NCBI GenBank assembly: GCA_016183765.1
Contig: JACPEA010000013.1
Span: 124,001-188,000 of the forward strand
DNA length: 64,000 bases
DNA from: Bacteroidota bacterium
Lineage (GTDB): Bacteria; Bacteroidota; Bacteroidia; Chitinophagales; Chitinophagaceae
Reading direction: 5' to 3'
Position 1 is the first letter of the stretch; each line of letters starts with the position of its first letter. The notes below the pieces were generated by a model that ran no database searches, was not told the DNA's origin, and saw nothing but the letters and a program-made list of their open reading frames with translations. A program made the translations under genes and the position numbers. Shown here one piece after another: positions 1 through 64,000 of this stretch.

Positions 1-45
1 ATGTGGGGCGACAAAAAGGCTTACAGCCTGGCACAGGGCCAATAA
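1..45 (+). CDS. C-terminal tail of an unidentified upstream gene (partial)
   Basis: The first 14 codons of the window read MWGDKKAYSLAQGQ and then a TAA stop at 43-45. An intrinsic terminator follows 23 bp later, as expected for a real gene end. The tail is too short to identify. Its position just upstream of the E2 gene makes another pyruvate dehydrogenase subunit thinkable, but the sequence does not show it. The frame is open to the left edge of the window. Confidence 0.4.
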   Translation: MWGDKKAYSLAQGQ

Positions 46-68
46 CCCATTATTTACAGGTTTTTTAC

Positions 69-114
69 GGGTAACCGGGGTAGAACGCGCTTCTGTCCCG
101 GTTATCCTTTTTTT
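69..114 (+). terminator. Rho-independent terminator upstream of pdhC
   Basis: An 11-bp stem (GGGTAACCGGG at 69-79 with CCCGGTTATCC at 97-107, one G-U pair) is followed by seven T at 108-114. It ends the transcript of the gene whose tail is at 1-45 and separates it from pdhC. Confidence 0.75.
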
Positions 115-181
115 AGCCGGTTTAGCGTAGTTCTCTTTTTTACCGTAATTTCACGGCTCATTTTAAAAGAGCAATCGAACT

Positions 182-1807
182 ATGGCTGAAGCGATCTTAA
201 TGCCCCGCCTGAGCGACACCATGACCGAAGGTGTTATTGCCGCCTGGCATAAAAATATCGGGGATACCGTGAAGAAAGGTGATCTGTTGGCAGAAGTAGA
301 AACAGACAAAGCCACTATGGAGCTGGAAAGCTACCAGGACGGCGTTTTATTACATATAGGGACCCCTACCGGCGGTAAATTACAGGTGAACGACCTGTTG
401 GCTATTTTTGGTAAACCCGGAGAAGATATTTCAGCCTTGCTGGCAAAACATGCCGGTGGTGCCAAAGCTGCTGAAGCAGCTCCACAAGCCGCCCCTGCCG
501 CACCAGCCGCTGCTCCTGCAGCCGCATCAGCAGCATTGGATGTATCTGCTATGGAAGAAGTGGTACTGATGCCCCGCTTGAGTGATACCATGACCGAAGG
601 GGTCATTGCAGGCTGGCACAAGAATGTAGGCGACACCGTAAAAAAAGGAGAAGTACTGGCCGATATCGAAACCGATAAAGCCACTATGGAACTGGAAAGT
701 TATAAAGATGGCGTGCTGTTGTACCAGGGTGCCCAACCCGGTGAAAAGATACAGGTGAACGACCTGCTCTGCATCATCGGTAAACCAGGCCTGGATGTAA
801 ATGCCATTGTGGCCGCGGTGAAAGCCGGCGGTAGCAAAACAACAGAAGCGACGCCAGCACCGGCTGCCACTGCTTCTGTACCAGCTGCTTCTCCGGCCCC
901 TGCACCGGCAGCAGCACCTGCCGCTGTAGTGAACGAAGGAAGGATATTTGCTTCGCCACTGGCTAAGAAGATCGCCAGCGAAAAAGGGATCGACCTGCGT
1001 TACGTAAAAGGCAGCGGCGATAATGGAAGGATCACCAAAACAGACGTAAACACCTACAGCCCTGCAGCCAGCGCAGCGCCTGCGGCCAAAAGCAGTGCAC
1101 CCGTAGCGGCAGCACCAGCGGGTGTGGTAAGTTTTGATGAAGTGCCCGTATCGCAGATGCGCAAGACCATTGCCCGCCGTTTGGGCGAGAGCCTGTTCAC
1201 CGCCCCGCATTTCTACCTCACCATGACCATTGATATGGACGCAGCCGTAGCCGCCCGCGTCAGGATCAATGAAGTGGCCCCGGTTAAGATCAGCTTTAAC
1301 GATATGGTGCTGAAAGCAACGGCACTTGCCCTGAAACAGCACCCGAAAGTGAACAGCAGCTGGCTGGGCGATAAGATCCGTTACAACCATCATATCAATA
1401 TCGGGGTGGCGGTAGCGGTGGAAGATGGCCTGCTGGTTCCGGTGGTTCGTTTTGCCGATACCAAATCACTGAGCCAGATCGGAGCAGAAGTAAAAGAATA
1501 CGCACAGAAAGCAAAAGATAAAAAATTACAACCCGCCGATTGGGAAGGAAGCACGTTCACGATCTCTAACCTGGGTATGTTCGGCATCGACCAGTTCACT
1601 GCCATCATTAACCCGCCGGATTCCTGCATACTGGCAGTAGGGGGTATTTCACAGGTGCCGGTGGTGAAGAACGGACAGGTGGTTCCGGGTAATATCATGA
1701 AAGTGACCATGAGCTGCGATCACCGCTCAGTGGATGGCGCTACCGGCGCCGCTTTCCTGCAAACGCTGAAAAGCCTGCTGGAAGAGCCGTTGAGGATGTT
1801 GGTGTAA
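182..1807 (+). CDS. pdhC: Pyruvate dehydrogenase complex E2, dihydrolipoamide acetyltransferase with two lipoyl domains
   Basis: This is the E2 core of the pyruvate dehydrogenase complex, which moves acetyl groups from E1 to CoA through swinging lipoyl arms in the cytoplasm. Two lipoyl domains lie at about residues 1-80 and 124-204, each with the ETDKATMEL motif (lipoylated lysines K43 and K166). Ala/Pro-rich flexible linkers follow. The peripheral E1/E3-binding domain is at about 258-292 (FASPLAKKIASEKGID). The acetyltransferase domain ends with the catalytic HRSVDG motif (H514, D518). The 541-residue length fits a two-lipoyl E2. The ATG at 182 directly opens the first lipoyl domain. A 25-bp hairpin follows the gene. 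Confidence 0.95.
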   Translation: MAEAILMPRLSDTMTEGVIAAWHKNIGDTVKKGDLLAEVETDKATMELESYQDGVLLHIGTPTGGKLQVNDLLAIFGKPGEDISALLAKHAGGAKAAEAAPQAAPAAPAAAPAAASAALDVSAMEEVVLMPRLSDTMTEGVIAGWHKNVGDTVKKGEVLADIETDKATMELESYKDGVLLYQGAQPGEKIQVNDLLCIIGKPGLDVNAIVAAVKAGGSKTTEATPAPAATASVPAASPAPAPAAAPAAVVNEGRIFASPLAKKIASEKGIDLRYVKGSGDNGRITKTDVNTYSPAASAAPAAKSSAPVAAAPAGVVSFDEVPVSQMRKTIARRLGESLFTAPHFYLTMTIDMDAAVAARVRINEVAPVKISFNDMVLKATALALKQHPKVNSSWLGDKIRYNHHINIGVAVAVEDGLLVPVVRFADTKSLSQIGAEVKEYAQKAKDKKLQPADWEGSTFTISNLGMFGIDQFTAIINPPDSCILAVGGISQVPVVKNGQVVPGNIMKVTMSCDHRSVDGATGAAFLQTLKSLLEEPLRMLV

Positions 1808-1812
1808 TCACA

Positions 1813-1850
1813 ATGAGTGAATGATAGAATGAGTGGATGAGTGAATGAGA
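1813..1850. repeat. Low-complexity GAGTGAATGA repeat directly after pdhC
   Basis: The tract starts six bases after the pdhC stop and is built from GAGTGAATGA/GAATGAGTGG words. A 24-nt block of it is repeated exactly after the amidohydrolase gene near 58030-58060. No coding potential is visible. Confidence 0.7.
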
Positions 1851-1857
1851 ATAATAG

Positions 1858-1913
1858 GTTGTATATAAGAGAAAGGCCTTCCTGATCGGGAAGGCCTTTC
1901 TCTTATATACAAC
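1858..1913. terminator. Long perfect hairpin, probable bidirectional terminator
   Basis: Two 25-nt arms (1858-1882 and 1889-1913) are exact reverse complements around a 6-nt loop, TGATCG. The core is AAAGGCCTTCC/GGAAGGCCTTT. It lies between the convergent pdhC and metalloprotease genes, so it can stop transcription from both sides. It lacks a classical long T-run, but the T/A-rich outer stem could serve instead. Confidence 0.7.
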
Positions 1914-1942
1914 ATTCGCTATTGCCTATTGACCCGTCAATC

Positions 1943-2022
1943 GTGAGTAGTGAGTGGTGAGTAGGGAGTGATTCACAATTCACCATTGCCCATTCACTTC
2001 CTACTCACCACTCACTACTCAC
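1943..2022. repeat. Inverted GTGAGT-word repeat (28-bp arms)
   Basis: The left arm (1943-1970) and right arm (1995-2022) pair over 28 bp with one mismatch around a 24-nt loop. Both arms are made of GTGAGTAGTGAGTGGTGAG-type words. It ends nine bases from the stop of the metalloprotease gene. Related inverted repeats occur at 22680-22789 and 30184-30287. Confidence 0.8.
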
Positions 2023-2030
2023 CATTGCCA

Positions 2031-4436
2031 TCAATCAAGATCACAGCCGATGGGTGCTCCGGGGGCGATCTCTTTGGGTTGTGGTAATATGATCTCTTTT
2101 GGATTAGTGATCCGTTCTATGGCATAACTGTAATGGGCTTTCAGTCCGGGGATGTTTTTCAGCTGGACCGCATATTGCTTCAAAGACTGCAACCTGTCGA
2201 AACAGATGGCTTTCACGTTGTAGTTGGCAAGGGTACTCTGGCTCAAGCCCAGCAACCAGGTAAGTACCATCTGCTGTGTTTGTAATTGTATCTCACCTTT
2301 CAAACCTTTCTGTAAAGGCGTTTTCCAGGTTTTGGCAATGATGGCATCCAGTACATCATCCCAGCCAATGGTACCTGCCTGTGCTTTGAACTGGGTAAGG
2401 CGGTTGGCCCTTTCGGGATGGAATAGAAAAGATAACTCGAAATCTGCCAGTGCTTCTGCAGCAGCAACAGGGTCAAAACTCATACCGGTTCTTTTGGCAA
2501 ACAATTCACCTACCCCATAATACAATGGCGGACGGGGTGGTATCATTTGCATGATCTTATCAGGCATGGTCAACTGATCGGGTGATAAGCAATCCAATGC
2601 GGCCTGCAATGCTTTCTGCTGCTGGGCATTGGGTAATACCTGCGGAGTGGGCTGTTTGTCGCCACGTACACTGTAACTGTAATTCATGCCACCAATGAGT
2701 TTGATGGTTGCCTCTAACTGGTAGCGATGGTAATTATAGACAGGCACCAGTACATCTTCCAGCTTCGACAGGGGTGTGTTCATCCGGATGGCCTGTTCTG
2801 AAAACTGGTCCAGCGCTTTCTGCCGGACCTGTAATATATTTTTCAACGCATCTGTTGCATCGTTTCCATTGTCCCATAAATGTGCTTTCGGGTGAAAACC
2901 GCCTGCGGCGCGGGCATCCGCATCGGCAATGAAGAGCAAACCATTTTGGGTGTTCTCTTCCAGCAATTTGTTCAGGGCTTTGTTCTCATCGGTGCCGGGT
3001 GCAAAATGGGCATAGCCGTAGGTAATGGCGCGTTTGTCCCATTCGCCGATCTCGTTGGTATATACCTGGCTAAAGTCGATCTGTCCTTTGCTGTTCAGCA
3101 CCACATTCGGATGCGGGTAATCCATCACCGATGCACGGTTGTTGAAGCTGGATGCATAGTTGTGCTGCAGGCCCAGTGTATGACCCACTTCGTGGGCGGC
3201 CAGCTGGCGCAAACGTTGTAAAGCCGCATTTTTCATGGTCTCGGGTACGGGTTTGCCATTTTCGTATGGTGATAGCAGGCCGGTGAAAATGAGGTAATCC
3301 TGCCGTACGCGCAATGAACCCAGCGTTACCTGTCCTTTAATGATCTCGCCGGTGCGTGGATCTGTTACGGTGGCTCCATAACTCCAGCCACGTGTGGAGC
3401 GGTGTACCCAATTGATCATGTTGTACCGGATATCCATAGGGTCGGCCGTATCGGGCAATATTTTTACGATAAATGCATTTTTAAAACCGGCTGCTTCGTA
3501 AGCCTGGTTCCACCAGCGTGCGCCATCCAGCAGGGCGGAGCGGATGGGTTCGGGAGTGCCGTTATCCAGGTAATACACGATCGGTTTTACGGGTTCGCTC
3601 ATTGCGGCTGAAGGATCTTTTTTCTCCAGCCTGTGCCTGGCAATGAACATTTGTTCAATGGGCTCTGTGAATGAACTGCTGTAATCGAAATAAGAGATCC
3701 CGAAATAACCGCTGCGGATATCATATCGGCGCGGCTGGTAATGGTTATCGGGTAGCTGTACAAAAGAATGGTGCATCCGTACCGTAATGGCTTCAGCTGA
3801 AGGGGTAACACTGGTCACATTACGCCCTGCATCGCTGCCGCCAGTAAATGTGATGCTTGCCTCAAACTCACTGTTTAATGGAAAATTTTTTGTATTGGCC
3901 AGGTAGATGGCAGAACGGGGTTCACTGAATGTATAGGTTCCCTGGCGCATGGTGCGGATCCGGTCAGCAACATTCTGCGCATCGCGTACAAAAAAAGAAG
4001 TGGCATCTACGAGCAGTTTGTCGGCTTCCTCTTCATCCACAGTGAAGGCGGCGATGGTGGACTGGGCAAAGGATTCTTTCACCGCTTTCTGTTCGTTGAT
4101 ATCCTGCGAACTGGCCCGGTAGCTGTAGTTGGGCTGCACCAGGAAAAGTTTTTTACCCACTTTGTGAAAAGCCACCACACGAGAGCCTCCGATCAGCCCG
4201 CGGTCGAGACCGATATCGTTGGAACCCAGCCCGGCAGGAAGTGAATTCACGTACAGGAATTCCTGATCCAGTTTATCAACCAGTAACCACAGCTTACCGC
4301 TGGAAGCATCCCACCAGAAAGGGAAATACCCATCGTAGCGTTTCATGTTCTTGGTCTTCTCGGAAATCTTGGAAGAGCTTTGTGCCATACCTGTCAGGCA
4401 GCACATACATACCAGGGCAAGGAGGAAACTGCGCAT
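2031..4436 (-). CDS. Secreted zinc-dependent metalloprotease (DUF5117/DUF4953 type)
   Basis: The 801-residue protein has an N-terminal signal peptide (about residues 1-18, ending in GMAQ) and so acts outside the cytoplasm. A metzincin-like zinc site, HEVGHTLGLQH, supplies H415, catalytic E416, H419 and H425, and is followed by a VMDYPHP segment suggesting a Met-turn. From memory, Bacteroidota proteins of this size and layout carry an N-terminal DUF5117-like region and a C-terminal DUF4953-like region (near RPPLYYGVGELFAKRTG). Substrate unknown. The gene is transcribed alone: an intrinsic terminator precedes it at 4508-4537 and repeat hairpins follow it. Confidence 0.85.
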   Translation of the reverse strand: MRSFLLALVCMCCLTGMAQSSSKISEKTKNMKRYDGYFPFWWDASSGKLWLLVDKLDQEFLYVNSLPAGLGSNDIGLDRGLIGGSRVVAFHKVGKKLFLVQPNYSYRASSQDINEQKAVKESFAQSTIAAFTVDEEEADKLLVDATSFFVRDAQNVADRIRTMRQGTYTFSEPRSAIYLANTKNFPLNSEFEASITFTGGSDAGRNVTSVTPSAEAITVRMHHSFVQLPDNHYQPRRYDIRSGYFGISYFDYSSSFTEPIEQMFIARHRLEKKDPSAAMSEPVKPIVYYLDNGTPEPIRSALLDGARWWNQAYEAAGFKNAFIVKILPDTADPMDIRYNMINWVHRSTRGWSYGATVTDPRTGEIIKGQVTLGSLRVRQDYLIFTGLLSPYENGKPVPETMKNAALQRLRQLAAHEVGHTLGLQHNYASSFNNRASVMDYPHPNVVLNSKGQIDFSQVYTNEIGEWDKRAITYGYAHFAPGTDENKALNKLLEENTQNGLLFIADADARAAGGFHPKAHLWDNGNDATDALKNILQVRQKALDQFSEQAIRMNTPLSKLEDVLVPVYNYHRYQLEATIKLIGGMNYSYSVRGDKQPTPQVLPNAQQQKALQAALDCLSPDQLTMPDKIMQMIPPRPPLYYGVGELFAKRTGMSFDPVAAAEALADFELSFLFHPERANRLTQFKAQAGTIGWDDVLDAIIAKTWKTPLQKGLKGEIQLQTQQMVLTWLLGLSQSTLANYNVKAICFDRLQSLKQYAVQLKNIPGLKAHYSYAIERITNPKEIILPQPKEIAPGAPIGCDLD

Positions 4437-4507
4437 CGTAAATAGTTTTGGTAAAAAAGTTATCCTGTAATCAGCTTTGAAGATAAGAAGCGGAAGGGAA
4501 CCGGCAT

Positions 4508-4537
4508 AAAAAACTCCCGTCAGTTACGGACGGGAGT
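4508..4537 (-). terminator. Rho-independent terminator of the histone-like gene
   Basis: Read on the minus strand, a 9-bp stem (ACTCCCGTC/GACGGGAGT, 4513-4521 with 4529-4537) is followed by a T-run (A-run 4508-4513 on the plus strand). It lies 26 bp past the stop of the Lys/Ala-rich gene. Confidence 0.8.
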
Positions 4538-4562
4538 GAATGCTTTAGTGGGATCAGGTTGT

Positions 4563-5006
4563 TTATCCAAACAGCGTGCCCTCTGAAGAAGGAGTTTCAG
4601 AAGCCGGTGTTTCCAACACAGGTGCAGGAGCCACAGGTGCTGCAACAGGTGCGGGCGCTGGTTTCCTGGCTGCTGTTTTTTTCTTAGGAGCTGCTTTTTT
4701 GGCAACGGGTTTAGCGGCTTTTTTAGCAGGCGCTTTTTTCACTGCTTTTTTGGGAGCAGCTTTTTTAGCAGGTTTCTTGGCCGCAGCTTTCTTCACTGCT
4801 TTTTTTACGGCTGCTTTCTTTTTAGCAGGCGCTTTTTTTGCCACTTTCTTAGCAGCTTTTTTTACCGTTTTTTTAGCAGCAGCTTTTTTCTTAGCGGGTG
4901 CTTTCTTTTTAGCAGGTGCTTTTTTAGCGGCCTTCTTGGCGACTTTTTTTACTGCCTTTTTGGGAGCAGCTTTTTTAGCAGCCTTTTTTTTACTTGCTTT
5001 TGCCAT
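4563..5006 (-). CDS. Histone H1-like Lys/Ala-rich DNA-binding protein
   Basis: The 147-residue protein is almost entirely Lys, Ala and Pro. It begins MAKASKKKAAKKAAPKKAV and continues as about 12 degenerate KKAxxKKAPAKK repeats to residue ~115. A Pro/Ala linker and an acidic-polar tail (ETPSSEGTLFG) follow. Such composition is typical of eukaryotic H1 tails and bacterial H1-like proteins (Chlamydia Hc2, AlgP type) that bind and condense DNA without sequence specificity. No folded domain is visible. Repeat number probably varies between strains because the DNA is a low-complexity GCTTTTTTAGC-type repeat. The antisense strand is also open here but encodes only an Ala/Phe-rich mirror. Confidence 0.8.
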   Translation of the reverse strand: MAKASKKKAAKKAAPKKAVKKVAKKAAKKAPAKKKAPAKKKAAAKKTVKKAAKKVAKKAPAKKKAAVKKAVKKAAAKKPAKKAAPKKAVKKAPAKKAAKPVAKKAAPKKKTAARKPAPAPVAAPVAPAPVLETPASETPSSEGTLFG

Positions 5007-5104
5007 GATGGTATGGATTTGTGTTTTGGTAATGATGATAGAGGGAAGTTAAAAAAATATTTCTGTAAATCACATCATTTCTCACAAGTTAAATTTTGGT
5101 CTGT

Positions 5105-5980
5105 TTAGCGGAAGCCCTGTCTTTGCAACCATTGCACCGCCTGCATGGGCCATTGACTCAGCAGCGGATCGGTGGGCGCCATACCAAAACCATGACCCCC
5201 ATGATCGTAGATGAGCATACTGGCTTTTACATTGTTTTTTTTCAGGGCTTCGTAAAACACGATACTGTTCATCGGGGGGACGCCTTTGTCGTCATCGGCA
5301 TGCACCAGAAACACGGGTGGGGTAGCGGTGCTCACCCTGTTTTCGGTGGAGAGCGCCCGTGCCAGTGCCTCATCAGGCTTGGGTCCCAGCAGGTTATTGC
5401 GGCTGCCGCGATGTCCAAAGCTGGTATCCATGGTGATCACCGGGTAGATGAGTATGGCAAATAAGGGCCTGGTATCTATGCGTAATAAGGGGTCTTTGGC
5501 CGATGGATCTCCTTTCTGGTGAATGGTGGCTGCGGTGGAAGCCAGGTGTCCGCCGGCAGAAAAGCCCATCACCCCCGTTTTATCCGGATCGATGCCCCAT
5601 TCTGCGGCCCTTGACCGGATGATGCGGATGGCCGTTGTAACATCGTTGTACTGGGCCGGGTAACGATGTCCTTCCTGTTTTGGATTGTTCAGTCGGTACC
5701 TTAACACAAAAGCGTCCATACCGTTCTCGTTGAATAAACGGGCAGGCAGTACCCCTTCCTTTTCCCAGGCCAGGTGCTGGTAACCACCGCCCGGACAGAT
5801 GAGTACAGCGGTCTTGCCGGCAGACGGATTTTTGGAAGGGTAGTAGTCGATATAAGGAGCCGTTGTATCAAACCCTTTGATCACAATACCTTCTTCTGAA
5901 GGGTAGAGATAGATGCGTTGCTGCGAATTGGCAGATAGTTGGGCACACATAAGCAATAATGCAATAATGGATCGGTACAT
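5105..5980 (-). CDS. Secreted alpha/beta-hydrolase esterase (acetyl esterase / xylanase-associated type)
   Basis: The 291-residue protein has a signal peptide (MYRSIIALLLMCAQLSANSQ). The alpha/beta-hydrolase fold shows an oxyanion region CPGGGYQHL, the nucleophile elbow GFSAGGH (S141), an acid region HADDDKGVPP, and the catalytic His in YDHGGHGFG near the end. It resembles the acetyl-xylan/acetyl esterase group of carbohydrate-active hydrolases, so deacetylation of plant or fungal polysaccharide is the likely role (inference). It ends 98 bp beyond the histone-like gene start. It begins 7 bp after the stop of the phosphoesterase gene, so the two form an operon. Confidence 0.85.
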   Translation of the reverse strand: MYRSIIALLLMCAQLSANSQQRIYLYPSEEGIVIKGFDTTAPYIDYYPSKNPSAGKTAVLICPGGGYQHLAWEKEGVLPARLFNENGMDAFVLRYRLNNPKQEGHRYPAQYNDVTTAIRIIRSRAAEWGIDPDKTGVMGFSAGGHLASTAATIHQKGDPSAKDPLLRIDTRPLFAILIYPVITMDTSFGHRGSRNNLLGPKPDEALARALSTENRVSTATPPVFLVHADDDKGVPPMNSIVFYEALKKNNVKASMLIYDHGGHGFGMAPTDPLLSQWPMQAVQWLQRQGFR

Positions 5981-5987
5981 GGATTTC

Positions 5988-7835
5988 TTATTTGGTTTCC
6001 AGTAAAGCTACTTTACCATCCATGGTGGAAACGATAAGCTGTTTACCACTGATGGCGTTCACGGTATTTACCATGGAATTGTCGATACGGTTTGTCCAGA
6101 GATGTTGGCGGTTCTTCGGATCAATGGCATAGACTTTCCCGTTTTTGGTGCCGAAGAACACCACGCCCTCTTTCTCTACCAGCATAGAAGGTACGTGTTC
6201 ATAGCCAAAACCACAATCTATTTTCCAGTCCACTTGCTGCTTTTCACGCCCGGTGCGGAAGGCCACTACCAGGTTGTTCATGGTTTTGCCATAGATGTAT
6301 TGTCCGTCGGCAGAGATACCGATCGATTCACGCACGGTTGCTTCGTTATTGCGCCAGAGGGTAGCGCCGGTAAAAAAGTCGATGGCGGTCAGGTAACGGT
6401 CGGGGGCTGCTATGTATACCACGTCATCATGGATCACTGGTATACAGGCTGCAGGAGAGAAATTACGGACGGCGGAGCCATTGTTCCACTGCCAGGCCAG
6501 GTTGCCGGTAGCGGCATCCAGCGCATAGAGATTGCGGTCCCAGGCGCCAAAGATCAGTTTACCCCTGTGCAATACGGGGGTGCTTACCACGGGACCGTCC
6601 AATCCCGCAAACTGCCATACCTGTTCGCCCGTAGCCAGGTTCAGTGCCCTGAAATGATGATCGCTGCCACCGATATAAACGGTGTTTCCGCTGATCAGCG
6701 GGCTGCCCAGTACTGCTGCGCCGGTTGTGTATTTCCAGAGCAGTTGTCCTTTATCGGCGGAGAAACAATACACCGATCCATCGCCCGATCCCAATACCAC
6801 GCGGTTACCGCTGACTGCAGGTGAAGAATAGATGGCGCCACCGGTCTGGTACGACCATTGTTTCTTTCCTGTTTTACGATCCAGCGCATCCACCCTTCCA
6901 AGACTGTTGCCGAAGACCACCCGTTTACCCGCAAGGGCCGGGGTAGAGATCACATTGGCATCGGAAGCATAGGTCCAGCGGGCTTTTACCTGGGGAAAAC
7001 TGTCGTTGACAGCATATGAGGGCCGGTAGTAGGATTTAGAAGTATCCCAAACACGTTCACCCAGGGGTAAAGCGGTCCAGGAGGCTTTGGTAAGCACGCC
7101 CGGTGTTCTTTCGGTAAAGATCATGGAGTCGGTCCTTACATCCACCAGGTTATAACCGCCATAAGCCGCTTTAGCCCTGAGGTTGGAGCGGCCCATGACG
7201 GCAGGGATACCCTCGAAATTGAGTTTGTGGTTGTTGTGGCCATGTCCGCAGAGCGCTGCCAAAGTGTTGTGTTGTTTTAAACGGTCAATGGCTTCGTACC
7301 AGTTGTCAAGGTCTTTATCCAATGGGTAATGGTTCAGGAAGATGACTGGTTTTTTGGGATCTATCTTTTTCAGTTCCTGGTCCATCCAGTTCACGGCATC
7401 GCGTGGGATATGGCCATCGCTCATACGCACATAGGGACCCGAAGCGCAGCCCAGGAAAGTGATGCCGTTGTAATCGAAGATGAATTTATCGTACCCGAAT
7501 ACCTGCCCGAAACTGACGCCGCCGCTTTCGCTCCAGCCGCTGTCGTGGTTGCCGGGGATGATATAGTAAGAAACTTTTAATCCGTCGAGTATCTCTTTGG
7601 CCAGCCTGATCTCGGCATTGGTGCCCAGTTCGGTGATATCACCCGTGATCACTACAAAAGCGATATCGGTCATCTGGTTGATATCGGCTACGGTACGGCG
7701 CAGGTCTTCTTCTGCCCCGCCATTGGGCGAACCGATATGGGTATCGGAAATGAAAGCAAAACGGAAGGGTTTCCATTGTGAAAAAGAAAGGGAGACCACG
7801 AACAAAAAACAGCATAATAGGAGGGATCTTTTCAT
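5988..7835 (-). CDS. Secreted calcineurin-like phosphoesterase fused to a PQQ-type beta-propeller
   Basis: After a signal peptide (ending SLSFSQ), residues ~25-260 form a metallophosphoesterase: FISDTHIGS, VVITGDIT, IPGNHDSG, FLNHYPLD and CGHGHNNH supply the two-metal site. Residues ~285-615 are a PQQ/BamB-like propeller with repeated blades of the type RVVLGSGDGSVYCFSADKGQLLWKYTTG, shown here only in part: GSGDGSVYCF and KGQLLWKY. Propellers of this kind often bind polymers or partner proteins. The fusion implies a periplasmic or surface phosphoesterase docked by its propeller; substrate unknown. It is first in a two-gene operon with the esterase, 7 bp apart. Confidence 0.85.
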   Translation of the reverse strand: MKRSLLLCCFLFVVSLSFSQWKPFRFAFISDTHIGSPNGGAEEDLRRTVADINQMTDIAFVVITGDITELGTNAEIRLAKEILDGLKVSYYIIPGNHDSGWSESGGVSFGQVFGYDKFIFDYNGITFLGCASGPYVRMSDGHIPRDAVNWMDQELKKIDPKKPVIFLNHYPLDKDLDNWYEAIDRLKQHNTLAALCGHGHNNHKLNFEGIPAVMGRSNLRAKAAYGGYNLVDVRTDSMIFTERTPGVLTKASWTALPLGERVWDTSKSYYRPSYAVNDSFPQVKARWTYASDANVISTPALAGKRVVFGNSLGRVDALDRKTGKKQWSYQTGGAIYSSPAVSGNRVVLGSGDGSVYCFSADKGQLLWKYTTGAAVLGSPLISGNTVYIGGSDHHFRALNLATGEQVWQFAGLDGPVVSTPVLHRGKLIFGAWDRNLYALDAATGNLAWQWNNGSAVRNFSPAACIPVIHDDVVYIAAPDRYLTAIDFFTGATLWRNNEATVRESIGISADGQYIYGKTMNNLVVAFRTGREKQQVDWKIDCGFGYEHVPSMLVEKEGVVFFGTKNGKVYAIDPKNRQHLWTNRIDNSMVNTVNAISGKQLIVSTMDGKVALLETK

Positions 7836-7917
7836 GCAAGAAAGATAAGCAGGAATGGTGAATGAACTATTCCGGAATGCGTTATATCTCCGTGATTTTG
7901 TTTCGTAACTTCATCAT

Positions 7918-8277
7918 ATGAAAAAAACAGTGGTGCTCGGGGCATCTGAGAACCCCGAAAGATATAGTTATCTCGCCGTTGAAAAACTGAAACGTTACGG
8001 ACATCCGGTGGTGGCCATCGGCCGGCAGGAAGGAAAGATCGGCGATACACCGATCATTGCAGCACATCCGGCAGAGAAGGAGGTGGATACGGTAACCTTG
8101 TACCTGAACCCGCAGCTGCAGAAGCAGTATTACGATTATATCCTGTCGCTGCATCCCAAACGGATCGTCTTTAATCCCGGTACAGAAAACACGGAACTTT
8201 CCAGCCTCGCCAGGGCCAATGGTATTGAACCGCTGGAAGCCTGTACCCTGGTATTACTGGGTACTGGACAGTATTGA
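7918..8277 (+). CDS. CoA-binding domain protein (YccU-like)
   Basis: The 119-residue protein is a single Rossmann-like CoA-binding domain. It opens with KKTVVLGASENPERYSY (nucleotide-binding glycine turn), and later shows VVAIGRQ and FNPGTENTEL. Such stand-alone domains resemble the N-terminal part of succinyl-CoA synthetase alpha; they bind CoA, but their role is not defined. The ATG at 7918 follows an 82-bp divergent gap from the phosphoesterase start. The next gene starts 157 bp downstream, so this may be a single-gene transcript. Confidence 0.8.
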   Translation: MKKTVVLGASENPERYSYLAVEKLKRYGHPVVAIGRQEGKIGDTPIIAAHPAEKEVDTVTLYLNPQLQKQYYDYILSLHPKRIVFNPGTENTELSSLARANGIEPLEACTLVLLGTGQY

Positions 8278-8434
8278 TGACCGGCTACTGTTACAGTTCA
8301 TTCAATCTAATGGAACTGCGGGTGGGTGGCGTTTTGCACCTGACCATAGAAATTGTCGGGTAACTGTTGCGGCATGGTTTTGTTTCTCATTAATCTGTAA
8401 CTTCCGCTACACTGCTTATAAACAGTGGCCGCAT

Positions 8435-10852
8435 ATGAGAAAATATTTCCTGCTTTTGAACAGCCTGTTGTTACTGGCTGCTACACCTGTTTCTTTTGCG
8501 CAGAACAAAAAGCCTTTAGTTCCGCAGCTTCCCATGAAGCTCTGGTACAACAAAGCGTCTACTGCTTTTGAAGAGGCATTGGTATTAGGCAATGGACAAA
8601 TGGGCGCCACGGTGTATGGCGGTGCGGCAACGGACCTGATACATTTGAATGATATCACCCTTTGGTCCGGTGAACCGGTAGATCCCTACCTGAACAAAGA
8701 TGCCTATCAACATTTGCCTGCGGTGCGGGAGGCATTGCAGCGGAATGATTATGCTGCGGCCGATACACTGGTAAAAAAATTACAGGGAAAGTTTTCGGAA
8801 TCCTATGCACCGCTGGGTAACCTCTATCTTGATTTTCCTGTATCCGATGTAACGCAGTATTACCGCGATCTTGACCTCGATAAAGCAGTGGCTTCCGTGC
8901 AGTATGAAGTGGCGGGCAACCGCATCAAACGTGAATACTTTGTATCGCATCCGGATAAGGTAATGGTGATCCGGCTAAGCGGCACAAAGGCAAAAGCACT
9001 GTCATTCAGGGTCCGTTTTGATTCTCAACTGAAGTACAAAGCGGTAGCGGGAAAACCGTACCTGTTTTTCCGTGGAAGCGCCCCTGTGCGGGCAGAACCC
9101 AATTATGTACGTAAGAAAGGGAATCCGATCCTGTACCTGGAGAACAGGGGTACCCGTTTTTCTGCTACCGTACTGGTGAACACCACCGATGGAAAAATAA
9201 CCCGCACCGATTCCACCATAGCAGTTGAGGCCGCTACAGAAGCAACCATCTATGTTTCCCTGGCTACCAGTTTCAATGGTTTTGATAAGAACCCTGTCAC
9301 ACAGGGATTGCCCGATACAGAAATAGCATCCCGGCAGTTACTGGCGGCCAGCCGTAATACGTACCAGCAGTTACTGCAGCGACACATGGCAGATTACCAG
9401 CGTTTTTTTAAAAGGGTATCACTGAAATTGACGGATACGGACCTGGTAAACCTTCCTACGGATGAACGCCTGCGACGGTACAGCAAAGGCGCTGCGGACC
9501 CTTACCTGGAAACCCTGTATTTCCAGTTTGGCCGTTACCTGCTCATCAGCAGCTCGCGTACCAAGGGAGTGCCCGCCAACCTGCAGGGATTGTGGAACCC
9601 GCATATACAGCCGCCCTGGAGCAGTAACTATACCATGAACATCAATGCGGAAGAAAATTACTGGCTGGCCGAGAATACCAACCTGTCGGAAATGCACCAG
9701 CCCTTTCTCAGTTTCATAGAGAACCTGGAGAAAACAGGCCGTATTACTGCCCGGACTTTTTACAATGCGCCGGGCTGGACCTGTCACCACAACTCGGATA
9801 TCTGGGCCATGACCAATCCTGTGGGTGATTTTGGTAATGGTGATCCCGTATGGGCCAACTGGAATATGGGGGGTGTATGGGCAGCCACGCATTTGTGGGA
9901 ACATTATGCGTTTACGCAGGACAAAAAATTTCTCAAAGAAAAAGCCTATCCCCTGATGAAAGGTGCTGCTGAATTTGCTCTTGCCATGCTGGTAGACGAT
10001 GGCAATGGAAATTACATCACATCGCCTTCCACTTCGCCGGAGAACCGGTACAGAACATCCGATGGTTACCGGGGAGCCACTTTGTACGGAGGTACGGCAG
10101 ACCTGGGTATGATCCGGGAATTGTTTATTGACCTGATCGATGCACAAAAAATACTGAAAACGGATCCTGCTTTTCAGCAACAGCTGAAGCAGGCGCTGGC
10201 AAAACTGTATCCGTACCAGGTGGGCAAAAAAGGGAACCTGCAGGAGTGGTACCACGATTGGGAAGATGCGGACCCCAAACACCGCCACCAGAGTCATTTG
10301 TTTGGATTATACCCCGGCACGCATATTACCACAGATCAGACACCCGCTTTTGCCAACGCAGCCGAACGCACCCTGGAGATCAAGGGTGATGAGACCACCG
10401 GCTGGTCAAAGGGCTGGCGCATTAATTTATGGGCAAGGCTGAAAGATGGCAACCATGCCTATAAGATGTACCGCGAACTGCTGAAATATGTAGAACCAGA
10501 CAATGTAAAACTGACCTACCAGCGGGGAGGCGGCACTTATCCGAACCTCTTTGATGCACATCCTCCCTTCCAGATCGATGGTAATTTTGGTGGGGCCGCG
10601 GCTGTGGCAGAAATGCTGTTGCAATCCACACCCGACAAAGTGGAGGTACTGCCTGCATTGCCTGCTGCCTGGCCGGCCGGCGCGATAAAAGGATTAAAAG
10701 CAAGGGGTGGACTGGAACTGGCCCTGCAGTGGAAAGATGGGAAACTGGAACACTTAGAGGTAAAAGGACAACCGGGTAAAACTTTTATCTGGCAATACCG
10801 GGGCAGGGAGGTCAGAGCCAGACTGGATGCATCAGGCCAGTACAGCTTTTAA
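8435..10852 (+). CDS. Secreted glycoside hydrolase family 95 (alpha-L-fucosidase type)
   Basis: The frame is open from 8219, but the ATG at 8435 gives a proper signal peptide (MRKYFLLLNSLLLLAATPVSFAQ) and an 805-residue protein of usual GH95 length. The N-terminal domain opens with LWYNKASTAFEEALVLGNGQMG, cited here as LVLGNGQMGA. The catalytic (alpha/alpha)6 domain has NINAEENYW, LQEWYHDWED (acid Glu), HRHQSHLFGLYPG, and FQIDGNFGGAA (Asp of the base relay). GH95 enzymes remove alpha-1,2-linked fucose or L-galactose from glycans. No SusC/SusD pair is nearby, so this gene is not part of a classical polysaccharide locus in this window. Confidence 0.92.
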   Translation: MRKYFLLLNSLLLLAATPVSFAQNKKPLVPQLPMKLWYNKASTAFEEALVLGNGQMGATVYGGAATDLIHLNDITLWSGEPVDPYLNKDAYQHLPAVREALQRNDYAAADTLVKKLQGKFSESYAPLGNLYLDFPVSDVTQYYRDLDLDKAVASVQYEVAGNRIKREYFVSHPDKVMVIRLSGTKAKALSFRVRFDSQLKYKAVAGKPYLFFRGSAPVRAEPNYVRKKGNPILYLENRGTRFSATVLVNTTDGKITRTDSTIAVEAATEATIYVSLATSFNGFDKNPVTQGLPDTEIASRQLLAASRNTYQQLLQRHMADYQRFFKRVSLKLTDTDLVNLPTDERLRRYSKGAADPYLETLYFQFGRYLLISSSRTKGVPANLQGLWNPHIQPPWSSNYTMNINAEENYWLAENTNLSEMHQPFLSFIENLEKTGRITARTFYNAPGWTCHHNSDIWAMTNPVGDFGNGDPVWANWNMGGVWAATHLWEHYAFTQDKKFLKEKAYPLMKGAAEFALAMLVDDGNGNYITSPSTSPENRYRTSDGYRGATLYGGTADLGMIRELFIDLIDAQKILKTDPAFQQQLKQALAKLYPYQVGKKGNLQEWYHDWEDADPKHRHQSHLFGLYPGTHITTDQTPAFANAAERTLEIKGDETTGWSKGWRINLWARLKDGNHAYKMYRELLKYVEPDNVKLTYQRGGGTYPNLFDAHPPFQIDGNFGGAAAVAEMLLQSTPDKVEVLPALPAAWPAGAIKGLKARGGLELALQWKDGKLEHLEVKGQPGKTFIWQYRGREVRARLDASGQYSF

Positions 10853-10882
10853 CAATGCCAAGCCAATAAGGATAAGGAGGCC

Positions 10883-10904
10883 TCTCTTTACAGGAATAAA
10901 GAGA
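10883..10904 (+). other. Hairpin after GH95 gene
   Basis: An 8-bp perfect stem (TCTCTTTA/TAAAGAGA, 10883-10890 and 10897-10904) with a 6-nt loop lies 30 bp past the GH95 stop. No T-run follows, so it is at best a weak terminator or an mRNA 3' stabiliser. Confidence 0.4.
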
Positions 10905-11113
10905 ATAATTCAGCCGGAAAGCGGTTAATGCTGGTGTTGAGCGTAAATAAACAGTAAAGAAAAATCAAAAAGCAACGCAGAAAAATGACGAATCTCATTT
11001 TTGAAGGGCTTGATTTTCAGTAAACTTTGTATAGAAAATATAGATACCCTTAGCAAAAGTCTCTTTGCCATCGCGTACACATATTATCGCTTTCACTTTT
11101 AAATCTCCTTTGT

Positions 11114-12370
11114 ATGAAAAGCGTTAATCTGGTTGTTACATTTTTCCTGCTGGTATTTTACCAAACGGCCTGTGTGCCTGTTAAGTATACCAATTATTTT
11201 AACAATGCCTACTACGCTTCCCTTGCCGAAAACCAGGGCAAACTGGATAGTGCCGTTTATTATTATACCCAGGCTTTGCAGAAAGAGCCAAAGAATGGCA
11301 ACCTTTACCAGAAAAGGGCCATCGTATACAATAAGATGGGCCGCTATACAGAAGCGGGCGCCGATATTGAAACAGCCATCGGAATATCCAAACGGACCTG
11401 GGAATATTATTATACCCGTGCCAGCATCCTGGAAAAACAGGGACAGTATAACCAGGCCATCAATGATTACACGCAATACATCGATAAAGCTGATAAAAAA
11501 ATAGCCGATTATTACCTGGGTTACTGGGGTCGGGGTAAATGCAACCAGTATGCAGGTAACCAGCTGCAGGCTGCAGGAGATTTTTCACAGGCCATCCAAT
11601 TCAATCCTACCGACCTGAACCTGTTTACCTGGCGGGCCGGTTGTTATTATGCGCTGGGCCGGTATGCAGATGCGGCCAAAGATTATGAGACTTACCTGGA
11701 GAAGAATCCCAAAAGTTATCGCGAATCTTTTTACCTGGGGGCTTCCTATACCAAAATGGGTGAGAAAGCCAAAGCAGCCAATGTGCTGAACAGACTGGCC
11801 GAAACGGACCTGACCATCCCCATTTATTTTAACGGGGCACAGCAGCTGGACTTTTTTGACCTGGCATTACGCAATAAAAAAGTAAGGAGTGAACTGGATG
11901 AAGTAGCGATCAGTCTTGAAGGCATTACCGCAGCATCCAGATCACTGGCAGAGATTAACCTGAATACCGCATTTGACAGGTTGCAGGTGGCATGGGGTTA
12001 TGCAACCAGCATTGAAAAGGAGAGCAAACAGTTATTGGATTCTGTGATAAACCAACTCTTTTTTGTGTACCCGAAACTGAAAGTAAAACCTCCTGTTCCG
12101 GAATACGTTCGTAAGCTGACCGTTCAGGCCACCAGTTTTGTGGAAGACAAAAACTATGGCCAGGCTGTTGAGTACTATCAACGGGCATTAACGGCCTGTC
12201 CATATTATCCGTTGGCGAGGTTCAATATGGCCATGTTACATGCTACCATGCGTGATTTCAGGAGCGCCATCCTGCAAATGAATGCTTATATGCGTTTGGT
12301 ACCGGATGCACCGGATTTGCGTGCGGCACAGGATAAGATCTATGAATGGGAATTGCGGGTAAAAAATTAA
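11114..12370 (+). CDS. TPR-repeat protein, probable exported lipoprotein, unknown function
   Basis: The 418-residue protein starts with a hydrophobic segment ending YQTAC (C20), which may be a lipobox, though Gln at -3 is unusual. Tetratricopeptide repeats follow: AVYYYTQALQKEPKNGNLY, RYTEAGADIETAIG, QYNQAINDYTQYIDKA, QAAGDFSQAIQFNP, and again near the C-terminus (NYGQAVEYYQRALTACPYY, DFRSAILQMNAYMRLVP). These make a protein-binding superhelix. The partner is unknown. The next gene, a secreted coiled-coil protein, starts 38 bp later on the same strand, which suggests the two work together. The 261-bp gap upstream should hold the operon promoter. Confidence 0.8.
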   Translation: MKSVNLVVTFFLLVFYQTACVPVKYTNYFNNAYYASLAENQGKLDSAVYYYTQALQKEPKNGNLYQKRAIVYNKMGRYTEAGADIETAIGISKRTWEYYYTRASILEKQGQYNQAINDYTQYIDKADKKIADYYLGYWGRGKCNQYAGNQLQAAGDFSQAIQFNPTDLNLFTWRAGCYYALGRYADAAKDYETYLEKNPKSYRESFYLGASYTKMGEKAKAANVLNRLAETDLTIPIYFNGAQQLDFFDLALRNKKVRSELDEVAISLEGITAASRSLAEINLNTAFDRLQVAWGYATSIEKESKQLLDSVINQLFFVYPKLKVKPPVPEYVRKLTVQATSFVEDKNYGQAVEYYQRALTACPYYPLARFNMAMLHATMRDFRSAILQMNAYMRLVPDAPDLRAAQDKIYEWELRVKN

Positions 12371-12376
12371 GTCATG

Positions 12377-12394
12377 TACCCGCATCAGCGGGTA
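12377..12394 (+). other. Intercistronic hairpin between the TPR and coiled-coil genes
   Basis: A 7-bp perfect stem (TACCCGC/GCGGGTA) with the 4-nt loop ATCA sits 6 bp after the TPR stop and 14 bp before the next ATG. No T-run follows. It could stabilise or process the mRNA between the two genes. Confidence 0.5.
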
Positions 12395-12408
12395 GAAACA
12401 GTTCTTGT

Positions 12409-13899
12409 ATGCGTTCGGTTATCGTTTATATCGTATGGTTCTCTTTGTTACTGCCCGTGACAGCCATGGCACAGCAGATCAAACCGGTTTGTGCGTATTG
12501 TAACCGGTCTCAGTCGCAGATAGCTTCTTCGGGACATGCTTCCAGCTGCCCGTATTATGTGGCGCCTAAGAAAACAGGCGCCGGTATCACACCCAGCTAT
12601 TCCTCCAGTATGCAGATGATGGTCACGAGTACTTTGCTGCAGGGGATATTTTCCGGTCTGTTCAGTTCTAATCAACAACAGCAACAGAAAGAGCAGCAGC
12701 AGAAATTACTGGCAGAGCAGCAGAAGATAAAAGCAGCGGCGGAAGCGGCATTGCAGAAAAAGATCAAAGATTCGCTCGATCAGTTGAACTACCTGAAGCT
12801 GATGTCATCGTACAAGCTGCTGCAAGGCGGTTCAGTGGGTTTGCAGATGAAAAAACTGGATGGTGATATGGAAGCTTTACGTGCCGGTGCCGCCAGCCAG
12901 TTTGACGGAGGCATACGGGCGAAAGATACCGTTGGTGTATCAGGCGGCACCAATTTTTTCGGCACCCGCATGGACTCTGCACAGATCAACACCCTGATAG
13001 ATCCTGATAAGGATACGGTGATCGCGGATATTAACAATGCAGATCTTTTTCTGCGGGAGCGTAAAAAAGAAGATAGTGCACAATTGGCCCGTTCGGCCGA
13101 TTCGGCTGCAAAGAATTCAGCCAAAGCAGGTTTTAAAAGGAGCCCTGAATGCGACAAACTGCAGACCAGATTGAACAACTACCTGAACCAGCGCGATAAG
13201 TTCCACAAGACCATACTCACCACGCAGAAAGACCTGGCTGAATGGAAGCAGAAGAACAACGATGCCCTTTGGAATGCAGCCACATCGGGTTTTGAATTAC
13301 TGTTCAGTAAATTCATGGCCAATGTATCTCTCAAGGGGATACAGGCAGAAAATATCCGGCTCAGGCTGCTGAAACACGAAGAAGCACTGCGGGCCAAAGG
13401 GGTGGATTTTGATAAGTACCTGGGTGTGTTGAACCAGCGGATCTTTACGGCCAATAACCTGGCAAAAGATGTGTCTGAGTTCAAGGATGCCGTGGAGTAC
13501 GACGCTTTTTTCCGGGATGCGGTCCAGATCGGCGCTTCCCGGATTGCTGAAACAGATACGGTGTATCAGCAGATCTTACAGGATACAACTGTAAAACAAA
13601 TGCTGAATGATGGTGGTTTTGTAGAAGTGGATGCCGGACAGTTTGCTGCGGGGAAAACAGTGGAGAAGATCCTGTCTTCCAATTTCCTGAAGAACCTGAA
13701 AGGGTTCAGCAATAAGATACCCTATGTTACCTATGCCCAGTTTGCCACCGATATGATCTATAACGCCACCGACTGGTGGCAAAGTTACCAGCGCATCAAA
13801 CAACTGCGGGAAGTGAGTGGACAGGAAACCCGCGCCGCTATGAGCTTGGAGATTAATATTGATAAAACAATGGAGCAGTTAAAGGGCTGCCGGGAATAA
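12409..13899 (+). CDS. Secreted protein with N-terminal Cys/His cluster and coiled coil, unknown function
   Basis: I do not recognise this family. The frame is open from 12346, but the ATG at 12409 gives a clean signal peptide (MRSVIVYIVWFSLLLPVTAMAQ) and a 496-residue protein. Immediately after cleavage comes CAYC-x11-H-x3-C, a C2HC zinc-finger-like cluster in an exported protein. A hydrophobic stretch (TSTLLQGIFSGLFSS) and a Gln/Lys-rich coiled coil (residues ~85-130) follow. The remainder is predicted helical, with a central segment (KLQTRLNNYLNQRDKFHK) and an aromatic C-terminus (YNATDWWQSYQRIKQL). It is second in an apparent operon with the TPR protein. Confidence 0.75.
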   Translation: MRSVIVYIVWFSLLLPVTAMAQQIKPVCAYCNRSQSQIASSGHASSCPYYVAPKKTGAGITPSYSSSMQMMVTSTLLQGIFSGLFSSNQQQQQKEQQQKLLAEQQKIKAAAEAALQKKIKDSLDQLNYLKLMSSYKLLQGGSVGLQMKKLDGDMEALRAGAASQFDGGIRAKDTVGVSGGTNFFGTRMDSAQINTLIDPDKDTVIADINNADLFLRERKKEDSAQLARSADSAAKNSAKAGFKRSPECDKLQTRLNNYLNQRDKFHKTILTTQKDLAEWKQKNNDALWNAATSGFELLFSKFMANVSLKGIQAENIRLRLLKHEEALRAKGVDFDKYLGVLNQRIFTANNLAKDVSEFKDAVEYDAFFRDAVQIGASRIAETDTVYQQILQDTTVKQMLNDGGFVEVDAGQFAAGKTVEKILSSNFLKNLKGFSNKIPYVTYAQFATDMIYNATDWWQSYQRIKQLREVSGQETRAAMSLEINIDKTMEQLKGCRE

Positions 13900-13912
13900 T
13901 TGAGGTGTCTGC

Positions 13913-15022
13913 TTATTTATACCCGTCAGTGAGTGTTTTTAAGAAAACCACAATGGCTTTTTCTTCCTGTGGAGTAAGTTTGAGGTTGCCCATCTCTCTA
14001 TGATTAACTGTGGCTTCTATTTCAGGTTTTGGAAAATTTTCAACATCTCTTTTGTTGTAAAAATGAACTACGTCCTCTAATGTTTGAAAATATCCATTAT
14101 GAAAATAGGGTGCTGAAACAGCTACGTTGCGGAGTGAAGGCACTTTAAACTGTCCTTTATACATCTCTTTTTTTACAGTTGTGCTGAGACCAAAGTCGAT
14201 AAATGCATCCCTGTCTGGATTAAAAATAGACGGAATAGTATAAAAAGGGTTTGCCGGATTTTTAGGTACACCAATATTGTCATACGTGAAATCGGTGAAC
14301 AGTACCTTACCACTAATCGCATCAGGCTCGATGCTATGGCAAGCGGCACAGTTTCCTTTTGAAGAATCAATGAATAGGCGCATGCCCAGCTTTTCTTCAT
14401 CTGTTAATGTGACATTTCCTTTTAGGTGAGCATCAAACTTTGAACTGAATTGATTCAATGTGGCAGACCTTTCAAAAACAGAAATGGCATCGGCGATTGT
14501 AGTAATGATTTTTTCAGGCTCCTGAAATTCACCATACGCTTTAGTGAGCAGAGGAAACCAGGAAGCTTTTTTTGCTTTTTCAATAAAGGATGCTGCATCG
14601 GTGTTGTTCATTTCCAGCTTATTGAAAAAAGGAAGTTTAGCCTGGTCTTGGAGGGAATTTGCACGTCCGTCGAAGAAAAAACCTCCACTATAGGAAGAAT
14701 CGGCCGGGTCCATCTGCAATGGGAAAGAAAACATGCTATACCCGATTGATGGTGCATTACGGTTGGAAAACAGTCCTTTTACAGCTCCTTCAGAAACGAT
14801 CCTGTGAAGGGGATCACTGAATCCTGTCTCAGGGCTATGGCAGCTTGAACAGGACTGGCCAACAGGATTCGACAGATTTGTATCGAAAAAGATCTCCCGG
14901 CCAAGTGCGGCTTTATCTGAGGGTACTATCCTGATCTCGTTTAATTCCTTACCACAGGAAATAAGAGTGCCTATAGTAGTTGCGATTGCTACAATGACCA
15001 TTCCTTTTTTACTATGCCTCAT
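13913..15022 (-). CDS. Di-heme cytochrome c peroxidase (MauG/CcpA family), lipoprotein
   Basis: Two CxxCH heme sites are visible: CSSCH (C58, C61, H62) and CAACH (C225, C228, H229), with the family's usual spacing and length (369 residues). The N-terminus ends TLISC, a lipobox, so it is probably anchored in the periplasm. Start choice: a GTG at 15031 overlaps the receptor stop as GTGA, but the ATG at 15022 is more conventional; coupling to the receptor holds either way. The family reduces H2O2 or oxidises protein-bound residues (MauG, MbnH). Co-transcription with a TonB-dependent receptor suggests a role in metal acquisition or modification of a metal-binding partner (inference). Confidence 0.88.
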   Translation of the reverse strand: MRHSKKGMVIVAIATTIGTLISCGKELNEIRIVPSDKAALGREIFFDTNLSNPVGQSCSSCHSPETGFSDPLHRIVSEGAVKGLFSNRNAPSIGYSMFSFPLQMDPADSSYSGGFFFDGRANSLQDQAKLPFFNKLEMNNTDAASFIEKAKKASWFPLLTKAYGEFQEPEKIITTIADAISVFERSATLNQFSSKFDAHLKGNVTLTDEEKLGMRLFIDSSKGNCAACHSIEPDAISGKVLFTDFTYDNIGVPKNPANPFYTIPSIFNPDRDAFIDFGLSTTVKKEMYKGQFKVPSLRNVAVSAPYFHNGYFQTLEDVVHFYNKRDVENFPKPEIEATVNHREMGNLKLTPQEEKAIVVFLKTLTDGYK

Positions 15023-15027
15023 GCGGT

Positions 15028-17226
15028 TCACATTTTTATACTGATCCCGATATAATAACTTCTTCCGACAGCAGGTATAATACCCGGGCCAGGGTATTCA
15101 TCTGTTCTGCGTGTGAAATATGAACGGTCTGTAAGGTTATTGATTCCGGTTTTGATCCATAACTGGTTCACTTTAAACGTACAGCTTACATCAAATACAT
15201 CATACGAAGGGATATGACCTGCTACGGGATCAGAGCTGGTATATACATTGCTGGCATCGCCAAATGCATCGCCGGTATGGCTCCATTGAAACGTTGCGGA
15301 TATTGTAGGAGCACTTGTGATCACACCAGCTCTATTAATCACTTTTGCTGCAGCTTCCACTCTTTTCCCCACGAATTCACCGCTGGTATACTTAGCATCT
15401 ATGTATGCAAAGGAATTAAAGACACTCAGCCCGTATTTGGAGGACGGTTTTAGGTATTTCAACAGGTTGAATTCAGCATAAGTTTCCACGCCTTTGTGTA
15501 CACTGTTGGCAATATTGGTGCGCAGTGTGTAAACGGCATTGGTAACCGGGTCAATTTTTTCTACCACGCCGATTCTGTTATTATATGCCATATAGAAAAG
15601 CCCGATATCGAAATTGAAATAGTTGCGAATAGTGCCCCGATATCCAAAGTCCGCATTATAACCCGATGCGTCTTTCATTGACGGGTCTATCCTGGAGGTT
15701 ACACCAAATGGTTCAAGTTGACTATAATCGATCGGACGGTAAGCCTGACTGATATTGGCATACAAATTTGTATTTCCTTTACCGGTACGCCATTCGATAC
15801 CGAGACCAAATAAAGGAATATACCGGTTACGACTTTGGTTTGCCATTATTTTATCGGGGCCATCAGTTTTATAACCACTGGCTTTACTGTTCAGGTATTC
15901 AAAACGAAAACCTGGTGTAATACTGAAACGGTCTGAAAGTTTAAAAAGGTTCTCTGCAAATGGGGCAAGGTTTGTTGTCTGGAAATCCAGATTATATCCC
16001 CAGTCGCCGGTAATAGAAAGGTCAAAATCGCTATTTACTGTTCCTTCGCCGCCACCCAGTCTTTTGAACCATGCATAACTGTAACGGAGTCCTGCGGACA
16101 ATACAGATTTATTATGATTCAGCTGGTAAGTATGCGCAATACGCAGCTCGGTAGTAGTATTATGCATCCGCTCTATTCCCACTTCACGGGGTACATACGA
16201 ATTAGTTGCAGGGTCGATTTCGTCTTTGGCTTCGGGGCCGCCATCTTCATTGCGCCATACTAGAGACCGGTTACCGGTAAGATAAGTGGTTGTAAGATTG
16301 ATACTTGTTGTGGCAGATGGATTCCATTGAAGATGCGCAGAAATAATATTCCATGGACTTTTCAGCCAGTTACGATTACGTGTGGAAATGCGTGGACTTG
16401 CTGTAAAAAGACTATCAGTTAAACCGCCCGGCATTTGTATTTTGTTACGCAATGCAGAATATTCTATGCTTAATTTTATGTTATCGGAAAACCGATATTG
16501 CAGTTTACCAAAACCAGATAGCTGCCATTGCTGACTGCTGGGGCGATACCCGTCCATATTACGATACTGTACAAAACCGTAATATGAAAAGCGACCTTTA
16601 GTACCTCCAACAGATTGAAAGGTATTAAAGAGGCCAAAGCTTCCCCGTGTAATTGAAGTTTGCGATTCAAAATCTTTATCGGCAGGTGCATCTTTTGTTA
16701 CATAATTCACCAGGCCACCAAACTGTGATCCGAACTGGAGTGAGGAAGCTCCTCTTACCATTTCTATCCTGTTTATCCCTTCCATTGGAGGTAAATAATA
16801 AGCTTCATTATATCCATGTACATCTGCGCTGATAGTATACCCGTTTTGGCGGGTGTTCATTTCAATACTCTGAATTGGGTTAAGGCCGCGGGTGGCAATG
16901 CCATTAGCTGTAAACCCGCTGCTTTCTGTTTCTACGATATTCAGACCTGGGATACGTCCAAGGATCTGCCTGGTATTATTGATTGCCTTATTCGCATCCA
17001 GACTGTCAGTAATGATTACTTCGTTTTTCTTTCCGGCATAAATTACACCCTCTTTTACTTCTGTAAAATGCCCAACGCCATTTACGGTGCGGTAACCGGT
17101 TACTGTCACTTTTTCTAATATATGGGTTGAATCAGTTATCCCTTTCACTGCCGTTTGAGCCAGTAGCTTCGCTGAAGAGATCAGGAATAAACAAAGGATT
17201 ATTACGCAACGTCTCATAGAGCACAT
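15028..17226 (-). CDS. TonB-dependent outer-membrane receptor, FecA-like
   Basis: The 732-residue protein has a signal peptide (~1-23, ending LLAQ), a plug domain (KAINNTRQILGRIPGLNIVE; IEMVRGASSLQFGSQFGGLVNYV) and a C-terminal barrel that ends with an aromatic-rich strand (SYYIGISIKM). There is no carboxypeptidase-like N-terminal domain, unlike SusC-type transporters. The TRRTDEYPGPGIIPAVGRSYY end resembles iron(III)-dicitrate/siderophore receptors. It is the first gene of a two-gene operon; the di-heme peroxidase starts at or just beyond its stop. A 234-bp region upstream holds its promoter and the repeat-bearing 3' end of yifB. Substrate is not provable here; iron or copper chelates are most likely. 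Confidence 0.88.
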   Translation of the reverse strand: MCSMRRCVIILCLFLISSAKLLAQTAVKGITDSTHILEKVTVTGYRTVNGVGHFTEVKEGVIYAGKKNEVIITDSLDANKAINNTRQILGRIPGLNIVETESSGFTANGIATRGLNPIQSIEMNTRQNGYTISADVHGYNEAYYLPPMEGINRIEMVRGASSLQFGSQFGGLVNYVTKDAPADKDFESQTSITRGSFGLFNTFQSVGGTKGRFSYYGFVQYRNMDGYRPSSQQWQLSGFGKLQYRFSDNIKLSIEYSALRNKIQMPGGLTDSLFTASPRISTRNRNWLKSPWNIISAHLQWNPSATTSINLTTTYLTGNRSLVWRNEDGGPEAKDEIDPATNSYVPREVGIERMHNTTTELRIAHTYQLNHNKSVLSAGLRYSYAWFKRLGGGEGTVNSDFDLSITGDWGYNLDFQTTNLAPFAENLFKLSDRFSITPGFRFEYLNSKASGYKTDGPDKIMANQSRNRYIPLFGLGIEWRTGKGNTNLYANISQAYRPIDYSQLEPFGVTSRIDPSMKDASGYNADFGYRGTIRNYFNFDIGLFYMAYNNRIGVVEKIDPVTNAVYTLRTNIANSVHKGVETYAEFNLLKYLKPSSKYGLSVFNSFAYIDAKYTSGEFVGKRVEAAAKVINRAGVITSAPTISATFQWSHTGDAFGDASNVYTSSDPVAGHIPSYDVFDVSCTFKVNQLWIKTGINNLTDRSYFTRRTDEYPGPGIIPAVGRSYYIGISIKM

Positions 17227-17404
17227 ATCAATAATTTATGTGCAAATTTGAATTCGGAGCAGAAATAGCTGTATTGAAATCGGGAAAACAAATCATCGAG
17301 ATACGGAAAAAGAGGGTGCCATAAATCAATTGTTTGCACTTGCTTTCAGGCGACCAACAGCGGCGGAGCTATAACCTGCCTATATTGCTTTAACCCCCTA
17401 CTCC

Positions 17405-17460
17405 GTTTATCTCCCCCCACTTCATCATTCCTTGCTCACCATTCATTATTCAATATTCCC
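17405..17460 (-). repeat. Post-stop GAATATTGAA/CAAGGAATGATGAA repeat after yifB
   Basis: Read on the minus strand directly from the yifB stop: GGGAATATTGAATAATGAAT, then GGTGAGCAAGGAATGATGAAG. The words match the repeat after rlmN (60099-60179) and those of the 61-bp array after ffh. Confidence 0.65.
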
Positions 17461-19002
17461 TCATCCCGCCCATCCTTCTCTGTCCAAACTCCTGAACTGT
17501 ATGGCTTCCGCCAGGTGTTCCGGCTTAATATCTGCACTGCCAGCAAGATCAGCAATGGTGCGGCTCACTTTCAGGATACGGTCATAGGCACGGGCACTGA
17601 GGTGTAAACGTTCCATCGCTTTTTTTAACAGGTTCTCTCCCACGGTACCGATCACACAGATCTCGCGCAGCAGTTTGCTGCTCATCTGGGCATTATTGTA
17701 GATGCCGGTATGTGCCGGGTATCTTTCCGCCTGTAGCTCTCTTGCCCTGATCACACGGTCCCGGATAGTGGCTGAATTTTCTGCTGTTTGCTGGCTGCTG
17801 AGTTCACTGAAAGCCACCGGCGTCACTTCTACATGCAGGTCAATGCGGTCGAGCAGGGGGCCGGATACTTTGTTGAGGTACTTCTGTACTGCTCCCGGCG
17901 GACAGGTACATTCTTTTTCGGGGTGATTATAATATCCGCAGGCGCAGGGGTTCATGGAAGCGATGAGCATAAAATTGGCCGGGAAGTCGAGCGCCATTTT
18001 GGCGCGTGAAATGGTGACCCTTCTTTCTTCAATGGGTTGCCGCATTACTTCCAGCACGGTGCGTTTGAATTCGGGCAGTTCATCCAGGAATAGGACGCCG
18101 TTATGTGCCAGCGATATTTCGCCGGGTTGTGGTGTGCCCCCGCCACCTACCAGGGCAACATCAGATATGGTATGGTGTGGTGAACGGAAGGGTCGTTTGC
18201 TGATGAGCGCACTGTTTTCGGGCAGTTTGCCGGCTACACTGTGTATTTTGGTGGTCTCCAGCGCTTCCTGCAGACTCAGCGGCGGTAAGATAGTGGGTAA
18301 GCGTTTGGCCAGCATCGTTTTTCCGGCGCCCGGGGGACCTATCAGGATGGCATTATGTCCACCAGCCGCCGCTATCTCCATGGCCCGTTTGATGTTCTCC
18401 TGGCCTTTCACTTCACTGAAATCAATATCGAACTCGTATTGATTACTGAAAAATTCTTCGCGGGTATTGACAACCACGGGTTGCAGGTAATTTTCATCCT
18501 CAAAGAATCGTACCACATCCGTGAGGTGTTCCACACCGTAAACCTGCAGGTTGTTCACCATGCCCGCTTCCCGTGCATTGGCTTTGGGTACGATCAGGCC
18601 GGTGAATCCTTCTTTACGGGCCTGGATGGCAATGGGCAAAGCGCCTTTAATGGGTTGTATGCTGCCATCGAGACCAAGTTCGCCCATGATCACGTATTGT
18701 TGTAAACGTTCAGTTGCGTTTATCTGTTCGCTGGCACCAAGAATGCCTATGGCAATGGGCAGGTCAAAAGCGGAACCGCTTTTCCGGATATCTGCCGGAG
18801 CCAGGTTCACCACGATCTTGGTGCGTGGCATAAAGAAGTTATTGGTCTTGATAGCGCTTTCGGTTCGTTGCAGGCTCTCCCGTACGGCATTATCGGGTAA
18901 CCCGACAATAGTGTAATGCTGCCCCATGCTCACGTTCACTTCAATCGTGATATTAATGGCTTCTACACCATATACGGCACTGCCAAATGTTTTTACCAGC
19001 AT
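17461..19002 (-). CDS. comM: YifB-family Mg-chelatase-like AAA ATPase (ComM)
   Basis: The 513-residue protein has the three parts of the family: an N-terminal Lon-protease-like domain (~1-170), an AAA+ motor with Walker A GPPGAGKT (K228) and Walker B LFLDELPEF, and a C-terminal Mg-chelatase-type domain with the CACGYYNHPEKECTCPP zinc-like insert and the RLHLSARAYDRILKVSRTIADL segment, cited as LSARAYDRIL. In Vibrio and others ComM is a hexameric helicase that promotes branch migration during natural transformation. It is probably transcribed alone. Confidence 0.93.
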   Translation of the reverse strand: MLVKTFGSAVYGVEAINITIEVNVSMGQHYTIVGLPDNAVRESLQRTESAIKTNNFFMPRTKIVVNLAPADIRKSGSAFDLPIAIGILGASEQINATERLQQYVIMGELGLDGSIQPIKGALPIAIQARKEGFTGLIVPKANAREAGMVNNLQVYGVEHLTDVVRFFEDENYLQPVVVNTREEFFSNQYEFDIDFSEVKGQENIKRAMEIAAAGGHNAILIGPPGAGKTMLAKRLPTILPPLSLQEALETTKIHSVAGKLPENSALISKRPFRSPHHTISDVALVGGGGTPQPGEISLAHNGVLFLDELPEFKRTVLEVMRQPIEERRVTISRAKMALDFPANFMLIASMNPCACGYYNHPEKECTCPPGAVQKYLNKVSGPLLDRIDLHVEVTPVAFSELSSQQTAENSATIRDRVIRARELQAERYPAHTGIYNNAQMSSKLLREICVIGTVGENLLKKAMERLHLSARAYDRILKVSRTIADLAGSADIKPEHLAEAIQFRSLDREGWAG

Positions 19003-19124
19003 GGGAAGTTTTCTTTTCAGCTGGCAAGATAAGCTGGTTGTCTGAGCTGAAATAGCGTATTTATACCTGATTTAATGCCTGTTTCAGGAGATTACCGGAT
19101 GGATTCTCTTCAAACAATCATTGA

Positions 19125-19892
19125 TCAGTTCCATTGGATAGCAAAGTACAGGCAGGGGGTGGTACCCACATTACTCAGGTTGTGCAGTACATTGGACCCC
19201 AGCCATACCACATCGCCCGGATTGGCTTTCTGGTGTTCGGAGCCTATCTGCATTTCGGCATTGCCATCCAGCATGAGTATGATCTCTTCGTTTTTGTGGG
19301 TATGCGGGTCGTGACTCTTCCATCCCTGGTTCAATTGCGTTACGTGTATATCAAAACGGTTGAACATAGTGGTTTGCCTGTCGAACAATTGACGAACGCC
19401 GCCTTTGTTGTGGGGTTTGAATACCATATCGTTCCAGTTCATCATGAACGAAGTACCGGCTTTGCTGCCCCTGTCCGCATCCGGTTGGGCAATGGATCTG
19501 TAGTGCATTTCGTATACCTGGGCGTCGGTATTTCCGGTGTTTTCCATGCTTACCGTATCGCCGGGTAATACCAATACCACGGAACCCCGATCCAGCTGGG
19601 TATGCTGTTGGTTCAGTTGAACTGTTACCGGGCCGTTTTTGATGATGAAGAAAAGTTCATCACCGTTGGGGGCTGGCTTGTAATGGATGGTTTTGCCTTT
19701 CTCTATCTTGAGCAGGGTAATGGTCTGTTTGGTAAGAATGGCACCTGAGCCGGACAAGATCTCTTTACGGGTGCCGGTCTTTGTTTTGGTTTCCGGGCTT
19801 TTATTCAGCACATATACCTCTGAGGCAAGGGGTGCCTGTGCAAACAATTGGGCGCTGAATAGAAGGGCAGCGAAAAGGACTGGGAGCTTCAT
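19125..19892 (-). CDS. Secreted double-cupin protein
   Basis: The 255-residue protein has a signal peptide (MKLPVLFAALLFSAQLFAQ) and two cupin barrels (about 50-130 and 160-255). The C-terminal one carries metal-ligand residues in HVTQLNQGWKSHDPHTHKNEEIILML, of which the key part is SHDPHTHKNEE, and a second His in NVLHNLSNVG. The first barrel is more degenerate and may be structural. Cupins of this layout bind a divalent metal; activity and substrate are unknown. It lies 29 bp before the MutS-like gene's stop on the same strand and may share its transcript. Confidence 0.8.
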   Translation of the reverse strand: MKLPVLFAALLFSAQLFAQAPLASEVYVLNKSPETKTKTGTRKEILSGSGAILTKQTITLLKIEKGKTIHYKPAPNGDELFFIIKNGPVTVQLNQQHTQLDRGSVVLVLPGDTVSMENTGNTDAQVYEMHYRSIAQPDADRGSKAGTSFMMNWNDMVFKPHNKGGVRQLFDRQTTMFNRFDIHVTQLNQGWKSHDPHTHKNEEIILMLDGNAEMQIGSEHQKANPGDVVWLGSNVLHNLSNVGTTPCLYFAIQWN

Positions 19893-19921
19893 ATGGCAAG
19901 TATTTGTGCCACAAAAGATAC

Positions 19922-21238
19922 TTATAATTTATCCAGCAAATCCACCACACCCTCTTTTTTCAGGATAAGGTAACCCAGTCTGTCGTTGCTGATCCCTTGT
20001 TTTAGTTGGTAGCTGAATACAAGCTGGTCTTCTTTTACTGAGGTCTCAAAATAATGGAATTGGATATTCTCATATTTTTTGAGGTCGTCTCCGATCTCGT
20101 AGAGATGGGTTGATAATACAAAAAGGGCGTTCTGCATTTTCCGTAGGCCTTCGATCACCGTGGTACTGCATTTGACGGCGTCCTGCTGGTTGGTGCCTTT
20201 GAACAGCTCATCGATCAGGATGAGCCAGTTCCTGCCGTCACTGATCTTTTCAATGGTGTTCTTGATGCGTTGTACCTCGTTAAAGAAGAAACTTTCCCCT
20301 TTGATGATATTATCGACCACCTGGATATTGCTCAGTAACCCATCGAACAGGCTCAGCTGCATTTGTTTCGCAGGTACACCCATCCCCAGGTGTGCCAGGT
20401 ATACGGCCACACCTACGGCTTTGATGAAAGTGCTTTTGCCGGCCATGTTGGCGCCGGTAAGAAAGAGGAAATTCCTGTCTTTGGTGAGTTCGATATCATA
20501 CGAAACAGGCATCTGCAATAACATATGATACAGGCCGTTGGTTTTGATAAAGGGTTCTTTACTTTCTGCGATCTCAGGAAAACAGAACCCGTATTTGCTA
20601 CAGGCTTTTGCTACGCTGAGGTAGGCATCAAAGCGGCTGTACAGTTCAACCAGTTCAACACTCTGGTTCTTGAAATGGTTTCGTAAAAAACCGCCATAAT
20701 ATAATATCTTTTCTGGCTGTAATTGTTTTTTATCCTCCCGGATCAATTCCTGGACAGCATTTTTACCGAGCAGCATCGACATGCGCGTGATCCAGGAAGT
20801 GAGCTGTTTGCTCAGGTTGGGCTGTTCCTGCAGCAGGTCCACGATCTTTTGCAAACCTGCCGTAAAGTCGATGGCATGTTCTACCGTATAGCGGATCAAC
20901 GAATAATCCGGGCTATTCAGGATCTTGTAAAAAAGGCTGTTCACCCGGTTAGGATGACTGGGAAATGTATTGATCTGCGAGTCGTAGAATCTTTCCATCA
21001 CCATGATGTTTCCATTGGTGATTGTGATGGGCCAGTCCTGGGCCACCTGCATCAGTTGCCGGATGGTAAGTTGCGTATCGCTGATCTCTTGAAGGGTTTG
21101 CAGCGGATGCGCCAGCAGGTAACGGAGGTATTCCCTGCCCACATTGGTCTGGGTATGGTTCAGGTGAAAAAAAACGGATTGCTCCTCTTCGCTATGAAAG
21201 ATGGAGAGATCGGCAAGAGTGGTTTTGTCTACCTGCAT
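19922..21238 (-). CDS. MutS-family DNA mismatch-repair-like ATPase (short form)
   Basis: The 438-residue protein matches the lever/clamp and ATPase parts of MutS. The N-terminal ~200 residues are a MutS core-like helical region (STEEEQ-type start, TNVGREYLRYLLAHPLQTL). The ATPase has Walker A TGANMAGKSTFIKA (K268), an LSLFDGLLSNIQVVDNI region, Walker B LILIDELFKGTN, and the VLSTHLYEI switch. It lacks the mismatch-reading domain I, so it is not canonical MutS, and it lacks the Smr nuclease domain of MutS2. Such short MutS relatives are widespread in Bacteroidota; their function is unproven, and recombination or repair ATPase is the best guess. Confidence 0.85.
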   Translation of the reverse strand: MQVDKTTLADLSIFHSEEEQSVFFHLNHTQTNVGREYLRYLLAHPLQTLQEISDTQLTIRQLMQVAQDWPITITNGNIMVMERFYDSQINTFPSHPNRVNSLFYKILNSPDYSLIRYTVEHAIDFTAGLQKIVDLLQEQPNLSKQLTSWITRMSMLLGKNAVQELIREDKKQLQPEKILYYGGFLRNHFKNQSVELVELYSRFDAYLSVAKACSKYGFCFPEIAESKEPFIKTNGLYHMLLQMPVSYDIELTKDRNFLFLTGANMAGKSTFIKAVGVAVYLAHLGMGVPAKQMQLSLFDGLLSNIQVVDNIIKGESFFFNEVQRIKNTIEKISDGRNWLILIDELFKGTNQQDAVKCSTTVIEGLRKMQNALFVLSTHLYEIGDDLKKYENIQFHYFETSVKEDQLVFSYQLKQGISNDRLGYLILKKEGVVDLLDKL

Positions 21239-21315
21239 AAGGTTAGTTGGAAGTGAGAAGTCTTACCTGAAGTTAGGTGTTGTTTGGCAATCACCCATCC
21301 CGGCTTCCGGCTTCT

Positions 21316-22656
21316 TTATCGTTCAAACTGTATTCTTTGTCCCTTCTGTGATTCATCAAACACCCCATTTCCATAAACCAGGTGGCCATTTACAAACGTA
21401 TGTGTAACGGATGCCGGGAAATGAAAGCCCTCCAGCGGACTCCAGCCGCATTTGTACAGGATATTTTCTTTAGTCACAGTATTACCCTGGTTCATATTGA
21501 CCAGTACCAGGTCGGCATGGTGACCTTCGCGGATATAACCGCGTTCTTTGATCTGGAAACAGGTTGCCACGGCATGGCTCATTTTCTCCACTACTTTTTC
21601 TATACTGATCTTTCCTTCCTTCACATAATGAAGCATGAGTTGCAATGAATGCTGCACCAGTGGCAGGCCGGCGTGTGCATGTTCATAGTCCTCCTGTTTT
21701 TCTTCCCAGGTATGCGGGGCATGGTCGGTAGCGATGATGTCCAGCCTGTCGTCAAGCAGCGCTTCCCACAGTGCTTTCCGGTTATGGGGCGCTTTGATGG
21801 CGGGATTACATTTGATCTGGTTGCCCAGTCTTGCATAATCCTCACTGGTAAAATGCAGGTGGTGCACACATACTTCGGCCGTGATCCTTTTTTCAGCCAG
21901 GGGCAGCATATTGCCGAAGAGCTGTAATTCTTTTTCCGTACTGATATGGAGTATGTGCAAACGGCTATCGAATTTTTTGGCATACTGTATAGCGCGGAAA
22001 GAGGATTCAAAACAGCCTTCCTCATTACGGATGATGGGGTGGTCGGAAGGCTCCAGTTTTGCTTTCCGGCTCTTCAGTGCCTGCAGGTTGGCCCTGATGA
22101 TGGCTTCATCCTCGCAATGTGTGGCGATGAGCAGCTCAGAGCCAGCAAATATTTTTTCGAGCGTCAGTGGGTTGTCTACCAGCAGGTTACCGGTAGAAGA
22201 GCCCATGAATATTTTTATACCGCAGATCTCGTGTTTTCTTTCATTGGTTCTTAATACTTCTTCCAGGTTGTCGTTGGATGTGCCCATGAAAAATGAATAG
22301 TTGGCAAGGGAGGTGTTTCGGCCTATTTCGTATTTGTCTTCCAGTAAAGCATGTGTGAAAGCGGGGGGATTGGTATTGGGCATTTCCATAAAACTGGTAA
22401 CACCACCTGCCACAGCCGCCCTGGCTTCTGTATAGATGGTGGCTTTGTGTGTCAGTCCCGGTTCGCGAAAATGCACCTGGTCATCGATCACGCCCGGCAA
22501 AAGATACCGGTCGCTGGCAACCAGTTCCACACTGTTTTCCCTGGTAGTGATATTCGCGGCGATCTTTTCGATCCTTCCGTTCTTCATCAATACATCCGCA
22601 TGTACCTGTTTTCCCTCGTTCACGATGCAGGCGTCTTTCAGGAGATATGTTTTCAT
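21316..22656 (-). CDS. pyrC: Dihydroorotase
   Basis: The enzyme cyclises N-carbamoyl-aspartate to dihydroorotate in pyrimidine synthesis. The 446-residue protein has the amidohydrolase barrel, with the substrate/metal motif GVIDDQVHFREPGLTHKAT (here cited as DDQVHFREPG, residues 58-67). The expected HxH is QxH (Q60, H62). Later come the metal-site histidines in LHILHIS and EVCVHHLHF, and the catalytic Asp in IIATDHAPHTWEEK. From memory, the QxH form is usual for the Bacteroidota branch, including the Porphyromonas enzyme of known structure. The C-terminus closes with the standard amidohydrolase strand (HTFVNGHLVYGNG). The other pyr genes are not in the window. Confidence 0.9.
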   Translation of the reverse strand: MKTYLLKDACIVNEGKQVHADVLMKNGRIEKIAANITTRENSVELVASDRYLLPGVIDDQVHFREPGLTHKATIYTEARAAVAGGVTSFMEMPNTNPPAFTHALLEDKYEIGRNTSLANYSFFMGTSNDNLEEVLRTNERKHEICGIKIFMGSSTGNLLVDNPLTLEKIFAGSELLIATHCEDEAIIRANLQALKSRKAKLEPSDHPIIRNEEGCFESSFRAIQYAKKFDSRLHILHISTEKELQLFGNMLPLAEKRITAEVCVHHLHFTSEDYARLGNQIKCNPAIKAPHNRKALWEALLDDRLDIIATDHAPHTWEEKQEDYEHAHAGLPLVQHSLQLMLHYVKEGKISIEKVVEKMSHAVATCFQIKERGYIREGHHADLVLVNMNQGNTVTKENILYKCGWSPLEGFHFPASVTHTFVNGHLVYGNGVFDESQKGQRIQFER

Positions 22657-22679
22657 AACTGCAAGGTATTAAATAGTGG

Positions 22680-22789
22680 TGAGTAGTCAATCGTGAGTGG
22701 TGAATGGTGAGTAGGAAGTTGGCAATGGACAATTTGGGGCTATATTGAAGTACCCTTCCTACTCCCTACTCACCACTCACGACTGCTCA
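22680..22789. repeat. Inverted GTGAGT-word repeat between porT and pyrC
   Basis: The left arm (22680-22718) and right arm (22755-22789) are imperfect reverse complements made of TGAGTAGTC, CGTGAGTGGTGA and GAGTAGGAAG blocks, with small indels. The repeat starts ten bases past the porT stop and can form a long hairpin in the 3' end of that mRNA. Confidence 0.8.
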
Positions 22790-22798
22790 TTGCCAGTG

Positions 22799-23521
22799 TC
22801 AGTCCTCAAAATGAATGGAAAAAACAATCATCCGCGAGAGGATCTGGTCTAGGGCGCGTGAATATTTAAGGTTGGGGTCTACTTTGTGCAGGTTGCTCAG
22901 GCCATTGCTGATCTTGATCTCCGGGGAGATGGTCACGAACGGAAGGTAAAAATTAAAGCCGATACCCAGCTCAAACCCAAAATCGTTTCGTTTGATCTTG
23001 ATGATATCGTCTGCATTACGGGCGGTAGAATTGCTCGACAGGTCCGTATCGAATTTGATGCCTCCCAACAGGTAGGTCCGGAAATTGCCGATACGGTCTG
23101 AGTTGAATTTTAGCTGGAAAGGGAAACTCACCAATGTGGTAGGAAGGGTCTGGTTTTGGAAACTGGCTTCTCCGGGCTGGGGCTTACTGAGTGTGTAGGC
23201 TATATATTTGGAGCCGCCGATGATCAGTTGGGGGTTGGCACGTACCTGCCAGTGATCGCTAAGCCTGCCGGTAGCCAGCAAGCCCATGGCAATACCGCCG
23301 CTGGATCCTGGTTCGGCAGACATGATGGAGTCGTTCTGCAGGAAATAAGGCGATTTGCTGATATGCAGCGAGGAGAAATTATACCCCAGGGTAAGGCCGA
23401 AATAATAAGGCATATCGTCGTGGTTACGGCGATAGACTTCCTGCTGCGCAGATACGCTGGATGCACAACAAATAAGCACAAAGAAAAACAGGACTACTTG
23501 CTTCCGCAATAGATAGTGCAT
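22799..23521 (-). CDS. porT: PorT-type outer-membrane beta-barrel protein (type IX secretion)
   Basis: The 240-residue protein has a signal peptide (ending SSVSAQ) and alternating hydrophobic strands of a small barrel: YYFGLTLGYNFSSLHIS, VRANPQLIIGGSKYIAY and FGFELGIGFNFYLPF. It ends RMIVFSIHFED. Sequence style and, above all, the position overlapping ubiE match porT, a gene needed for type IX secretion and gliding in Porphyromonas and Flavobacterium. Its ATG lies inside the last codons of ubiE (28-bp overlap), so translation is probably coupled. A generic outer-membrane beta-barrel annotation is the alternative. Confidence 0.8.
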   Translation of the reverse strand: MHYLLRKQVVLFFFVLICCASSVSAQQEVYRRNHDDMPYYFGLTLGYNFSSLHISKSPYFLQNDSIMSAEPGSSGGIAMGLLATGRLSDHWQVRANPQLIIGGSKYIAYTLSKPQPGEASFQNQTLPTTLVSFPFQLKFNSDRIGNFRTYLLGGIKFDTDLSSNSTARNADDIIKIKRNDFGFELGIGFNFYLPFVTISPEIKISNGLSNLHKVDPNLKYSRALDQILSRMIVFSIHFED

Positions 23522-24237
23522 ATTCCTAAACTAAGTTTTTTCAGATAAGTTTGGGTAAATCCTGCTTCATTCATGATGTTTAAAAAGGTTTGTCCTTCGG
23601 GGAAGGCCTGAACACTATCGTTCAGGTATTGGTATGCGTCTTTGTTTCTTGCAAAAAACTTTCCGATGGCCGGGGTTACCTTGTTCATATAGAAATTGAA
23701 CAATACGGATAATACACCCGCATCGGCTTTTGAGAATTCGAGTACCACCAGTTTGCCACCGGGTCGTAATACCCGGCGCATTTCCTGCAGCCCTTTTTCC
23801 AGGTTCTGGAAATTTCGTACGCCAAAAGCTACGGTAATGGCATCAAAACTGTTATCGGCAAAAGGGAGTGCTTCGCTATCGCCTTCCTGTAATTCGATCT
23901 TTCCGGTAAGTCCCAGTTTTTCTATCTTTTTCCTGCCCAGTTCCAGCATGCCTGCCGATATATCTATCCCGGTGATCTTTTCCGGTTGCAGCATCCGCCA
24001 GGTCATAATGGCCACATCGCCTGTTCCGGTGGCTACGTCCAGGATCTGTTTGGGGCCTAGTTTTTTTAGCTGGCTGATCGCTTTTTTACGCCACCACACA
24101 TCAATACCCACACTCAGAAAACGGTTCATGAAATCATACCGGTAAGCGATACTGTTGAACATATCGGCCACCTGCTCTTTCTTTTCCTGCTGGCTGTTTT
24201 GGTAAGGAACAACCTCATCATGCGCAAATTTCGCCAT
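23494..24237 (-). CDS. ubiE: Demethylmenaquinone methyltransferase (UbiE/MenG)
   Basis: The last step of menaquinone synthesis: SAM-dependent C-methylation of demethylmenaquinone. The 247-residue protein shows MFNSIAYRYDFMNRFLSVG (cited: SIAYRYDFMN), the SAM loop ILDVATGTGDVA, an acidic loop GIDISAGML, and the family signature VTVAFGVRNFQNLEKGL, of which FGVRNF is diagnostic. The frame is open for 54 more codons upstream, but that stretch has no family similarity and overlaps the promoter and start region of rsgA, so the ATG at 24237 is chosen. The ubiE-porT order is common in Bacteroidota. Confidence 0.93.
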   Translation of the reverse strand: MAKFAHDEVVPYQNSQQEKKEQVADMFNSIAYRYDFMNRFLSVGIDVWWRKKAISQLKKLGPKQILDVATGTGDVAIMTWRMLQPEKITGIDISAGMLELGRKKIEKLGLTGKIELQEGDSEALPFADNSFDAITVAFGVRNFQNLEKGLQEMRRVLRPGGKLVVLEFSKADAGVLSVLFNFYMNKVTPAIGKFFARNKDAYQYLNDSVQAFPEGQTFLNIMNEAGFTQTYLKKLSLGICTIYCGSK

Positions 24238-24385
24238 AGGGGGCGAAGATATTGATTTTCTGCTGCCTGCACCTTTGTCTCCCTGTGTTTCAGGGGGTAA
24301 GGGGGTTAATATTTCGCAAAATTTGCCCACAAACGGACTTTCTTTTCTGTAACGGATGATTTTCAGGGCAGTATCTTCGCTGTTC

Positions 24386-25309
24386 ATGAGAGCCCGCATT
24401 TATAAATCAACCGGTTCCTGGTATGTGGCCAAAGGGGCAGACGGGAAACTGTACAATGCCCGTATCAAAGGTATCTTCAAGATAGATGAGATCACATCCA
24501 CCAATCCCATTGCCGTGGGCGATGAAGTGGAGATGGTGGTGGAGGATGTACAGGAAGAATCGGCCATGATCGACCATATCTACAACCGGAAGAATTATGT
24601 GGCACGGGTATCGCCGCACAACAAAAGGCAACACCATATCATCGCCTCCAACCTGGATCAAAGTATCCTCTTTGCCACGCTGAAAGAGCCGAAGACCTCA
24701 CAGGGCTTCATCGACAGGTTCCTGATCTCCTGCGAATCGTATCATATCCCGGCCATCATCGTTTTCAATAAAGCCGATCTCTACAAGAAAAAGGAGCTGG
24801 AGAAATTCGAAACGCTCAAAGAGATCTATGAATCCATCGGGTATCAGGTTGTATTGGCCAGCGTTCACACCGGGCAGGGGGTTGAAGAAGTGAAGCAATT
24901 GCTGCACAACAAGACCACTTTGCTCAGCGGGCATAGTGGTGTGGGTAAGTCTACTTTCATCAATGCTGTGTTCCCGCAGTTCAACCTGCGTACACAGGAA
25001 GTGAGCGGCTGGAGCGGCAAGGGAATGCATACCACCACTTTTGCGGAGATGTTCGACCTGGATGGCGGACAGATCATTGACACACCGGGCGTGCGCGAGT
25101 TCGGTATCGTGGATATCAGCAAACAGGAATTATCACATTTCTTTCCCGAGATGCGGTTACTGATCAATGATTGCCAGTTTAATAACTGCATGCACATTAA
25201 TGAACCGGGCTGTGCGGTAAAAGCGGCTGTGAATGCGGGAACGGTTTCGGTAGACAGGTACGCCAGTTATCTTTCCATACTGGATACCATGGAAGAGCAC
25301 CTGTATTAA
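24386..25309 (+). CDS. rsgA: Ribosome small-subunit-dependent GTPase A
   Basis: A late 30S assembly checkpoint GTPase. The 307-residue protein has an N-terminal OB-fold (residues ~5-70, AVGDEVEMVV). Its GTPase is circularly permuted: G4 NKAD precedes G1 GHSGVGKST (K188) and G3 DTPGVREFG. The C-terminal zinc-knuckle region has C-x5-C-x-H-x6-C spacing within NDCQFNNCMHINEPGC. The first ten codons of the longer frame (from 24356) are not conserved in type, so the ATG at 24386 is used. It diverges from ubiE across a 148-bp gap. Confidence 0.94.
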   Translation: MRARIYKSTGSWYVAKGADGKLYNARIKGIFKIDEITSTNPIAVGDEVEMVVEDVQEESAMIDHIYNRKNYVARVSPHNKRQHHIIASNLDQSILFATLKEPKTSQGFIDRFLISCESYHIPAIIVFNKADLYKKKELEKFETLKEIYESIGYQVVLASVHTGQGVEEVKQLLHNKTTLLSGHSGVGKSTFINAVFPQFNLRTQEVSGWSGKGMHTTTFAEMFDLDGGQIIDTPGVREFGIVDISKQELSHFFPEMRLLINDCQFNNCMHINEPGCAVKAAVNAGTVSVDRYASYLSILDTMEEHLY

Positions 25310-25323
25310 TCGCTGGTACTGGT

Positions 25324-25863
25324 TTATTTTGTTCCGCCTACTTCATTGTACTCGCTGAACCAGGAAGCATATTTTACGTAGTTATGGGCGATCCGGTCGA
25401 TCTCGCCATGTACCATGTCCTGGGAGATGTCTTTCACTTTTTTAGCCGGAACTCCTGCATAAATGCTGCCAGCCTCCACCACAGTACCTTCCAGTACTAC
25501 GGCCCCCGCAGCAATGATGGCATTGCTGTGAATTACGCAACGGTCCATCACAATGGCACCCATACCGATCAGCACATCATCCTGGATGGTGCAGCCATGC
25601 ACCAGCGCATTGTGGCCGATGGATACGTTATTGCCAATCACAGTGGGGTTTTTCTGGTAAGTGCAATGGATCACAGCACCATCCTGTATATTCACTTGGT
25701 TGCCCATTTTGATAAAATGAACATCACCCCTGATCACGGCATTGAACCATACGCTGCAATCATCGCCCATTTCTACATCTCCTACAATGGTGGCATTGGG
25801 TGCCACAAAGCAATTTTGACCGAATTGAGGGTGTTTTCCGAGAACAGGTAGTATGGTTGCCAT
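25324..25863 (-). CDS. Gamma-carbonic-anhydrase-like hexapeptide-repeat protein
   Basis: The 179-residue protein is a left-handed beta-helix of hexapeptide repeats (VGDVEMGDDCSVWFNAVIRGD, of which CSVWFNAVIRGD is typical). It retains the metal-site pattern with VIHCTYQ, IGHNALVHGC, and a downstream IGMGAIVMD. Gamma-class proteins trimerise and bind Zn or Fe; many homologues have acyltransferase-like or unknown roles rather than CO2 hydration, so activity is unproven. It converges on rsgA with a 14-bp gap and diverges from the aminotransferase gene, with only 58 bp to hold both promoters. Confidence 0.88.
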   Translation of the reverse strand: MATILPVLGKHPQFGQNCFVAPNATIVGDVEMGDDCSVWFNAVIRGDVHFIKMGNQVNIQDGAVIHCTYQKNPTVIGNNVSIGHNALVHGCTIQDDVLIGMGAIVMDRCVIHSNAIIAAGAVVLEGTVVEAGSIYAGVPAKKVKDISQDMVHGEIDRIAHNYVKYASWFSEYNEVGGTK

Positions 25864-25921
25864 ATTTATGCGAATTTTACGGAATAAATTTCGCGTATAA
25901 AGTTGAGGAATACCAAAAAAG

Positions 25922-27124
25922 ATGAGTGGAATTTCAAATAGACAATTATTTCTGGCACATGTGGCGCAGACCTCATCTGCCCCTATTGGTATTGAAATGG
26001 TGAAAGCCGCCGGTATTCACCTGTGGGATACGGAAGGGAATAAATACGTGGACCTGATTTCAGGTTTCAGTGTTTGTAATATCGGTCACTCACACCCCAA
26101 AGTGGTGAAAGCGGTGCAGGACCAGGCTGCAGAATATATGCACCTGATCGTGTATGGTGAGTTTATAGAATCACCGCAGACCGCTTATGCCAAATTGCTC
26201 GCAGACCTGTTGCCTTCTTCGCTCGATTGTGTATACTTTACCAACAGTGGTGCCGAAGCCACCGAAGGCGCCATGAAACTGGCCAAACGGGTTACGGGCC
26301 GGACAAAGATCCTGGCCTGCAACAACGCCTACCATGGCAGTACACAGGGCGCTTTGAGTGTGATGGGCGATGAATACTGGCGTAATGCATTCCGGCCATT
26401 GCTGCCGGATGTGTATCATTACGATTACAACGAACCCGAATTACCCGCTGCCATTGATGCACAAACAGCCTGTGTGATCCTGGAAACCGTGCAGGCTGAA
26501 AGCGGTATCACCCAACCTTCTGCAACATGGCTACAGGCCATCCGGAAAAAATGCGATGAACAGGGAGTATTACTGATCCTGGACGAAATACAGGCCGGTT
26601 TTGGCCGCACGGGTTCTCTCTGGGCTTTTGAACAGATGCAGGTGCAGCCCGATGTGTTGTTACTGGGGAAAGCCCTGGGTGGCGGTATGCCACTGGGCGC
26701 ATTCATCGCCAGTCACAGCAGGATGCAAATGCTGACAAAAGATCCGGTATTGGGCCATATCACCACCTTTGGCGGCCATCCCGTTTCCTGTGCCGCAGGC
26801 AAAGCAGCGCTGGAAGTATTGCTGGATGGCAATTATATCGAAACGGTAAAGGCGAAGGAGCAGTTGTTGTTGGAAAAACTGGTGCATCCCGCAATCGTTT
26901 CAAAACGCAGTGCCGGTTTGTGGATGTCGTTGCAGTTTGCATCAGATAAGATAGCCCAGACGGTCGTGCATCAATGTGTACGGAATGGGCTGATCACCGA
27001 CTGGTTCCTGTTCGCTCCCGACCGCATGCGGATCGCACCGCCACTGATCATAACAGAAGCAGAACTGGCCGAAGTATGCCAACGCATCCTCAGAAGTATC
27101 GATGAGGTTACGGGCAAGATCTGA
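25922..27124 (+). CDS. Class III PLP-dependent aminotransferase (acetylornithine/4-aminobutyrate type)
   Basis: The 400-residue protein is a fold-type I aminotransferase: FTNSGAEATEGAMKLAKR (cofactor phosphate cup), NNAYHGSTQGALSVMG, the Asp holding the PLP nitrogen in LILDEIQAGFGRTG, and the Schiff-base lysine in LLLGKALGGGMPLGAF. The sequence does not settle the substrate among acetylornithine, ornithine, 4-aminobutyrate and similar amines, and no arg genes are adjacent. It ends 5 bp from the convergent bshA stop, so the two 3' ends nearly touch and there is no terminator between them. Confidence 0.88.
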   Translation: MSGISNRQLFLAHVAQTSSAPIGIEMVKAAGIHLWDTEGNKYVDLISGFSVCNIGHSHPKVVKAVQDQAAEYMHLIVYGEFIESPQTAYAKLLADLLPSSLDCVYFTNSGAEATEGAMKLAKRVTGRTKILACNNAYHGSTQGALSVMGDEYWRNAFRPLLPDVYHYDYNEPELPAAIDAQTACVILETVQAESGITQPSATWLQAIRKKCDEQGVLLILDEIQAGFGRTGSLWAFEQMQVQPDVLLLGKALGGGMPLGAFIASHSRMQMLTKDPVLGHITTFGGHPVSCAAGKAALEVLLDGNYIETVKAKEQLLLEKLVHPAIVSKRSAGLWMSLQFASDKIAQTVVHQCVRNGLITDWFLFAPDRMRIAPPLIITEAELAEVCQRILRSIDEVTGKI

Positions 27125-27129
27125 CAGAT

Positions 27130-28272
27130 TTACCTGCTGAGGGTATCCATCCGGCAAAAACGGCTGTATAATTTTTCGTAAACGGGGATGATGTTCTTGA
27201 TATCAAAACGGCAGGCCTGCTCATAAGCGGCTTCTTTCATAGCTGCCAGCTTCTTGTCGTCTTTCAGCAGTTCAATGGTATAACGACTCATGCCGGCCAC
27301 ATCGCCCACATCGGACATATAACCGGTTTTTCCCTGGATATTGATCTCCGATAAACCACCTGCATTGGTACTGACGACTACGGCCCTTGCTGCCATAGCT
27401 TCGAGTGCGGCCAGGCCGAAACTTTCGTATTCGGAAGGAAGCAGGAACACATCACTGACTGCCAGTATATCTTCCATCTGTTCCTGTTTGCCCAGGAAAC
27501 GGATATCTTCTTCGCGCCCCAGTGCACGTGCCATTTCTTCGGCGGTATGCCTTTCGGGACCGTCTCCCACCATCAGTAATTTGGCAGGCATTTCTTTGCG
27601 TACTGCATCAAAAACGTTGATCACATCATCCACCCTTTTCACCTTACGGAAATTGGAAGCGTGTACCAGGATTTTTTCGCCGGCGGGGGCAACCACTTTC
27701 CGAAAAGCATCGATTGGTTTTTTGTTGAAACGTGCCACATCCACAAAATTATGGATCACGTCGATCTCTTTGGTGATGGCGAAAGATTTGTAGGTCTCAT
27801 CCTTCAGGTTCTGCGAGACCGCCGTAATGGCATCACTTTCGTTGATGGAAAAAGTGACCACAGGTTCGTAGGTCTTGTCCCTGCCCACCAGCGTGATATC
27901 GGTACCATGCAGGGTGGTGATCACCGGAACATCCCTTCCGTTTTTCTTTTTTACGATCTGTTTGGCCATATAGGCGGCCGAAGCGTGCGGAATGGCGTAG
28001 TGTACATGCAGCAGGTCAAGGTCGTGGTTGATGATCACATCAACCATGGTACTGGCCAGCGCTACTTCATAAGGCGGATAGTCGAACAGGGGATAGGTGG
28101 GAACCCGTACCTCGTGGTAAAATATATTGGCATTAAATACATTGAGTCTTACCGGTTGCTGGTAAGTAATAAAATGTACTTCATGACCCTCATCGGCCAG
28201 TGCTTTACCCAGTTCCGTGGCCAGCACACCACTTCCACCAAAAGTGGGATAACAAACAATCCCTATACGCAT
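27130..28272 (-). CDS. bshA: N-acetyl-alpha-D-glucosaminyl L-malate synthase
   Basis: The first enzyme of bacillithiol synthesis transfers GlcNAc from UDP-GlcNAc to L-malate. The 380-residue GT-B glycosyltransferase (family 4) begins MRIGIVCYPTFGGSGVLATELG, cited as YPTFGGSGVLATELG, which is the BshA signature. It has HVHYAIPHASAAYMAKQI (cited HVHYAIPHA) and the C-terminal nucleotide-sugar site PSEYESFGLAALEAMA. Bacillithiol replaces glutathione in many Bacteroidota and Firmicutes and protects against oxidants and metals. The other bsh genes are not in the window. It diverges from the M28 peptidase gene. Confidence 0.92.
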   Translation of the reverse strand: MRIGIVCYPTFGGSGVLATELGKALADEGHEVHFITYQQPVRLNVFNANIFYHEVRVPTYPLFDYPPYEVALASTMVDVIINHDLDLLHVHYAIPHASAAYMAKQIVKKKNGRDVPVITTLHGTDITLVGRDKTYEPVVTFSINESDAITAVSQNLKDETYKSFAITKEIDVIHNFVDVARFNKKPIDAFRKVVAPAGEKILVHASNFRKVKRVDDVINVFDAVRKEMPAKLLMVGDGPERHTAEEMARALGREEDIRFLGKQEQMEDILAVSDVFLLPSEYESFGLAALEAMAARAVVVSTNAGGLSEINIQGKTGYMSDVGDVAGMSRYTIELLKDDKKLAAMKEAAYEQACRFDIKNIIPVYEKLYSRFCRMDTLSR

Positions 28273-28435
28273 GACTTTCAGAAATTTTGGGCGCAGAACC
28301 GGAAGCTGCGGTCATTTGATCAACCAAATGCCTCGGATAGGGCGCCAATTGTATTGCAAGTAACAATTATTTCTTCATTTCGCGTTTCCGTTTATCCAGG
28401 TTTCTGAAATACCACAAATGGTTAACTTTAGCCTT

Positions 28436-29797
28436 ATGAAAAAAACACTCACGGCATTATTGTTCTTGCCACTGCTAGGTATGGCACAGACCGGCGATGA
28501 AGCCAGGATCAAACAACTTTCAGATGAGATCATGCGTAACGGCAGGGCGTACGAACTGCTTCGTCAGCTGACCAAGGATATTGGTGGCAGGTTGTCGGGT
28601 TCACCCCAGTTTGCCAAAGCAGTGCAGTGGGGTAAACTTTCCATGGAGCAGAATGGTGCCGATAAAGTGTACCTGCAGGAATGTATGGTGCCGCATTGGG
28701 TAAGGGGCGGACAGGATAAGGCCTACCTGGTAGAGATCAATAAAAAGAAGACCAACCAGCAACTGGATGTCCTGGCATTGGGTAACTCGCTCGGCAGCGG
28801 GACTGTGACCGGTGAGCTTTTGGCCGTAGCAGATTTTGAGGAACTGGAAAAAAGAAAGGACGAGGTAAAAGGAAAGATCGTGTATTACAACAGCGGGTTC
28901 AATCCTACCAATATCAAACCTTTTGTTTCTTATGGTGAATCGGGTATTTATCGCCGCTGGGGTGCCAGCCGTGCCGCCAAATACGGGGCTATTGGTGTGA
29001 TGATCCGCTCACTCACCGAATCAACGGCCAACGATCCGCATACAGGTGGCATGGCCTATATCGATTCGTTCCCCAAGATCCCGGCCATCGCCGTAGGACC
29101 CAGAGATGCGGATAAAGTGTGGGCCATGAGTAAGTCTTCAGCCATGAAGTTGGCCATGACCACCAACGGTCATTTCCTGCCGGATACTATCGGCCATAAT
29201 GTGATTGCTGAACTGACGGGTACCGAATTCCCCGATCAGATCATTACAGTAGGGGGGCACCTGGACAGCTGGGATGTGAACGAAGGAGCACATGATGATG
29301 GTACCGGCGTAGTGCAGACCATCGAGATCATGCGTGCCCTGAAAGCGATCGGGTACCAGCCCAAACACACCATCCGTTTTGTACTGTTCGCCAATGAGGA
29401 GAACGGTTTACGCGGTGGTACCAAATATGCGGCGGAAGCCAAGGCTAAGGGTGAGAAACATGTGTTCGCACTGGAAAGCGATGCAGGCGGTTTTACACCC
29501 AGAGGTTTTTCTATCCAGGCCAGTAAAGCACAGCTGGAAAAATTAAGAAGCTGGATCCCGCTACTTTCCCCGTATGGCTCTTTCGAAATCACGGGTGATG
29601 GTGGTGGTGCGGATATCGGTCCGCTGAACAGGACTTTAGGCATACCCGTAGGAGAGTTGCTGCCCGACCCACAGCGATACTTTGACCTGCACCATGCCCG
29701 CAGTGATGTTTTTGAAAATGTAAATAAGAGGGAACTGCTGCTGGGCGCGGTAAATATGGCCGGTTTGATCTACTTGGTTGATAAATACGGTTTATAA
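28436..29797 (+). CDS. Secreted M28-family metallopeptidase (carboxypeptidase Q type)
   Basis: The 453-residue protein starts at the ATG at 28436, which gives a signal peptide MKKTLTALLFLPLLGMAQ. A protease-associated (PA) insert is at about 110-230. The di-zinc site is visible as GGHLDSWDVNEGAHDDGTG (H and D ligands) and FVLFANEENGLRGG (catalytic and metal Glu), with later HHARSDVF. M28B/carboxypeptidase Q enzymes cleave small peptides from the C- or N-terminus outside the cell. Its TAA overlaps the next gene's ATG (TAATG), so the two are translationally coupled. Confidence 0.9.
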   Translation: MKKTLTALLFLPLLGMAQTGDEARIKQLSDEIMRNGRAYELLRQLTKDIGGRLSGSPQFAKAVQWGKLSMEQNGADKVYLQECMVPHWVRGGQDKAYLVEINKKKTNQQLDVLALGNSLGSGTVTGELLAVADFEELEKRKDEVKGKIVYYNSGFNPTNIKPFVSYGESGIYRRWGASRAAKYGAIGVMIRSLTESTANDPHTGGMAYIDSFPKIPAIAVGPRDADKVWAMSKSSAMKLAMTTNGHFLPDTIGHNVIAELTGTEFPDQIITVGGHLDSWDVNEGAHDDGTGVVQTIEIMRALKAIGYQPKHTIRFVLFANEENGLRGGTKYAAEAKAKGEKHVFALESDAGGFTPRGFSIQASKAQLEKLRSWIPLLSPYGSFEITGDGGGADIGPLNRTLGIPVGELLPDPQRYFDLHHARSDVFENVNKRELLLGAVNMAGLIYLVDKYGL

Positions 29798-30183
29798 TGA
29801 AGAAGCTATTCTGGACGGTTGGCGCCATCACGTTGTTGATCTTACTGATCTTCTGTTACTGGCGTTTCTATTTCGTACTGGCCGAAGGTACCCAGGCAGG
29901 TACGCTCAATATCTTCCAGAGAAAAGGCATTGTTTTCAAGACCTATGAAGGCAAGATCATTCTTAGCGGTTTTAAAGCCAATGTGCAGAGCAATGAGTTC
30001 TCTTTTAGCGTAACCAAAGAAGAAGTAGCACAACAGCTGCTGAAGGTATCGGGCAGGGAAGTAAACGTACATTACAAACAATATTTTGGTTCACTTCCCT
30101 GGCGTGGCATGCAGAAATATATCGTAGACAGTATTTACGAAGTAAGAGGCGTGCCGGGGGAGTCGGTGTTGAGACCGAAGTAG
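29797..30183 (+). CDS. Small single-pass membrane protein, conserved unknown
   Basis: The 128-residue protein has one N-terminal transmembrane helix (residues ~4-27, WTVGAITLLILLIFCYW) and an exported soluble part with FQRKGIVFKTYEGKIILSGF, and SVTKEEVAQQLLKVSGREVNVHYKQ (in part: EEVAQQLLKVSG). I believe relatives in Bacteroidota are sometimes mislabelled 6-phosphogluconate dehydrogenase; nothing here supports such an enzyme. Its start overlaps the M28 peptidase stop by one base, so it is made with that peptidase and may assist it (inference). A repeat hairpin follows its stop. Confidence 0.75.
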   Translation: MKKLFWTVGAITLLILLIFCYWRFYFVLAEGTQAGTLNIFQRKGIVFKTYEGKIILSGFKANVQSNEFSFSVTKEEVAQQLLKVSGREVNVHYKQYFGSLPWRGMQKYIVDSIYEVRGVPGESVLRPK

Positions 30184-30287
30184 GGAGTGGTGAGTGGCAA
30201 GTAGTCAGTGGTGAGTGGGTAGGAGTAAAGAATGCTATTTCATATCTCTTCACCACTGACTACTCACTACTCACCAACCACTCATAA
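30184..30287. repeat. Inverted GTGAGT-word repeat between convergent genes
   Basis: The whole gap between two convergent stops is filled by this repeat. The core arms AGTAGTCAGTGGTGA (30200-30214) and TCACCACTGACTACT (30250-30264) pair exactly over 15 bp; the outer parts pair imperfectly. It can act as a two-way 3' hairpin. Confidence 0.8.
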
Positions 30288-30989
30288 TCATGCATGAAGC
30301 AGGAAGATGGCCAGTCTTTTATGGATATCCGGAATTTCCTGCTTCCATTTTTTGACAGGTTTGGTCAGGATGGATTCTGCGGGTGCGGTAATGTCTACGG
30401 CAATACACAAACGGGTCTCTTCGCGACAGCTGTCTAAAATATCTTTGATTAGTGGGTTATTTCGGTAAGGGGTTTCAATGAATATCTGGGTACAGTTCCT
30501 TTTGTGTGAATCGGTTTCCAGTTCGCGTAATTTCTTTTTTCTTTCCACGGAATCGATGGGCAGGTACCCATGAAACTGGAAACATTGCCCGTTCATGCCG
30601 CTGGCCATCAATGCCAGCAGGATAGAACTCGGACCAACCAGCGGTTTGATGGTGATGCCGGCCTGTTGGGCGGCTTCGGTCAATACCTGGCCGGGATCTG
30701 CTACACCCGGACAACCTGCTTCACTGATGATGCCGATATTTTTCCCGGCTTTCAGCAGTTGCAGGAACTGCGTGCGCACTTCTTCTTCAGCCTTATGTAT
30801 GGTAAACCACTGGTAATCGTCGATCACCATTTCACGCCAGATTTTTTTTAAGAACCGGCGGGCGGTCTTTTCATTCTCTGTAAAAAATACGGAACAGTCT
30901 TTCACGGCATCCAGCAGGTAGGCTGGAATGGTTTCCAGCGCTTCCTCATGCAATACGGTAGGTATCAGGTAAACTTTGCCTTGGCTCAT
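30288..30989 (-). CDS. RsmI-like SAM-dependent methyltransferase (tetrapyrrole methylase fold)
   Basis: The 233-residue protein has the tetrapyrrole-methylase fold: LIPTVLHEEALETIPAYL at the start and GIISEAGCPGVADPG, then LVGPSSILLALMASG with the FHGYLP loop. The SEAGCPG-type loop is diagnostic of the RsmI branch, which 2'-O-methylates C1402 of 16S rRNA. The protein is shorter than typical RsmI (about 280 residues) and lacks its C-terminal extension, and the PTPIGNL start is altered to PTVLHEE. It is therefore probably a Bacteroidota paralogue whose target is not established. The EI24-protein gene starts upstream on the same strand, 15 bp away. Confidence 0.82.
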   Translation of the reverse strand: MSQGKVYLIPTVLHEEALETIPAYLLDAVKDCSVFFTENEKTARRFLKKIWREMVIDDYQWFTIHKAEEEVRTQFLQLLKAGKNIGIISEAGCPGVADPGQVLTEAAQQAGITIKPLVGPSSILLALMASGMNGQCFQFHGYLPIDSVERKKKLRELETDSHKRNCTQIFIETPYRNNPLIKDILDSCREETRLCIAVDITAPAESILTKPVKKWKQEIPDIHKRLAIFLLHA

Positions 30990-31003
30990 AACTTGACTGC
31001 CAT

Positions 31004-31756
31004 TTATTTATCGGCTTTTTTCAGCGGGTACATACTTAGTGTGGCGGCGATCACTGAATAAGCGGGGGCCAGCACCCAGCCTACAATGGGTAACAGGTGC
31101 ATCATGTAAAAAATGAGTCCGTTACCCACGGCCAGTCCCTTATGATTGCCAATGAAGAAGATACTTTGTGCCGGTGTGCGTTTGTGCCGTTCCATACTGT
31201 AATCCAGCATGGAGAATCCGTAATAATAACATTCTACCAATACGGCAAGAATAGGAGTTAACCAACCGATCAGGGGTATCAGGCTGAGTAACAGGATGGA
31301 TAATGTGTATACGGTTTGCCAGAGACTGTTTCTTGCGGCAATGATGATACCCCTTTTCATGTCTTTCAGCAGTTGCTGAAAACTGAAAGGATATTCTTTG
31401 CCCTCAATGATCGATTCTGTTTTTTCGCTCAGGTAGGCGAACAGGGGTGAGCCCAGGATCAGGAAAACATATTTGAAAAGCGAAAAATAAAACAGCATCA
31501 GGATAAGCCAGAGCAGCAGGTTGCCGATGATGAAGATAAACCCCAGAAAACCGTTGTCCAGTTTGTTCAGCCACCTGGCCAGACCGGTGCGGTTACTCAT
31601 CCATTCAAAGAATTCGCTGGATGTCTGGCTGAAGAAATACATGCCGAATACGAATAAAACAGCGTAAATGATACCAGGTATGATGATCCACTTCCACAGC
31701 TTATGCTCCCGGATGAACCGGTGAGCCTGGAAAAAGGCTTGGATACCAATGATCAT
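31004..31756 (-). CDS. EI24/CysZ-family integral membrane protein
   Basis: The ~250-residue protein has about four to five hydrophobic segments (IIIPGIIYAVLFVFGMYFF, FIIGNLLLWLILMLFYFSLF, TLSILLLSLIPLIGWLTPIL and others) and the family's GLAVGNGLIFYMMHLLPIVGW loop, cited GNGLIFYMMHLLP. The family includes the sulfate permease CysZ and eukaryotic EI24; no substrate can be inferred here because no sulfur genes are nearby. Start choice: the longest frame begins with GTG at 31768, four codons upstream; the ATG at 31756 is preferred. It is followed 15 bp later by the RsmI-like gene, so these form an operon. Confidence 0.82.
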   Translation of the reverse strand: MIIGIQAFFQAHRFIREHKLWKWIIIPGIIYAVLFVFGMYFFSQTSSEFFEWMSNRTGLARWLNKLDNGFLGFIFIIGNLLLWLILMLFYFSLFKYVFLILGSPLFAYLSEKTESIIEGKEYPFSFQQLLKDMKRGIIIAARNSLWQTVYTLSILLLSLIPLIGWLTPILAVLVECYYYGFSMLDYSMERHKRTPAQSIFFIGNHKGLAVGNGLIFYMMHLLPIVGWVLAPAYSVIAATLSMYPLKKADK

Positions 31757-31814
31757 TTCTTTCAGCACAGCTGGGGGGATTTAGATTCGTAAAGTTAACA
31801 CAATCCTTAGTTTT

Positions 31815-32462
31815 ATGCCTATGAAAGCTATAACGCTCGGGCAGTATGATAAATTGCCTGTAGATTTTTACCAGCAAAAAGATGTTTGTACGGTTGCCAG
31901 GGCTTTACTGGGTAAAATCGTAGTCACTGTTATAAATGGTGAACTCACTGCCGCCCGTATTGTAGAAACTGAAGCGTATAATGGTATGGTAGACAAAGCT
32001 TCCCATTCCTGGAATGGCCGCAGAACAGAACGTACTGAAGTTATGTATGCTGCCGGAAGTGTGTCTTATGTGTACCTGTGTTATGGTATACATCATTTAT
32101 TCAATGTAGTTACGGGTAAAGAGGGTGTGCCACAGGCGGTGCTCATCAGGGCTGCGGAACCCCTATCGGGACTTGAACACATGTTGTTCCGTACGCAGAA
32201 AAAAATGCCGGATCATTCTATCACCCGTGGACCGGGTAATTTTTCAAGGGCAATGGGTATTTGTGCTGTTCATACCGGTACCAGTTTGCTGGGAGGTGAA
32301 TTATTTATAGTGGATGATAGGTTACGGATCCCGCCTTCGCGCATATTGGCTACGCCGAGAATCGGTGTGGATTATGCAGGCGAAGATGCAAGGCTGCCGT
32401 ATCGTTTTATACTGAAGGACAACCTGTATATAAGCGGAAAACGATCTCAAAATACACAATAG
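31815..32462 (+). CDS. 3-methyladenine (alkyladenine) DNA glycosylase, AAG/MPG family
   Basis: A base-excision-repair enzyme removing alkylated purines. The 215-residue protein has the family pattern: ARALLGKIVVTVINGELTAARIVETEAYNG with the catalytic Glu in VETEAY, DKASHSWNGRRTERTEVMY (part: SHSWNGRRTERTEVMY), VYLCYGIHHLFNVV, AVLIRAAEP, and RGPGNFSRAMGI. The eukaryotic-type AAG fold is common in bacteria of this phylum. The start could be the ATG at 31815 or the one at 31821. It diverges from the EI24 gene. Confidence 0.92.
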   Translation: MPMKAITLGQYDKLPVDFYQQKDVCTVARALLGKIVVTVINGELTAARIVETEAYNGMVDKASHSWNGRRTERTEVMYAAGSVSYVYLCYGIHHLFNVVTGKEGVPQAVLIRAAEPLSGLEHMLFRTQKKMPDHSITRGPGNFSRAMGICAVHTGTSLLGGELFIVDDRLRIPPSRILATPRIGVDYAGEDARLPYRFILKDNLYISGKRSQNTQ

Positions 32463-32632
32463 CCATTGCTGGGTATTCCGTTTTAATGTTATGTGCTGCA
32501 TTATATACGGGAAATACAGGTCAAAGCTTCCGAATAGCACTTCAGGTGGGTGATTTTACTCTCACAAAATAGTATAAATACGCTTGCATAGGTAGGGCAT
32601 TTCCCATAGATTAACGCTTATAAAATAAGGTT

Positions 32633-33154
32633 ATGGGTAAAGTATTACAAACCTATCCAGCCCGGATAGTTCAACGAATCTTTTTTATCAGGATGCATAA
32701 AGTCATATTTGATTTTGATCTTGCAGAAATGTATGGTGTTGAAACCCGTGTATTAAAGCAGGCTGTACGGAGAAATATTGATCGGTTCCCTAAGGATTTT
32801 ATGTTTCAGCTAACTAAAAAAGAATTCAATGAGGTTATCACAAATTGTGATAACCTCATACAGCTGAAATATGCTCCTGCACTGCCAATGGTGTTTACAG
32901 AACAAGGAGTTTCTATGCTTTCCTCAGTATTAAAAAGTAAGCAGGCGATCAAGGTCAATATTGCCATCATGAGGGCATTTGTTCAGATGCGGCAATTATT
33001 GGAAGGAAATAAAGACATAGCAAAAAAGATCATAGAGCTCGAAAAGAAATATGATGGGCAGTTCAAAACAATATTTACCGCTATTAGATCTTTACTGCAC
33101 GAAAAACAACGGCCAAGAGAACGGATCGGCTTTATAAAAGACAGAATAAATTAA
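32633..33154 (+). CDS. ORF6N-domain DNA-binding protein
   Basis: The 173-residue protein has an N-terminal ORF6N (KilA-N-related) domain: VIFDFDLAEMYGVETRVLKQAVRRN, cited DLAEMYGVETRVLKQAVRRN, then FPKDFMFQLTKKEF and the signature VFTEQGVSMLSSVL. A short helical C-terminus follows (IIELEKKYDGQFKTIFTAI). ORF6N proteins occur in phages and as orphan chromosomal genes, often suspected antirepressors or regulators, and move horizontally. The codons for EVITNCDNLI form a 31-nt perfect palindrome (32829-32859) whose 25-nt core recurs just past the stop. Base composition is more AT-rich than its neighbours, hinting at transfer. Confidence 0.85.
   Translation: MGKVLQTYPARIVQRIFFIRMHKVIFDFDLAEMYGVETRVLKQAVRRNIDRFPKDFMFQLTKKEFNEVITNCDNLIQLKYAPALPMVFTEQGVSMLSSVLKSKQAIKVNIAIMRAFVQMRQLLEGNKDIAKKIIELEKKYDGQFKTIFTAIRSLLHEKQRPRERIGFIKDRIN
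32829..32859. repeat. 31-nt perfect palindrome inside the ORF6N gene
   Basis: Arms of 15 bp (ATGAGGTTATCACAA and TTGTGATAACCTCAT) flank one central A. The 25-nt core at 32832-32856 is the exact reverse complement of 33162-33186 just downstream of the gene. Confidence 0.9.
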
Positions 33155-33194
33155 TTGAAAAAGGTTATCACAATTTGTGATAACCTTTTTCAAT
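33154..33194. terminator. 41-nt perfect palindrome at the ORF6N stop, probable bidirectional terminator
   Basis: Arms of 20 bp (33154-33173 and 33175-33194) surround one central T. It begins on the last base of the ORF6N stop codon. Around the core GGTTATCACAA/TTGTGATAACC stand A5 on the left and T5 on the right, so either strand gives a stem plus T-run. It lies between the convergent ORF6N and PorP/SprF genes. Confidence 0.8.
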
Positions 33195-33220
33195 GCGCAT
33201 CAAACAATTCATACAGGCAA

Positions 33221-34240
33221 TCAGAACTTAGGGCAATTCACCGGCTTGTCAGTGGAGGGTTTGCGTATATAGATCAATGATAACTCTATACCGCCGCGGT
33301 TTTGTGAAGCGGTCTTTAAGGAGGAAGCGTTGTAATCATATGTGACCCCCAGTCGGAAATCATCAAACTCGAGACCGAAATAGGGGATGATGGCATCTTT
33401 GAACCTGATCCAGCTGCCGAAATAAAAACTGGTGGGTTTGGGCTCATCCGGTGTCGCGGTCAGCTGTATGGCGCCACCCAGGATGGTGGCGGACGCACCT
33501 CCCTGGAACATCTGTTGGGCACTTACGTGCAGCGTAGTATTTGGCCCGATGGAAAAATAACCACCGCCATGGAAAGTGGTCCTGGGGTTCAGTACATACT
33601 GCGCCCCGGTAAAACTTTGCTGCGGGCGGTTGATATGGTACATGCTCACACCAAAATAAAAATTATTCTGGTCGGAAGTGCTGCCGTTATACAGGATACC
33701 TGCGTTCACATCAATGTAATTAGACTTCAGCGTAGCCCCATTAAAGACCTCCGATGTAACGCCCGTAAAACCTGAACTGGTAAGCTGATCCTCAAATTTC
33801 AGCTGAGCGGTGTTGATGAGCATGTTGGCATAAGTTACCTGAAAACCACCTCCCAGCGTATGCATGCCATCTTCATCCAGTCCTTTGTGATAGGCTGTAG
33901 ACAGCGAAGCATAGTTGAACTTAACGGCTCCGTTGGCGCTGTTGTCGTTGTAGCCTACGGCGCCAATTCCCCAGGTGTCGTTGCTGGCAATCCGGTTCTG
34001 CAGCATATGAAAATCGGCAGAGACGGTGGCAGTGGTAAATGCATTGTTGATTGAAGGCCACTGGTTACGGTAATTTCCGGCAACACGGTAAGAACCAAAA
34101 AATTTACCCGTTAAAGCAGGATTCAATGTGAGCGGAGAACTGAAAAATTGTGAAAAATGCGGATCCTGTGCATTGGCAGAAACCAATACCAGGCACACAC
34201 AGCAGCTAATGAACAGGGTTCGTATAAACATCCGTAACAT
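33221..34240 (-). CDS. PorP/SprF family type IX secretion system membrane protein
   Basis: The 339-residue protein has a signal peptide (ending VSANAQ) followed by the family signature QDPHFSQFFSSPLTLNPAL and YRNQWPSI, and a beta-barrel rich in aromatic/Gly strands (e.g. NFYFGVSMYHINRPQQSF, YFGLEFDDFRLGVTYDYN). It ends with a short polar tail. PorP/SprF proteins sit in the outer membrane and help deliver or anchor type IX secreted adhesins such as gliding-motility proteins. Many genomes have numerous copies, usually beside a giant CTD-bearing adhesin gene; no such partner is next to this one. Confidence 0.92.
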   Translation of the reverse strand: MLRMFIRTLFISCCVCLVLVSANAQDPHFSQFFSSPLTLNPALTGKFFGSYRVAGNYRNQWPSINNAFTTATVSADFHMLQNRIASNDTWGIGAVGYNDNSANGAVKFNYASLSTAYHKGLDEDGMHTLGGGFQVTYANMLINTAQLKFEDQLTSSGFTGVTSEVFNGATLKSNYIDVNAGILYNGSTSDQNNFYFGVSMYHINRPQQSFTGAQYVLNPRTTFHGGGYFSIGPNTTLHVSAQQMFQGGASATILGGAIQLTATPDEPKPTSFYFGSWIRFKDAIIPYFGLEFDDFRLGVTYDYNASSLKTASQNRGGIELSLIYIRKPSTDKPVNCPKF

Positions 34241-34341
34241 CGAATTTAGGTGAATCCGCTGAAGTTGTGGTTCACATAATAAATATTAAAGCTGTCTTAA
34301 CTATTTGCCCGTTATGGGTGCGGAAAACAAACAGAAGTCGG

Positions 34342-34995
34342 TCAGGACTGCATTTTGGTACCAAAAGCCAGGTCGCCGGCATCGCCCAGACCGGGAACAA
34401 TATAACCTTTAGCCGTCAGCTCTTCATCGATATCTCCACACCAGATATAGATATCATCCCCACATTCGCGTTGGATATATTCAATGCCCATGGTGCAGGC
34501 AATGGCCACTACCACGTGAAATTCTTTAGGGGTGCCCTCATCCTTCATGTACTGGATGGTTTTTACGATGGAAGCACCGGTAGCCAGCATAGGATCACTG
34601 ATGATCACGATGCGGTTCTCCAGTGAAGGGCAGCTCATGTATTCCAGGCTGATCTCAAAACTGCCATCACGGTGATGTTTCCGGTAGGCGGAAATAAAAG
34701 CGTTATCAGCCTTATCGAAATAATTAAGCATGCCATTGTGCATGGGTAAACCCGCCCGCAAAATGGTGGCCAGCACCGGTTGTAACTCCAGCACTTTACT
34801 GTCATGTGTACCCAGAGGAGTAGGTATTTCAACTGTTTTGTACGGTAAACGTTTACTGATCTCATAAGCAGCCACTTCTCCAATGCGCTCCAGGTTGCGG
34901 CGGAAACGCATACGGTCGTCCTGCATATTCACATCTCTGAGTTCAGAAACCCAGTTGCTGACCAGGCTGTGTTGTTCGCTTAAATTAACTATCAT
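34342..34995 (-). CDS. upp: Uracil phosphoribosyltransferase
   Basis: The enzyme makes UMP from uracil and PRPP in pyrimidine salvage. The 217-residue protein has the UPRT features: RFRRNLERIGEVAAYEISK, the flexible-loop Arg in ATILRAGLPMHNGM, the PRPP loop IISDPMLATGASIV, and the uracil-binding C-terminal GYIVPGLGDAGDLAFGT, cited PGLGDAGDLAFG. It lies 73 bp downstream of the end of ade? In fact ade lies upstream on the same strand (ends 35069), so adenine and uracil salvage genes are neighbours and may be co-transcribed. Confidence 0.95.
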   Translation of the reverse strand: MIVNLSEQHSLVSNWVSELRDVNMQDDRMRFRRNLERIGEVAAYEISKRLPYKTVEIPTPLGTHDSKVLELQPVLATILRAGLPMHNGMLNYFDKADNAFISAYRKHHRDGSFEISLEYMSCPSLENRIVIISDPMLATGASIVKTIQYMKDEGTPKEFHVVVAIACTMGIEYIQRECGDDIYIWCGDIDEELTAKGYIVPGLGDAGDLAFGTKMQS

Positions 34996-35068
34996 GGCAC
35001 CAGGGAATTACGGGGTAATTTGATCCCCCAAAACTAAATTCTATCGGCTGGAATGTGAAATTTATGTT

Positions 35069-36718
35069 TTACGAAACAAACGTGAACCGGTCACCATCAA
35101 AAAGCCCTTTGTCGCTTAGTTTCAGGTGAGGTATCACCAGCAATGCCATAAAACTGAGGGTCATGAACGGTGCACCCAGTGATGACCCCAGGGCTTTGGC
35201 CATGGCATCTATTTCTGTATATGCCGCCGCTACCTGGTACCCATCGTTGGTGCTCATCAATCCCGCTACGGGCAGTCCGAGCACCTTTTCTGTGCTGCTG
35301 TTCACGCAACTGATGCCCCCTCTTTCCCTGATCACCAGGTTGATGGCTTGGGCAATGTTTGCATCATCTGTGCCTACGGCTACAATATTGTGGCTGTCGT
35401 GCGCTACGGAAGATGCGATAGCACCCTCCCTGAATCCGAAATTCCGGATAAAACATTTGGCCACAGGTGCGGCATGGTAGCGGTTAATGACCACCATTTT
35501 CAGCACACCATTGGCTATATCGCTTACCCAGGCACCGTTGATCTCTTTGCCTGGAAGGTCCAGCCGGTTGGTGATGAGCTGGCCATCTAAAGCTTCCATC
35601 ACCGGGATATTGCCATTGGATGAAGGATATTCATTTGTTCTGACCAACAGCTGTTCGGCTGTGACAGGATCGCAATTGAACTGGTTAATGGGCGTGGTTG
35701 CCACTGAGGCGATAAAGGATTTTCCGTTTTCTGCCACCAGTCTACCATCGATAAAGGTCTTCAGTACCCTGAAGTTTACCAGGTCTTCCGCAACAATAAA
35801 ATCGGCCGGATCACCTACGCGAAGCAATCCGATAGGCAGCTGGTAATGCAATACGGGATTGACGCAGGCTGCACGGACCACATTAAAAATATCGTGCCCT
35901 TTGGCAATGGCACGGGCGCAGAGCAGGTTCAGGTGGCCTTCCACCAGGCTGTCGGGGTGTTTGTCATCGCTGCAGAACATGATCATTTTGGGATGGTCTT
36001 CCAGCAGGTCTATCAGGGCATCAAAATTTTTAGCGGCACTTCCCTCGCGGATGAGTATCTGCATGCCATGCGAAAGTTTGTCTACCGCTTCTTCCGCCGT
36101 AAAACATTCATGATCGGTAGAAATACCTGCTTCAATATATTGTTTGGCCTGCTCACCCCTTAGTCCGGGTGCATGCCCGTCCACCGGTTTGCCTGCAGCA
36201 TGTGCTGCCGCGATCTTTTTCATTACTTCAGGATCCTTGAATAGAACCCCGGGGAAATTCATCATTTCGCTCAGGTACCGGATCTCTTCTTTTGCCAGCA
36301 GTTTTGTAACATCATCACTGGTGATGGCGGCGCCGGCTGTTTCAAATACCGTAGCCGGAACACAGCTGGGCGCACCAAAATTGAATTTGAAAGGGGTTTG
36401 CTTCCCGTTCTCGATCATGAATTCAACACCGGCCATCCCGCATACATTGGCTATCTCGTGCGGGTCACTGACCGTACCCACAGAACCATGTACTACGGAC
36501 AGCCTGGCAAATTCGCTGGGTATGAGCATGCTGCTTTCAATATGTACATGGCTGTCTACAAAACCCGGCAGTAAAAATGTACCGACTGCAGAAGCATCTT
36601 CGCCGATTTGGGTAATGGCACTGATGATACCGTTCTCTACTTTTATTTCTGCAGGGTAAATGGCTTTTTTCCAAACATCTACCAGGTTGCCGGTGATCGT
36701 GAATGAAGAGGGTCGCAT
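35069..36718 (-). CDS. ade: Adenine deaminase
   Basis: The enzyme converts adenine to hypoxanthine and ammonia using an Fe/Mn centre. The 549-residue amidohydrolase has the N-terminal metal motif [33 protein letters not shown], the GHAPGLRG histidine, [11 protein letters not shown], and the metal Asp in [15 protein letters not shown]. The C-terminal domain typical of Ade follows ([23 protein letters not shown]). The length matches the family. It feeds purine salvage and stands next to upp on the same strand; a 73-bp gap separates them. Confidence 0.94.
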
Positions 36719-36757
36719 AATAAGAAAATCTTAAATGAACGATAAAACTCTGCTCCG

Positions 36758-36790
36758 TTTGTTCTTGCCTGTTTTTCGCAAGTACATTTG
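36758..36790 (+). promoter_or_regulatory. Bacteroidota-type promoter for the LolA-like gene
   Basis: A -33 element TTTG (36758-36761), a 21-bp spacer, and a -7 element TACATTTG (36783-36790) fit the phylum's TTG / TAnnTTTG consensus exactly. The ATG follows 23 bp later. Confidence 0.55.
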
Positions 36791-36813
36791 AAATCTAAAC
36801 GAAATTAGACCAT

Positions 36814-37644
36814 ATGAAAAAAATATTTGCAGGTTTGTTTTTGCTGCTGGGCGTTCTGCAGGTGCGATCGCAAACCGTGGAAGAGATCCTGACCAAATAT
36901 GAAGCCGCAGCCGGTGGCCGCGAAAAACTGGAAGCCATCCGTTACCTGGAAGTACTGAGTAATGTAAAACTGGGCGTTATGGGGCAGAATATAGAACTGC
37001 CGTTGACACTGGTGAGAGAAAAAGGGAAACTGTTCCGCAGGCAGGTAGGAGGAATTATGGGGATGGGAGATAGTTTCACCATGCTGACAGATACTTCGGG
37101 CGTGATTTATGTACCTCCGGTAAGAGGTTTTGGCGGCCGTGGTGGGTTCGATGGTATGCAGCAAAATAATGAACCCACCATCACCCGGATGAAACCGGAA
37201 GAAGTAAGCGCACAGCAATACGAACTCGATTGCGCCGGAGCTTTTGGTGAATTGGTGAACTATGCTGCCAAAGGTCATACGGCTGAACTCAGTGGTACGG
37301 CCAAAGTGAATAAAGTGGCCTGTTATAAAGTAAAACTGATTTTGAAGACCGGACAAACGGTGATGTATTATATAGATTCCCAGACCTTCCTGGTAAAACA
37401 GGTGGAAGCTACGGGCGATATGGCCCTTAACCTGACCGGTTTTGGCCCTATGATGAAAGCTTTTGGCAGCAGGGTAGGAAAAGACACCAGAGCCAGTTTG
37501 CAGGTAAAAGAATACAAAGAATTCAAAGGCATCCAGTATCCTGTAAAAGCGATCCTCAGTTTTGGTCCGGTAGAATCGGAACTGGAGAATGTGACGGTGA
37601 ACATTAACGAAGGACTGGAAGAAAAGTGGTACCATGTGAAATAA
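36814..37644 (+). CDS. Secreted LolA-like lipoprotein-sorting-type protein, unknown function
   Basis: The 276-residue protein has a signal peptide (MKKIFAGLFLLLGVLQVRSQ) followed by TVEEILTKYEAAAGGREKLEAI, a start typical of LolA/LolB-like outer-membrane sorting folds (here the GGREKL motif). Repeated antiparallel strands such as CYKVKLILKTGQTVMYYID and FLVKQVEATG support the open-barrel fold. A Gly/Arg-rich loop (RGFGGRGGFDG) is inserted near residue 110. Such proteins are common in Bacteroidota; their cargo is not known. A promoter with a full match to the phylum consensus stands 23 bp upstream. Confidence 0.72.
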   Translation: MKKIFAGLFLLLGVLQVRSQTVEEILTKYEAAAGGREKLEAIRYLEVLSNVKLGVMGQNIELPLTLVREKGKLFRRQVGGIMGMGDSFTMLTDTSGVIYVPPVRGFGGRGGFDGMQQNNEPTITRMKPEEVSAQQYELDCAGAFGELVNYAAKGHTAELSGTAKVNKVACYKVKLILKTGQTVMYYIDSQTFLVKQVEATGDMALNLTGFGPMMKAFGSRVGKDTRASLQVKEYKEFKGIQYPVKAILSFGPVESELENVTVNINEGLEEKWYHVK

Positions 37645-37660
37645 ATACCAACTCCATACT

Positions 37661-37710
37661 AACCGCGCCTTAGCGCCTTCGTGAGAAAATTTGCCCGCTA
37701 AGGCGCGGTT
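37661..37710. repeat. GC-rich inverted repeat AACCGCGCCTTAGCG
   Basis: Two 15-nt arms (37661-37675, 37696-37710) are exact reverse complements around a 20-nt loop containing GAGAAAATTTGCC. It starts 17 bp after the LolA-like gene's stop. A related element (GAAATTTGCTCGCAGAGGCG) lies at 53241-53283. Confidence 0.8.
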
Positions 37711-37782
37711 GGTTTATGAGGATGAATCCGATTTTTTTCTGATGGAATACTAAAGTAACTTACTCTCCCAATTCTAACGATT

Positions 37783-40700
37783 ATGAGAAAATCAATCCTT
37801 CTGTTACAGGCACTGCTTTTGCTGTCTGTGGGCCTGTTTTCGCAGAAAGCGAACAAAGCCAAAAACGCTTCACCTGTTACCGTTAAACAGGACAACAGTG
37901 ATTCTGTTTTTCACTCCCGGCAACGATACCGTTTGATAGGGCCGTTCCGTGGAGGCCGCAGTGGTGCTGTAGCCGGTAGTTACAAGAACCGGAACACGTT
38001 TTATTTTGGCGGTGCCGGTGGCGGTGTATGGAAAACACAGGATGGTGGAAGTAACTGGAAGAACATCACTGATAAATATTTTGGCGGAACCATCGGTGCC
38101 GTAGCAGTGGCCCCGAGCGATGAAACGGTGGTGTATGTAGGCGAAGGTGAAAACACCATGCGCGGAAACGTGGCCGAAGGTTTGGGCGGCATCTGGCGCA
38201 GCGATGATGGCGGTAAGAACTGGCGTAACCTGGGACTGAAAGACGGCCGTCATATCATTCGCATTGTTGTTCACCCGAAAGATCCGAATACAGTTTGGGT
38301 GGCTGTGATGGGACACCTGTTCGGACCCAATGAAGAACGTGGTGTATACAAAACCACCGATGGCGGTAAAACCTGGAAGAAAACCTTATTTGTCAATAAC
38401 CAGACAGGTTGTTCAGACCTAGTAATGGAACCCGGTAACCCTTCGGTATGGTATGCTGGTATGTGGCGTGTGATCCGTACACCACATAGCATGGAAAGCG
38501 GCGGCGAGGGAAGCGGTCTGTACAAGTCTGTGGATGGTGGTGAAACCTGGACCAGCCTCTCTTCCAAAAAAGGATTACCCAAAGGAACCTGGGGTATCGT
38601 GGGCGTGGCCGTAGCACCCTCTAATACCGATAAGATATATACCATTATCGAAAATGCCAATGGCGGACTGTTCATGAGCGCCGATGGCGGCGATAGCTGG
38701 ACACTGACCAGCAACGATAACAATATCCGCCAGCGTGCCTGGTATTACAGCAAAGTGTTTGTGGATCCCAAAAATGAGAACCTGGTATACTGTCCCAATG
38801 TAGAGTTCATGCGCAGCCGCGATGGTGGCAAAACCTTCCAGGCGGTGAACACGCCACATGGTGATCACCATGATCTCTGGATCGATCCCGAAGATGGTAA
38901 CCGCATGATCGTGGCAGATGATGGCGGTGCACAGGCGAGCTTTGATGGCGCCAATAACTGGAGCACCATGAACAACCAGCCTACCGGCCAGTACTACCGG
39001 GTATCTACCGATAATGCATTCCCATACCGCATACTGGGTGCGCAGCAGGATAATTCAACGGTCCGTATCAAGAGCCGTACATCGGGTGCAGGCATCACGG
39101 AAAGGGACTGGGATATCACCGCAGGTTCTGAAAGCGGTTATGTACAGGCCGATCCGCTGAATCCGGATATTGTGTATGGTGGTAATTATGGCGGGTACCT
39201 GTCAAGACTGGACCACAGGACCGGAGAGAACCGCGCTATCAACGTATGGCCCGATAATCCCATGGGCGCTGGTGCCGATGTGCTGAAATACCGTTTCCAG
39301 TGGAACTTCCCGTTCTTCTTTTCTCCGTATAATCCCAAACGTTTGTATGCAGGCGGTAACCACCTGTTTGTGACCGAAAATGAAGGGCAAAGCTGGGAGA
39401 CCATCAGTCCAGACCTGACCACCAATGATAAATCAAGACAAGTATCCAGTGGTGGTCCTATCACCAAGGACAATACTTCGGTTGAATATTATTGTACCAT
39501 TTTTACCGCAGCAGAATCGGTGCTGGAGAAGGACCTGTTGTGGACGGGCAGTGATGATGGACTGGTACATGTGAGTAAGGATGGTGGAAAGAACTGGGAA
39601 AATGTAACCCCTGCCGAAGCAGGAAAATGGATGATGTGGAACTGTATTGAAACGGACCCCTTCAAAAAAGGTACCGCTTATTTTGTGGGAACCAAATATA
39701 AACTGGACGATTTTGCACCGTACATCTTCAAAACAGAAGACTATGGTAAGACCTGGAAACGCATCACCAATGGCATCGATAACATGCATTTCACCAGGGC
39801 GCTGCGTGCCGATAAAAAACGTCCCGGCCTGTTGTATGCAGGTACGGAATATGGTATGTACATCAGTTACGATGATGGTGCCAACTGGAAAAAGTTCCAG
39901 CTGAATCTGCCCATCGTTCCGATCACCGATCTCACTATTAAAGAGAATGACCTGATCGTTGCTACACAGGGCCGTTCTTTCTGGGTGCTGGATGACCTGA
40001 GTGTGATACAGCAGAAAGATGCCGGACTGCTCAATAAGAATCTGCATGTATTTGCTGTGAATGACGCTTACCGAACAGAGGGAGGTGGAGGTCGAAGAAT
40101 GCGCGGACAGACCGGCACACAGGCCAATATGGGAGAGAACCCAGCTTCCGGTGTGGTATTCAACTACTATCTGAAAGGGGCCGATGATTCTTCTAAAGTA
40201 TCTATTACCGTGTTCGACAAACAGGGTAAACCCATCAAGACCTTCAGCAAAAACGCGAAAGCAGTTACTGATAAGATAGATTTCAACAACGGGATGAACC
40301 AGTTCGTGTGGGATATGAATTATCCTCCGGCAGAAACCGTTGAAGGACTGATCTTATGGAATGGCAGGATCAGTACCGCCAAAGCGGCACCTGGCAAGTA
40401 CAATGCACGTTTCCGGTACGGTAAAGATTCGGTGGATATTCCTTTTGTAATCAAGGCCGATCCTAACTATAAAATGACGGAAGCTGATTATGATGCGCAG
40501 GTAGACTTTTTGCTGCAGGTGAGGGATAAATTCAGTGAAGTGCAGGTAGCTATTAAAAATATCCGCTCATTGAGAAGCCAGATCAACGAATTTACAACCA
40601 AACTGGAATCAGGGGAAGGCAGTAAAGAGATCAAAAAAATGGCCGACAGTATCAACAAACAGATGACATTGGTGGAAGAAGCCTTGTACCAGACCAAATC

Positions 40701-40944
40701 CAAAAGCGGGCAGGATGTGTTGAACTTCCCGATACGCCTGAATGATAAGCTGGCCGGATTGTATGGTGTGGCTTCCAGTGGTCAGAATCCGCCCAGCAAA
40801 CAGGCCCGTGAAGTATTGGCCGACCTGGGTGCTCAAGCTGATGTACAACTGGCTAAACTGAAAAACATCATGGATACAGACCTGAAAGCATTCAACAAAA
40901 TGATCAATGATAAACAGCTGCCGGTGATTGGGGTGAAGAAATAA
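37783..40944 (+). CDS. Secreted Asp-box (sortilin/BNR-like) beta-propeller protein
   Basis: The 1053-residue protein has a signal peptide (ending GLFSQ) and many Asp-box turns, S/T-x-D-G-G-x-x-W, e.g. TQDGGSNWK, SDDGGKNWR, TTDGGKTWK, SVDGGETWT, SADGGDSWT and SKDGGKNWE. This makes a large (probably two-part) beta-propeller like VPS10/sortilin and the xyloglucanase GH74 group. Residues ~780-900 look like a beta-sandwich, and the last ~170 residues a helical region (QVDFLLQVRDKFSEVQVAI). No catalytic motif is recognised. Glycan or protein binding on the cell surface is the best inference. Confidence 0.85.
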   Translation: MRKSILLLQALLLLSVGLFSQKANKAKNASPVTVKQDNSDSVFHSRQRYRLIGPFRGGRSGAVAGSYKNRNTFYFGGAGGGVWKTQDGGSNWKNITDKYFGGTIGAVAVAPSDETVVYVGEGENTMRGNVAEGLGGIWRSDDGGKNWRNLGLKDGRHIIRIVVHPKDPNTVWVAVMGHLFGPNEERGVYKTTDGGKTWKKTLFVNNQTGCSDLVMEPGNPSVWYAGMWRVIRTPHSMESGGEGSGLYKSVDGGETWTSLSSKKGLPKGTWGIVGVAVAPSNTDKIYTIIENANGGLFMSADGGDSWTLTSNDNNIRQRAWYYSKVFVDPKNENLVYCPNVEFMRSRDGGKTFQAVNTPHGDHHDLWIDPEDGNRMIVADDGGAQASFDGANNWSTMNNQPTGQYYRVSTDNAFPYRILGAQQDNSTVRIKSRTSGAGITERDWDITAGSESGYVQADPLNPDIVYGGNYGGYLSRLDHRTGENRAINVWPDNPMGAGADVLKYRFQWNFPFFFSPYNPKRLYAGGNHLFVTENEGQSWETISPDLTTNDKSRQVSSGGPITKDNTSVEYYCTIFTAAESVLEKDLLWTGSDDGLVHVSKDGGKNWENVTPAEAGKWMMWNCIETDPFKKGTAYFVGTKYKLDDFAPYIFKTEDYGKTWKRITNGIDNMHFTRALRADKKRPGLLYAGTEYGMYISYDDGANWKKFQLNLPIVPITDLTIKENDLIVATQGRSFWVLDDLSVIQQKDAGLLNKNLHVFAVNDAYRTEGGGGRRMRGQTGTQANMGENPASGVVFNYYLKGADDSSKVSITVFDKQGKPIKTFSKNAKAVTDKIDFNNGMNQFVWDMNYPPAETVEGLILWNGRISTAKAAPGKYNARFRYGKDSVDIPFVIKADPNYKMTEADYDAQVDFLLQVRDKFSEVQVAIKNIRSLRSQINEFTTKLESGEGSKEIKKMADSINKQMTLVEEALYQTKSKSGQDVLNFPIRLNDKLAGLYGVASSGQNPPSKQAREVLADLGAQADVQLAKLKNIMDTDLKAFNKMINDKQLPVIGVKK

Positions 40945-40967
40945 ACCAGTAACGGATTTGCTGCTTG

Positions 40968-41012
40968 GCGGGTTAGCGGATTGATACAACGATCTGTTAA
41001 CCCGCTTTTTTT
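40968..41012 (+). terminator. Rho-independent terminator after the Asp-box gene
   Basis: An 8-bp stem (GCGGGTTA 40968-40975, TAACCCGC 40998-41005) with a 22-nt loop is followed by seven T (41006-41012). It lies 24 bp past the stop and ends 23 bp before the convergent trmD stop. Confidence 0.8.
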
Positions 41013-41034
41013 ATTCCGCTCATCCGCTGATCCT

Positions 41035-41712
41035 TTACTCTTCCAGCATATCTGGCCTTCGCTCTCTGGTGCGAAGCAGTGATTGTTCATGCCGCCATTC
41101 TTCCACTTTTTTGGGATCGCCCTGTGTGAGGATCTCGGGCACTTTATCGCCGCGGAAATCGGCTGGACGGGTATACACAGGCGGGGCGAGCAGATTGTCC
41201 TGGAAAGAATCGAACAAGGCCGAGGTTTCGTCATTCAATACGCCGGGTATCAGGCGCCCGATGGCATCCACCACTACGGCAGCGGCCAGTTCACCGCCAC
41301 TCAGTACATAATCGCCAATGGAGATCTCCATGGTTACATAACGTTGGCGAATACGCTCGTCAATGCCTTTGTAATGACCGCAGATGATCAGGATATTCTC
41401 TTTCAGTGATAGGTTGTTCGCGGTTTTTTGGGTAAAGGGTTTTCCGTCAGGTGTCATGAAAATGATCTCATCGTATTTTCCATCCTGCTGCAGTTCATCA
41501 ATGGCATTGGCCAATGGCTCGGGCATGATCACCATACCGGCACCACCGCCAAACTGGTAATCATCTACCTGCATGTGTTTGTTGATAGCCCATTTGCGTA
41601 GGTTATGCACATTCACCTGAAGCAGGCCTTTTTCACGGGCGCGTTTCAGAATGCTGTGGCTGAAAGGGCTTTCCAGCAGGTCGGGAACCACGGTGAGTAT
41701 ATCGATCTTCAT
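41035..41712 (-). CDS. trmD: tRNA (guanine37-N1)-methyltransferase
   Basis: TrmD methylates G37 next to the anticodon and prevents frameshifting. The 225-residue protein (start ATG at 41712, giving [20 protein letters not shown]; the longer frame from 41763 adds 17 unrelated residues) has the SPOUT trefoil-knot motifs [19 protein letters not shown], cited [26 protein letters not shown], and [14 protein letters not shown]. The C-terminal helical domain contains [16 protein letters not shown]. In many bacteria trmD stands with rpsP and rimM; here those two lie 11 kb away. It follows the S4-domain gene on the same strand, 56 bp apart. Confidence 0.95.
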
Positions 41713-41768
41713 GCTGCAAACATACTGAATACCTGCAGAGGCTGCAACCGACTGTGTGGGCAAGGGAT

Positions 41769-42158
41769 TCAGATGTCCATGAATCCTTCCAGGTCGCGGC
41801 GTTCGCGTTTGGTAGGACGACCGATCTTACTCAGGCGCTTGCCGGTATGAAAGCTGGCGGCCTCAAAGCGAATGCGGTCCAGCTCTTCGGCGGGGGTCAG
41901 GTCGATATAATAGTTGAGGGCTTCTGAATACTGCACGCGGCTGTGCAGCAGTCCGGAAACTTTTACCACCCATTTGCGGGCTTCCGTTTTTACCTCATAC
42001 TCATCACCGACAGCCACGATGCGCGAAGCTTTTACGGAGATGCCGTTCATCTTCACCTTGCCTTTGTCACAGGCATCACCGGCCTGGCTCCTGGTTTTGA
42101 ATAACCGGATGGCCCAGAGGTATTTGTCGATGCGGAGTTTTTCTTTTTGCTCGCTCAT
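41769..42158 (-). CDS. S4-domain RNA-binding protein (Hsp15-like)
   Basis: The 129-residue protein starts at ATG 42158 (the frame upstream has only a TTG). It has an S4 RNA-binding domain at the N-terminus ([20 protein letters not shown], then [20 protein letters not shown]) and a basic C-terminal tail ([14 protein letters not shown]). This is the layout of the heat-shock protein Hsp15, which binds stalled 50S subunits carrying a nascent chain. A strong minus-strand terminator hairpin (42164-42199) ends just 5 nt before its ATG, so its expression must come from readthrough or antitermination. Confidence 0.85.
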
Positions 42159-42163
42159 GGTAG

Positions 42164-42199
42164 AAAAAACTTTGGGAAAGCCTTTACACTTTCCCAAAG
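42164..42199 (-). terminator. Rho-independent terminator abutting the S4-gene start
   Basis: On the minus strand an 11-bp perfect stem (CTTTGGGAAAG/CTTTCCCAAAG, 42170-42180 and 42189-42199), 8-nt loop, then six T (42164-42169). It follows the M20 peptidase stop by 14 bp, and its T-run ends five bases before the S4-protein ATG. Confidence 0.8.
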
Positions 42200-42213
42200 C
42201 AGGTTGTTTGCTA

Positions 42214-43581
42214 TTATTTCATCTCAGCATAGAACTGGTGGAAATAAGGGATGGTTTCAATACCCTTATAGAAATTCACCAGGTCGTATTTTTCATTTGG
42301 ACTGTGCAGGTTATCGCTGTCAAGACCAAAACCCATGAACACGATCTTCAGTCCCAATTCTTTTTCAAACAGGGAGCAGATGGGAATGCTGCCACCGCCC
42401 CGAACCGGGATGGGTTCTTTGCCGAATGTGGCATGGATGGCTTTGGCTGCTGCTTTGTAGGCATCCGAATCGATCGGCGTCATATAGGGTTCGCCACCAT
42501 GATGTTCCTCTGCTTTCACCGTTACACCGGCGGGAGCAATGCTTTTGAAATAGTTCAGTATCTTCTCAGTCATTTTTACCGAAGACTGGTTGGGCACCAG
42601 GCGACAGGAGATCTTGGCGAAAGCCTTCGATGGCAATACGGTCTTGGCGCCCTCACCTGTATATCCGCCCCAGATACCGTTCACTTCCAGGGTAGGACGG
42701 ATACCGGTCCTTTCATTGGTGGTATAGCCTTTCTCACCCCAGAGTTGTTGCACGCCCAGGTCGGTCTTGTATTCTTCTTCGTTGAATGGGGCCTGTGCCA
42801 TTTTCTCTCTTTCGGCAGGGGTAGATTCCACCACATCGTCGTAAAAACCGGGAATGGTGATATGGTTATTCTCATCGTGGCAGGAAGCGATCATCCTGGC
42901 CAGCATGGTAATGGGGTTGGCAACAGCGCCACCATATACGCCACTGTGCAGGTCACGGTTCGGACCGGTCACTTCCAGTTCAATATAACTCAGTCCGCGA
43001 ACGCCGATATCAATGGAAGGTGTGTCCATGCTCAGCATAGAAGTATCGCTGATCAGGATCACATCTGCCTGCAATAAACTTTTATTGGCCTTCACAAATG
43101 TGGCCAGGTTGGGACTTCCCACTTCTTCTTCGCCTTCAATCAGGAACTTCACGTTGCCGGGTAAAGTATTTGTCTTTACCATGGTTTCGAGGGCTTTTAC
43201 ATGCATATAGAACTGTCCCTTGTCATCAGCAGAACCGCGGGCGAATATTTTTCCGTCTTTGATCACCGGCTCAAACGGGCCGCTGTTCCAGAGTTCCAGC
43301 GGATCTGCGGGTTGTACGTCGTAGTGTCCATATACCAATACGGTGGGTTTGGATGGGTCGATGATCTTTTCCCCGTAAACGATGGGATGACCTTCGGTTG
43401 GATAGATGGTTACTGTATCGGCACCGGCTTCCAGCAAACGCTGTTTTACGGCTTCGGCGCAATGGTTCATATCTGTTTTGTGCTCGCTGCGGGCGCTAAT
43501 ACTGGGGATGCGCAATAATTCCAGCAATTCGTTCAGAAAACGCTCTTTGTGCTGTTCCTGGTACTCTTTCCAAACCTTCAT
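42214..43581 (-). CDS. M20-family dipeptidase / carboxypeptidase
   Basis: The 455-residue protein is a cytoplasmic co-catalytic zinc peptidase: TVLVYGHYDVQPADP supplies the first metal His and Asp; FLIEGEEEVGSPNL the catalytic and metal Glu; ILISDTSML the second Asp; and RGGGSIPICSLFE a C-terminal substrate loop. A dimerisation insert (YIELEVTGPNRDLHSGVYGG) splits the catalytic domain; its LHSGVYGG is typical of the CNDP/PepV-like dipeptidases. The length matches the family. There is no signal peptide. A perfect terminator hairpin lies 14 bp past its stop. Confidence 0.93.
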   Translation of the reverse strand: MKVWKEYQEQHKERFLNELLELLRIPSISARSEHKTDMNHCAEAVKQRLLEAGADTVTIYPTEGHPIVYGEKIIDPSKPTVLVYGHYDVQPADPLELWNSGPFEPVIKDGKIFARGSADDKGQFYMHVKALETMVKTNTLPGNVKFLIEGEEEVGSPNLATFVKANKSLLQADVILISDTSMLSMDTPSIDIGVRGLSYIELEVTGPNRDLHSGVYGGAVANPITMLARMIASCHDENNHITIPGFYDDVVESTPAEREKMAQAPFNEEEYKTDLGVQQLWGEKGYTTNERTGIRPTLEVNGIWGGYTGEGAKTVLPSKAFAKISCRLVPNQSSVKMTEKILNYFKSIAPAGVTVKAEEHHGGEPYMTPIDSDAYKAAAKAIHATFGKEPIPVRGGGSIPICSLFEKELGLKIVFMGFGLDSDNLHSPNEKYDLVNFYKGIETIPYFHQFYAEMK

Positions 43582-43693
43582 AATCGTTGATTTTATATGG
43601 TGGATATTTTAATTTTCAGCTGCCAGCAAAGGTAAGCAGGTTTTGTGATTCATAGCCTTGACCAAGTCCGTCCTACTATTTACCAGCGCCTGT

Positions 43694-44677
43694 TTATAGC
43701 TGGTGTTTCCTGTTCGATACAATATTCTCCAGGCTCCAGGTCAGTCTTTCTTTCATGGGCTGCTGGCGCACACTGCAATCGGTTCTGGTACAGATGGTAC
43801 AACTGAAAGGCAGGCAGCCATCGGTATGTACAAACAGTTCAATGGCATCACCAAATTCTCGTTTGATGAGGTCTGCCAGGGCGTCGATCTCTTTATGCGC
43901 TTCGTGTACGTTCAGGTACCAGGGTACGGTCAAATGACAATCAATATGGAGTAAAGCGCCATACTTGATCACCCGGAGGTTATGCATGTCTATCCAGTTG
44001 GCGCGCCGGTTCCGGTTCAGGACAGCGATAAAATTATTGAGCAGTTGCAGGTCAGCTTCATCCATAATACCTGCCAGTGAAGTGCGGATGATGCGGTAGC
44101 CATTATAGATGACGAGCACACTCATGCCCAGCGCGATCACTTTATCCAGCCAGAGCAGCCGGGTAACTAGTATGATGATAAGTCCGGCAATGATGCCGAT
44201 GGTGGAGTAAGTATCTATCTGTAAATGTTTACCACTGGCCTGTAAGGCAAGGGACGAGTTCTTTTTACCGATCTGGATGCATACGGTACCCGCGATGTAA
44301 TTGATGACGGCTGTGGCGCCCACGAGTATCAGGCCGGTGTCCAGTTTCTGCAAAGGGCTTTCCTGCAGGAAATTCATCACGGTCTCATAAATGATCATGA
44401 TACCCGCCGCAACGATCAGGCCTCCTTCAATGGCCGCAGAAACAAATTCAGCTTTACCATGACCGTAAGGATGTTCCCTGTCGCGGGGTTTGGCCGCTAC
44501 ATAGAGACTATAGAGTCCTATAAAACCGGCAATTACATTCACTATACTTTCCAGTGCATCGGAAAGTATGGCCAGTGAGTGCGTGAAATAATAGGCACTG
44601 ATCTTGGTGAGGAACAATACCACGCTCAGGACAGTGATCCAGAGCTGTACGCGGAAATTCTGTTTGGCTGACTGCAG
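43694..44677 (-). CDS. Cation diffusion facilitator transporter, non-ATG start
   Basis: A proton-coupled divalent metal exporter (Zn/Fe/Cd type) of the inner membrane. It shows HSLAILSDALESIVN (metal site A), PRDREHPYGHGKAE, further helices (ALGMSVLVIYNGYRII), and a cytoplasmic C-terminal domain with HIDCHLTVPWYLNVHEAHKEID. The tail has a CTICTRTDC cysteine cluster. No ATG exists between the upstream gene's stop (44726) and the conserved region. A GTG at 44623 would cut transmembrane helix 1. The frame continues upstream through QSAKQNFRVQLWITVLS to a CTG at 44675-44677, taken here as the probable start (327 residues); the call is uncertain. Confidence 0.78.
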   Translation of the reverse strand: MQSAKQNFRVQLWITVLSVVLFLTKISAYYFTHSLAILSDALESIVNVIAGFIGLYSLYVAAKPRDREHPYGHGKAEFVSAAIEGGLIVAAGIMIIYETVMNFLQESPLQKLDTGLILVGATAVINYIAGTVCIQIGKKNSSLALQASGKHLQIDTYSTIGIIAGLIIILVTRLLWLDKVIALGMSVLVIYNGYRIIRTSLAGIMDEADLQLLNNFIAVLNRNRRANWIDMHNLRVIKYGALLHIDCHLTVPWYLNVHEAHKEIDALADLIKREFGDAIELFVHTDGCLPFSCTICTRTDCSVRQQPMKERLTWSLENIVSNRKHQL

Positions 44678-44725
44678 AAAAAAGGTTTCTGCAAAGGTAT
44701 CTGTAAATCGGGAAGAAAGGGGCGT

Positions 44726-45715
44726 TTATCTCAGCTTGTTCGCAGCCACACCTTCCCGGGTAATGATAACTGGTTTGATAAAACCATTTTCGTCGAAATA
44801 CAGTTGCTCAATACAGGTAACTCTTGCGTTGGCATCTTTTTCTCCCTGCGGACGACGGTGGTATACTATGTACCATTGATCTGTATCCGGTACCCGTATC
44901 ACTGAATGGTGTCCGGCACCGGTTGCAATGGCAGGATCCTGCTGCAAAATTTTTCCAATACGTTTAAAAGGGCCAAGAGGAGAGTCTGCGATAGCGTATG
45001 CTACTGTGTAATTGGGTCCCGTCCAGCCGCCTTCTGACCACATGAAATAATATTTGCCATTCCGGATGAACATGAATGGGCCTTCCACATACCCTTCCGG
45101 TGTGATCTCCTGGAAAGTATTGCCGTCCTTGAATGGAACAAAACCGGTAAAGTCAGCATTGAGCTTGCCAATATTGCAGTGCCTCCATCCGCCATAGATA
45201 AGGTAATGCTGCCCGTCCTTGTCCGCAAATACAAACTGGTCAATGGGTTGAGCGCCGTTGTAAAACTGGTCAACCAATGGTTTGCCCAGGTGATCTTTGA
45301 AGGGGCCAGCCGGATTATCAGCCACGGCTACACCGATGCCGCCTTTTTCCTGGTTGCTCTGGATATCGTTGGCGCCAAAGAACAGGAAATACTTTTTCCT
45401 GTTCTGTATGATGGACGGCGCCCACATGGCACGCCTGGCCCATTTGATGCTGGCTGTGTCCAGTATACGACTGTGTTTTGTCCAGTTCACCAGGTCAGGA
45501 GAGGAAAACGCGTCGAAGAACACCTGTTTGTCGTAGGGAGCAGAAAATGTGGGATAGATCCAGTAGCGGTTACCGAATATCGTTCCCTCGGGGTCTGCAT
45601 ACCAGCCCGGAAATACCGGGTTATTTTGTTTTGTGGCCGGTGATATTTCCTGTGCATACAGAAATGACTGTCTTGCCAGCAGCAGTACAGCAAGTAACAG
45701 CGTTTTTTTGCGCAT
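44726..45715 (-). CDS. Secreted glycoside hydrolase family 43
   Basis: The 329-residue protein starts at ATG 45715 (signal peptide MRKKTLLLAVLLLARQSFLYAQ, cited LLLARQSFLYAQ). The five-bladed propeller of GH43 shows the catalytic base in PGWYADPEGTIFG, the pKa-setting Asp region in KWARRAMWAPSII, and the acid Glu in GYVEGPFMFIRNG. The family acts on arabinan, arabinoxylan or xylo-oligosaccharides by inversion. Its stop is in frame with the following transporter gene. It lies 27 bp downstream of the OsmC gene on the same strand, so an operon is possible. Confidence 0.9.
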   Translation of the reverse strand: MRKKTLLLAVLLLARQSFLYAQEISPATKQNNPVFPGWYADPEGTIFGNRYWIYPTFSAPYDKQVFFDAFSSPDLVNWTKHSRILDTASIKWARRAMWAPSIIQNRKKYFLFFGANDIQSNQEKGGIGVAVADNPAGPFKDHLGKPLVDQFYNGAQPIDQFVFADKDGQHYLIYGGWRHCNIGKLNADFTGFVPFKDGNTFQEITPEGYVEGPFMFIRNGKYYFMWSEGGWTGPNYTVAYAIADSPLGPFKRIGKILQQDPAIATGAGHHSVIRVPDTDQWYIVYHRRPQGEKDANARVTCIEQLYFDENGFIKPVIITREGVAANKLR

Positions 45716-45742
45716 GATCAACAGATGAGGGAAGAACCTAGG

Positions 45743-46153
45743 TTATAATAATTCAATGGTATAACTGATATCACAATGTTTGGCCAGCATGGCAGAAATA
45801 CCGCAATATTTTTCCTGCGAAAGGTCCACGGCTTTTTTTACCTTATCCAGGTCTTCCGGTTTGGTATCAATGCGGTAGGTCATTTTAATGAAGGTGAATG
45901 TCTTTGGGTGCTCTTCAGTTTGCTCGGCTTCTGCTACAATTTCAAACTTGCTGAAAGCCACTTTCATTTTCCGGAGAATCTCCACCACATCCATGCCGCT
46001 GCAGCCGTTCAAAGCCCCCAGCACCATTTTTTTGGGGTTCATGCCACTGGCATTTCCCCCGCCTTCCACGGTAGTATCGATTCTTACGGTCTGCCCGGTA
46101 TCGGCCGTGGCATCAAACGCCATTCCTCCTGCCCATTTGGTTACGGTTTTCAT
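45743..46153 (-). CDS. OsmC-family peroxide-reducing protein
   Basis: The 136-residue protein starts at ATG 46153. It has the OsmC fold with MNPKKMVLGALNGCSGMDVVEIL, in which C55-type cysteine sits in the NGCSGMDV helix, and the second conserved Cys in QEKYCGISAML. The paired cysteines reduce organic hydroperoxides in Ohr/OsmC proteins, here probably with lipoyl or bacillithiol partners (inference). Neighbours include an exported superoxide dismutase immediately upstream on the same strand, suggesting a small oxidative-stress cluster. A poly-T/poly-A and AAGTCAAA repeat tract fills the gap between the two genes. Confidence 0.88.
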   Translation of the reverse strand: MKTVTKWAGGMAFDATADTGQTVRIDTTVEGGGNASGMNPKKMVLGALNGCSGMDVVEILRKMKVAFSKFEIVAEAEQTEEHPKTFTFIKMTYRIDTKPEDLDKVKKAVDLSQEKYCGISAMLAKHCDISYTIELL

Positions 46154-46160
46154 CTGCTTT

Positions 46161-46222
46161 TTTTTTAAGTCAAAAGTCAAAAGTCAAAAGTAACAGGTCA
46201 ATTTTGACTTTTTACTTTTGTA
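46161..46222. repeat. AAGTCAAA direct and inverted repeat tract
   Basis: Three tandem AAGTCAAA words (46168-46191 region) face an inverted TTTTGACTTTTTACTTTTG tract (46202-46220), so a hairpin can form. It follows the SOD stop by a few bases, like the other post-stop repeats, but is AT-rich. Confidence 0.7.
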
Positions 46223-46228
46223 TTCGTT

Positions 46229-46951
46229 TCATCCCAGTTCATATCTTTTCTGAACAAATTCCCAGTTCACCACATTCCACCAGTTATTGATGTAGTCGGG
46301 GCGTTTGTTCTGGTATTTGAGGTAATAGGCGTGCTCCCAAACATCCAGTCCCAGCAGGGGTGTTCCTTTCAGGGTACTGATATCCATTAACGGGTTGTCC
46401 TGGTTGGGGGTTGATCCGATGACCAGTTTTTTATCTGCGGTCAGCACCAGCCAGGCCCATCCGCTTCCGAAACGGTTTTTGCCGGCATCGGTGAACTGTG
46501 TTTTAAACGCTTCAAAAGATCCGAAACTCTGGTCAATAGCGGTCGCCAGTTTGCCTTCAGGTTTGGTGGCTGCTCCGGGTTTCATACACTGCCAGAACAG
46601 TTCATGGTTATAATGCCCACCACCATTGTTGCGCATTTTGGCTGAGTATTTGGATGTATTGCGTAGTACATCTTCCAGTTTTGCGCTGTGCGTATCTACT
46701 TTTTCAGCGGCACAGGCTTCTGCCAGGTTTTTGGCATAAGCTGCTGCATGTTTGGAGTAGTGGATCTCCATGGTCATGGCGTCGATCACGGGTTCCAGCG
46801 CTTTATAATCATAGGGCAGGGGTTGTTGCGAAAAAGGATTGCCTGCCGCAACAGGTGTTGCCTGTAAGAAACCGGGCAGAACGGTAAGCCCAATGCCGGT
46901 TACGCCCGTGGTTTTGATGAACGCACGGCGGCTTTTGTTATGTGTAGTCAT
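46229..46951 (-). CDS. Tat-exported superoxide dismutase (Mn/Fe family)
   Basis: The 240-residue protein begins with a twin-arginine signal (NKSRRAFIKTTG, hydrophobic ITGIGLTVLPG-like stretch), so it is exported already folded with its metal. The SOD fold has the first metal His in IHYSKHAAAYAKNL, the second in GGHYNHELFW, and DVWEHAYYLKY with metal Asp and His. Active-site residues look Mn-type: Gly before the NHELFW motif (GGGHYNH) and Gln in STPNQDNPL. The usual HxxKHH is changed to HYSKHA. It is upstream of the OsmC gene and 10 bp after the LptF/G gene's start region. Confidence 0.92.
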   Translation of the reverse strand: MTTHNKSRRAFIKTTGVTGIGLTVLPGFLQATPVAAGNPFSQQPLPYDYKALEPVIDAMTMEIHYSKHAAAYAKNLAEACAAEKVDTHSAKLEDVLRNTSKYSAKMRNNGGGHYNHELFWQCMKPGAATKPEGKLATAIDQSFGSFEAFKTQFTDAGKNRFGSGWAWLVLTADKKLVIGSTPNQDNPLMDISTLKGTPLLGLDVWEHAYYLKYQNKRPDYINNWWNVVNWEFVQKRYELG

Positions 46952-46961
46952 AAAATAGGGT

Positions 46962-48401
46962 TTAGGATTTTTTAAAGAAACTAAAATTAGCCAAAAATTT
47001 CCGCAACTGTTTGAAAGAACGGTAATAGAATTCCTGGTTAAAGAGTTGTGAATCGTGCATGGCCTTGTAAGTAAGGAAAGCGCCGATAGGAATGAGGATG
47101 AAAGTGGAGAGCCACATGCCCGTCAGCGGACTGGTTTGCTCCGATTTGACGAATTTCTCACCGAATGTGTTGAATAAGTGGAAGATGACAAAGAAAATGA
47201 TCGCAAATACCAGGGGTGTTCCCAGTCCGCCTTTCCGGATAATGGAACCCAGCGGTGCGCCGATCAGGAACAGCACGATACAGGCAGCCGACAGGGTCAG
47301 CTTACGGTGCCACTCGATCTCATGCAGGCGGAGTGATTTCTGTCGTTCTTTGTAATCGGCTTCCAATGCGGCAATATTTCCTTTGACACTTTGTAACTGG
47401 CTGATGGCTGCGTCAGTAACACTTTGTTTGATCGAATCGGCGATCAGCTCATCAAAATGTTTGATCTTTTTTAATGAGTCGGGTTTAATCAGGGCCCAGC
47501 CGGTATCGCGGAAACGTGTAAAACGCAGATAGGGGGATACTTCCCGTTCAGTGCGTTTCAGATAAAAGCTGTCGAGGCTTTGCAATGAGTCGATGGCGCC
47601 ATTCAACTGGCGGAGACTCAGCATTTTAGGATCATAAAAAGCGCTGTCGCCCGATTTGTTCATCTGGAAACTTTTCAGGTCGAACACTTTCTTGTATTCC
47701 TGGAAACCCATTCGGGTAAATTCGGTATTGGTGGTAGACCGCTGCCCTTTCTCCTCGTACCGCCAGCCTTTCTTGAGGATGAATTCCAGAAAACGTTTGT
47801 CCTGGGTGATCCGCATCACACCGCTTTCGGCGATCAGCATATTATCCTGCAGGCCGTTCTTCTTTTCAAAGATCACCACGTTGTGGATCACGCTGTCGTT
47901 CTTTTCTTTCTTGCCAAGTTTGATCACATACCCTTCTATCTTATCATAAAAGATCCCTTCTTTGATGTCGAAAGCAGGCTTGGAAACGATGATGTCATAT
48001 TTCAGGGCCGACAGTTTCAACTGGGTCACCGGAATAATGTTGTTGGCGAACAGGAATGCCAGTCCGCTGATGAATATGGTAATGATCAGCAGCGGACGCA
48101 TGAAACGGAGCAACGGAATACCGGCTGCTTTGATGGCCACCAGCTCAAAAGTTTCTCCCAGGTTACCAAAGGTCATGATGGAAGAGAACAGTAGCGCCAG
48201 GGGCAAAGCGGTGGGTACCCAGAACAGGGTTACCAGGCCAACGAGTTTTAAAATGGTGAACAGGTCAAGCCCTTTTCCTACCAGGTCATCAATATACAGC
48301 CAGAAGAACTGCATGGTGAGAACGAAGACGGAAATGGCGAATGCAGCGATAAAAGGACCGATAAAGGAGCGGATAACGAGTATATCGAGTTTTTTAATCA
48401 C
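46962..48401 (-). CDS. LptF/LptG-family permease (YjgP/YjgQ)
   Basis: The 479-residue inner-membrane protein is a transmembrane subunit of the LPS transporter that extracts lipopolysaccharide for delivery to the outer membrane. It has N-terminal helices (FIGPFIAAFAISVFVLTMQFFWLY), a periplasmic beta-jellyroll (~140-280, e.g. DNMLIAESGVMRIT), and C-terminal helices (CIVLFLIGAPLGSIIRKGGLGTP, cited LIGAPLGSIIRKGG, the family hallmark). The only plausible start is GTG at 48401, preceded by AAGGA. It ends 10 bp upstream of the SOD start, giving a likely lptF/G-sod-osmC transcript. Confidence 0.9.
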   Translation of the reverse strand: MIKKLDILVIRSFIGPFIAAFAISVFVLTMQFFWLYIDDLVGKGLDLFTILKLVGLVTLFWVPTALPLALLFSSIMTFGNLGETFELVAIKAAGIPLLRFMRPLLIITIFISGLAFLFANNIIPVTQLKLSALKYDIIVSKPAFDIKEGIFYDKIEGYVIKLGKKEKNDSVIHNVVIFEKKNGLQDNMLIAESGVMRITQDKRFLEFILKKGWRYEEKGQRSTTNTEFTRMGFQEYKKVFDLKSFQMNKSGDSAFYDPKMLSLRQLNGAIDSLQSLDSFYLKRTEREVSPYLRFTRFRDTGWALIKPDSLKKIKHFDELIADSIKQSVTDAAISQLQSVKGNIAALEADYKERQKSLRLHEIEWHRKLTLSAACIVLFLIGAPLGSIIRKGGLGTPLVFAIIFFVIFHLFNTFGEKFVKSEQTSPLTGMWLSTFILIPIGAFLTYKAMHDSQLFNQEFYYRSFKQLRKFLANFSFFKKS

Positions 48402-48424
48402 GGGTCCTTGCTTAATATTGTTTT

Positions 48425-49039
48425 ATGAGCCCTGCAAAAGTAATGCTTTCACCAAAGGAACGGGAACTGGTAACAGATGCCGGTTGGATTTTAACAAAGA
48501 ACCGGATTATCACTAAAGTGTACACGCTATTGGGCAACCTGAGTGAGCAGTACCGGGTAGTATGGCAACAGTACCCCATGCTGGCAGGCACGGAACCTGG
48601 TTTTCATTCTCCCAAAATATTGAAGGGAGAGCAATACCGGGGTTTGCCCTGGGTGATGCTGGACCAGCCCCGGCATTTTACTGCAGCCGATAGCTTTGCG
48701 ATCCGGAGTTTTTTCTGGTGGGGTAATTTTTGCAGCATTACTTTACAGTTGTCGGGCAAATACCAGGCGCAATATGCCGCAGGACTGCAGGAATATTTCC
48801 GCTTACACCCTGAAAAGCAGGCAGGCTGGTATCTGGCAGTGGGCGATGATGCCTGGGAACACCATTTTGAAAAGGATAACTATACGCCTCTTTCTGAACA
48901 GATGAATGCTGTTTGGACCGCATTTCCGTTCCTCAAACTGGCAAAAAAAATCCCATTACAGGAATGGGAGGGTTTAACTGATTTTTTTGAAGGGACCTAC
49001 CGGGAAATACTGCAGCTGCTGGCCGGTATTGATCACTAA
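48425..49039 (+). CDS. Conserved hypothetical protein, 204 residues
   Basis: I do not recognise a named domain. The protein has no signal peptide or membrane helix, is rich in Trp/Tyr/Phe, and contains the strings GLPWVMLDQPRHF, IRSFFWWGNFCSITLQLSG and GWYLAVGDDAWEHHF. Its style, with a helical start (LSPKERELVTDAGWILTKN), suggests a cytoplasmic globular protein found in Bacteroidota. It diverges from the lptF/G gene by 23 bp and its TAA overlaps the stop of the convergent START-like gene by four bases, so both 3' ends interlock. Confidence 0.75.
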   Translation: MSPAKVMLSPKERELVTDAGWILTKNRIITKVYTLLGNLSEQYRVVWQQYPMLAGTEPGFHSPKILKGEQYRGLPWVMLDQPRHFTAADSFAIRSFFWWGNFCSITLQLSGKYQAQYAAGLQEYFRLHPEKQAGWYLAVGDDAWEHHFEKDNYTPLSEQMNAVWTAFPFLKLAKKIPLQEWEGLTDFFEGTYREILQLLAGIDH

Positions 49040-49422
49040 GCGCTACCCAAACGGTGAAACAGGTCTTTGATCTGGTAACCCCATAACTGGCTCTGGTCCT
49101 TGATCTCATTCTTTTCCGCAAAGTCTTTGATCACCAGGATCGTCTGGTTGGAGATCTCTGTTTTTTCGATACGGAATTCAAAATATTCGGTCTTGTCGCT
49201 ATGCAGCCAGTGGAAACGGATGAATTTATCCTCTTCCTTGTCAACCACATCTGCTTTATCGGGTGTACCGCCATTCCATGAAAAGCTGTACACATTCTCC
49301 CATTCGTCTACTCTATCGGCAAACCATTCCTGCAAACCGGCAGGCGTAGCTAAAAATTCAAATAAAATCGTTGGTGAACATCTAACCGGGAATTCCAACG
49401 TAAATAGTTGCTTCTTACTCAT
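49036..49422 (-). CDS. START-like/AHSA1-type domain protein
   Basis: The 128-residue protein is a single START-like (Bet v1-like) domain: FTLEFPVRCSPTILFEFLATPAGLQEWFADRV with the EWFAD turn, then FSWNGGTPDKADVV and FRFHWLHSDKTEYFEFRI-like strands, and a C-terminal helix (QLWGYQIKDLFHRLGSA). The fold holds small hydrophobic ligands or acts as a chaperone cofactor; the family in Bacteroidota is uncharacterised. Its stop overlaps that of the preceding plus-strand gene. It diverges from rpoD across 296 bp. Confidence 0.82.
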   Translation of the reverse strand: MSKKQLFTLEFPVRCSPTILFEFLATPAGLQEWFADRVDEWENVYSFSWNGGTPDKADVVDKEEDKFIRFHWLHSDKTEYFEFRIEKTEISNQTILVIKDFAEKNEIKDQSQLWGYQIKDLFHRLGSA

Positions 49423-49515
49423 TACAATCTCTTTAACCTACAGTCCGTCGTAGGCCTGCAATAATATTAAATAATCCTTCGCTTCCAAATGTTTTTTTGG
49501 TTACACGGATGAATT

Positions 49516-49534
49516 CAGCTATTCGGAATAGCTG
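49516..49534. promoter_or_regulatory. Palindrome in the rpoD upstream region
   Basis: CAGCTATTC and GAATAGCTG pair exactly around one central G. It lies in the AT-rich divergent region between the START-like gene and rpoD, about 190 bp before the rpoD ATG, followed by long A- and T-tracts (49541-49600). No T-run directly follows on either strand, so an operator is more likely than a terminator. Confidence 0.45.
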
Positions 49535-49718
49535 TTGTCAAAAAAAAATTATTTAAACTATTGATAATCAATTTTTTGTAAAAAAAATATTTTTTGATAA
49601 GTTTTCAGAATTTGTTAAATTGCTTAATAACAGTCTATGTGGCGTAGTGTTTTGTTCGAATGGCCTTACAACCCGGGTTCCTATCACCAATATAACCACT
49701 ATCTAAAATCCGATTATT

Positions 49719-50591
49719 ATGAGTATGCGCCAGCTCAAGATAACAAAGTCTATCACTAATCGTGAGTCGCAAAGTCTGGAGAAATATTTACAGGAAATCG
49801 GTAAAGTGGACCTGATCAGTCCCGAAGAAGAAGTGCAGCTGGCCCTGCGTATCCGGGAGGGAAACCAGGCTGCGCTCGACAGGCTGGTGAAAGCCAATCT
49901 TCGTTTTGTGGTGTCTGTGGCCAAACAATACCAGAACCAGGGGCTTACCCTGCCAGACCTCATCAACGAGGGTAACCTGGGCCTGATCAAAGCCGCATTG
50001 CGTTTTGATGAGACCCGTGGTTTCAAATTCATTTCTTATGCCGTATGGTGGATACGGCAGAGCATATTACAATCCCTGGCTGAACAGAGCCGTATCGTTC
50101 GTTTACCCCTGAACAAAGTAGGGCTTACCAATCGCATCAGCAAAGCGTACCAGCAGCTGGAGCAGGAATTTGAACGTGAGCCCACACCTGAAGAGCTGGC
50201 CGACCTGCTGGAGATCGGCATCGAAGAAGTTACCGCAACCATGAGCGTGGGTTTCCGCCACATAAGCATGGATACGCCTTTGTCTGACGGAGAGGACGGC
50301 ACCCTGCTTGACCTGATGGAAAACCCCAATGCCGATAAAACCGATGAGAACCTGGTACATCATGAGTCGCTCCGCATGGAAATAGAACGTAGTCTCTGCA
50401 CACTTACCGAGCGGCAGAAAGATGTGGTCTGCTATTTCTTCGGCATCGGTGTGGACCATCCGCTGAGCCTGGAAGACATCGGGGAAAGGTTTCACCTCAC
50501 CAGGGAAAGGGTGCGGCAGATCAAGGACAAGGCGATCACGAAGCTCAGAAGCACCAATAGGTCCAAACACCTGCGTTTTTACCTGGGTTAA
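49719..50591 (+). CDS. rpoD: Primary RNA polymerase sigma factor (RpoD/SigA)
   Basis: The 290-residue protein is the short Bacteroidota-type housekeeping sigma. Region 1.2 ([22 protein letters not shown]), region 2 ([30 protein letters not shown], then [19 protein letters not shown] for -10 melting), region 3 ([14 protein letters not shown]) and region 4 ([25 protein letters not shown], helix-turn-helix) are all present. There is no region 1.1. The typical family start [22 protein letters not shown] suggests the second ATG (49725) may be used. An intrinsic terminator follows at 50628. It recognises the TAnnTTTG promoters seen in this window. Confidence 0.95.
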
Positions 50592-50627
50592 CGCTATCAT
50601 TACTCATATCTATCAACTCATATCGGA

Positions 50628-50655
50628 ACCCCAGCTTTCAGGCTGGGGTTTCTTG
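50628..50655 (+). terminator. Rho-independent terminator after rpoD
   Basis: A 9-bp stem AACCCCAGC/GCTGGGGTT (50628-50636, 50643-50651) with a 6-nt loop is followed by TCTT. It lies 36 bp past the rpoD stop. Confidence 0.8.
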
Positions 50656-50736
50656 TACACGTTACTTACTAGGATTCAGCCATGGCCCTCAGGCAGGGTG
50701 TTTAAATAGAAAATACTGCATTTCGTAGCTACATTT

Positions 50737-50744
50737 TATATTTG
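50737..50744 (+). promoter_or_regulatory. Candidate -7 element upstream of ffh
   Basis: TATATTTG matches the Bacteroidota -7 consensus TAnnTTTG. It is 68 bp before the ffh ATG. No clear TTG was found 19-21 bp upstream, so the call is weak. Confidence 0.35.
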
Positions 50745-50812
50745 CACTCCTTACTGAATATGGCTTCGGTTATTATTCATGTTTATTTGTGATCATCAGA
50801 AACCCGTGAATT

Positions 50813-52135
50813 ATGTTTAACTCTCTCAGTGAGAAGCTCGAATCGGCCTTTAAGAACCTCAAAGGGGAAGCAAGGATCAATGACCTCAATATTGCCAATA
50901 CGGTAAAAGATATCCGCCGTGCCCTGATCGACGCGGACGTAAATTTTAAGATAGCCAAGGAGTTCACCGATAAGGTCAAAGACAAGGCCACCGGCGAAAA
51001 AGTGATCAATGCCATCAGTCCCGGACAACTGATGGTGAAGATCGTTCAGGATGAACTGACCGAACTGATGGGTGGATCCGAGGCGCAGTTCAATGTGTCG
51101 GGTAACCCGGCCATTATCCTGGTTGCGGGTTTGCAGGGTAGCGGTAAGACCACGTTCACCGGCAAGCTGGCCAATTACCTGAAGACCAAAAAAGGCAAAT
51201 CGGTCTTGCTGGTGGCAGCAGATATCTACCGTCCTGCGGCGATAGACCAGCTGACGGTACTGGCGGAGCAGGTTGGTGTGGATGTGTACAGCGAGAGGGA
51301 AAACAAAGACGCGGTTGCCATTGCACAGAACGCGATCAAGGAAGCAAAAGCAAAGAATAAGAATGTGATCATCATCGATACCGCCGGCCGCCTGGCCATT
51401 GATGAGGCGATGATGACCGAAGTGGCCAATATCAAATCTGCCGTGAATCCGGCAGAGATCCTGTTCGTAGTGGATTCCATGACGGGGCAGGATGCGGTGA
51501 ACACTGCCAAATCCTTTAACGACCGGCTCGATTTTACCGGTGTGGTACTGACCAAACTGGACGGTGATACCCGGGGTGGTGCAGCGCTTTCGATCAAGTA
51601 TACCGTTAACAAACCGATCAAGTTTGTGAGCAGCGGAGAGAAGATGGATACACTGGATGTGTTCTATCCCGATCGTATGGCGCAGCGTATCCTGGGTATG
51701 GGAGATATTACCAGCCTGGTTGAAAAAGCACAGGCCCAGTATGATGAGGCAGAAGCCAAAAAACTGGAGAAGAAGATCCGGAAGAACCAGTTCGATTTCC
51801 AGGATTTCATGGACCAGTTGCAGCAGATCAAAAAAATGGGTAACCTGAAAGACCTGATGGGCATGATACCCGGTGTGGGCAAAGCCATGAAGGATATCGA
51901 TATCAAGGATGATGCTTTCAAAGGGATTGAAGCGATGATCAGCTCCATGACACCTTTTGAAAGGGCCAACCCCGATTCACTCACCCCTTCACGCAGGCAA
52001 CGGATCGCGAAAGGCAGTGGTAAGGATATGGCCGAAGTGAATGCATTCATGAAACAGTTTGACCAGATGAAGCAGATGATGAAGATGATGAACAATATGC
52101 CGATGGGAGGCAGGATCCCAGGGATGAAACGGTAG
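50813..52135 (+). CDS. ffh: Signal recognition particle protein Ffh (SRP54)
   Basis: Ffh with 4.5S RNA brings ribosomes making membrane and exported proteins to FtsY. The 440-residue protein has the N helical bundle (FNSLSEKLESAFKNLKGEARI), the G domain with VAGLQGSGKTTFTGKLA (K112), DIYRPAAIDQL, VIIIDTAGRL and TKLDGDTRGGAALS, and the C-terminal M domain with Met-rich helices (MKQFDQMKQMMKMMNNMPMGG) that hold signal sequences. Length and ending are normal. A 61-bp tandem repeat array begins on the last base of its stop codon. Confidence 0.96.
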   Translation: MFNSLSEKLESAFKNLKGEARINDLNIANTVKDIRRALIDADVNFKIAKEFTDKVKDKATGEKVINAISPGQLMVKIVQDELTELMGGSEAQFNVSGNPAIILVAGLQGSGKTTFTGKLANYLKTKKGKSVLLVAADIYRPAAIDQLTVLAEQVGVDVYSERENKDAVAIAQNAIKEAKAKNKNVIIIDTAGRLAIDEAMMTEVANIKSAVNPAEILFVVDSMTGQDAVNTAKSFNDRLDFTGVVLTKLDGDTRGGAALSIKYTVNKPIKFVSSGEKMDTLDVFYPDRMAQRILGMGDITSLVEKAQAQYDEAEAKKLEKKIRKNQFDFQDFMDQLQQIKKMGNLKDLMGMIPGVGKAMKDIDIKDDAFKGIEAMISSMTPFERANPDSLTPSRRQRIAKGSGKDMAEVNAFMKQFDQMKQMMKMMNNMPMGGRIPGMKR

Positions 52136-52425
52136 GGAATGGTGAACAGATGAACAAGGAACAGATGAATGTTGAATGGAGGGTGGCGATTGTGAGGGAA
52201 TGTTGAACAGATGAACAAGGAACAGATGAATGTTGAATGGAGGGTGACAATTGTGAGGGAATGGTGAACAGATGAACAAGGAACAGATGAATGTTGATCG
52301 GAGGGTGGCGATTGTGAGGGAATGTTGAACAGATGAACAAGGAGCAGAGGAATGTTGAATGGAGGGTGGCGATTGTGAGAGGATGTTGAACAGATGAACA
52401 AGGAGCAGAGGAATGTTGAATGGAG
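52135..52425 (+). repeat. 61-bp tandem repeat array after ffh (4.8 copies)
   Basis: Units start at 52135, 52196, 52257, 52318 and 52379, exactly 61 bp apart; the fifth is cut after 47 bp. Each reads GGGAATGGTGAACAGATGAA, CAAGGAACAGATGAATGTTG, AATGGAGGGTGGCGATTGTG, A. Copies differ by a few substitutions (TGTTGAATGG/TGTTGATCGG, GAACAGATG/GAGCAGAGG). The gap between ffh and rpsP (52136-52694) also holds a CTCTGCGTCATC/GGCTCTGCGGTGAAAA element (52447-52491) and the rpsP promoter, but no gene; apparent minus-strand frames here are the repeat translated. Confidence 0.95.
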
Positions 52426-52602
52426 TAAGGATCGACGAGAGCAGGGGGCTCTGCGTCATCTCCCCGGCTCTGCGGTGAAAAAAATGCTGCTAATTCCCTT
52501 GCCGAAAGATGCCTTTCAGTTGAAGTGTGCGACGCAAGGGACGCCGAAATGCCGTACAAGAGCCTGTAAAACAATAATTTAATAATTCCTTGACAGACGG
52601 TC

Positions 52603-52633
52603 TTGGAAAAATTCACATTTCCCTTTACATTTG
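52603..52633 (+). promoter_or_regulatory. Bacteroidota-type promoter for rpsP
   Basis: TTG (52603-52605), a 20-bp spacer and TACATTTG (52626-52633) match the phylum's -33/-7 consensus. The rpsP ATG is 61 bp further on. Confidence 0.65.
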
Positions 52634-52694
52634 CCGTCCGGTTATTTTTAGCCGGATTAACCAATTTCTTAACGCCTTTAAATTTCTATTTAAC

Positions 52695-53168
52695 ATGGCA
52701 GTCAAAATCAGACTACAGCGTCACGGCAGCAAAAAGCGTCCGTTCTACTTTATTGTAGTGGCCGATGCCCGTGCACCAAGAGATGGTAAGTTCATCCAGA
52801 AGGTTGGAACTTACAACCCGCTTACAGTACCAGCAACTATCCAGTTGGACCGTCAGAAGGCCCTGGAGTGGTTGAACAAAGGTGCTCAACCCACCGATAC
52901 TGTACGCCGAATTCTCTCTTTCAAGGGAGTATTGTACCTGAAACACCTGCTGAGAGGTGTGAGCCTGGGATTGTTCGACCAGGCCGCGGCTATGACCAAG
53001 TTCCAGACATGGCACGAAACGCATGAAGCTAATGTTACACGTCGTTCTAGCGAGCACAAGAACACTCAGAGAGCTAAGAAAGCTTATGTTCCCGTTGTAA
53101 AAAAAGTGGAAGTTAAGCAGGAAGAAGCTCCCTCTGAGGGCGCTGCTGAAGCACCAGCTGAAGCTTAG
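52695..53168 (+). CDS. rpsP: 30S ribosomal protein S16 with C-terminal extension
   Basis: S16 is an early-binding 30S protein. The ATG at 52695 opens [22 protein letters not shown], cited [20 protein letters not shown], and [19 protein letters not shown], the S16 signature. The core ends near residue 80. A further ~75 residues ([18 protein letters not shown], basic then an [15 protein letters not shown] acidic/Ala tail) extend it to 157 residues, well over the ~80-90 of many bacteria; such tails occur in Bacteroidota. A terminator sits between it and rimM. Confidence 0.96.
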
Positions 53169-53193
53169 TAAGTACGACTTACGATATTCCAGT

Positions 53194-53223
53194 AAAAGCC
53201 CGATTCGAAAGTTTCGGGCTTTT
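53194..53223 (+). terminator. Terminator between rpsP and rimM
   Basis: A 10-bp stem AAAAGCCCGA/TCGGGCTTTT (53194-53203, 53214-53223) with a 10-nt loop. The right arm ends in the T-run. It may attenuate read-through from rpsP into rimM. Confidence 0.75.
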
Positions 53224-53240
53224 GTGTGTAGAATCACGGC

Positions 53241-53283
53241 CTGGCGCCCTGGCGGGGAAATTTGCTCGCAGAGGCGCGGTTTA
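53241..53283. repeat. GC-rich dispersed element CTGGCGCC...GAGGCGCGGTTTA
   Basis: CTGGCGCCCTGGCGG, then GAAATTTGCTCGCAGAGGCG and CGGTTTA. It is a shortened relative of the inverted repeat at 37661-37710, sharing the GAAATTTGC core and the GGCGCGGTT end. It lies in the leader of rimM, 22 bp before the ATG. Confidence 0.6.
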
Positions 53284-53305
53284 TTTTGGGTTAAATTGCA
53301 TATCA

Positions 53306-53824
53306 ATGAAAGATTACATCAACATAGGACGTATCGTGGCTGCCTTTGGTTTGCAGGGAGAAGTGATCCTGAAACATGCATTGGGTAAAAAAACGGTGCT
53401 GAAAGATATGGAAGCCATATTCATTGAGGAACATAAAGGGTCTTACCTGCCCTATTTTGTTGAGTCGTCGAAGGCAAAGGATACCGAAGAGACTTATATA
53501 AAACTGGAAGGTGTGAATACGCGTGAGACAGCGGCGAGGCTGGCCTCAAAAAATGTATGGTTACTGGATGTGGACTTCCGGAAACTGGCCGGCAAAACAG
53601 CACCGATCTCCTTACTGGGTTTTGAAGTGATCACGGATGAGGACGAGAACCTGGGGCCGATAGAGGAAGTGATAGAACAACCCCACCAGGTATTGCTGCG
53701 CATCAGCCTCGATGGCAAAGAAGCCCTGATACCCCTGCATGCAGCATCACTCGACAGGATCGACCACAAGCAAAAGCAGGTGCATGTGATTTTACCCGAT
53801 GGCTTGCTGGATATTTACCGATAA
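53306..53824 (+). CDS. rimM: 16S rRNA processing / ribosome maturation factor RimM
   Basis: RimM binds S19 and helps fold the 30S head. The ATG at 53306 gives 172 residues: the N-terminal RimM barrel (INIGRIVAAFGLQGEVILKH, typical IxIGxIxxxxGxxGEV) and a PRC-barrel at the C-terminus (GFEVITDEDENLGPIEEV; ALIPLHAASLDRID). The 28 codons read upstream in frame are the untranslated leader. It forms the rpsP-rimM pair seen in most bacteria, but trmD is elsewhere (41 kb). Confidence 0.94.
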   Translation: MKDYINIGRIVAAFGLQGEVILKHALGKKTVLKDMEAIFIEEHKGSYLPYFVESSKAKDTEETYIKLEGVNTRETAARLASKNVWLLDVDFRKLAGKTAPISLLGFEVITDEDENLGPIEEVIEQPHQVLLRISLDGKEALIPLHAASLDRIDHKQKQVHVILPDGLLDIYR

Positions 53825-53844
53825 TCTTTTTTATATGACATTCC

Positions 53845-54243
53845 ATGGAACCAGCCCCCGCATTTGAGTATCGCATCAAAGTGATGCAGGAGCATATCGA
53901 TGAACTTGCGCACGTCAACAATGTGGTCTACGTACAGTTCATGCAGGATGTGGCTGATAAACATTGGCATAGTATAGCTTTAAGTGACCTGGAAAAAGAA
54001 CTGGTCTGGGTGGTACGCCGCCATGAGATCGATTACCTGCACCCGGCCGTGTTGGGTGATGAACTGTTGATCCGTACCTGGACAGGTGAACATGGTACCG
54101 TTACCTGGGACAGGCACTATGAGATCATCCGCCCTGCCGATCAGAAAAAGATTATCACAGCCAAAAGTGTATGGGTACTGCTGGATAAGGCTACTGGCCG
54201 TCCCAGGCGTATTGAGGAGCCAATGCTTAGACGGTTTTTATGA
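53845..54243 (+). CDS. Acyl-CoA thioesterase (4HBT/hotdog fold)
   Basis: The 132-residue protein has the hotdog thioesterase fold: FEYRIKVMQEHIDELAHVNNVVYVQFMQDVA with the catalytic-type Asp/His helix (DELAHVNNVVY, which in 4HBT proteins reads D-x-x-x-H-x-N), then RRHEIDYLHPAVLGDELLIRTW and WDRHYEIIR. These enzymes cleave acyl-CoA or aryl-CoA thioesters; the exact substrate is unknown. It follows rimM by 20 bp on the same strand and may be its operon partner. Confidence 0.88.
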   Translation: MEPAPAFEYRIKVMQEHIDELAHVNNVVYVQFMQDVADKHWHSIALSDLEKELVWVVRRHEIDYLHPAVLGDELLIRTWTGEHGTVTWDRHYEIIRPADQKKIITAKSVWVLLDKATGRPRRIEEPMLRRFL

Positions 54244-54285
54244 TTTGATTAGTGGATTAGCCATTCTTTTTCAGTATCAATGTGT

Positions 54286-54626
54286 TTATCCCAGCTGTTG
54301 TTCGATGCTGCGGTCTACAATCCAATAATCATCTTTCACTTTTTGGAGCAACAAGTAAAACGGTATTAGTTTGTGAAATGCCGTCTGAATGTCGGTACAG
54401 TAGTTCTGTTTCCATTTCTCCGGGTGATTCTTTGCTGATGGAATGGTAGAGGTTCACGTGCGACTCCTCCATCACTTTGTGCCAGAAACGGATATCTTCT
54501 GCCAATTGCTCTTTGGCTATTTTCGGAAAGAGATGCCGGGCACCGGTTCATTTGCGTATATGATGTCTCTCTGTGTTTTTAGACTACGAGCGACAGGATC
54601 ATCAAGAGCAGGAAACCTGTTTTCAT
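54286..54626 (-). pseudogene. Decayed remnant resembling an S41-type peptidase N-terminus
   Basis: On the minus strand the ATG at 54626 opens a signal-like MKTGFLLLMILSLVV and then hits a TAA. In another frame, KIAKEQLAEDIRFWHKVMEE and SHVNLYHSISKE follow, resembling the N-terminal region of secreted S41/tail-specific peptidases. In a third frame, HPEKWKQNYCTDIQTAFHKL and YWIVDRSIEQQLG end at a TAA (54286-54288). Two frameshifts and a large internal deletion are needed to join them. This 493-bp gap (54244-54736) between the thioesterase and dinB holds nothing else. Confidence 0.4.
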
Positions 54627-54736
54627 GGACAATGCTTGAAGTCACTAAAATAGCGGGTTTCCCGGCATTTCCCTTTCACATAAAAGGGTGATTTACTAGA
54701 GGTGAAAACGACGATCTTTGCTAACTTTCCCGCAGG

Positions 54737-55909
54737 ATGAACGGTCCCCAACGTTATATTGCCCATTTTGACCTGGACTCATTTTTTGTGAGTGTAGAGG
54801 TATTGAACGACCCTTCTCTCAAAGGAAAAGCAGTGATCGTGGGCGGCTCACGTGAGCGGGGCGTGGTCACCAGCTGCAGTTATGAGGCCCGGAAATTTGG
54901 GGTACACAGCGCCATGCCCATGAACCGGGCCATGAAGTTATGCCCGCATGCCATTGTGGTCCGTGGTACCCGGGGGGAGTACAGCCGTTATTCACGCTGG
55001 GTCACCGATATCATTGCTGCAAAAGCGCCCTTGTTCGAGAAAGCTTCCATCGATGAATTCTACCTGGACCTTACGGGGATGGACAAGTTCTTCGATCCCT
55101 ATCAATGGACGATAGACCTGCGCGCCGAGATCATTGAGAAAACGCAGTTGCCAATCTCTTTTGGCCTCGCCACCAACAAAATGATCGCCAAGATCGCTAC
55201 CGATGAGGCCAAACCCAATGGTTACCTGTTTGTACAGCCGGGCATGGAAAAACAGTTTCTGGCGCCTTTGCCCGTAAATAAATTCCCGGGTGTGGGAGAA
55301 CATACTTTTCTTACGCTTAAGTCGATGGGGATCCATACCATCCGCGACCTGTCCGATACACCGGTGGCGTTACTGGAGAAAAAGCTGGGCAAATACGGCG
55401 CCGATCTCTGGCAGAAATCACAGGGCCTGCATTTTGGCGAAGTACATGCGTACCATGAGGCCAAGTCCATCTCAACCGAAAATACATTTGAAGAAAATAT
55501 TGTAGATAAGGAACGTTTACTGAGTGAGTTGGTTCGCATGACAGAGAAAGTGGCATTTGAACTCCGGCAGGATGAAAAACTGGCGGGCTGTATTGCGGTG
55601 AAGATCCGGTACCCGGATTTTGAAACCACTTCCCGGCAAACAACCATCGATTATACGCTCCGCGATGATGAGCTGATCCCGGTTGCCATCGACCTTTTTC
55701 ATAAACTATACCGCAAGGGACAGTCCGTCCGGTTGCTGGGTGTGTGTTTGAGCGAACTTACCAATCATGCGGTACAGGCCAGTTTATTCGATGATGCGGA
55801 AAAGAAGAACAAACTCTATAAAGCCATCGATGACGTGAAGAATACATTCGGTAAAACATCCCTCAAAAAAGCAAGGACCCTTGGTTCCGGTAAACGCAGG
55901 GATACATAA
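54737..55909 (+). CDS. dinB: DNA polymerase IV (Y-family, DinB)
   Basis: A translesion polymerase that bypasses damage at the cost of fidelity. The 390-residue protein has YIAHFDLDSFFVSVEVL with the catalytic Asp (D12), ARKFGVHSAMPMNRAMKLCP, the second active-site motif KASIDEFYLDLTGM, LATNKMIAKIATDEAKPNG, the helix-hairpin-helix thumb NKFPGVGEHTFLTLKSMGI, and a little-finger domain (SISTENTFEENI). The C-terminus ends in a short basic tail without an obvious beta-clamp motif beyond QASLFDD (residues ~347-353), which itself resembles a clamp-binding QxxLF. It is transcribed singly. Confidence 0.95.
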   Translation: MNGPQRYIAHFDLDSFFVSVEVLNDPSLKGKAVIVGGSRERGVVTSCSYEARKFGVHSAMPMNRAMKLCPHAIVVRGTRGEYSRYSRWVTDIIAAKAPLFEKASIDEFYLDLTGMDKFFDPYQWTIDLRAEIIEKTQLPISFGLATNKMIAKIATDEAKPNGYLFVQPGMEKQFLAPLPVNKFPGVGEHTFLTLKSMGIHTIRDLSDTPVALLEKKLGKYGADLWQKSQGLHFGEVHAYHEAKSISTENTFEENIVDKERLLSELVRMTEKVAFELRQDEKLAGCIAVKIRYPDFETTSRQTTIDYTLRDDELIPVAIDLFHKLYRKGQSVRLLGVCLSELTNHAVQASLFDDAEKKNKLYKAIDDVKNTFGKTSLKKARTLGSGKRRDT

Positions 55910-55960
55910 GACGCAACAGGTATATACTAACGGATGTTATCCTTTGATCAAAAAAATAGT

Positions 55961-55986
55961 CTATCTTTTTGATAGGAAGTTATTAT
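55961..55986. promoter_or_regulatory. OxyR-like tetranucleotide site upstream of peroxiredoxin
   Basis: CTAT (55961-55964), 7 bp, ATAG (55972-55975), 7 bp, TTAT (55983-55986): three of the four 10/11-bp-spaced elements of the OxyR recognition pattern ATAG-N7-CTAT-N7-ATAG-N7-CTAT, the third with one mismatch. An extra ATAG at 55956-55959 abuts it. It overlaps a TATTTTTG (55984-55991) that fits the -7 consensus, 20 bp before the ATG. Confidence 0.45.
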
Positions 55987-56011
55987 TTTTGTTTCTCAAA
56001 ATCTAAAACAC

Positions 56012-56647
56012 ATGAGTTTACGTTTAGGGGATATTGCCCCCAACTTCAAGGCAAAGACAACTATCGGAGAGATTGACTTTCATGAATACCTGGGTAACGG
56101 ATGGGGTATCCTCTTCTCTCACCCTGCCGATTACACGCCGGTGTGTACCACAGAGCTGGGCAGAACCGCATCGTTACAGGCTGAGTTTGAGAAGCGGAAC
56201 GTGAAAGTACTCGCGCTGAGTGTTGACTCAGTAGAGAGCCATAAGAACTGGATCAGCGACATCAATGAGACCCAGCATGTGTCTGTGGGTTTCCCCATCA
56301 TTGCTGATGAAGACAAAACTATCGCCCATACTTATGATATGATTCATCCCAACGCATCCGAAACTTTTACGGTGCGTTCCCTGTTCATCATCGGACCCGA
56401 TAAAAAGATAAAACTGATGATCACTTACCCTGCTTCTACCGGAAGGAATTTTGTAGAGGTGTTACGTGTGATCGATTCACTGCAGTTAACATCCGGTTAC
56501 AGTGTGGCCACACCTGCCGACTGGAAAGAAGGTGAAGATGTGATCGTTGGTCTGAATGTGAGTACCGACGATGCGGTGAAGAAATTCCCAAAAGGAGTAA
56601 AAGTGGTGAAACCTTACCTGCGGTATACGCCGCAGCCTAATAAATAA
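56012..56647 (+). CDS. 1-Cys peroxiredoxin (Prx6 type)
   Basis: The 211-residue protein reduces H2O2 and organic peroxides. The peroxidatic motif HPADYTPVCTTELG (T42, C45) is present and C45 is the only cysteine, so this is a 1-Cys enzyme that needs an external thiol; bacillithiol is plausible since bshA is in the window (inference). The C-terminal Prx6-like domain (SLQLTSGYSVATPADWKEGEDVIV, cited TPADWKEGEDVIV, and YLRYTPQPNK) supports the subclass. The upstream region holds an OxyR-like site. A perfect intrinsic terminator follows. Confidence 0.93.
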   Translation: MSLRLGDIAPNFKAKTTIGEIDFHEYLGNGWGILFSHPADYTPVCTTELGRTASLQAEFEKRNVKVLALSVDSVESHKNWISDINETQHVSVGFPIIADEDKTIAHTYDMIHPNASETFTVRSLFIIGPDKKIKLMITYPASTGRNFVEVLRVIDSLQLTSGYSVATPADWKEGEDVIVGLNVSTDDAVKKFPKGVKVVKPYLRYTPQPNK

Positions 56648-56685
56648 GCAGGCAATCGTTTATTTATTTTTTTGTACTTGTTCCG

Positions 56686-56711
56686 GCCCCGATGTCTATC
56701 GGGGCTTTTTT
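56686..56711 (+). terminator. Rho-independent terminator after the peroxiredoxin gene
   Basis: An 8-bp perfect stem GCCCCGAT/ATCGGGGC (56686-56693, 56698-56705), 4-nt loop GTCT, then six T (56706-56711). Confidence 0.9.
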
Positions 56712-56758
56712 ATGGGGTTTCAGGCAGATATCTTTATCTTTCTGTAAAATAACTCCTC

Positions 56759-58036
56759 ATGAGAAAATTATCCCTGTTGCTGGCATCGGTTCTGTTGATG
56801 AACTGTTTAATTGCCCAACGAACCATTCTGCATTGCGGACAACTGGTCGATGTTAAGAACCTGCAGGTGCAGAAAGAAATGTCTGTGGTTATTCAGGGCA
56901 ACAGGATCGCCGAAGTGCAGAAAGGATATATGACAGCGGCTGCAGGTGATAAACTGGTTGATCTGAAAAACGCAACCGTCATGCCTGGCCTGATCGATAT
57001 GCACGTACACATGGAAAGCGAAACCAATCCGGCCAACTACCTCAATGGTTTTACCTGGAACGGTTCAGATTATGCGTTCCAGTCGGTTGTGTTCGCAGAG
57101 AGAACCCTGATGGCCGGTTTTACCACCGTACGCGACCTGGGTGGAAGTGGCGCCAATATCTCACTGCGTAATGCGATCAACAAGGAATGGATCAAAGGTC
57201 CCCGCGTATATACAGCAGGAAAGTCTATTGCCACTACCGGCGGACATGCAGATCCTACCAATAATTACCGTAAAGACCTGATGGGTGATCCTGGTCCAAA
57301 AGAGGGGGTGGTGAACGGAGTGGATGATTGTGCCAAAGCAGTGCGCCAGCGTTATAAGGAAGGTTCGGATCTGATCAAGATCACGGCCACAGGTGGTGTG
57401 CTGAGTATGGCCAAAGATGGCAGTGGCGCCCAGTTCACAGTAGAAGAGGTAAAAGCGATCGTAGCCACCGCTAAAGATTATGGTTTTAAAGTGGCGGCGC
57501 ATGCACACGGTGCAGAAGGCATGAAACGTGCCGTATTAGGTGGCGTCAATTCCATTGAACACGGAACCTATATGAGCGAGGAAGTGATGGAACTGATGAA
57601 AGAACGCGGCACCTACCTGGTACCTACCATCATTGCCGGAAAATCATCGGCTGATTCCGCCAAGAAACCTGGCTACTACCCCGAGATCGTTCGGGCCAAA
57701 GCAAGCGTAGTGGGCAACTATATACAGGCCACATTTGCCAAAGCCTATAAAGCAGGCGTGAAGATCGCTTTCGGTACTGATGCTGGAGTATATGCGCATG
57801 GAAAGAACTGGATGGAATTCGTATACATGACAGAAGCCGGTATGCCCATCCTCGAAGCTATCCGTTCTGCTACCTTATCTGCATCCGATCTGCTGGGCGA
57901 TGACAGGCTGGGGGTGATCGAAAAAGACAAACTCGCCGATATCATTGCTGTTGACGGCGACCCGGCAAAAGATGTAAAAGCCATGGGCCGGGTGAAATTC
58001 GTTATGAAGAACGGGACGGTGTATAAAAATGAGTGA
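56759..58036 (+). CDS. Secreted amidohydrolase (imidazolonepropionase / Xaa-Pro-type)
   Basis: The 425-residue protein has a signal peptide (ending NCLIAQ) and the amidohydrolase TIM-barrel: LIDMHVHMESETNP (HxH metals), ITATGGVLSMAKDGS, FKVAAHAHGAEGMKRAV (barrel His), NSIEHGTYM (second His), and the metal Asp in KIAFGTDAGVYAHG. It lacks the carbamylated lysine seen in dihydroorotase-type members. Related exported proteins act on Xaa-Pro or Xaa-Arg dipeptides or cyclic amides; specificity here is not determinable. The stop is followed at once by a GAGTGAATGA repeat, which also occurs after pdhC. Confidence 0.85.
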   Translation: MRKLSLLLASVLLMNCLIAQRTILHCGQLVDVKNLQVQKEMSVVIQGNRIAEVQKGYMTAAAGDKLVDLKNATVMPGLIDMHVHMESETNPANYLNGFTWNGSDYAFQSVVFAERTLMAGFTTVRDLGGSGANISLRNAINKEWIKGPRVYTAGKSIATTGGHADPTNNYRKDLMGDPGPKEGVVNGVDDCAKAVRQRYKEGSDLIKITATGGVLSMAKDGSGAQFTVEEVKAIVATAKDYGFKVAAHAHGAEGMKRAVLGGVNSIEHGTYMSEEVMELMKERGTYLVPTIIAGKSSADSAKKPGYYPEIVRAKASVVGNYIQATFAKAYKAGVKIAFGTDAGVYAHGKNWMEFVYMTEAGMPILEAIRSATLSASDLLGDDRLGVIEKDKLADIIAVDGDPAKDVKAMGRVKFVMKNGTVYKNE

Positions 58037-58088
58037 ATGAGTGAATGATAGAATGAGTGAATGATGGGACACGAATCATTCTATCATT
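58037..58088. repeat. GAGTGAATGA repeat and hairpin between convergent genes
   Basis: It starts immediately after the amidohydrolase TGA. Arms AATGATAGAATGA (58044-58056) and TCATTCTATCATT (58076-58088) pair exactly over 13 bp, ending two bases from the RluA-type gene's stop. Confidence 0.8.
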
Positions 58089-58090
58089 AA

Positions 58091-58801
58091 TCAACCTTTC
58101 CATTTGCGCAGTTGCTGCAGCACTGCTTTCAGGTCTTTGGGCAGAGGGGCTTCGAGTTCGAATTTTTCTCCGTTGAGGGTGAAGCTCAGGCGATGAGAAT
58201 GCAGGGCCAGGCGGGAGAGAATAGGTTTTTCTTCTTCAGCCGTTTTGGATAGTTTGAAATTCTTTTTGAGCGATGACAGGAGGATGGGTTTTGCATCGCC
58301 ATAGACTTCATCACATACAATGGAATGGCCGATATGCTGCATGTGTACCCGGATCTGGTGTGTACGGCCGGTATGGATCCGGAACTGCACCCAGGAGTAG
58401 AGGCGGAAAGATTCCAGCACTTCATAATCGGTAAGAGAGGGCTTCCCTTTGGCATGTGTCATCATTTTGGATGTCTTGCCAGGATGCTCCATGATCGGTG
58501 CGTCAATGCTGCCGGTAGGATTCACCATCTGCCCATACACCAATCCCACGTAATATTTCTCCATATCCCGGCCTTCAAACAATTGGGATAATTCTTTGTG
58601 GGCTTCTTCAGTTTTGGCAAACACAATGATGCCGCTGGTATCACGGTCAAGCCGATGGACCGTATAAATATTTCCGAATTTCTCTTTCAGGATATCTTTT
58701 AACGAGGGCTCCTGTCCAAGCCTGTCGGGTATGCTGAGCAGGCCGGAAGGTTTATTGACCGTGATGAACTGGTCGTTTTCAAAAATAATATCGGGATGCA
58801 T
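58091..58801 (-). CDS. RluA-family pseudouridine synthase
   Basis: The 236-residue protein starts at ATG 58801. It lacks an S4 domain and consists of the catalytic domain: FITVNKPSGLLSIPD, YTVHRLDRDTSGIIVFAKTEEAHKELS, with catalytic Asp in HRLDRDTSG, YEVLESFRLYSWVQFRIHTGRTHQIRVHM, cited RIHTGRTHQIRVHM, and HSIVCDEVYGD. It modifies uridines of rRNA or tRNA; without the S4 domain the RluA/RluC/TruC subtype cannot be told apart. The gene is flanked by convergent repeats on one side and the RluB-type gene on the other. Confidence 0.88.
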   Translation of the reverse strand: MHPDIIFENDQFITVNKPSGLLSIPDRLGQEPSLKDILKEKFGNIYTVHRLDRDTSGIIVFAKTEEAHKELSQLFEGRDMEKYYVGLVYGQMVNPTGSIDAPIMEHPGKTSKMMTHAKGKPSLTDYEVLESFRLYSWVQFRIHTGRTHQIRVHMQHIGHSIVCDEVYGDAKPILLSSLKKNFKLSKTAEEEKPILSRLALHSHRLSFTLNGEKFELEAPLPKDLKAVLQQLRKWKG

Positions 58802-58866
58802 GATGGTAAAGTTGTGTGTCGGTTCGAACAAAGTGGAAGGAGTGCACTGTTATATGGATACAGTGA

Positions 58867-60009
58867 TTACTCTTCTTGTTCTGAATGGCGTTGTTTGGCG
58901 TCCTTGTTTTTTCTCAGGAATGACTGGTTCATGAATTTCAGCAGCCTTACTTCCTTCTCCTGCAGTAAGCGCCATTTGCCGCGCTCCACATTTTTCTTGG
59001 TAAGGTTGGCAAACATGACCCTGTCTAATCCTTTCACATCATGTCCCAGGTGCTCAAATATGCGACGCACAATACGGTTACGCCCGCTGTGGATCTCGAT
59101 GCCGATGACGTGTTTGTCTTTCGGATCGGCATACCCTGCCGCGTCTGCTTTCACAAAACCATCTTCCAGGGTCACACCTTCGAGGATCGATTCCAGGTCT
59201 TTTTTGGTTACGGGTTTGTCAAGCGTTACTTCATAGATCTTTTTGATCTCGAAAGAAGGATGGGTTAGTTTCTGCGCCAGTTCTCCATCGTTGGTCAATA
59301 ATAATACGCCGGTGGTATTGCGGTCTAAACGGCCTACCGGGTAAACCCTTTCCGGTGTGGCCTGTTTTACCAGGTCCATCACCGTTTTCCTGCCTTGCGG
59401 ATCGTTGGCGGTGGTGATGAAATCCTTGGGTTTATTAAGCAGGATGTATACGGAATTGCGCTGCAGGAAAACGGCTTTGCCTTTTACCACTACTTTGTCT
59501 TTACCGCTTACTTTATAACCTGGTTCAAAAACCTTATCGCCATTCACGGTCACTTTACCTTCTTTTACTAGCTCCGCTGCCTCACGTCTTCCACAAACAC
59601 CGGAATGTGCAATAAATTTATTCAGCGGCATTAACTCAGAAGCAACTTTCTGATTCTCTGTTTTTCCTTCATTTGTCTTTTGGGATCTTTCTGTATAATG
59701 TTTTCCGCCGCTTTTCTCTTTTCCAGGTACGGGCTTGCGGTCCGTCTTACTATGGGCAGGTCGCCCATCGTTACGTGTTTCCCACTTCTTGGCTGGTTTG
59801 TCCTGTTTCCGGGATCCGGGTTTTTGTGATCTGGGTTCTTCGTCCCTCACAATGCCACGCATTTTATCGATCTTCTTTTTCCGCATCTCTTCACCTGCGG
59901 CGCGGGCTTCCTGTTTGATCTTTTTCTTTTCCTGGCGGAAAGCTTCTTTAATGGCGCTGCCTCTTGTTTTATTGGCAAACTTGTCGAAGTTGTCGGTTCT
60001 TTTTTTCAT
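58867..60009 (-). CDS. rluB: RluB/RsuA-family pseudouridine synthase with long basic N-terminal extension
   Basis: The 380-residue protein has a ~125-residue N-terminal extension made of Lys/Arg/Gly/Ser-rich disordered sequence (MKKRTDNFDKFANKTRGSAI start; RSQKPGSRKQDKPAKKWETR-like). Then come an S4 domain (MPLNKFIAHSGVCGRREAAELVKEG, cited NKFIAHSGVCGRREAAELVK) and the catalytic domain with VYPVGRLDRNTTGVLLLTNDG (Asp in GRLDRNTTG) and GRNRIVRRIFEHLGHDVKGL. RluB modifies U2605 of 23S rRNA, RsuA U516 of 16S; the gene name is a family-level guess. Extended N-termini of this kind occur in several Bacteroidota. Confidence 0.88.
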   Translation of the reverse strand: MKKRTDNFDKFANKTRGSAIKEAFRQEKKKIKQEARAAGEEMRKKKIDKMRGIVRDEEPRSQKPGSRKQDKPAKKWETRNDGRPAHSKTDRKPVPGKEKSGGKHYTERSQKTNEGKTENQKVASELMPLNKFIAHSGVCGRREAAELVKEGKVTVNGDKVFEPGYKVSGKDKVVVKGKAVFLQRNSVYILLNKPKDFITTANDPQGRKTVMDLVKQATPERVYPVGRLDRNTTGVLLLTNDGELAQKLTHPSFEIKKIYEVTLDKPVTKKDLESILEGVTLEDGFVKADAAGYADPKDKHVIGIEIHSGRNRIVRRIFEHLGHDVKGLDRVMFANLTKKNVERGKWRLLQEKEVRLLKFMNQSFLRKNKDAKQRHSEQEE

Positions 60010-60098
60010 GAAGTGTTATTTATGCTGTTTTTCAACAGGAAATGCAAAGGTAGCATATTAGAAATTAATGCTAATTAAACACGAAGCGGAGGAATCAT

Positions 60099-60179
60099 GA
60101 ATATTGAACAAGGAATGATGAATGGCGAAGTATAACTCCGATCAACATTCATCATTCCTTGTTCAGCTGTTCAATATTC
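60099..60179. repeat. Inverted GAACAAGGAATGATGAATG repeat after rlmN
   Basis: The left arm (60099-60124) and right arm (60146-60179) are reverse complements apart from an 8-nt insertion in the right arm (GAACAGCT in the 3' end). Read from the rlmN stop: GAATATTGAACAGCTGAACA, AGGAATGATGAATGTTGATC, GG. The same words build the 61-bp unit after ffh and the tract after yifB. Confidence 0.8.
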
Positions 60180-61225
60180 TATCTGTCTTTATTCGCCAGC
60201 TGTCCGCAGGCAGCATCAATATCCTTGCCCCGGCTGCGGCGTAAACGTGCGTTTACTTTGTTGGATTCCAGAATGCCCATGAACTGCTGGATGCCTTCCT
60301 CATCCGGTTTGGTGAATTTGAAAGCATCGATGGGATTGTATTCGATGATGTTCACCAGGTCGGCGGGCACCTGGCGGAAAATGCGGGTCAGCTCTTCCGC
60401 ATCTTTTGCAGAATCGTTCAGGTTTTTGAAGAGGATATATTCCAGGGTGATCTCGTTGCCGGTCTGTTTATAAAAATAGTTCAGCGCCTCTATCAAAACC
60501 TTAATGCTATTGCTTTCGTTGATGGGCATGATCTCGTTGCGCTTGGCATCATTGGCCGCATGCAGCGAGAGCGCCAGTTTAAAACGTACCTGGTCATCGC
60601 CCAGTTTTTTGATCTGTTTGGCAACACCTGCAGTAGATACGGTGATGCGTTTGGGACTCATGAACAGACCATCTTCTGCGGTGATCCTTTCAATGGCTTT
60701 GAGAACATTGCTGTAATTCATCAACGGTTCGCCCATGCCCATGAATACGATATTGGACAGTTTTTTTTCGTAAGTGGCTTCACTTTGCTGGTTGATGAGT
60801 ACCACCTGGTCGTAGATCTCATCGTAGGTGAGGTTTCTTTTACGCTCAAGATAACCGGTTGCACAGAATTTGCAGCTCAGGCTGCAACCGATCTGGGAGG
60901 ATACACAGGCGGTCTTGCGTTCATCGGTGGGGATCAGTACCCCTTCTACCAGGTGGTTATCGAAGGTCTTAAAACGGCTTTTGATGGTGCCATCACCGCT
61001 GAACTGGGTAGCATCCACCCGCAGGGCGGGCAGGCTGAAGTCTGTGGCCAGTTTGGCACGCAGGTCCTTGCTCAGGTTCGTCATATCGTTGAAACTGTGT
61101 GCATGTTTCTGCCAGATCCATTCCCATACCTGTTTTACACGGAACTTCTTATCGCCGATGGAGGTAAAATAAGTCTCCAGGTCGGCAATATCCTGGTGGC
61201 GTATATTGGGTAATTCAGCGCTCAT
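60179..61225 (-). CDS. rlmN: 23S rRNA (adenine2503-C2)/tRNA methyltransferase RlmN
   Basis: A radical-SAM enzyme that methylates A2503 of 23S rRNA and A37 of some tRNAs. The 348-residue protein starts at ATG 61225 (MSAELPNIRHQD; the frame is open 16 more codons). It has the N-terminal RNA-binding domain (RVKQVWEWIWQKHAHSFNDM, cited QVWEWIWQKHAHSF), the [4Fe-4S] site CSLSCKFCATG (C-x3-C-x2-C), NIVFMGMGEPLMNY, VSTAGVAKQI, LSLHAANDAKR, and the C-terminal catalytic Cys context RRSRGKDIDAACGQL. Length is normal. Confidence 0.95.
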   Translation of the reverse strand: MSAELPNIRHQDIADLETYFTSIGDKKFRVKQVWEWIWQKHAHSFNDMTNLSKDLRAKLATDFSLPALRVDATQFSGDGTIKSRFKTFDNHLVEGVLIPTDERKTACVSSQIGCSLSCKFCATGYLERKRNLTYDEIYDQVVLINQQSEATYEKKLSNIVFMGMGEPLMNYSNVLKAIERITAEDGLFMSPKRITVSTAGVAKQIKKLGDDQVRFKLALSLHAANDAKRNEIMPINESNSIKVLIEALNYFYKQTGNEITLEYILFKNLNDSAKDAEELTRIFRQVPADLVNIIEYNPIDAFKFTKPDEEGIQQFMGILESNKVNARLRRSRGKDIDAACGQLANKDR

Positions 61226-61331
61226 CGGGCAAAGATACCGCCAAAGCCCCTGAAGGGGGAATTTTTGTGTCACAAACTCTATCTTGCGCAGGTATTTTAA
61301 CGATTATACGCAACCGGAATTCCTACGAACT

Positions 61332-62525
61332 ATGAAAACATGTTATGTGATTGATGCGGTGAGAACACCGATTGGCAGGTATGGTGGTAAACTGAGTTCT
61401 ATCCGTCCAGACGACCTGCTGGCGCATACCCTTATCTCACTGCTGCAACGCAATGAAGGCATTGATGTATCCCTTATTGAAGATGTGATCGCAGGTGCGG
61501 CCAACCAGGCCGGTGAAGATAACCGCAATGTGGCCCGCATGGCAGCTTTACTGGCCGGTCTGCCGGTAACTGTGGCCGGTAATACTGTTAACCGTTTGTG
61601 CGCCAGTGGTTTGCAGGCTGTTATGGATGCCGCCCGTGCCATTATGTGCGGGGAAGGTATGTTGTACATAGCCTGTGGTGTGGAAAGCATGACGCGTGCA
61701 CCTTTTGTAACGGCTAAAAGCGAAGGGGCCTGGAACCGGAAAATAGAGACCTATGATACCACTATCGGCTGGCGTTTTACCAATAAGAAACTGGCTGAAA
61801 TGTACCACCCGTACAATATGGGCGAAACCGCCGAGAACGTGGCACGTGAATGGAATATCAGCCGGGAGGAGCAGGACCGTTTTGCCCTGGCTTCCCAGCA
61901 GAAATATTTTGCGGCCAGGGAAGCGGGTAAGTGGGATGCGGAGATCACGGCCATTGAAATGATCAATGACCGCCTGATCACCTGGTTCAATGAAGATGAA
62001 CATCCACGGCAGACCTCACTCGAGAAACTTGCCGGTTTAAAGCCAGCATTTGCCAAAGATGGCAGTGTTACGGCAGGTAATTCTTCGGGTATCAATGACG
62101 GCGCTGGGGCTATGTTACTGGCCAGTGAAGAAGCTGTGAAATTATTTAACCTGCAGCCCATGGCCCGCGTGGTGAGTATGGGCGTGGCGGGTGTAGACCC
62201 TGCCATCATGGGTATGGGACCGGTTCCTGCATCGCAGAAAGCATTGCAGCGCGGGGGACTATCCGCTGCAGACCTGGACCTGGTAGAACTGAATGAGGCA
62301 TTTGCTTCGCAGAGCCTGGCCTGCATCAAAGAGCTGGATCTGGATCCGGGCAGAGTGAATGTGAACGGGGGCTCCATTGCCATCGGTCATCCGTTGGGAT
62401 GCAGCGGCGTCCGTATCTCTGCCACTTTGCTGCATGAGATGTTCCGCAGGAAATCCAGGTACGGATTGGCTACAATGTGTGTGGGGGTGGGACAGGGCGC
62501 TGCCATGGTATATGAGGGCCTGTAA
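61332..62525 (+). CDS. Acetyl-CoA C-acyltransferase (thiolase II; 3-oxoadipyl-CoA type)
   Basis: The 397-residue protein (ATG 61332; the frame opens 16 codons earlier) is a degradative thiolase. Nucleophile Cys in NRLCASGLQAVMDAARAI (C90), GGVESMTRAPFV-like loop as CGVESMTRAPFV, LVELNEAFASQSLACIKEL, the catalytic His in NGGSIAIGHPLGCSGVRI, and the second Cys in CVGVGQGAAMVYEG are all present. Thiolases of this kind cleave 3-ketoacyl-CoA in beta-oxidation or 3-oxoadipyl-CoA in aromatic catabolism. No other pathway gene is nearby, so the substrate is open. Confidence 0.92.
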   Translation: MKTCYVIDAVRTPIGRYGGKLSSIRPDDLLAHTLISLLQRNEGIDVSLIEDVIAGAANQAGEDNRNVARMAALLAGLPVTVAGNTVNRLCASGLQAVMDAARAIMCGEGMLYIACGVESMTRAPFVTAKSEGAWNRKIETYDTTIGWRFTNKKLAEMYHPYNMGETAENVAREWNISREEQDRFALASQQKYFAAREAGKWDAEITAIEMINDRLITWFNEDEHPRQTSLEKLAGLKPAFAKDGSVTAGNSSGINDGAGAMLLASEEAVKLFNLQPMARVVSMGVAGVDPAIMGMGPVPASQKALQRGGLSAADLDLVELNEAFASQSLACIKELDLDPGRVNVNGGSIAIGHPLGCSGVRISATLLHEMFRRKSRYGLATMCVGVGQGAAMVYEGL

Positions 62526-62560
62526 ACAGGGCGACTAAGGAAAATTTAAGGCTGCTAAAA

Positions 62561-62591
62561 TTTTGGGATATCATAAATAACATTATATTGG
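62561..62591 (+). promoter_or_regulatory. Candidate promoter for the small secreted protein
   Basis: TTTTG (62561-62565), an 18-bp spacer, and TATATTGG (62584-62591, one mismatch to TAnnTTTG). The ATG is 18 bp further on. Confidence 0.35.
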
Positions 62592-62609
62592 AACCACTAA
62601 AAATATATT

Positions 62610-63029
62610 ATGAAGAGATGGTTGCTGTTTTTCGTTCTTTCCGTGGGTTTGGTAACAATGGCCCAGGCGCAGCAGAATCCGGCTCCCGCGAAGGATACCG
62701 CTGCTTTACTACAGTATGTAGGTAAGTATGTCTTTCCTGAGGGAAGTGTTGTACCGGATGTGACCGTGTCAATTGAAGACGGTGCACTGGTGATGGCATC
62801 TTCACAGGGAAACTCGTCATTGGAAAAACAGGGAGAAGACCTGTATACCATCGTCCAGTTCCAGGGTACGGCCAAATTCAACAGGGATGCCAATAAAAAG
62901 ATCATTGGCGTCAGCATCAATGCTATGGGTTACCAGTTGGAGGGTATCAAGGGTGAGACTAAAACGATCGCATTGGCGAATCTGAAAAAATACCAGGGTC
63001 AGCAGTTGTTTACTGCGATGGCCCGTTAA
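62610..63029 (+). CDS. Small secreted protein, DUF3471-like domain
   Basis: The 139-residue protein has a signal peptide (MKRWLLFFVLSVGLVTMAQA) and one beta-rich domain: LQYVGKYVFPEGSVVPDVTVSIEDGALVMAS, of which YVGKYVFPEGSVVPDVTVS resembles the DUF3471 module that follows serine hydrolase domains in other proteins. Here it stands alone, without the hydrolase. No catalytic residue is evident; a ligand-binding or structural role is possible. A bidirectional terminator hairpin follows. Confidence 0.72.
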   Translation: MKRWLLFFVLSVGLVTMAQAQQNPAPAKDTAALLQYVGKYVFPEGSVVPDVTVSIEDGALVMASSQGNSSLEKQGEDLYTIVQFQGTAKFNRDANKKIIGVSINAMGYQLEGIKGETKTIALANLKKYQGQQLFTAMAR

Positions 63030-63054
63030 GAGACCGATTGCTTGCGGTACATAC

Positions 63055-63087
63055 AAAAGGCTGGGATTTCCTTATCCCGGCTTTTTT
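63055..63087. terminator. Bidirectional Rho-independent terminator
   Basis: A 13-bp stem including two G-U pairs (AAAAGGCTGGGAT at 63055-63067 with ATCCCGGCTTTTT at 63074-63086) and a 6-nt loop. A-run on the left and T-run on the right serve both converging genes. It overlaps the stop of the lipoprotein gene by two bases. Confidence 0.8.
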
Positions 63088-63565
63088 ATTGGTAATAGGT
63101 CTCATCCAGGTAAAACAGCCCGTCCTCTTTTTGCCAGTACCAGAACTTCTTTTTAAAGATCACATATACGCCGCGGGCAGATCGTTGCGAGAGCTTCTCG
63201 GGAACATACAATACCCTCGGCGGTACCATCTGGAAACGATAGATCAGGTTTTTTCGCTGGGCAGGTGTAAAGGACCTTGCGATACTCCGGTAATTGGCTT
63301 TTTCTGCAATGGCGGGTGGCAGCTGGTTGCGTGAGGTTACAATGTTGCCGTTGGCATCGATCACGATCATCGGATCTGGAAAAGGGTCAGGTGTTACTAT
63401 TGGATTGGTGGCAGGAGGCGCCACTTCGGTCCTGGTTTCCGGAACGGTTTTCCAGGGGGCGATCACGGCACTGTTTTTGGCAGGTGCATGAGATGCTGCC
63501 GGTTGCGTTTTTCTGCTGCAGCCAGCCAATACCAATACAGCCAGGAAGATCCATGGGTTTTTCAT
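63086..63565 (-). CDS. Small putative lipoprotein, unknown function
   Basis: The 159-residue protein has a lipoprotein signal (LAVLVLAGCSRKTQPA, LAGC lipobox, C16), so it should be an anchored periplasmic or outer-membrane protein. A Pro/Ala-rich linker (APAKNSAVIAPWKTVPETRT) leads to a C-terminal domain with FQMVPPRVLYVPEKLSQRS and an aromatic-rich end (VIFKKKFWYWQKEDGLFYLD). The family is not recognised. The pattern of lipobox plus linker plus small beta domain is common for Bacteroidota surface lipoproteins. It precedes hisS on the same strand by 63 bp. Confidence 0.72.
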   Translation of the reverse strand: MKNPWIFLAVLVLAGCSRKTQPAASHAPAKNSAVIAPWKTVPETRTEVAPPATNPIVTPDPFPDPMIVIDANGNIVTSRNQLPPAIAEKANYRSIARSFTPAQRKNLIYRFQMVPPRVLYVPEKLSQRSARGVYVIFKKKFWYWQKEDGLFYLDETYYQ

Positions 63566-63628
63566 GATACCGGTTTGGTATCTGGTATGAAAAAACTATG
63601 CCAAAAAGGATCCCGGCCTGAAAATGGC

Positions 63629-64000
63629 TCAGGCAATAAAAGGGAAGCTCTCCAGTTTGTCCTGCGCCAGGCTTTGCTGCTCACCTTTCCGCAGGTCTTT
63701 CACCAGGCAGGTTCCGTTGGTCAGTTCTTCGCTGCCAAGGATGACCACATAGGGAATGTTCTTCTTTTCTGCGTATTTGAATTGCTTGTCAAATTTGGTG
63801 TTCTCATGAAACAGTTCACAGGCAATGCCCTTGTTCCGCAGTTGCTGCATCAGGCCAAACGCCTGTTTGCTCTCTGCTTCGCCCAGGTTAAAGAACAGGA
63901 CCCTGGTGCCGGCCTGTACTTCCTCGGGAAAACAGTTGAGTTCTTCCATCACATCATAGATCCTGTCTACGCCAAAGCTGATCCCCACACCGGGCACATT
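63629..64000 (-). CDS. hisS: Histidyl-tRNA synthetase, C-terminal part (partial)
   Basis: The gene runs off the right edge; the last ~124 residues are seen. PGVGISFGVDRIYDVMEEL is the class II motif 3 (GxGxxxGxxR) end of the catalytic domain. The HisRS anticodon-binding domain follows (VLFFNLGEAESKQAFGLMQQLRNKGI, cited FNLGEAESKQAFGLMQQLRN; KYAEKKNIPYVVILGSEE), ending at TAG/TAA-type stop at 63629. The domain is of normal length. It charges tRNA-His. The remaining two thirds lie outside the window. Confidence 0.93.
   Translation of the reverse strand, partial: NVPGVGISFGVDRIYDVMEELNCFPEEVQAGTRVLFFNLGEAESKQAFGLMQQLRNKGIACELFHENTKFDKQFKYAEKKNIPYVVILGSEELTNGTCLVKDLRKGEQQSLAQDKLESFPFIA

Follow-up and report, generated by a model that had tools for sequence, protein, structure and literature searches.

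The stretch of DNA analysed here, referred to as the window, is 64,000 nt long and comes from a member of the Bacteroidota. It raises the question of why a gene for an ORF6N-domain protein should carry one long palindrome twice, once within its coding sequence and once at its stop codon (Table 1). Both palindromes are perfect, as the first-pass annotation had reported: the in-gene copy of 31 nt has arms of 15 bp around a centre of 1 nt, and the copy of 41 nt has arms of 20 bp and begins on the last base of the stop codon. The 25-nt cores of the two are, as also noted there, exact reverse complements of each other, and the in-gene copy is translated into EVITNCDNLI, which contains the VITNCDN stretch described before. 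With up to 3 mismatches allowed, the 25-nt core is found at two places only in the 3.67-Mb genome, both at the window gene; a shorter 19-mer at the same tolerance adds two three-mismatch sites, and a reversed control pattern yields the same number. In RNA folding both palindromes form strong hairpins, with z values of −6.8 (in-gene) and −8.4 (outer). The encoded protein scores 100.5 bits with the Pfam ORF6N profile, PF10543, against a curated cut-off of 27.8.

Table 1. Coordinates of the ORF6N gene of the window, its predicted recognition helix and the associated palindromes.
Feature	Position	Strand	Remarks
ORF6N-domain gene, 173 aa	32633–33154	+	Open frame; PF10543 E 6.6e-29 over residues 15–99; PHROG anti-repressor families
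Codons of predicted recognition helix (residues 38–47)	32744–32773	+	Helix in both AlphaFold2 models; covariation with palindrome
Codon of residue 39 (R)	32747–32749	+	Residue covaries with palindrome
Codon of residue 43 (Q)	32759–32761	+	Residue covaries with palindrome
In-gene palindrome, proposed operator of the encoded protein	32829–32859	.	Exact; conserved in homologues; encodes residues 66–76
Conserved unit of in-gene palindrome, ~27 bp	32831–32857		Dyad at 32844
Second palindrome, same core, over stop codon	33154–33194	.	Dyad at 33174; operator-like site and terminator-like hairpin; convergent genes

ORF6N homologues were collected from relatives, a phylum sample, named genomes of many phyla, viral contigs and plasmids of other phyla, and palindromes were scored with +1 for each paired and −2 for each unpaired position. 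Rows without an FTExG-like anchor (11 in one homologue listing), with less than 130 nt before the anchor, or identical over 180 nt were left out. A palindrome of about 27 bp with a score of at least 8 is found at the same place in 253 of 276 ORF6N genes from many phyla (relatives and phylum sample 129/143, named genomes 82/85, viral contigs 37/41, plasmids of other phyla 5/7), i.e., inside the regulator's own gene, as in the window. Control windows of equal size elsewhere in the same frames reach this score in 16 of 814 cases. When synonymous codons are redrawn from each gene's own usage, about 4 genes are expected at a score of at least 8, and 0.78 genes at a score of at least 10, against 203 of 276 seen. 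Chance or codon usage as the origin of the palindrome is ruled out by the control windows and the synonymous redraw.

The 261 of 276 genes with a score of at least 7 were used for a closer description of the half-sites. The arms are paired in 85–99% of these genes at positions 2–12 and in 80% at position 13; pairing then drops to 52–53% at positions 14–15 and to 16–33% beyond, and the unit is therefore about 27 bp long. Three half-site bases are nearly fixed, A at position 2 (260 genes), C at 3 (251) and T at 6 (244), and positions 4, 5 and 7–13 differ between genes and are mostly paired within each gene. Thus the sequence of the palindrome and the peptide that it encodes vary across the family, and the symmetry is kept. 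The other 15 genes (score below 7), most of which have an open frame, lack the in-gene palindrome. Genes without the palindrome retain the loop. Frames shorter than 140 aa number four in the set, of which three keep the palindrome, too few for a test of its loss in broken genes. In one gene (L050 of genome G073, contig C63) an in-frame TAG lies in one arm with a matching change in the other, and the palindrome is perfect. Six further genes (L078, L086, L107, L113, L134 and L142) each carry two tandem palindrome-like units, with repeated peptides such as LRSQIATS.

Each half-site position was compared with the variable protein columns of the 261 genes. Position 4 shares 0.996 nats of information with residue 43, 0.87 with residue 73, which is itself encoded by the palindrome, and 0.74 with residue 40. 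For position 7 the largest share is with residue 74, also self-encoded, and the next largest with residue 39. Residues 39, 40 and 43 lie within the predicted recognition helix, and 79 and 67 nt separate codons 39 and 43 from the palindrome. The identity of residue 43 gives the base at position 4 from the dyad (Q with A, E with G, R or K with C, L with T) in 255 of 257 genes: there are 135 cases of Q with A, 68 of E with G (and 2 exceptions with A), 36 of R with C, 13 of K with C and 3 of L with T, and 3 genes are unpaired at this position. Base 5 is C with Q or E, G with R in 27 genes (10 unpaired, 1 with C), and T with K (13) and with L (3). Base 7 is G in 143 of 145 genes with K39; R39 gives a weak rule only, with 50 A, 34 unpaired and 7 G. 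The window palindrome has A at base 4 and A at base 7, fitting Q43 and R39. Textbook preferences in protein-DNA recognition join Gln to Ade, Arg and Lys to Gua, and Glu to Cyt. The code for residues 43 and 39 agrees with these preferences, provided that the base-4 contacts of E, R and K are with the opposite strand.

The two partners also change together. On a tree of 257 genes built without the helix and loop columns, residue 43 changes 81 times and base 4 changes 77 times, with 67.2 changes on the same branch where 12.2 are expected, an enrichment that ranks first among 113 columns. Residue 39 and base 7 have 29 same-branch changes against 7.5 expected, and residue 38 ranks first for base 7, above residue 39. 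With the rules held fixed, 51 new genes (63 matches less 6 without the anchor and 6 duplicates) were scored, 48 of which have the palindrome. The rules hold for base 4 in 45/45, for base 5 in 48/48 and for base 7 in 38/42 scorable cases, in genes that are not fully independent because they come from the same genome lists.

The pattern RGGTCRCAANTTGYGACCY was found at 35 sites in 28 of 395 genomes, all of them at ORF6N genes, at fragments of these, or at one remnant. The 28 loci examined hold 33 of the sites, and 27 of these loci have an ORF6N profile match at the site or within about 50 nt, in some cases to a broken or partial gene; at L150 an apparent ORF6N remnant was recognised by eye in the translation. 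The remaining two are located within ORF6N matches or 82 nt ahead of them. In the window's genome, two other ORF6N genes are the only places with exact sites of the pattern ARGTCRCAANTTGYGACYT; a third has one site with two mismatches upstream of it and one with three mismatches inside it, and the remaining three-mismatch sites number 5, against 16 for a reversed control. This genome has five ORF6N genes with five different half-sites and helix types. Mapped against ORF6N genes in this way, as the first-pass annotation had advised, the palindrome is nearly confined to ORF6N loci. An Elusimicrobia MAG, UBA9634 (L258), has several ORF6N genes in a cluster, and their half-sites differ.

Sites are also present in the non-coding flanks of 309 genes, 49 upstream against 2.3 expected and 17 downstream against 1.1 expected. 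Those upstream mostly lie at most 160 nt from the start of the domain (the distance is to the domain and not to the start codon), as operators could. Flank sites with a paired base 4 agree with the residue 43 of their own gene in 42 of 61 cases (26.0 expected, p 0.0002); agreement at base 7, in 39 of 60 against 32.9 expected, is not significant (p 0.07). The 24 of 66 flank sites whose base 4 does not match their own protein may serve other ORF6N proteins. Upstream of one ORF6N gene (L340 of genome G229, contig C160), four palindromes are spaced exactly 34 bp apart, and their half-sites are of four specificity types, TCGCAA, TTCCAA, TCACAA and TGACAA/TTGGCA. Two to four tandem palindromes of mixed type are found beside other ORF6N genes: just 3′ of the stop codon at L152, L161 and L162, and just before the domain at L168 and L169.

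Several explanations in which the protein does not read the palindrome have to be considered. In one, the covariation arises within the protein, where residue 43 of the helix would touch residue 73 of the loop, the palindrome being a by-product. Residue 73 is encoded by the right arm and covaries with base 4, hence with residue 43, as such a contact would predict. However, bases 4 and 7 of the left arm are synonymous third positions in 266 of the 309 genes, those in the main codon phase, and they follow the helix nonetheless. The left-arm Ser codon is TCA with Q43 in 133/133 genes and TCG with E43 in 64/66 (197 of 199 Q or E cases), and the left-arm Arg or Lys codons end in G with K39 in 134/135 and in A with R39 in 41/48. 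Elsewhere in these genes, the use of those codons is not split by residue 43 or 39. Because the split is at synonymous positions, contact inside the protein cannot be its cause and is ruled out by them, unless the pattern has some other origin; the non-coding flank sites follow residue 43 as well, and practically no weight is left for this explanation. A hairpin in the mRNA, serving as a regulatory switch or a translation control element, would fit the great stability of the window hairpins and the conservation of pairing through changes on both arms. A helix in sense-strand RNA is expected to favour G-U over A-C. Among 3302 arm pairs, 3183 are Watson-Crick, 21 are G-U, 42 are A-C and 56 are other, so that there is no excess of G-U pairs of the kind that a structured RNA switch would tolerate. 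Since the symmetry is kept and G-U mismatches are not favoured, the constraint is therefore on the DNA. The mRNA self-pairing switch suggested earlier is ruled out by these mismatch types, and the covariation of the palindrome with residues of a DNA-recognition type and the presence of sites outside the gene also make an RNA role most improbable.

A functionless mobile repeat of the REP type, or a sequence kept perfect by template-switch repair, would be compatible with the tandem palindromes inside some genes, the arrays beside others and the many perfect arms. A REP-like element would be expected in many dispersed copies, but the sites are not dispersed: the core occurs in two copies at the window gene only, and the 35 sites in the 395 genomes are all at ORF6N loci. 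In addition, the place in the gene is fixed, genes that lack the palindrome keep the loop, and neither process predicts a residue-to-base code. No pre-insertion clean alleles, and no palindromes scattered in unrelated genes, were seen in the loci examined. A mobile or dispersed palindrome is ruled out by this distribution, and the chance that a repeat or a repair process accounts for the data is very small. The residue-to-base code, the same-branch changes, the new genes and the synonymous positions argue together that the ORF6N protein very probably binds its own gene. The residue-to-base covariation thus lends strong support, at the level of sequence, to the earlier suggestion that the palindrome is a site bound by the protein that the gene encodes.

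The outer palindrome of the window also fits Q43 at base 4 and lies between convergent reading frames. Judged by its sequence, it is a further operator-like site, which also folds into a terminator-like hairpin. It had been described as a bidirectional terminator; the hairpin does form on both strands, but in the scan only the minus strand is listed as terminator-like. Similar downstream palindromes are found in the relatives L005, L006 and L052, and none in the stretch scanned at L004. Another gene (L018 of genome G145, contig C63) has a decayed in-gene palindrome, and a palindrome just 3′ of its stop codon fits the protein's E43 at base 4. It had also been proposed that the terminator was copied from its own gene. 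Derivation of the outer copy from the gene's own palindrome is possible, but this leaves the in-gene palindrome unexplained. The first-pass annotation would have dismissed the pair as coincidence if most homologues had no downstream palindrome. Downstream copies are indeed uncommon (the 17 sites at 309 genes) and the in-gene palindrome is near-universal, yet dismissal on this ground would reject a real signal.

Both AlphaFold2 models predict helices at residues 27–34 and 38–47 and strands at residues 57–59 and 86–89. The segment encoded by the palindrome falls between these two strands, which is the place of the wing in winged-helix proteins; in both models it is predicted as helices at modest confidence and not as a beta wing. 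Weak fold matches were obtained to MerR, among them DNA-bound MerR proteins, to RacA and to Dachshund-type domains, with a best Z of 5.7. A Foldseek search of the model against the PDB gave no match at E ≤ 0.001. In a sequence profile search of the PDB, most matches joined the C-terminal helix region to coiled coils or designed helices, and no relative of the domain was recognised. No NCBIfam family matches the window protein. It does match the PADLOC defence candidate PDC-S05 (E 8e-57).

The reading that we favour, with a probability of roughly 0.8, is that the in-gene palindrome is the operator of the encoded ORF6N protein, read by a homodimer and most likely autorepressing. The homodimer would read two half-sites of about 13 bp, with the consensus 5′-(T/C)TTGAGGTCRCAA, by means of its recognition helices, with base pairs 4–5, counted from the dyad, read by residue 43 and base pair 7 by residue 39. 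The contact zones from base 4 to base 7 would then be about 11 bp apart, which would fit two recognition helices on one face of the DNA. The operator would encode part of the same DNA-binding domain, at the place of the wing, and because it overlaps the domain-coding segment, one stretch of DNA would be both address and protein code. The computed results are the conservation as DNA, the residue-to-base code, its success in new genes and the near confinement of sites to ORF6N loci; physical binding, the geometry of the dimer, contacts by the wing and repression are what we infer from them. The bound protein would most likely act as a block to RNA polymerase about 200 bp into its own gene and so repress it, and by analogy with LacI at O3 negative autoregulation through an elongation block is the likeliest use. 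An operator within the coding sequence would preserve feedback after the gene moves to a new promoter, and copies upstream or at the gene end, as in the window, would add operators.

The protein could also bind its own gene for another end, with the site as a mark of gene copies: a resident ORF6N protein would silence or otherwise handle incoming or paralogous copies of matching specificity, in the manner of phage immunity groups. The nearest annotated families are those of phage anti-repressors, the family is found among the defence candidates of PADLOC, and both the four-type array upstream of L340 and the five different half-sites in the window's genome would fit such a mark. However, equal half-sites are not significantly avoided among co-resident genes, with 2 of 86 pairs identical at positions 2–9 against 4.4 expected (p 0.18) in a hand-picked and hand-mapped set of 43 multi-gene genomes, and a mark would not have to sit in the coding sequence. 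This use of the site is less likely than autorepression.

The autoregulatory operator has partial likenesses elsewhere. No description of a self-encoded site in ORF6N or KilA-N was found in the open-licence literature, which is no proof of absence, and in the wider literature on intragenic operators the only analogues found were the following. LacI at operator O3 is described, in the account cited, as a repressor within reach of its own transcript that blocks elongation and leaves a truncated mRNA (PMC3711431). Autoregulation from a site within reach of the regulator's own transcript would be shared, but the account concerns one site and one gene, whereas the ORF6N site is inside the segment coding for the DNA-binding domain and is conserved over many phyla (PMC3711431). 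In the LacI family, recognition-helix residues predict operator bases, from covariation with local autoregulatory sites (PMC2978694). They do so across the ORF6N family too; the sites of the LacI-family work, as it is described there, were sought in intergenic regions, whereas that of ORF6N is in the regulator's own coding sequence (PMC2978694). RGG motifs encoded by RNA G-quadruplexes are a case, as presented in the source, of a binding segment encoded by the element that it may bind, with autoregulation proposed (PMC11789052). Here too, as in ORF6N, a nucleic-acid element encodes the segment that may bind it, but the element is human RNA and a repeat motif from codon composition, in contrast to the exact palindrome of ORF6N, which is double-stranded DNA and is read by a base-by-base code (PMC11789052). 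The small C-protein of Kpn2I is reported in the cited work to control its own gene as an elongation roadblock, as is proposed for ORF6N (PMC6237814).

Three other families of phage-type regulators share in-gene palindromes with ORF6N, the family of the encoded protein. A scan of about 900 nt without a negative control was repeated over 600 nt with TetR as the control, and palindromes with a score of at least 10 were found in the gene at 19/30 Bro-N, 9/19 KilA-N, 19/30 RhuM and 0/30 TetR loci. Those of Bro-N, KilA-N and RhuM (among L373–L451) are mostly at one place per family. For covariation the genes are too few in KilA-N (13) and Bro-N (12 and 10); in RhuM (20 genes) the columns T42, S44 and E45, placed in the helix-turn-helix, are among the top for some positions, which is suggestive only.

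The ORF6N family, widespread and without described sites in the literature searched, thereby gains a probable DNA target and a recognition code that can be read. Its coding sequence is under two coupled constraints across many phyla, those of the protein and of its own operator. With a cognate site in each gene, specificity would be predictable from sequence alone. The co-evolution of protein and DNA can thus be tested directly, and the family offers many regulator-operator pairs of different specificities. A wider view is put forward tentatively, as less likely than the operator itself: genes of at least four virus-type families (ORF6N, Bro-N, KilA-N and RhuM) may be self-addressed, such that the DNA coding for the domain is the target of the domain, private co-evolving addresses act as immunity groups, and the operator dictates part of the amino acid sequence. 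If so, a resident protein would recognise and silence any incoming gene with the same address, and multi-specific arrays would let one gene be heard by several others. If Bro-N, KilA-N and RhuM behave alike, this would be a general design of mobile regulators.
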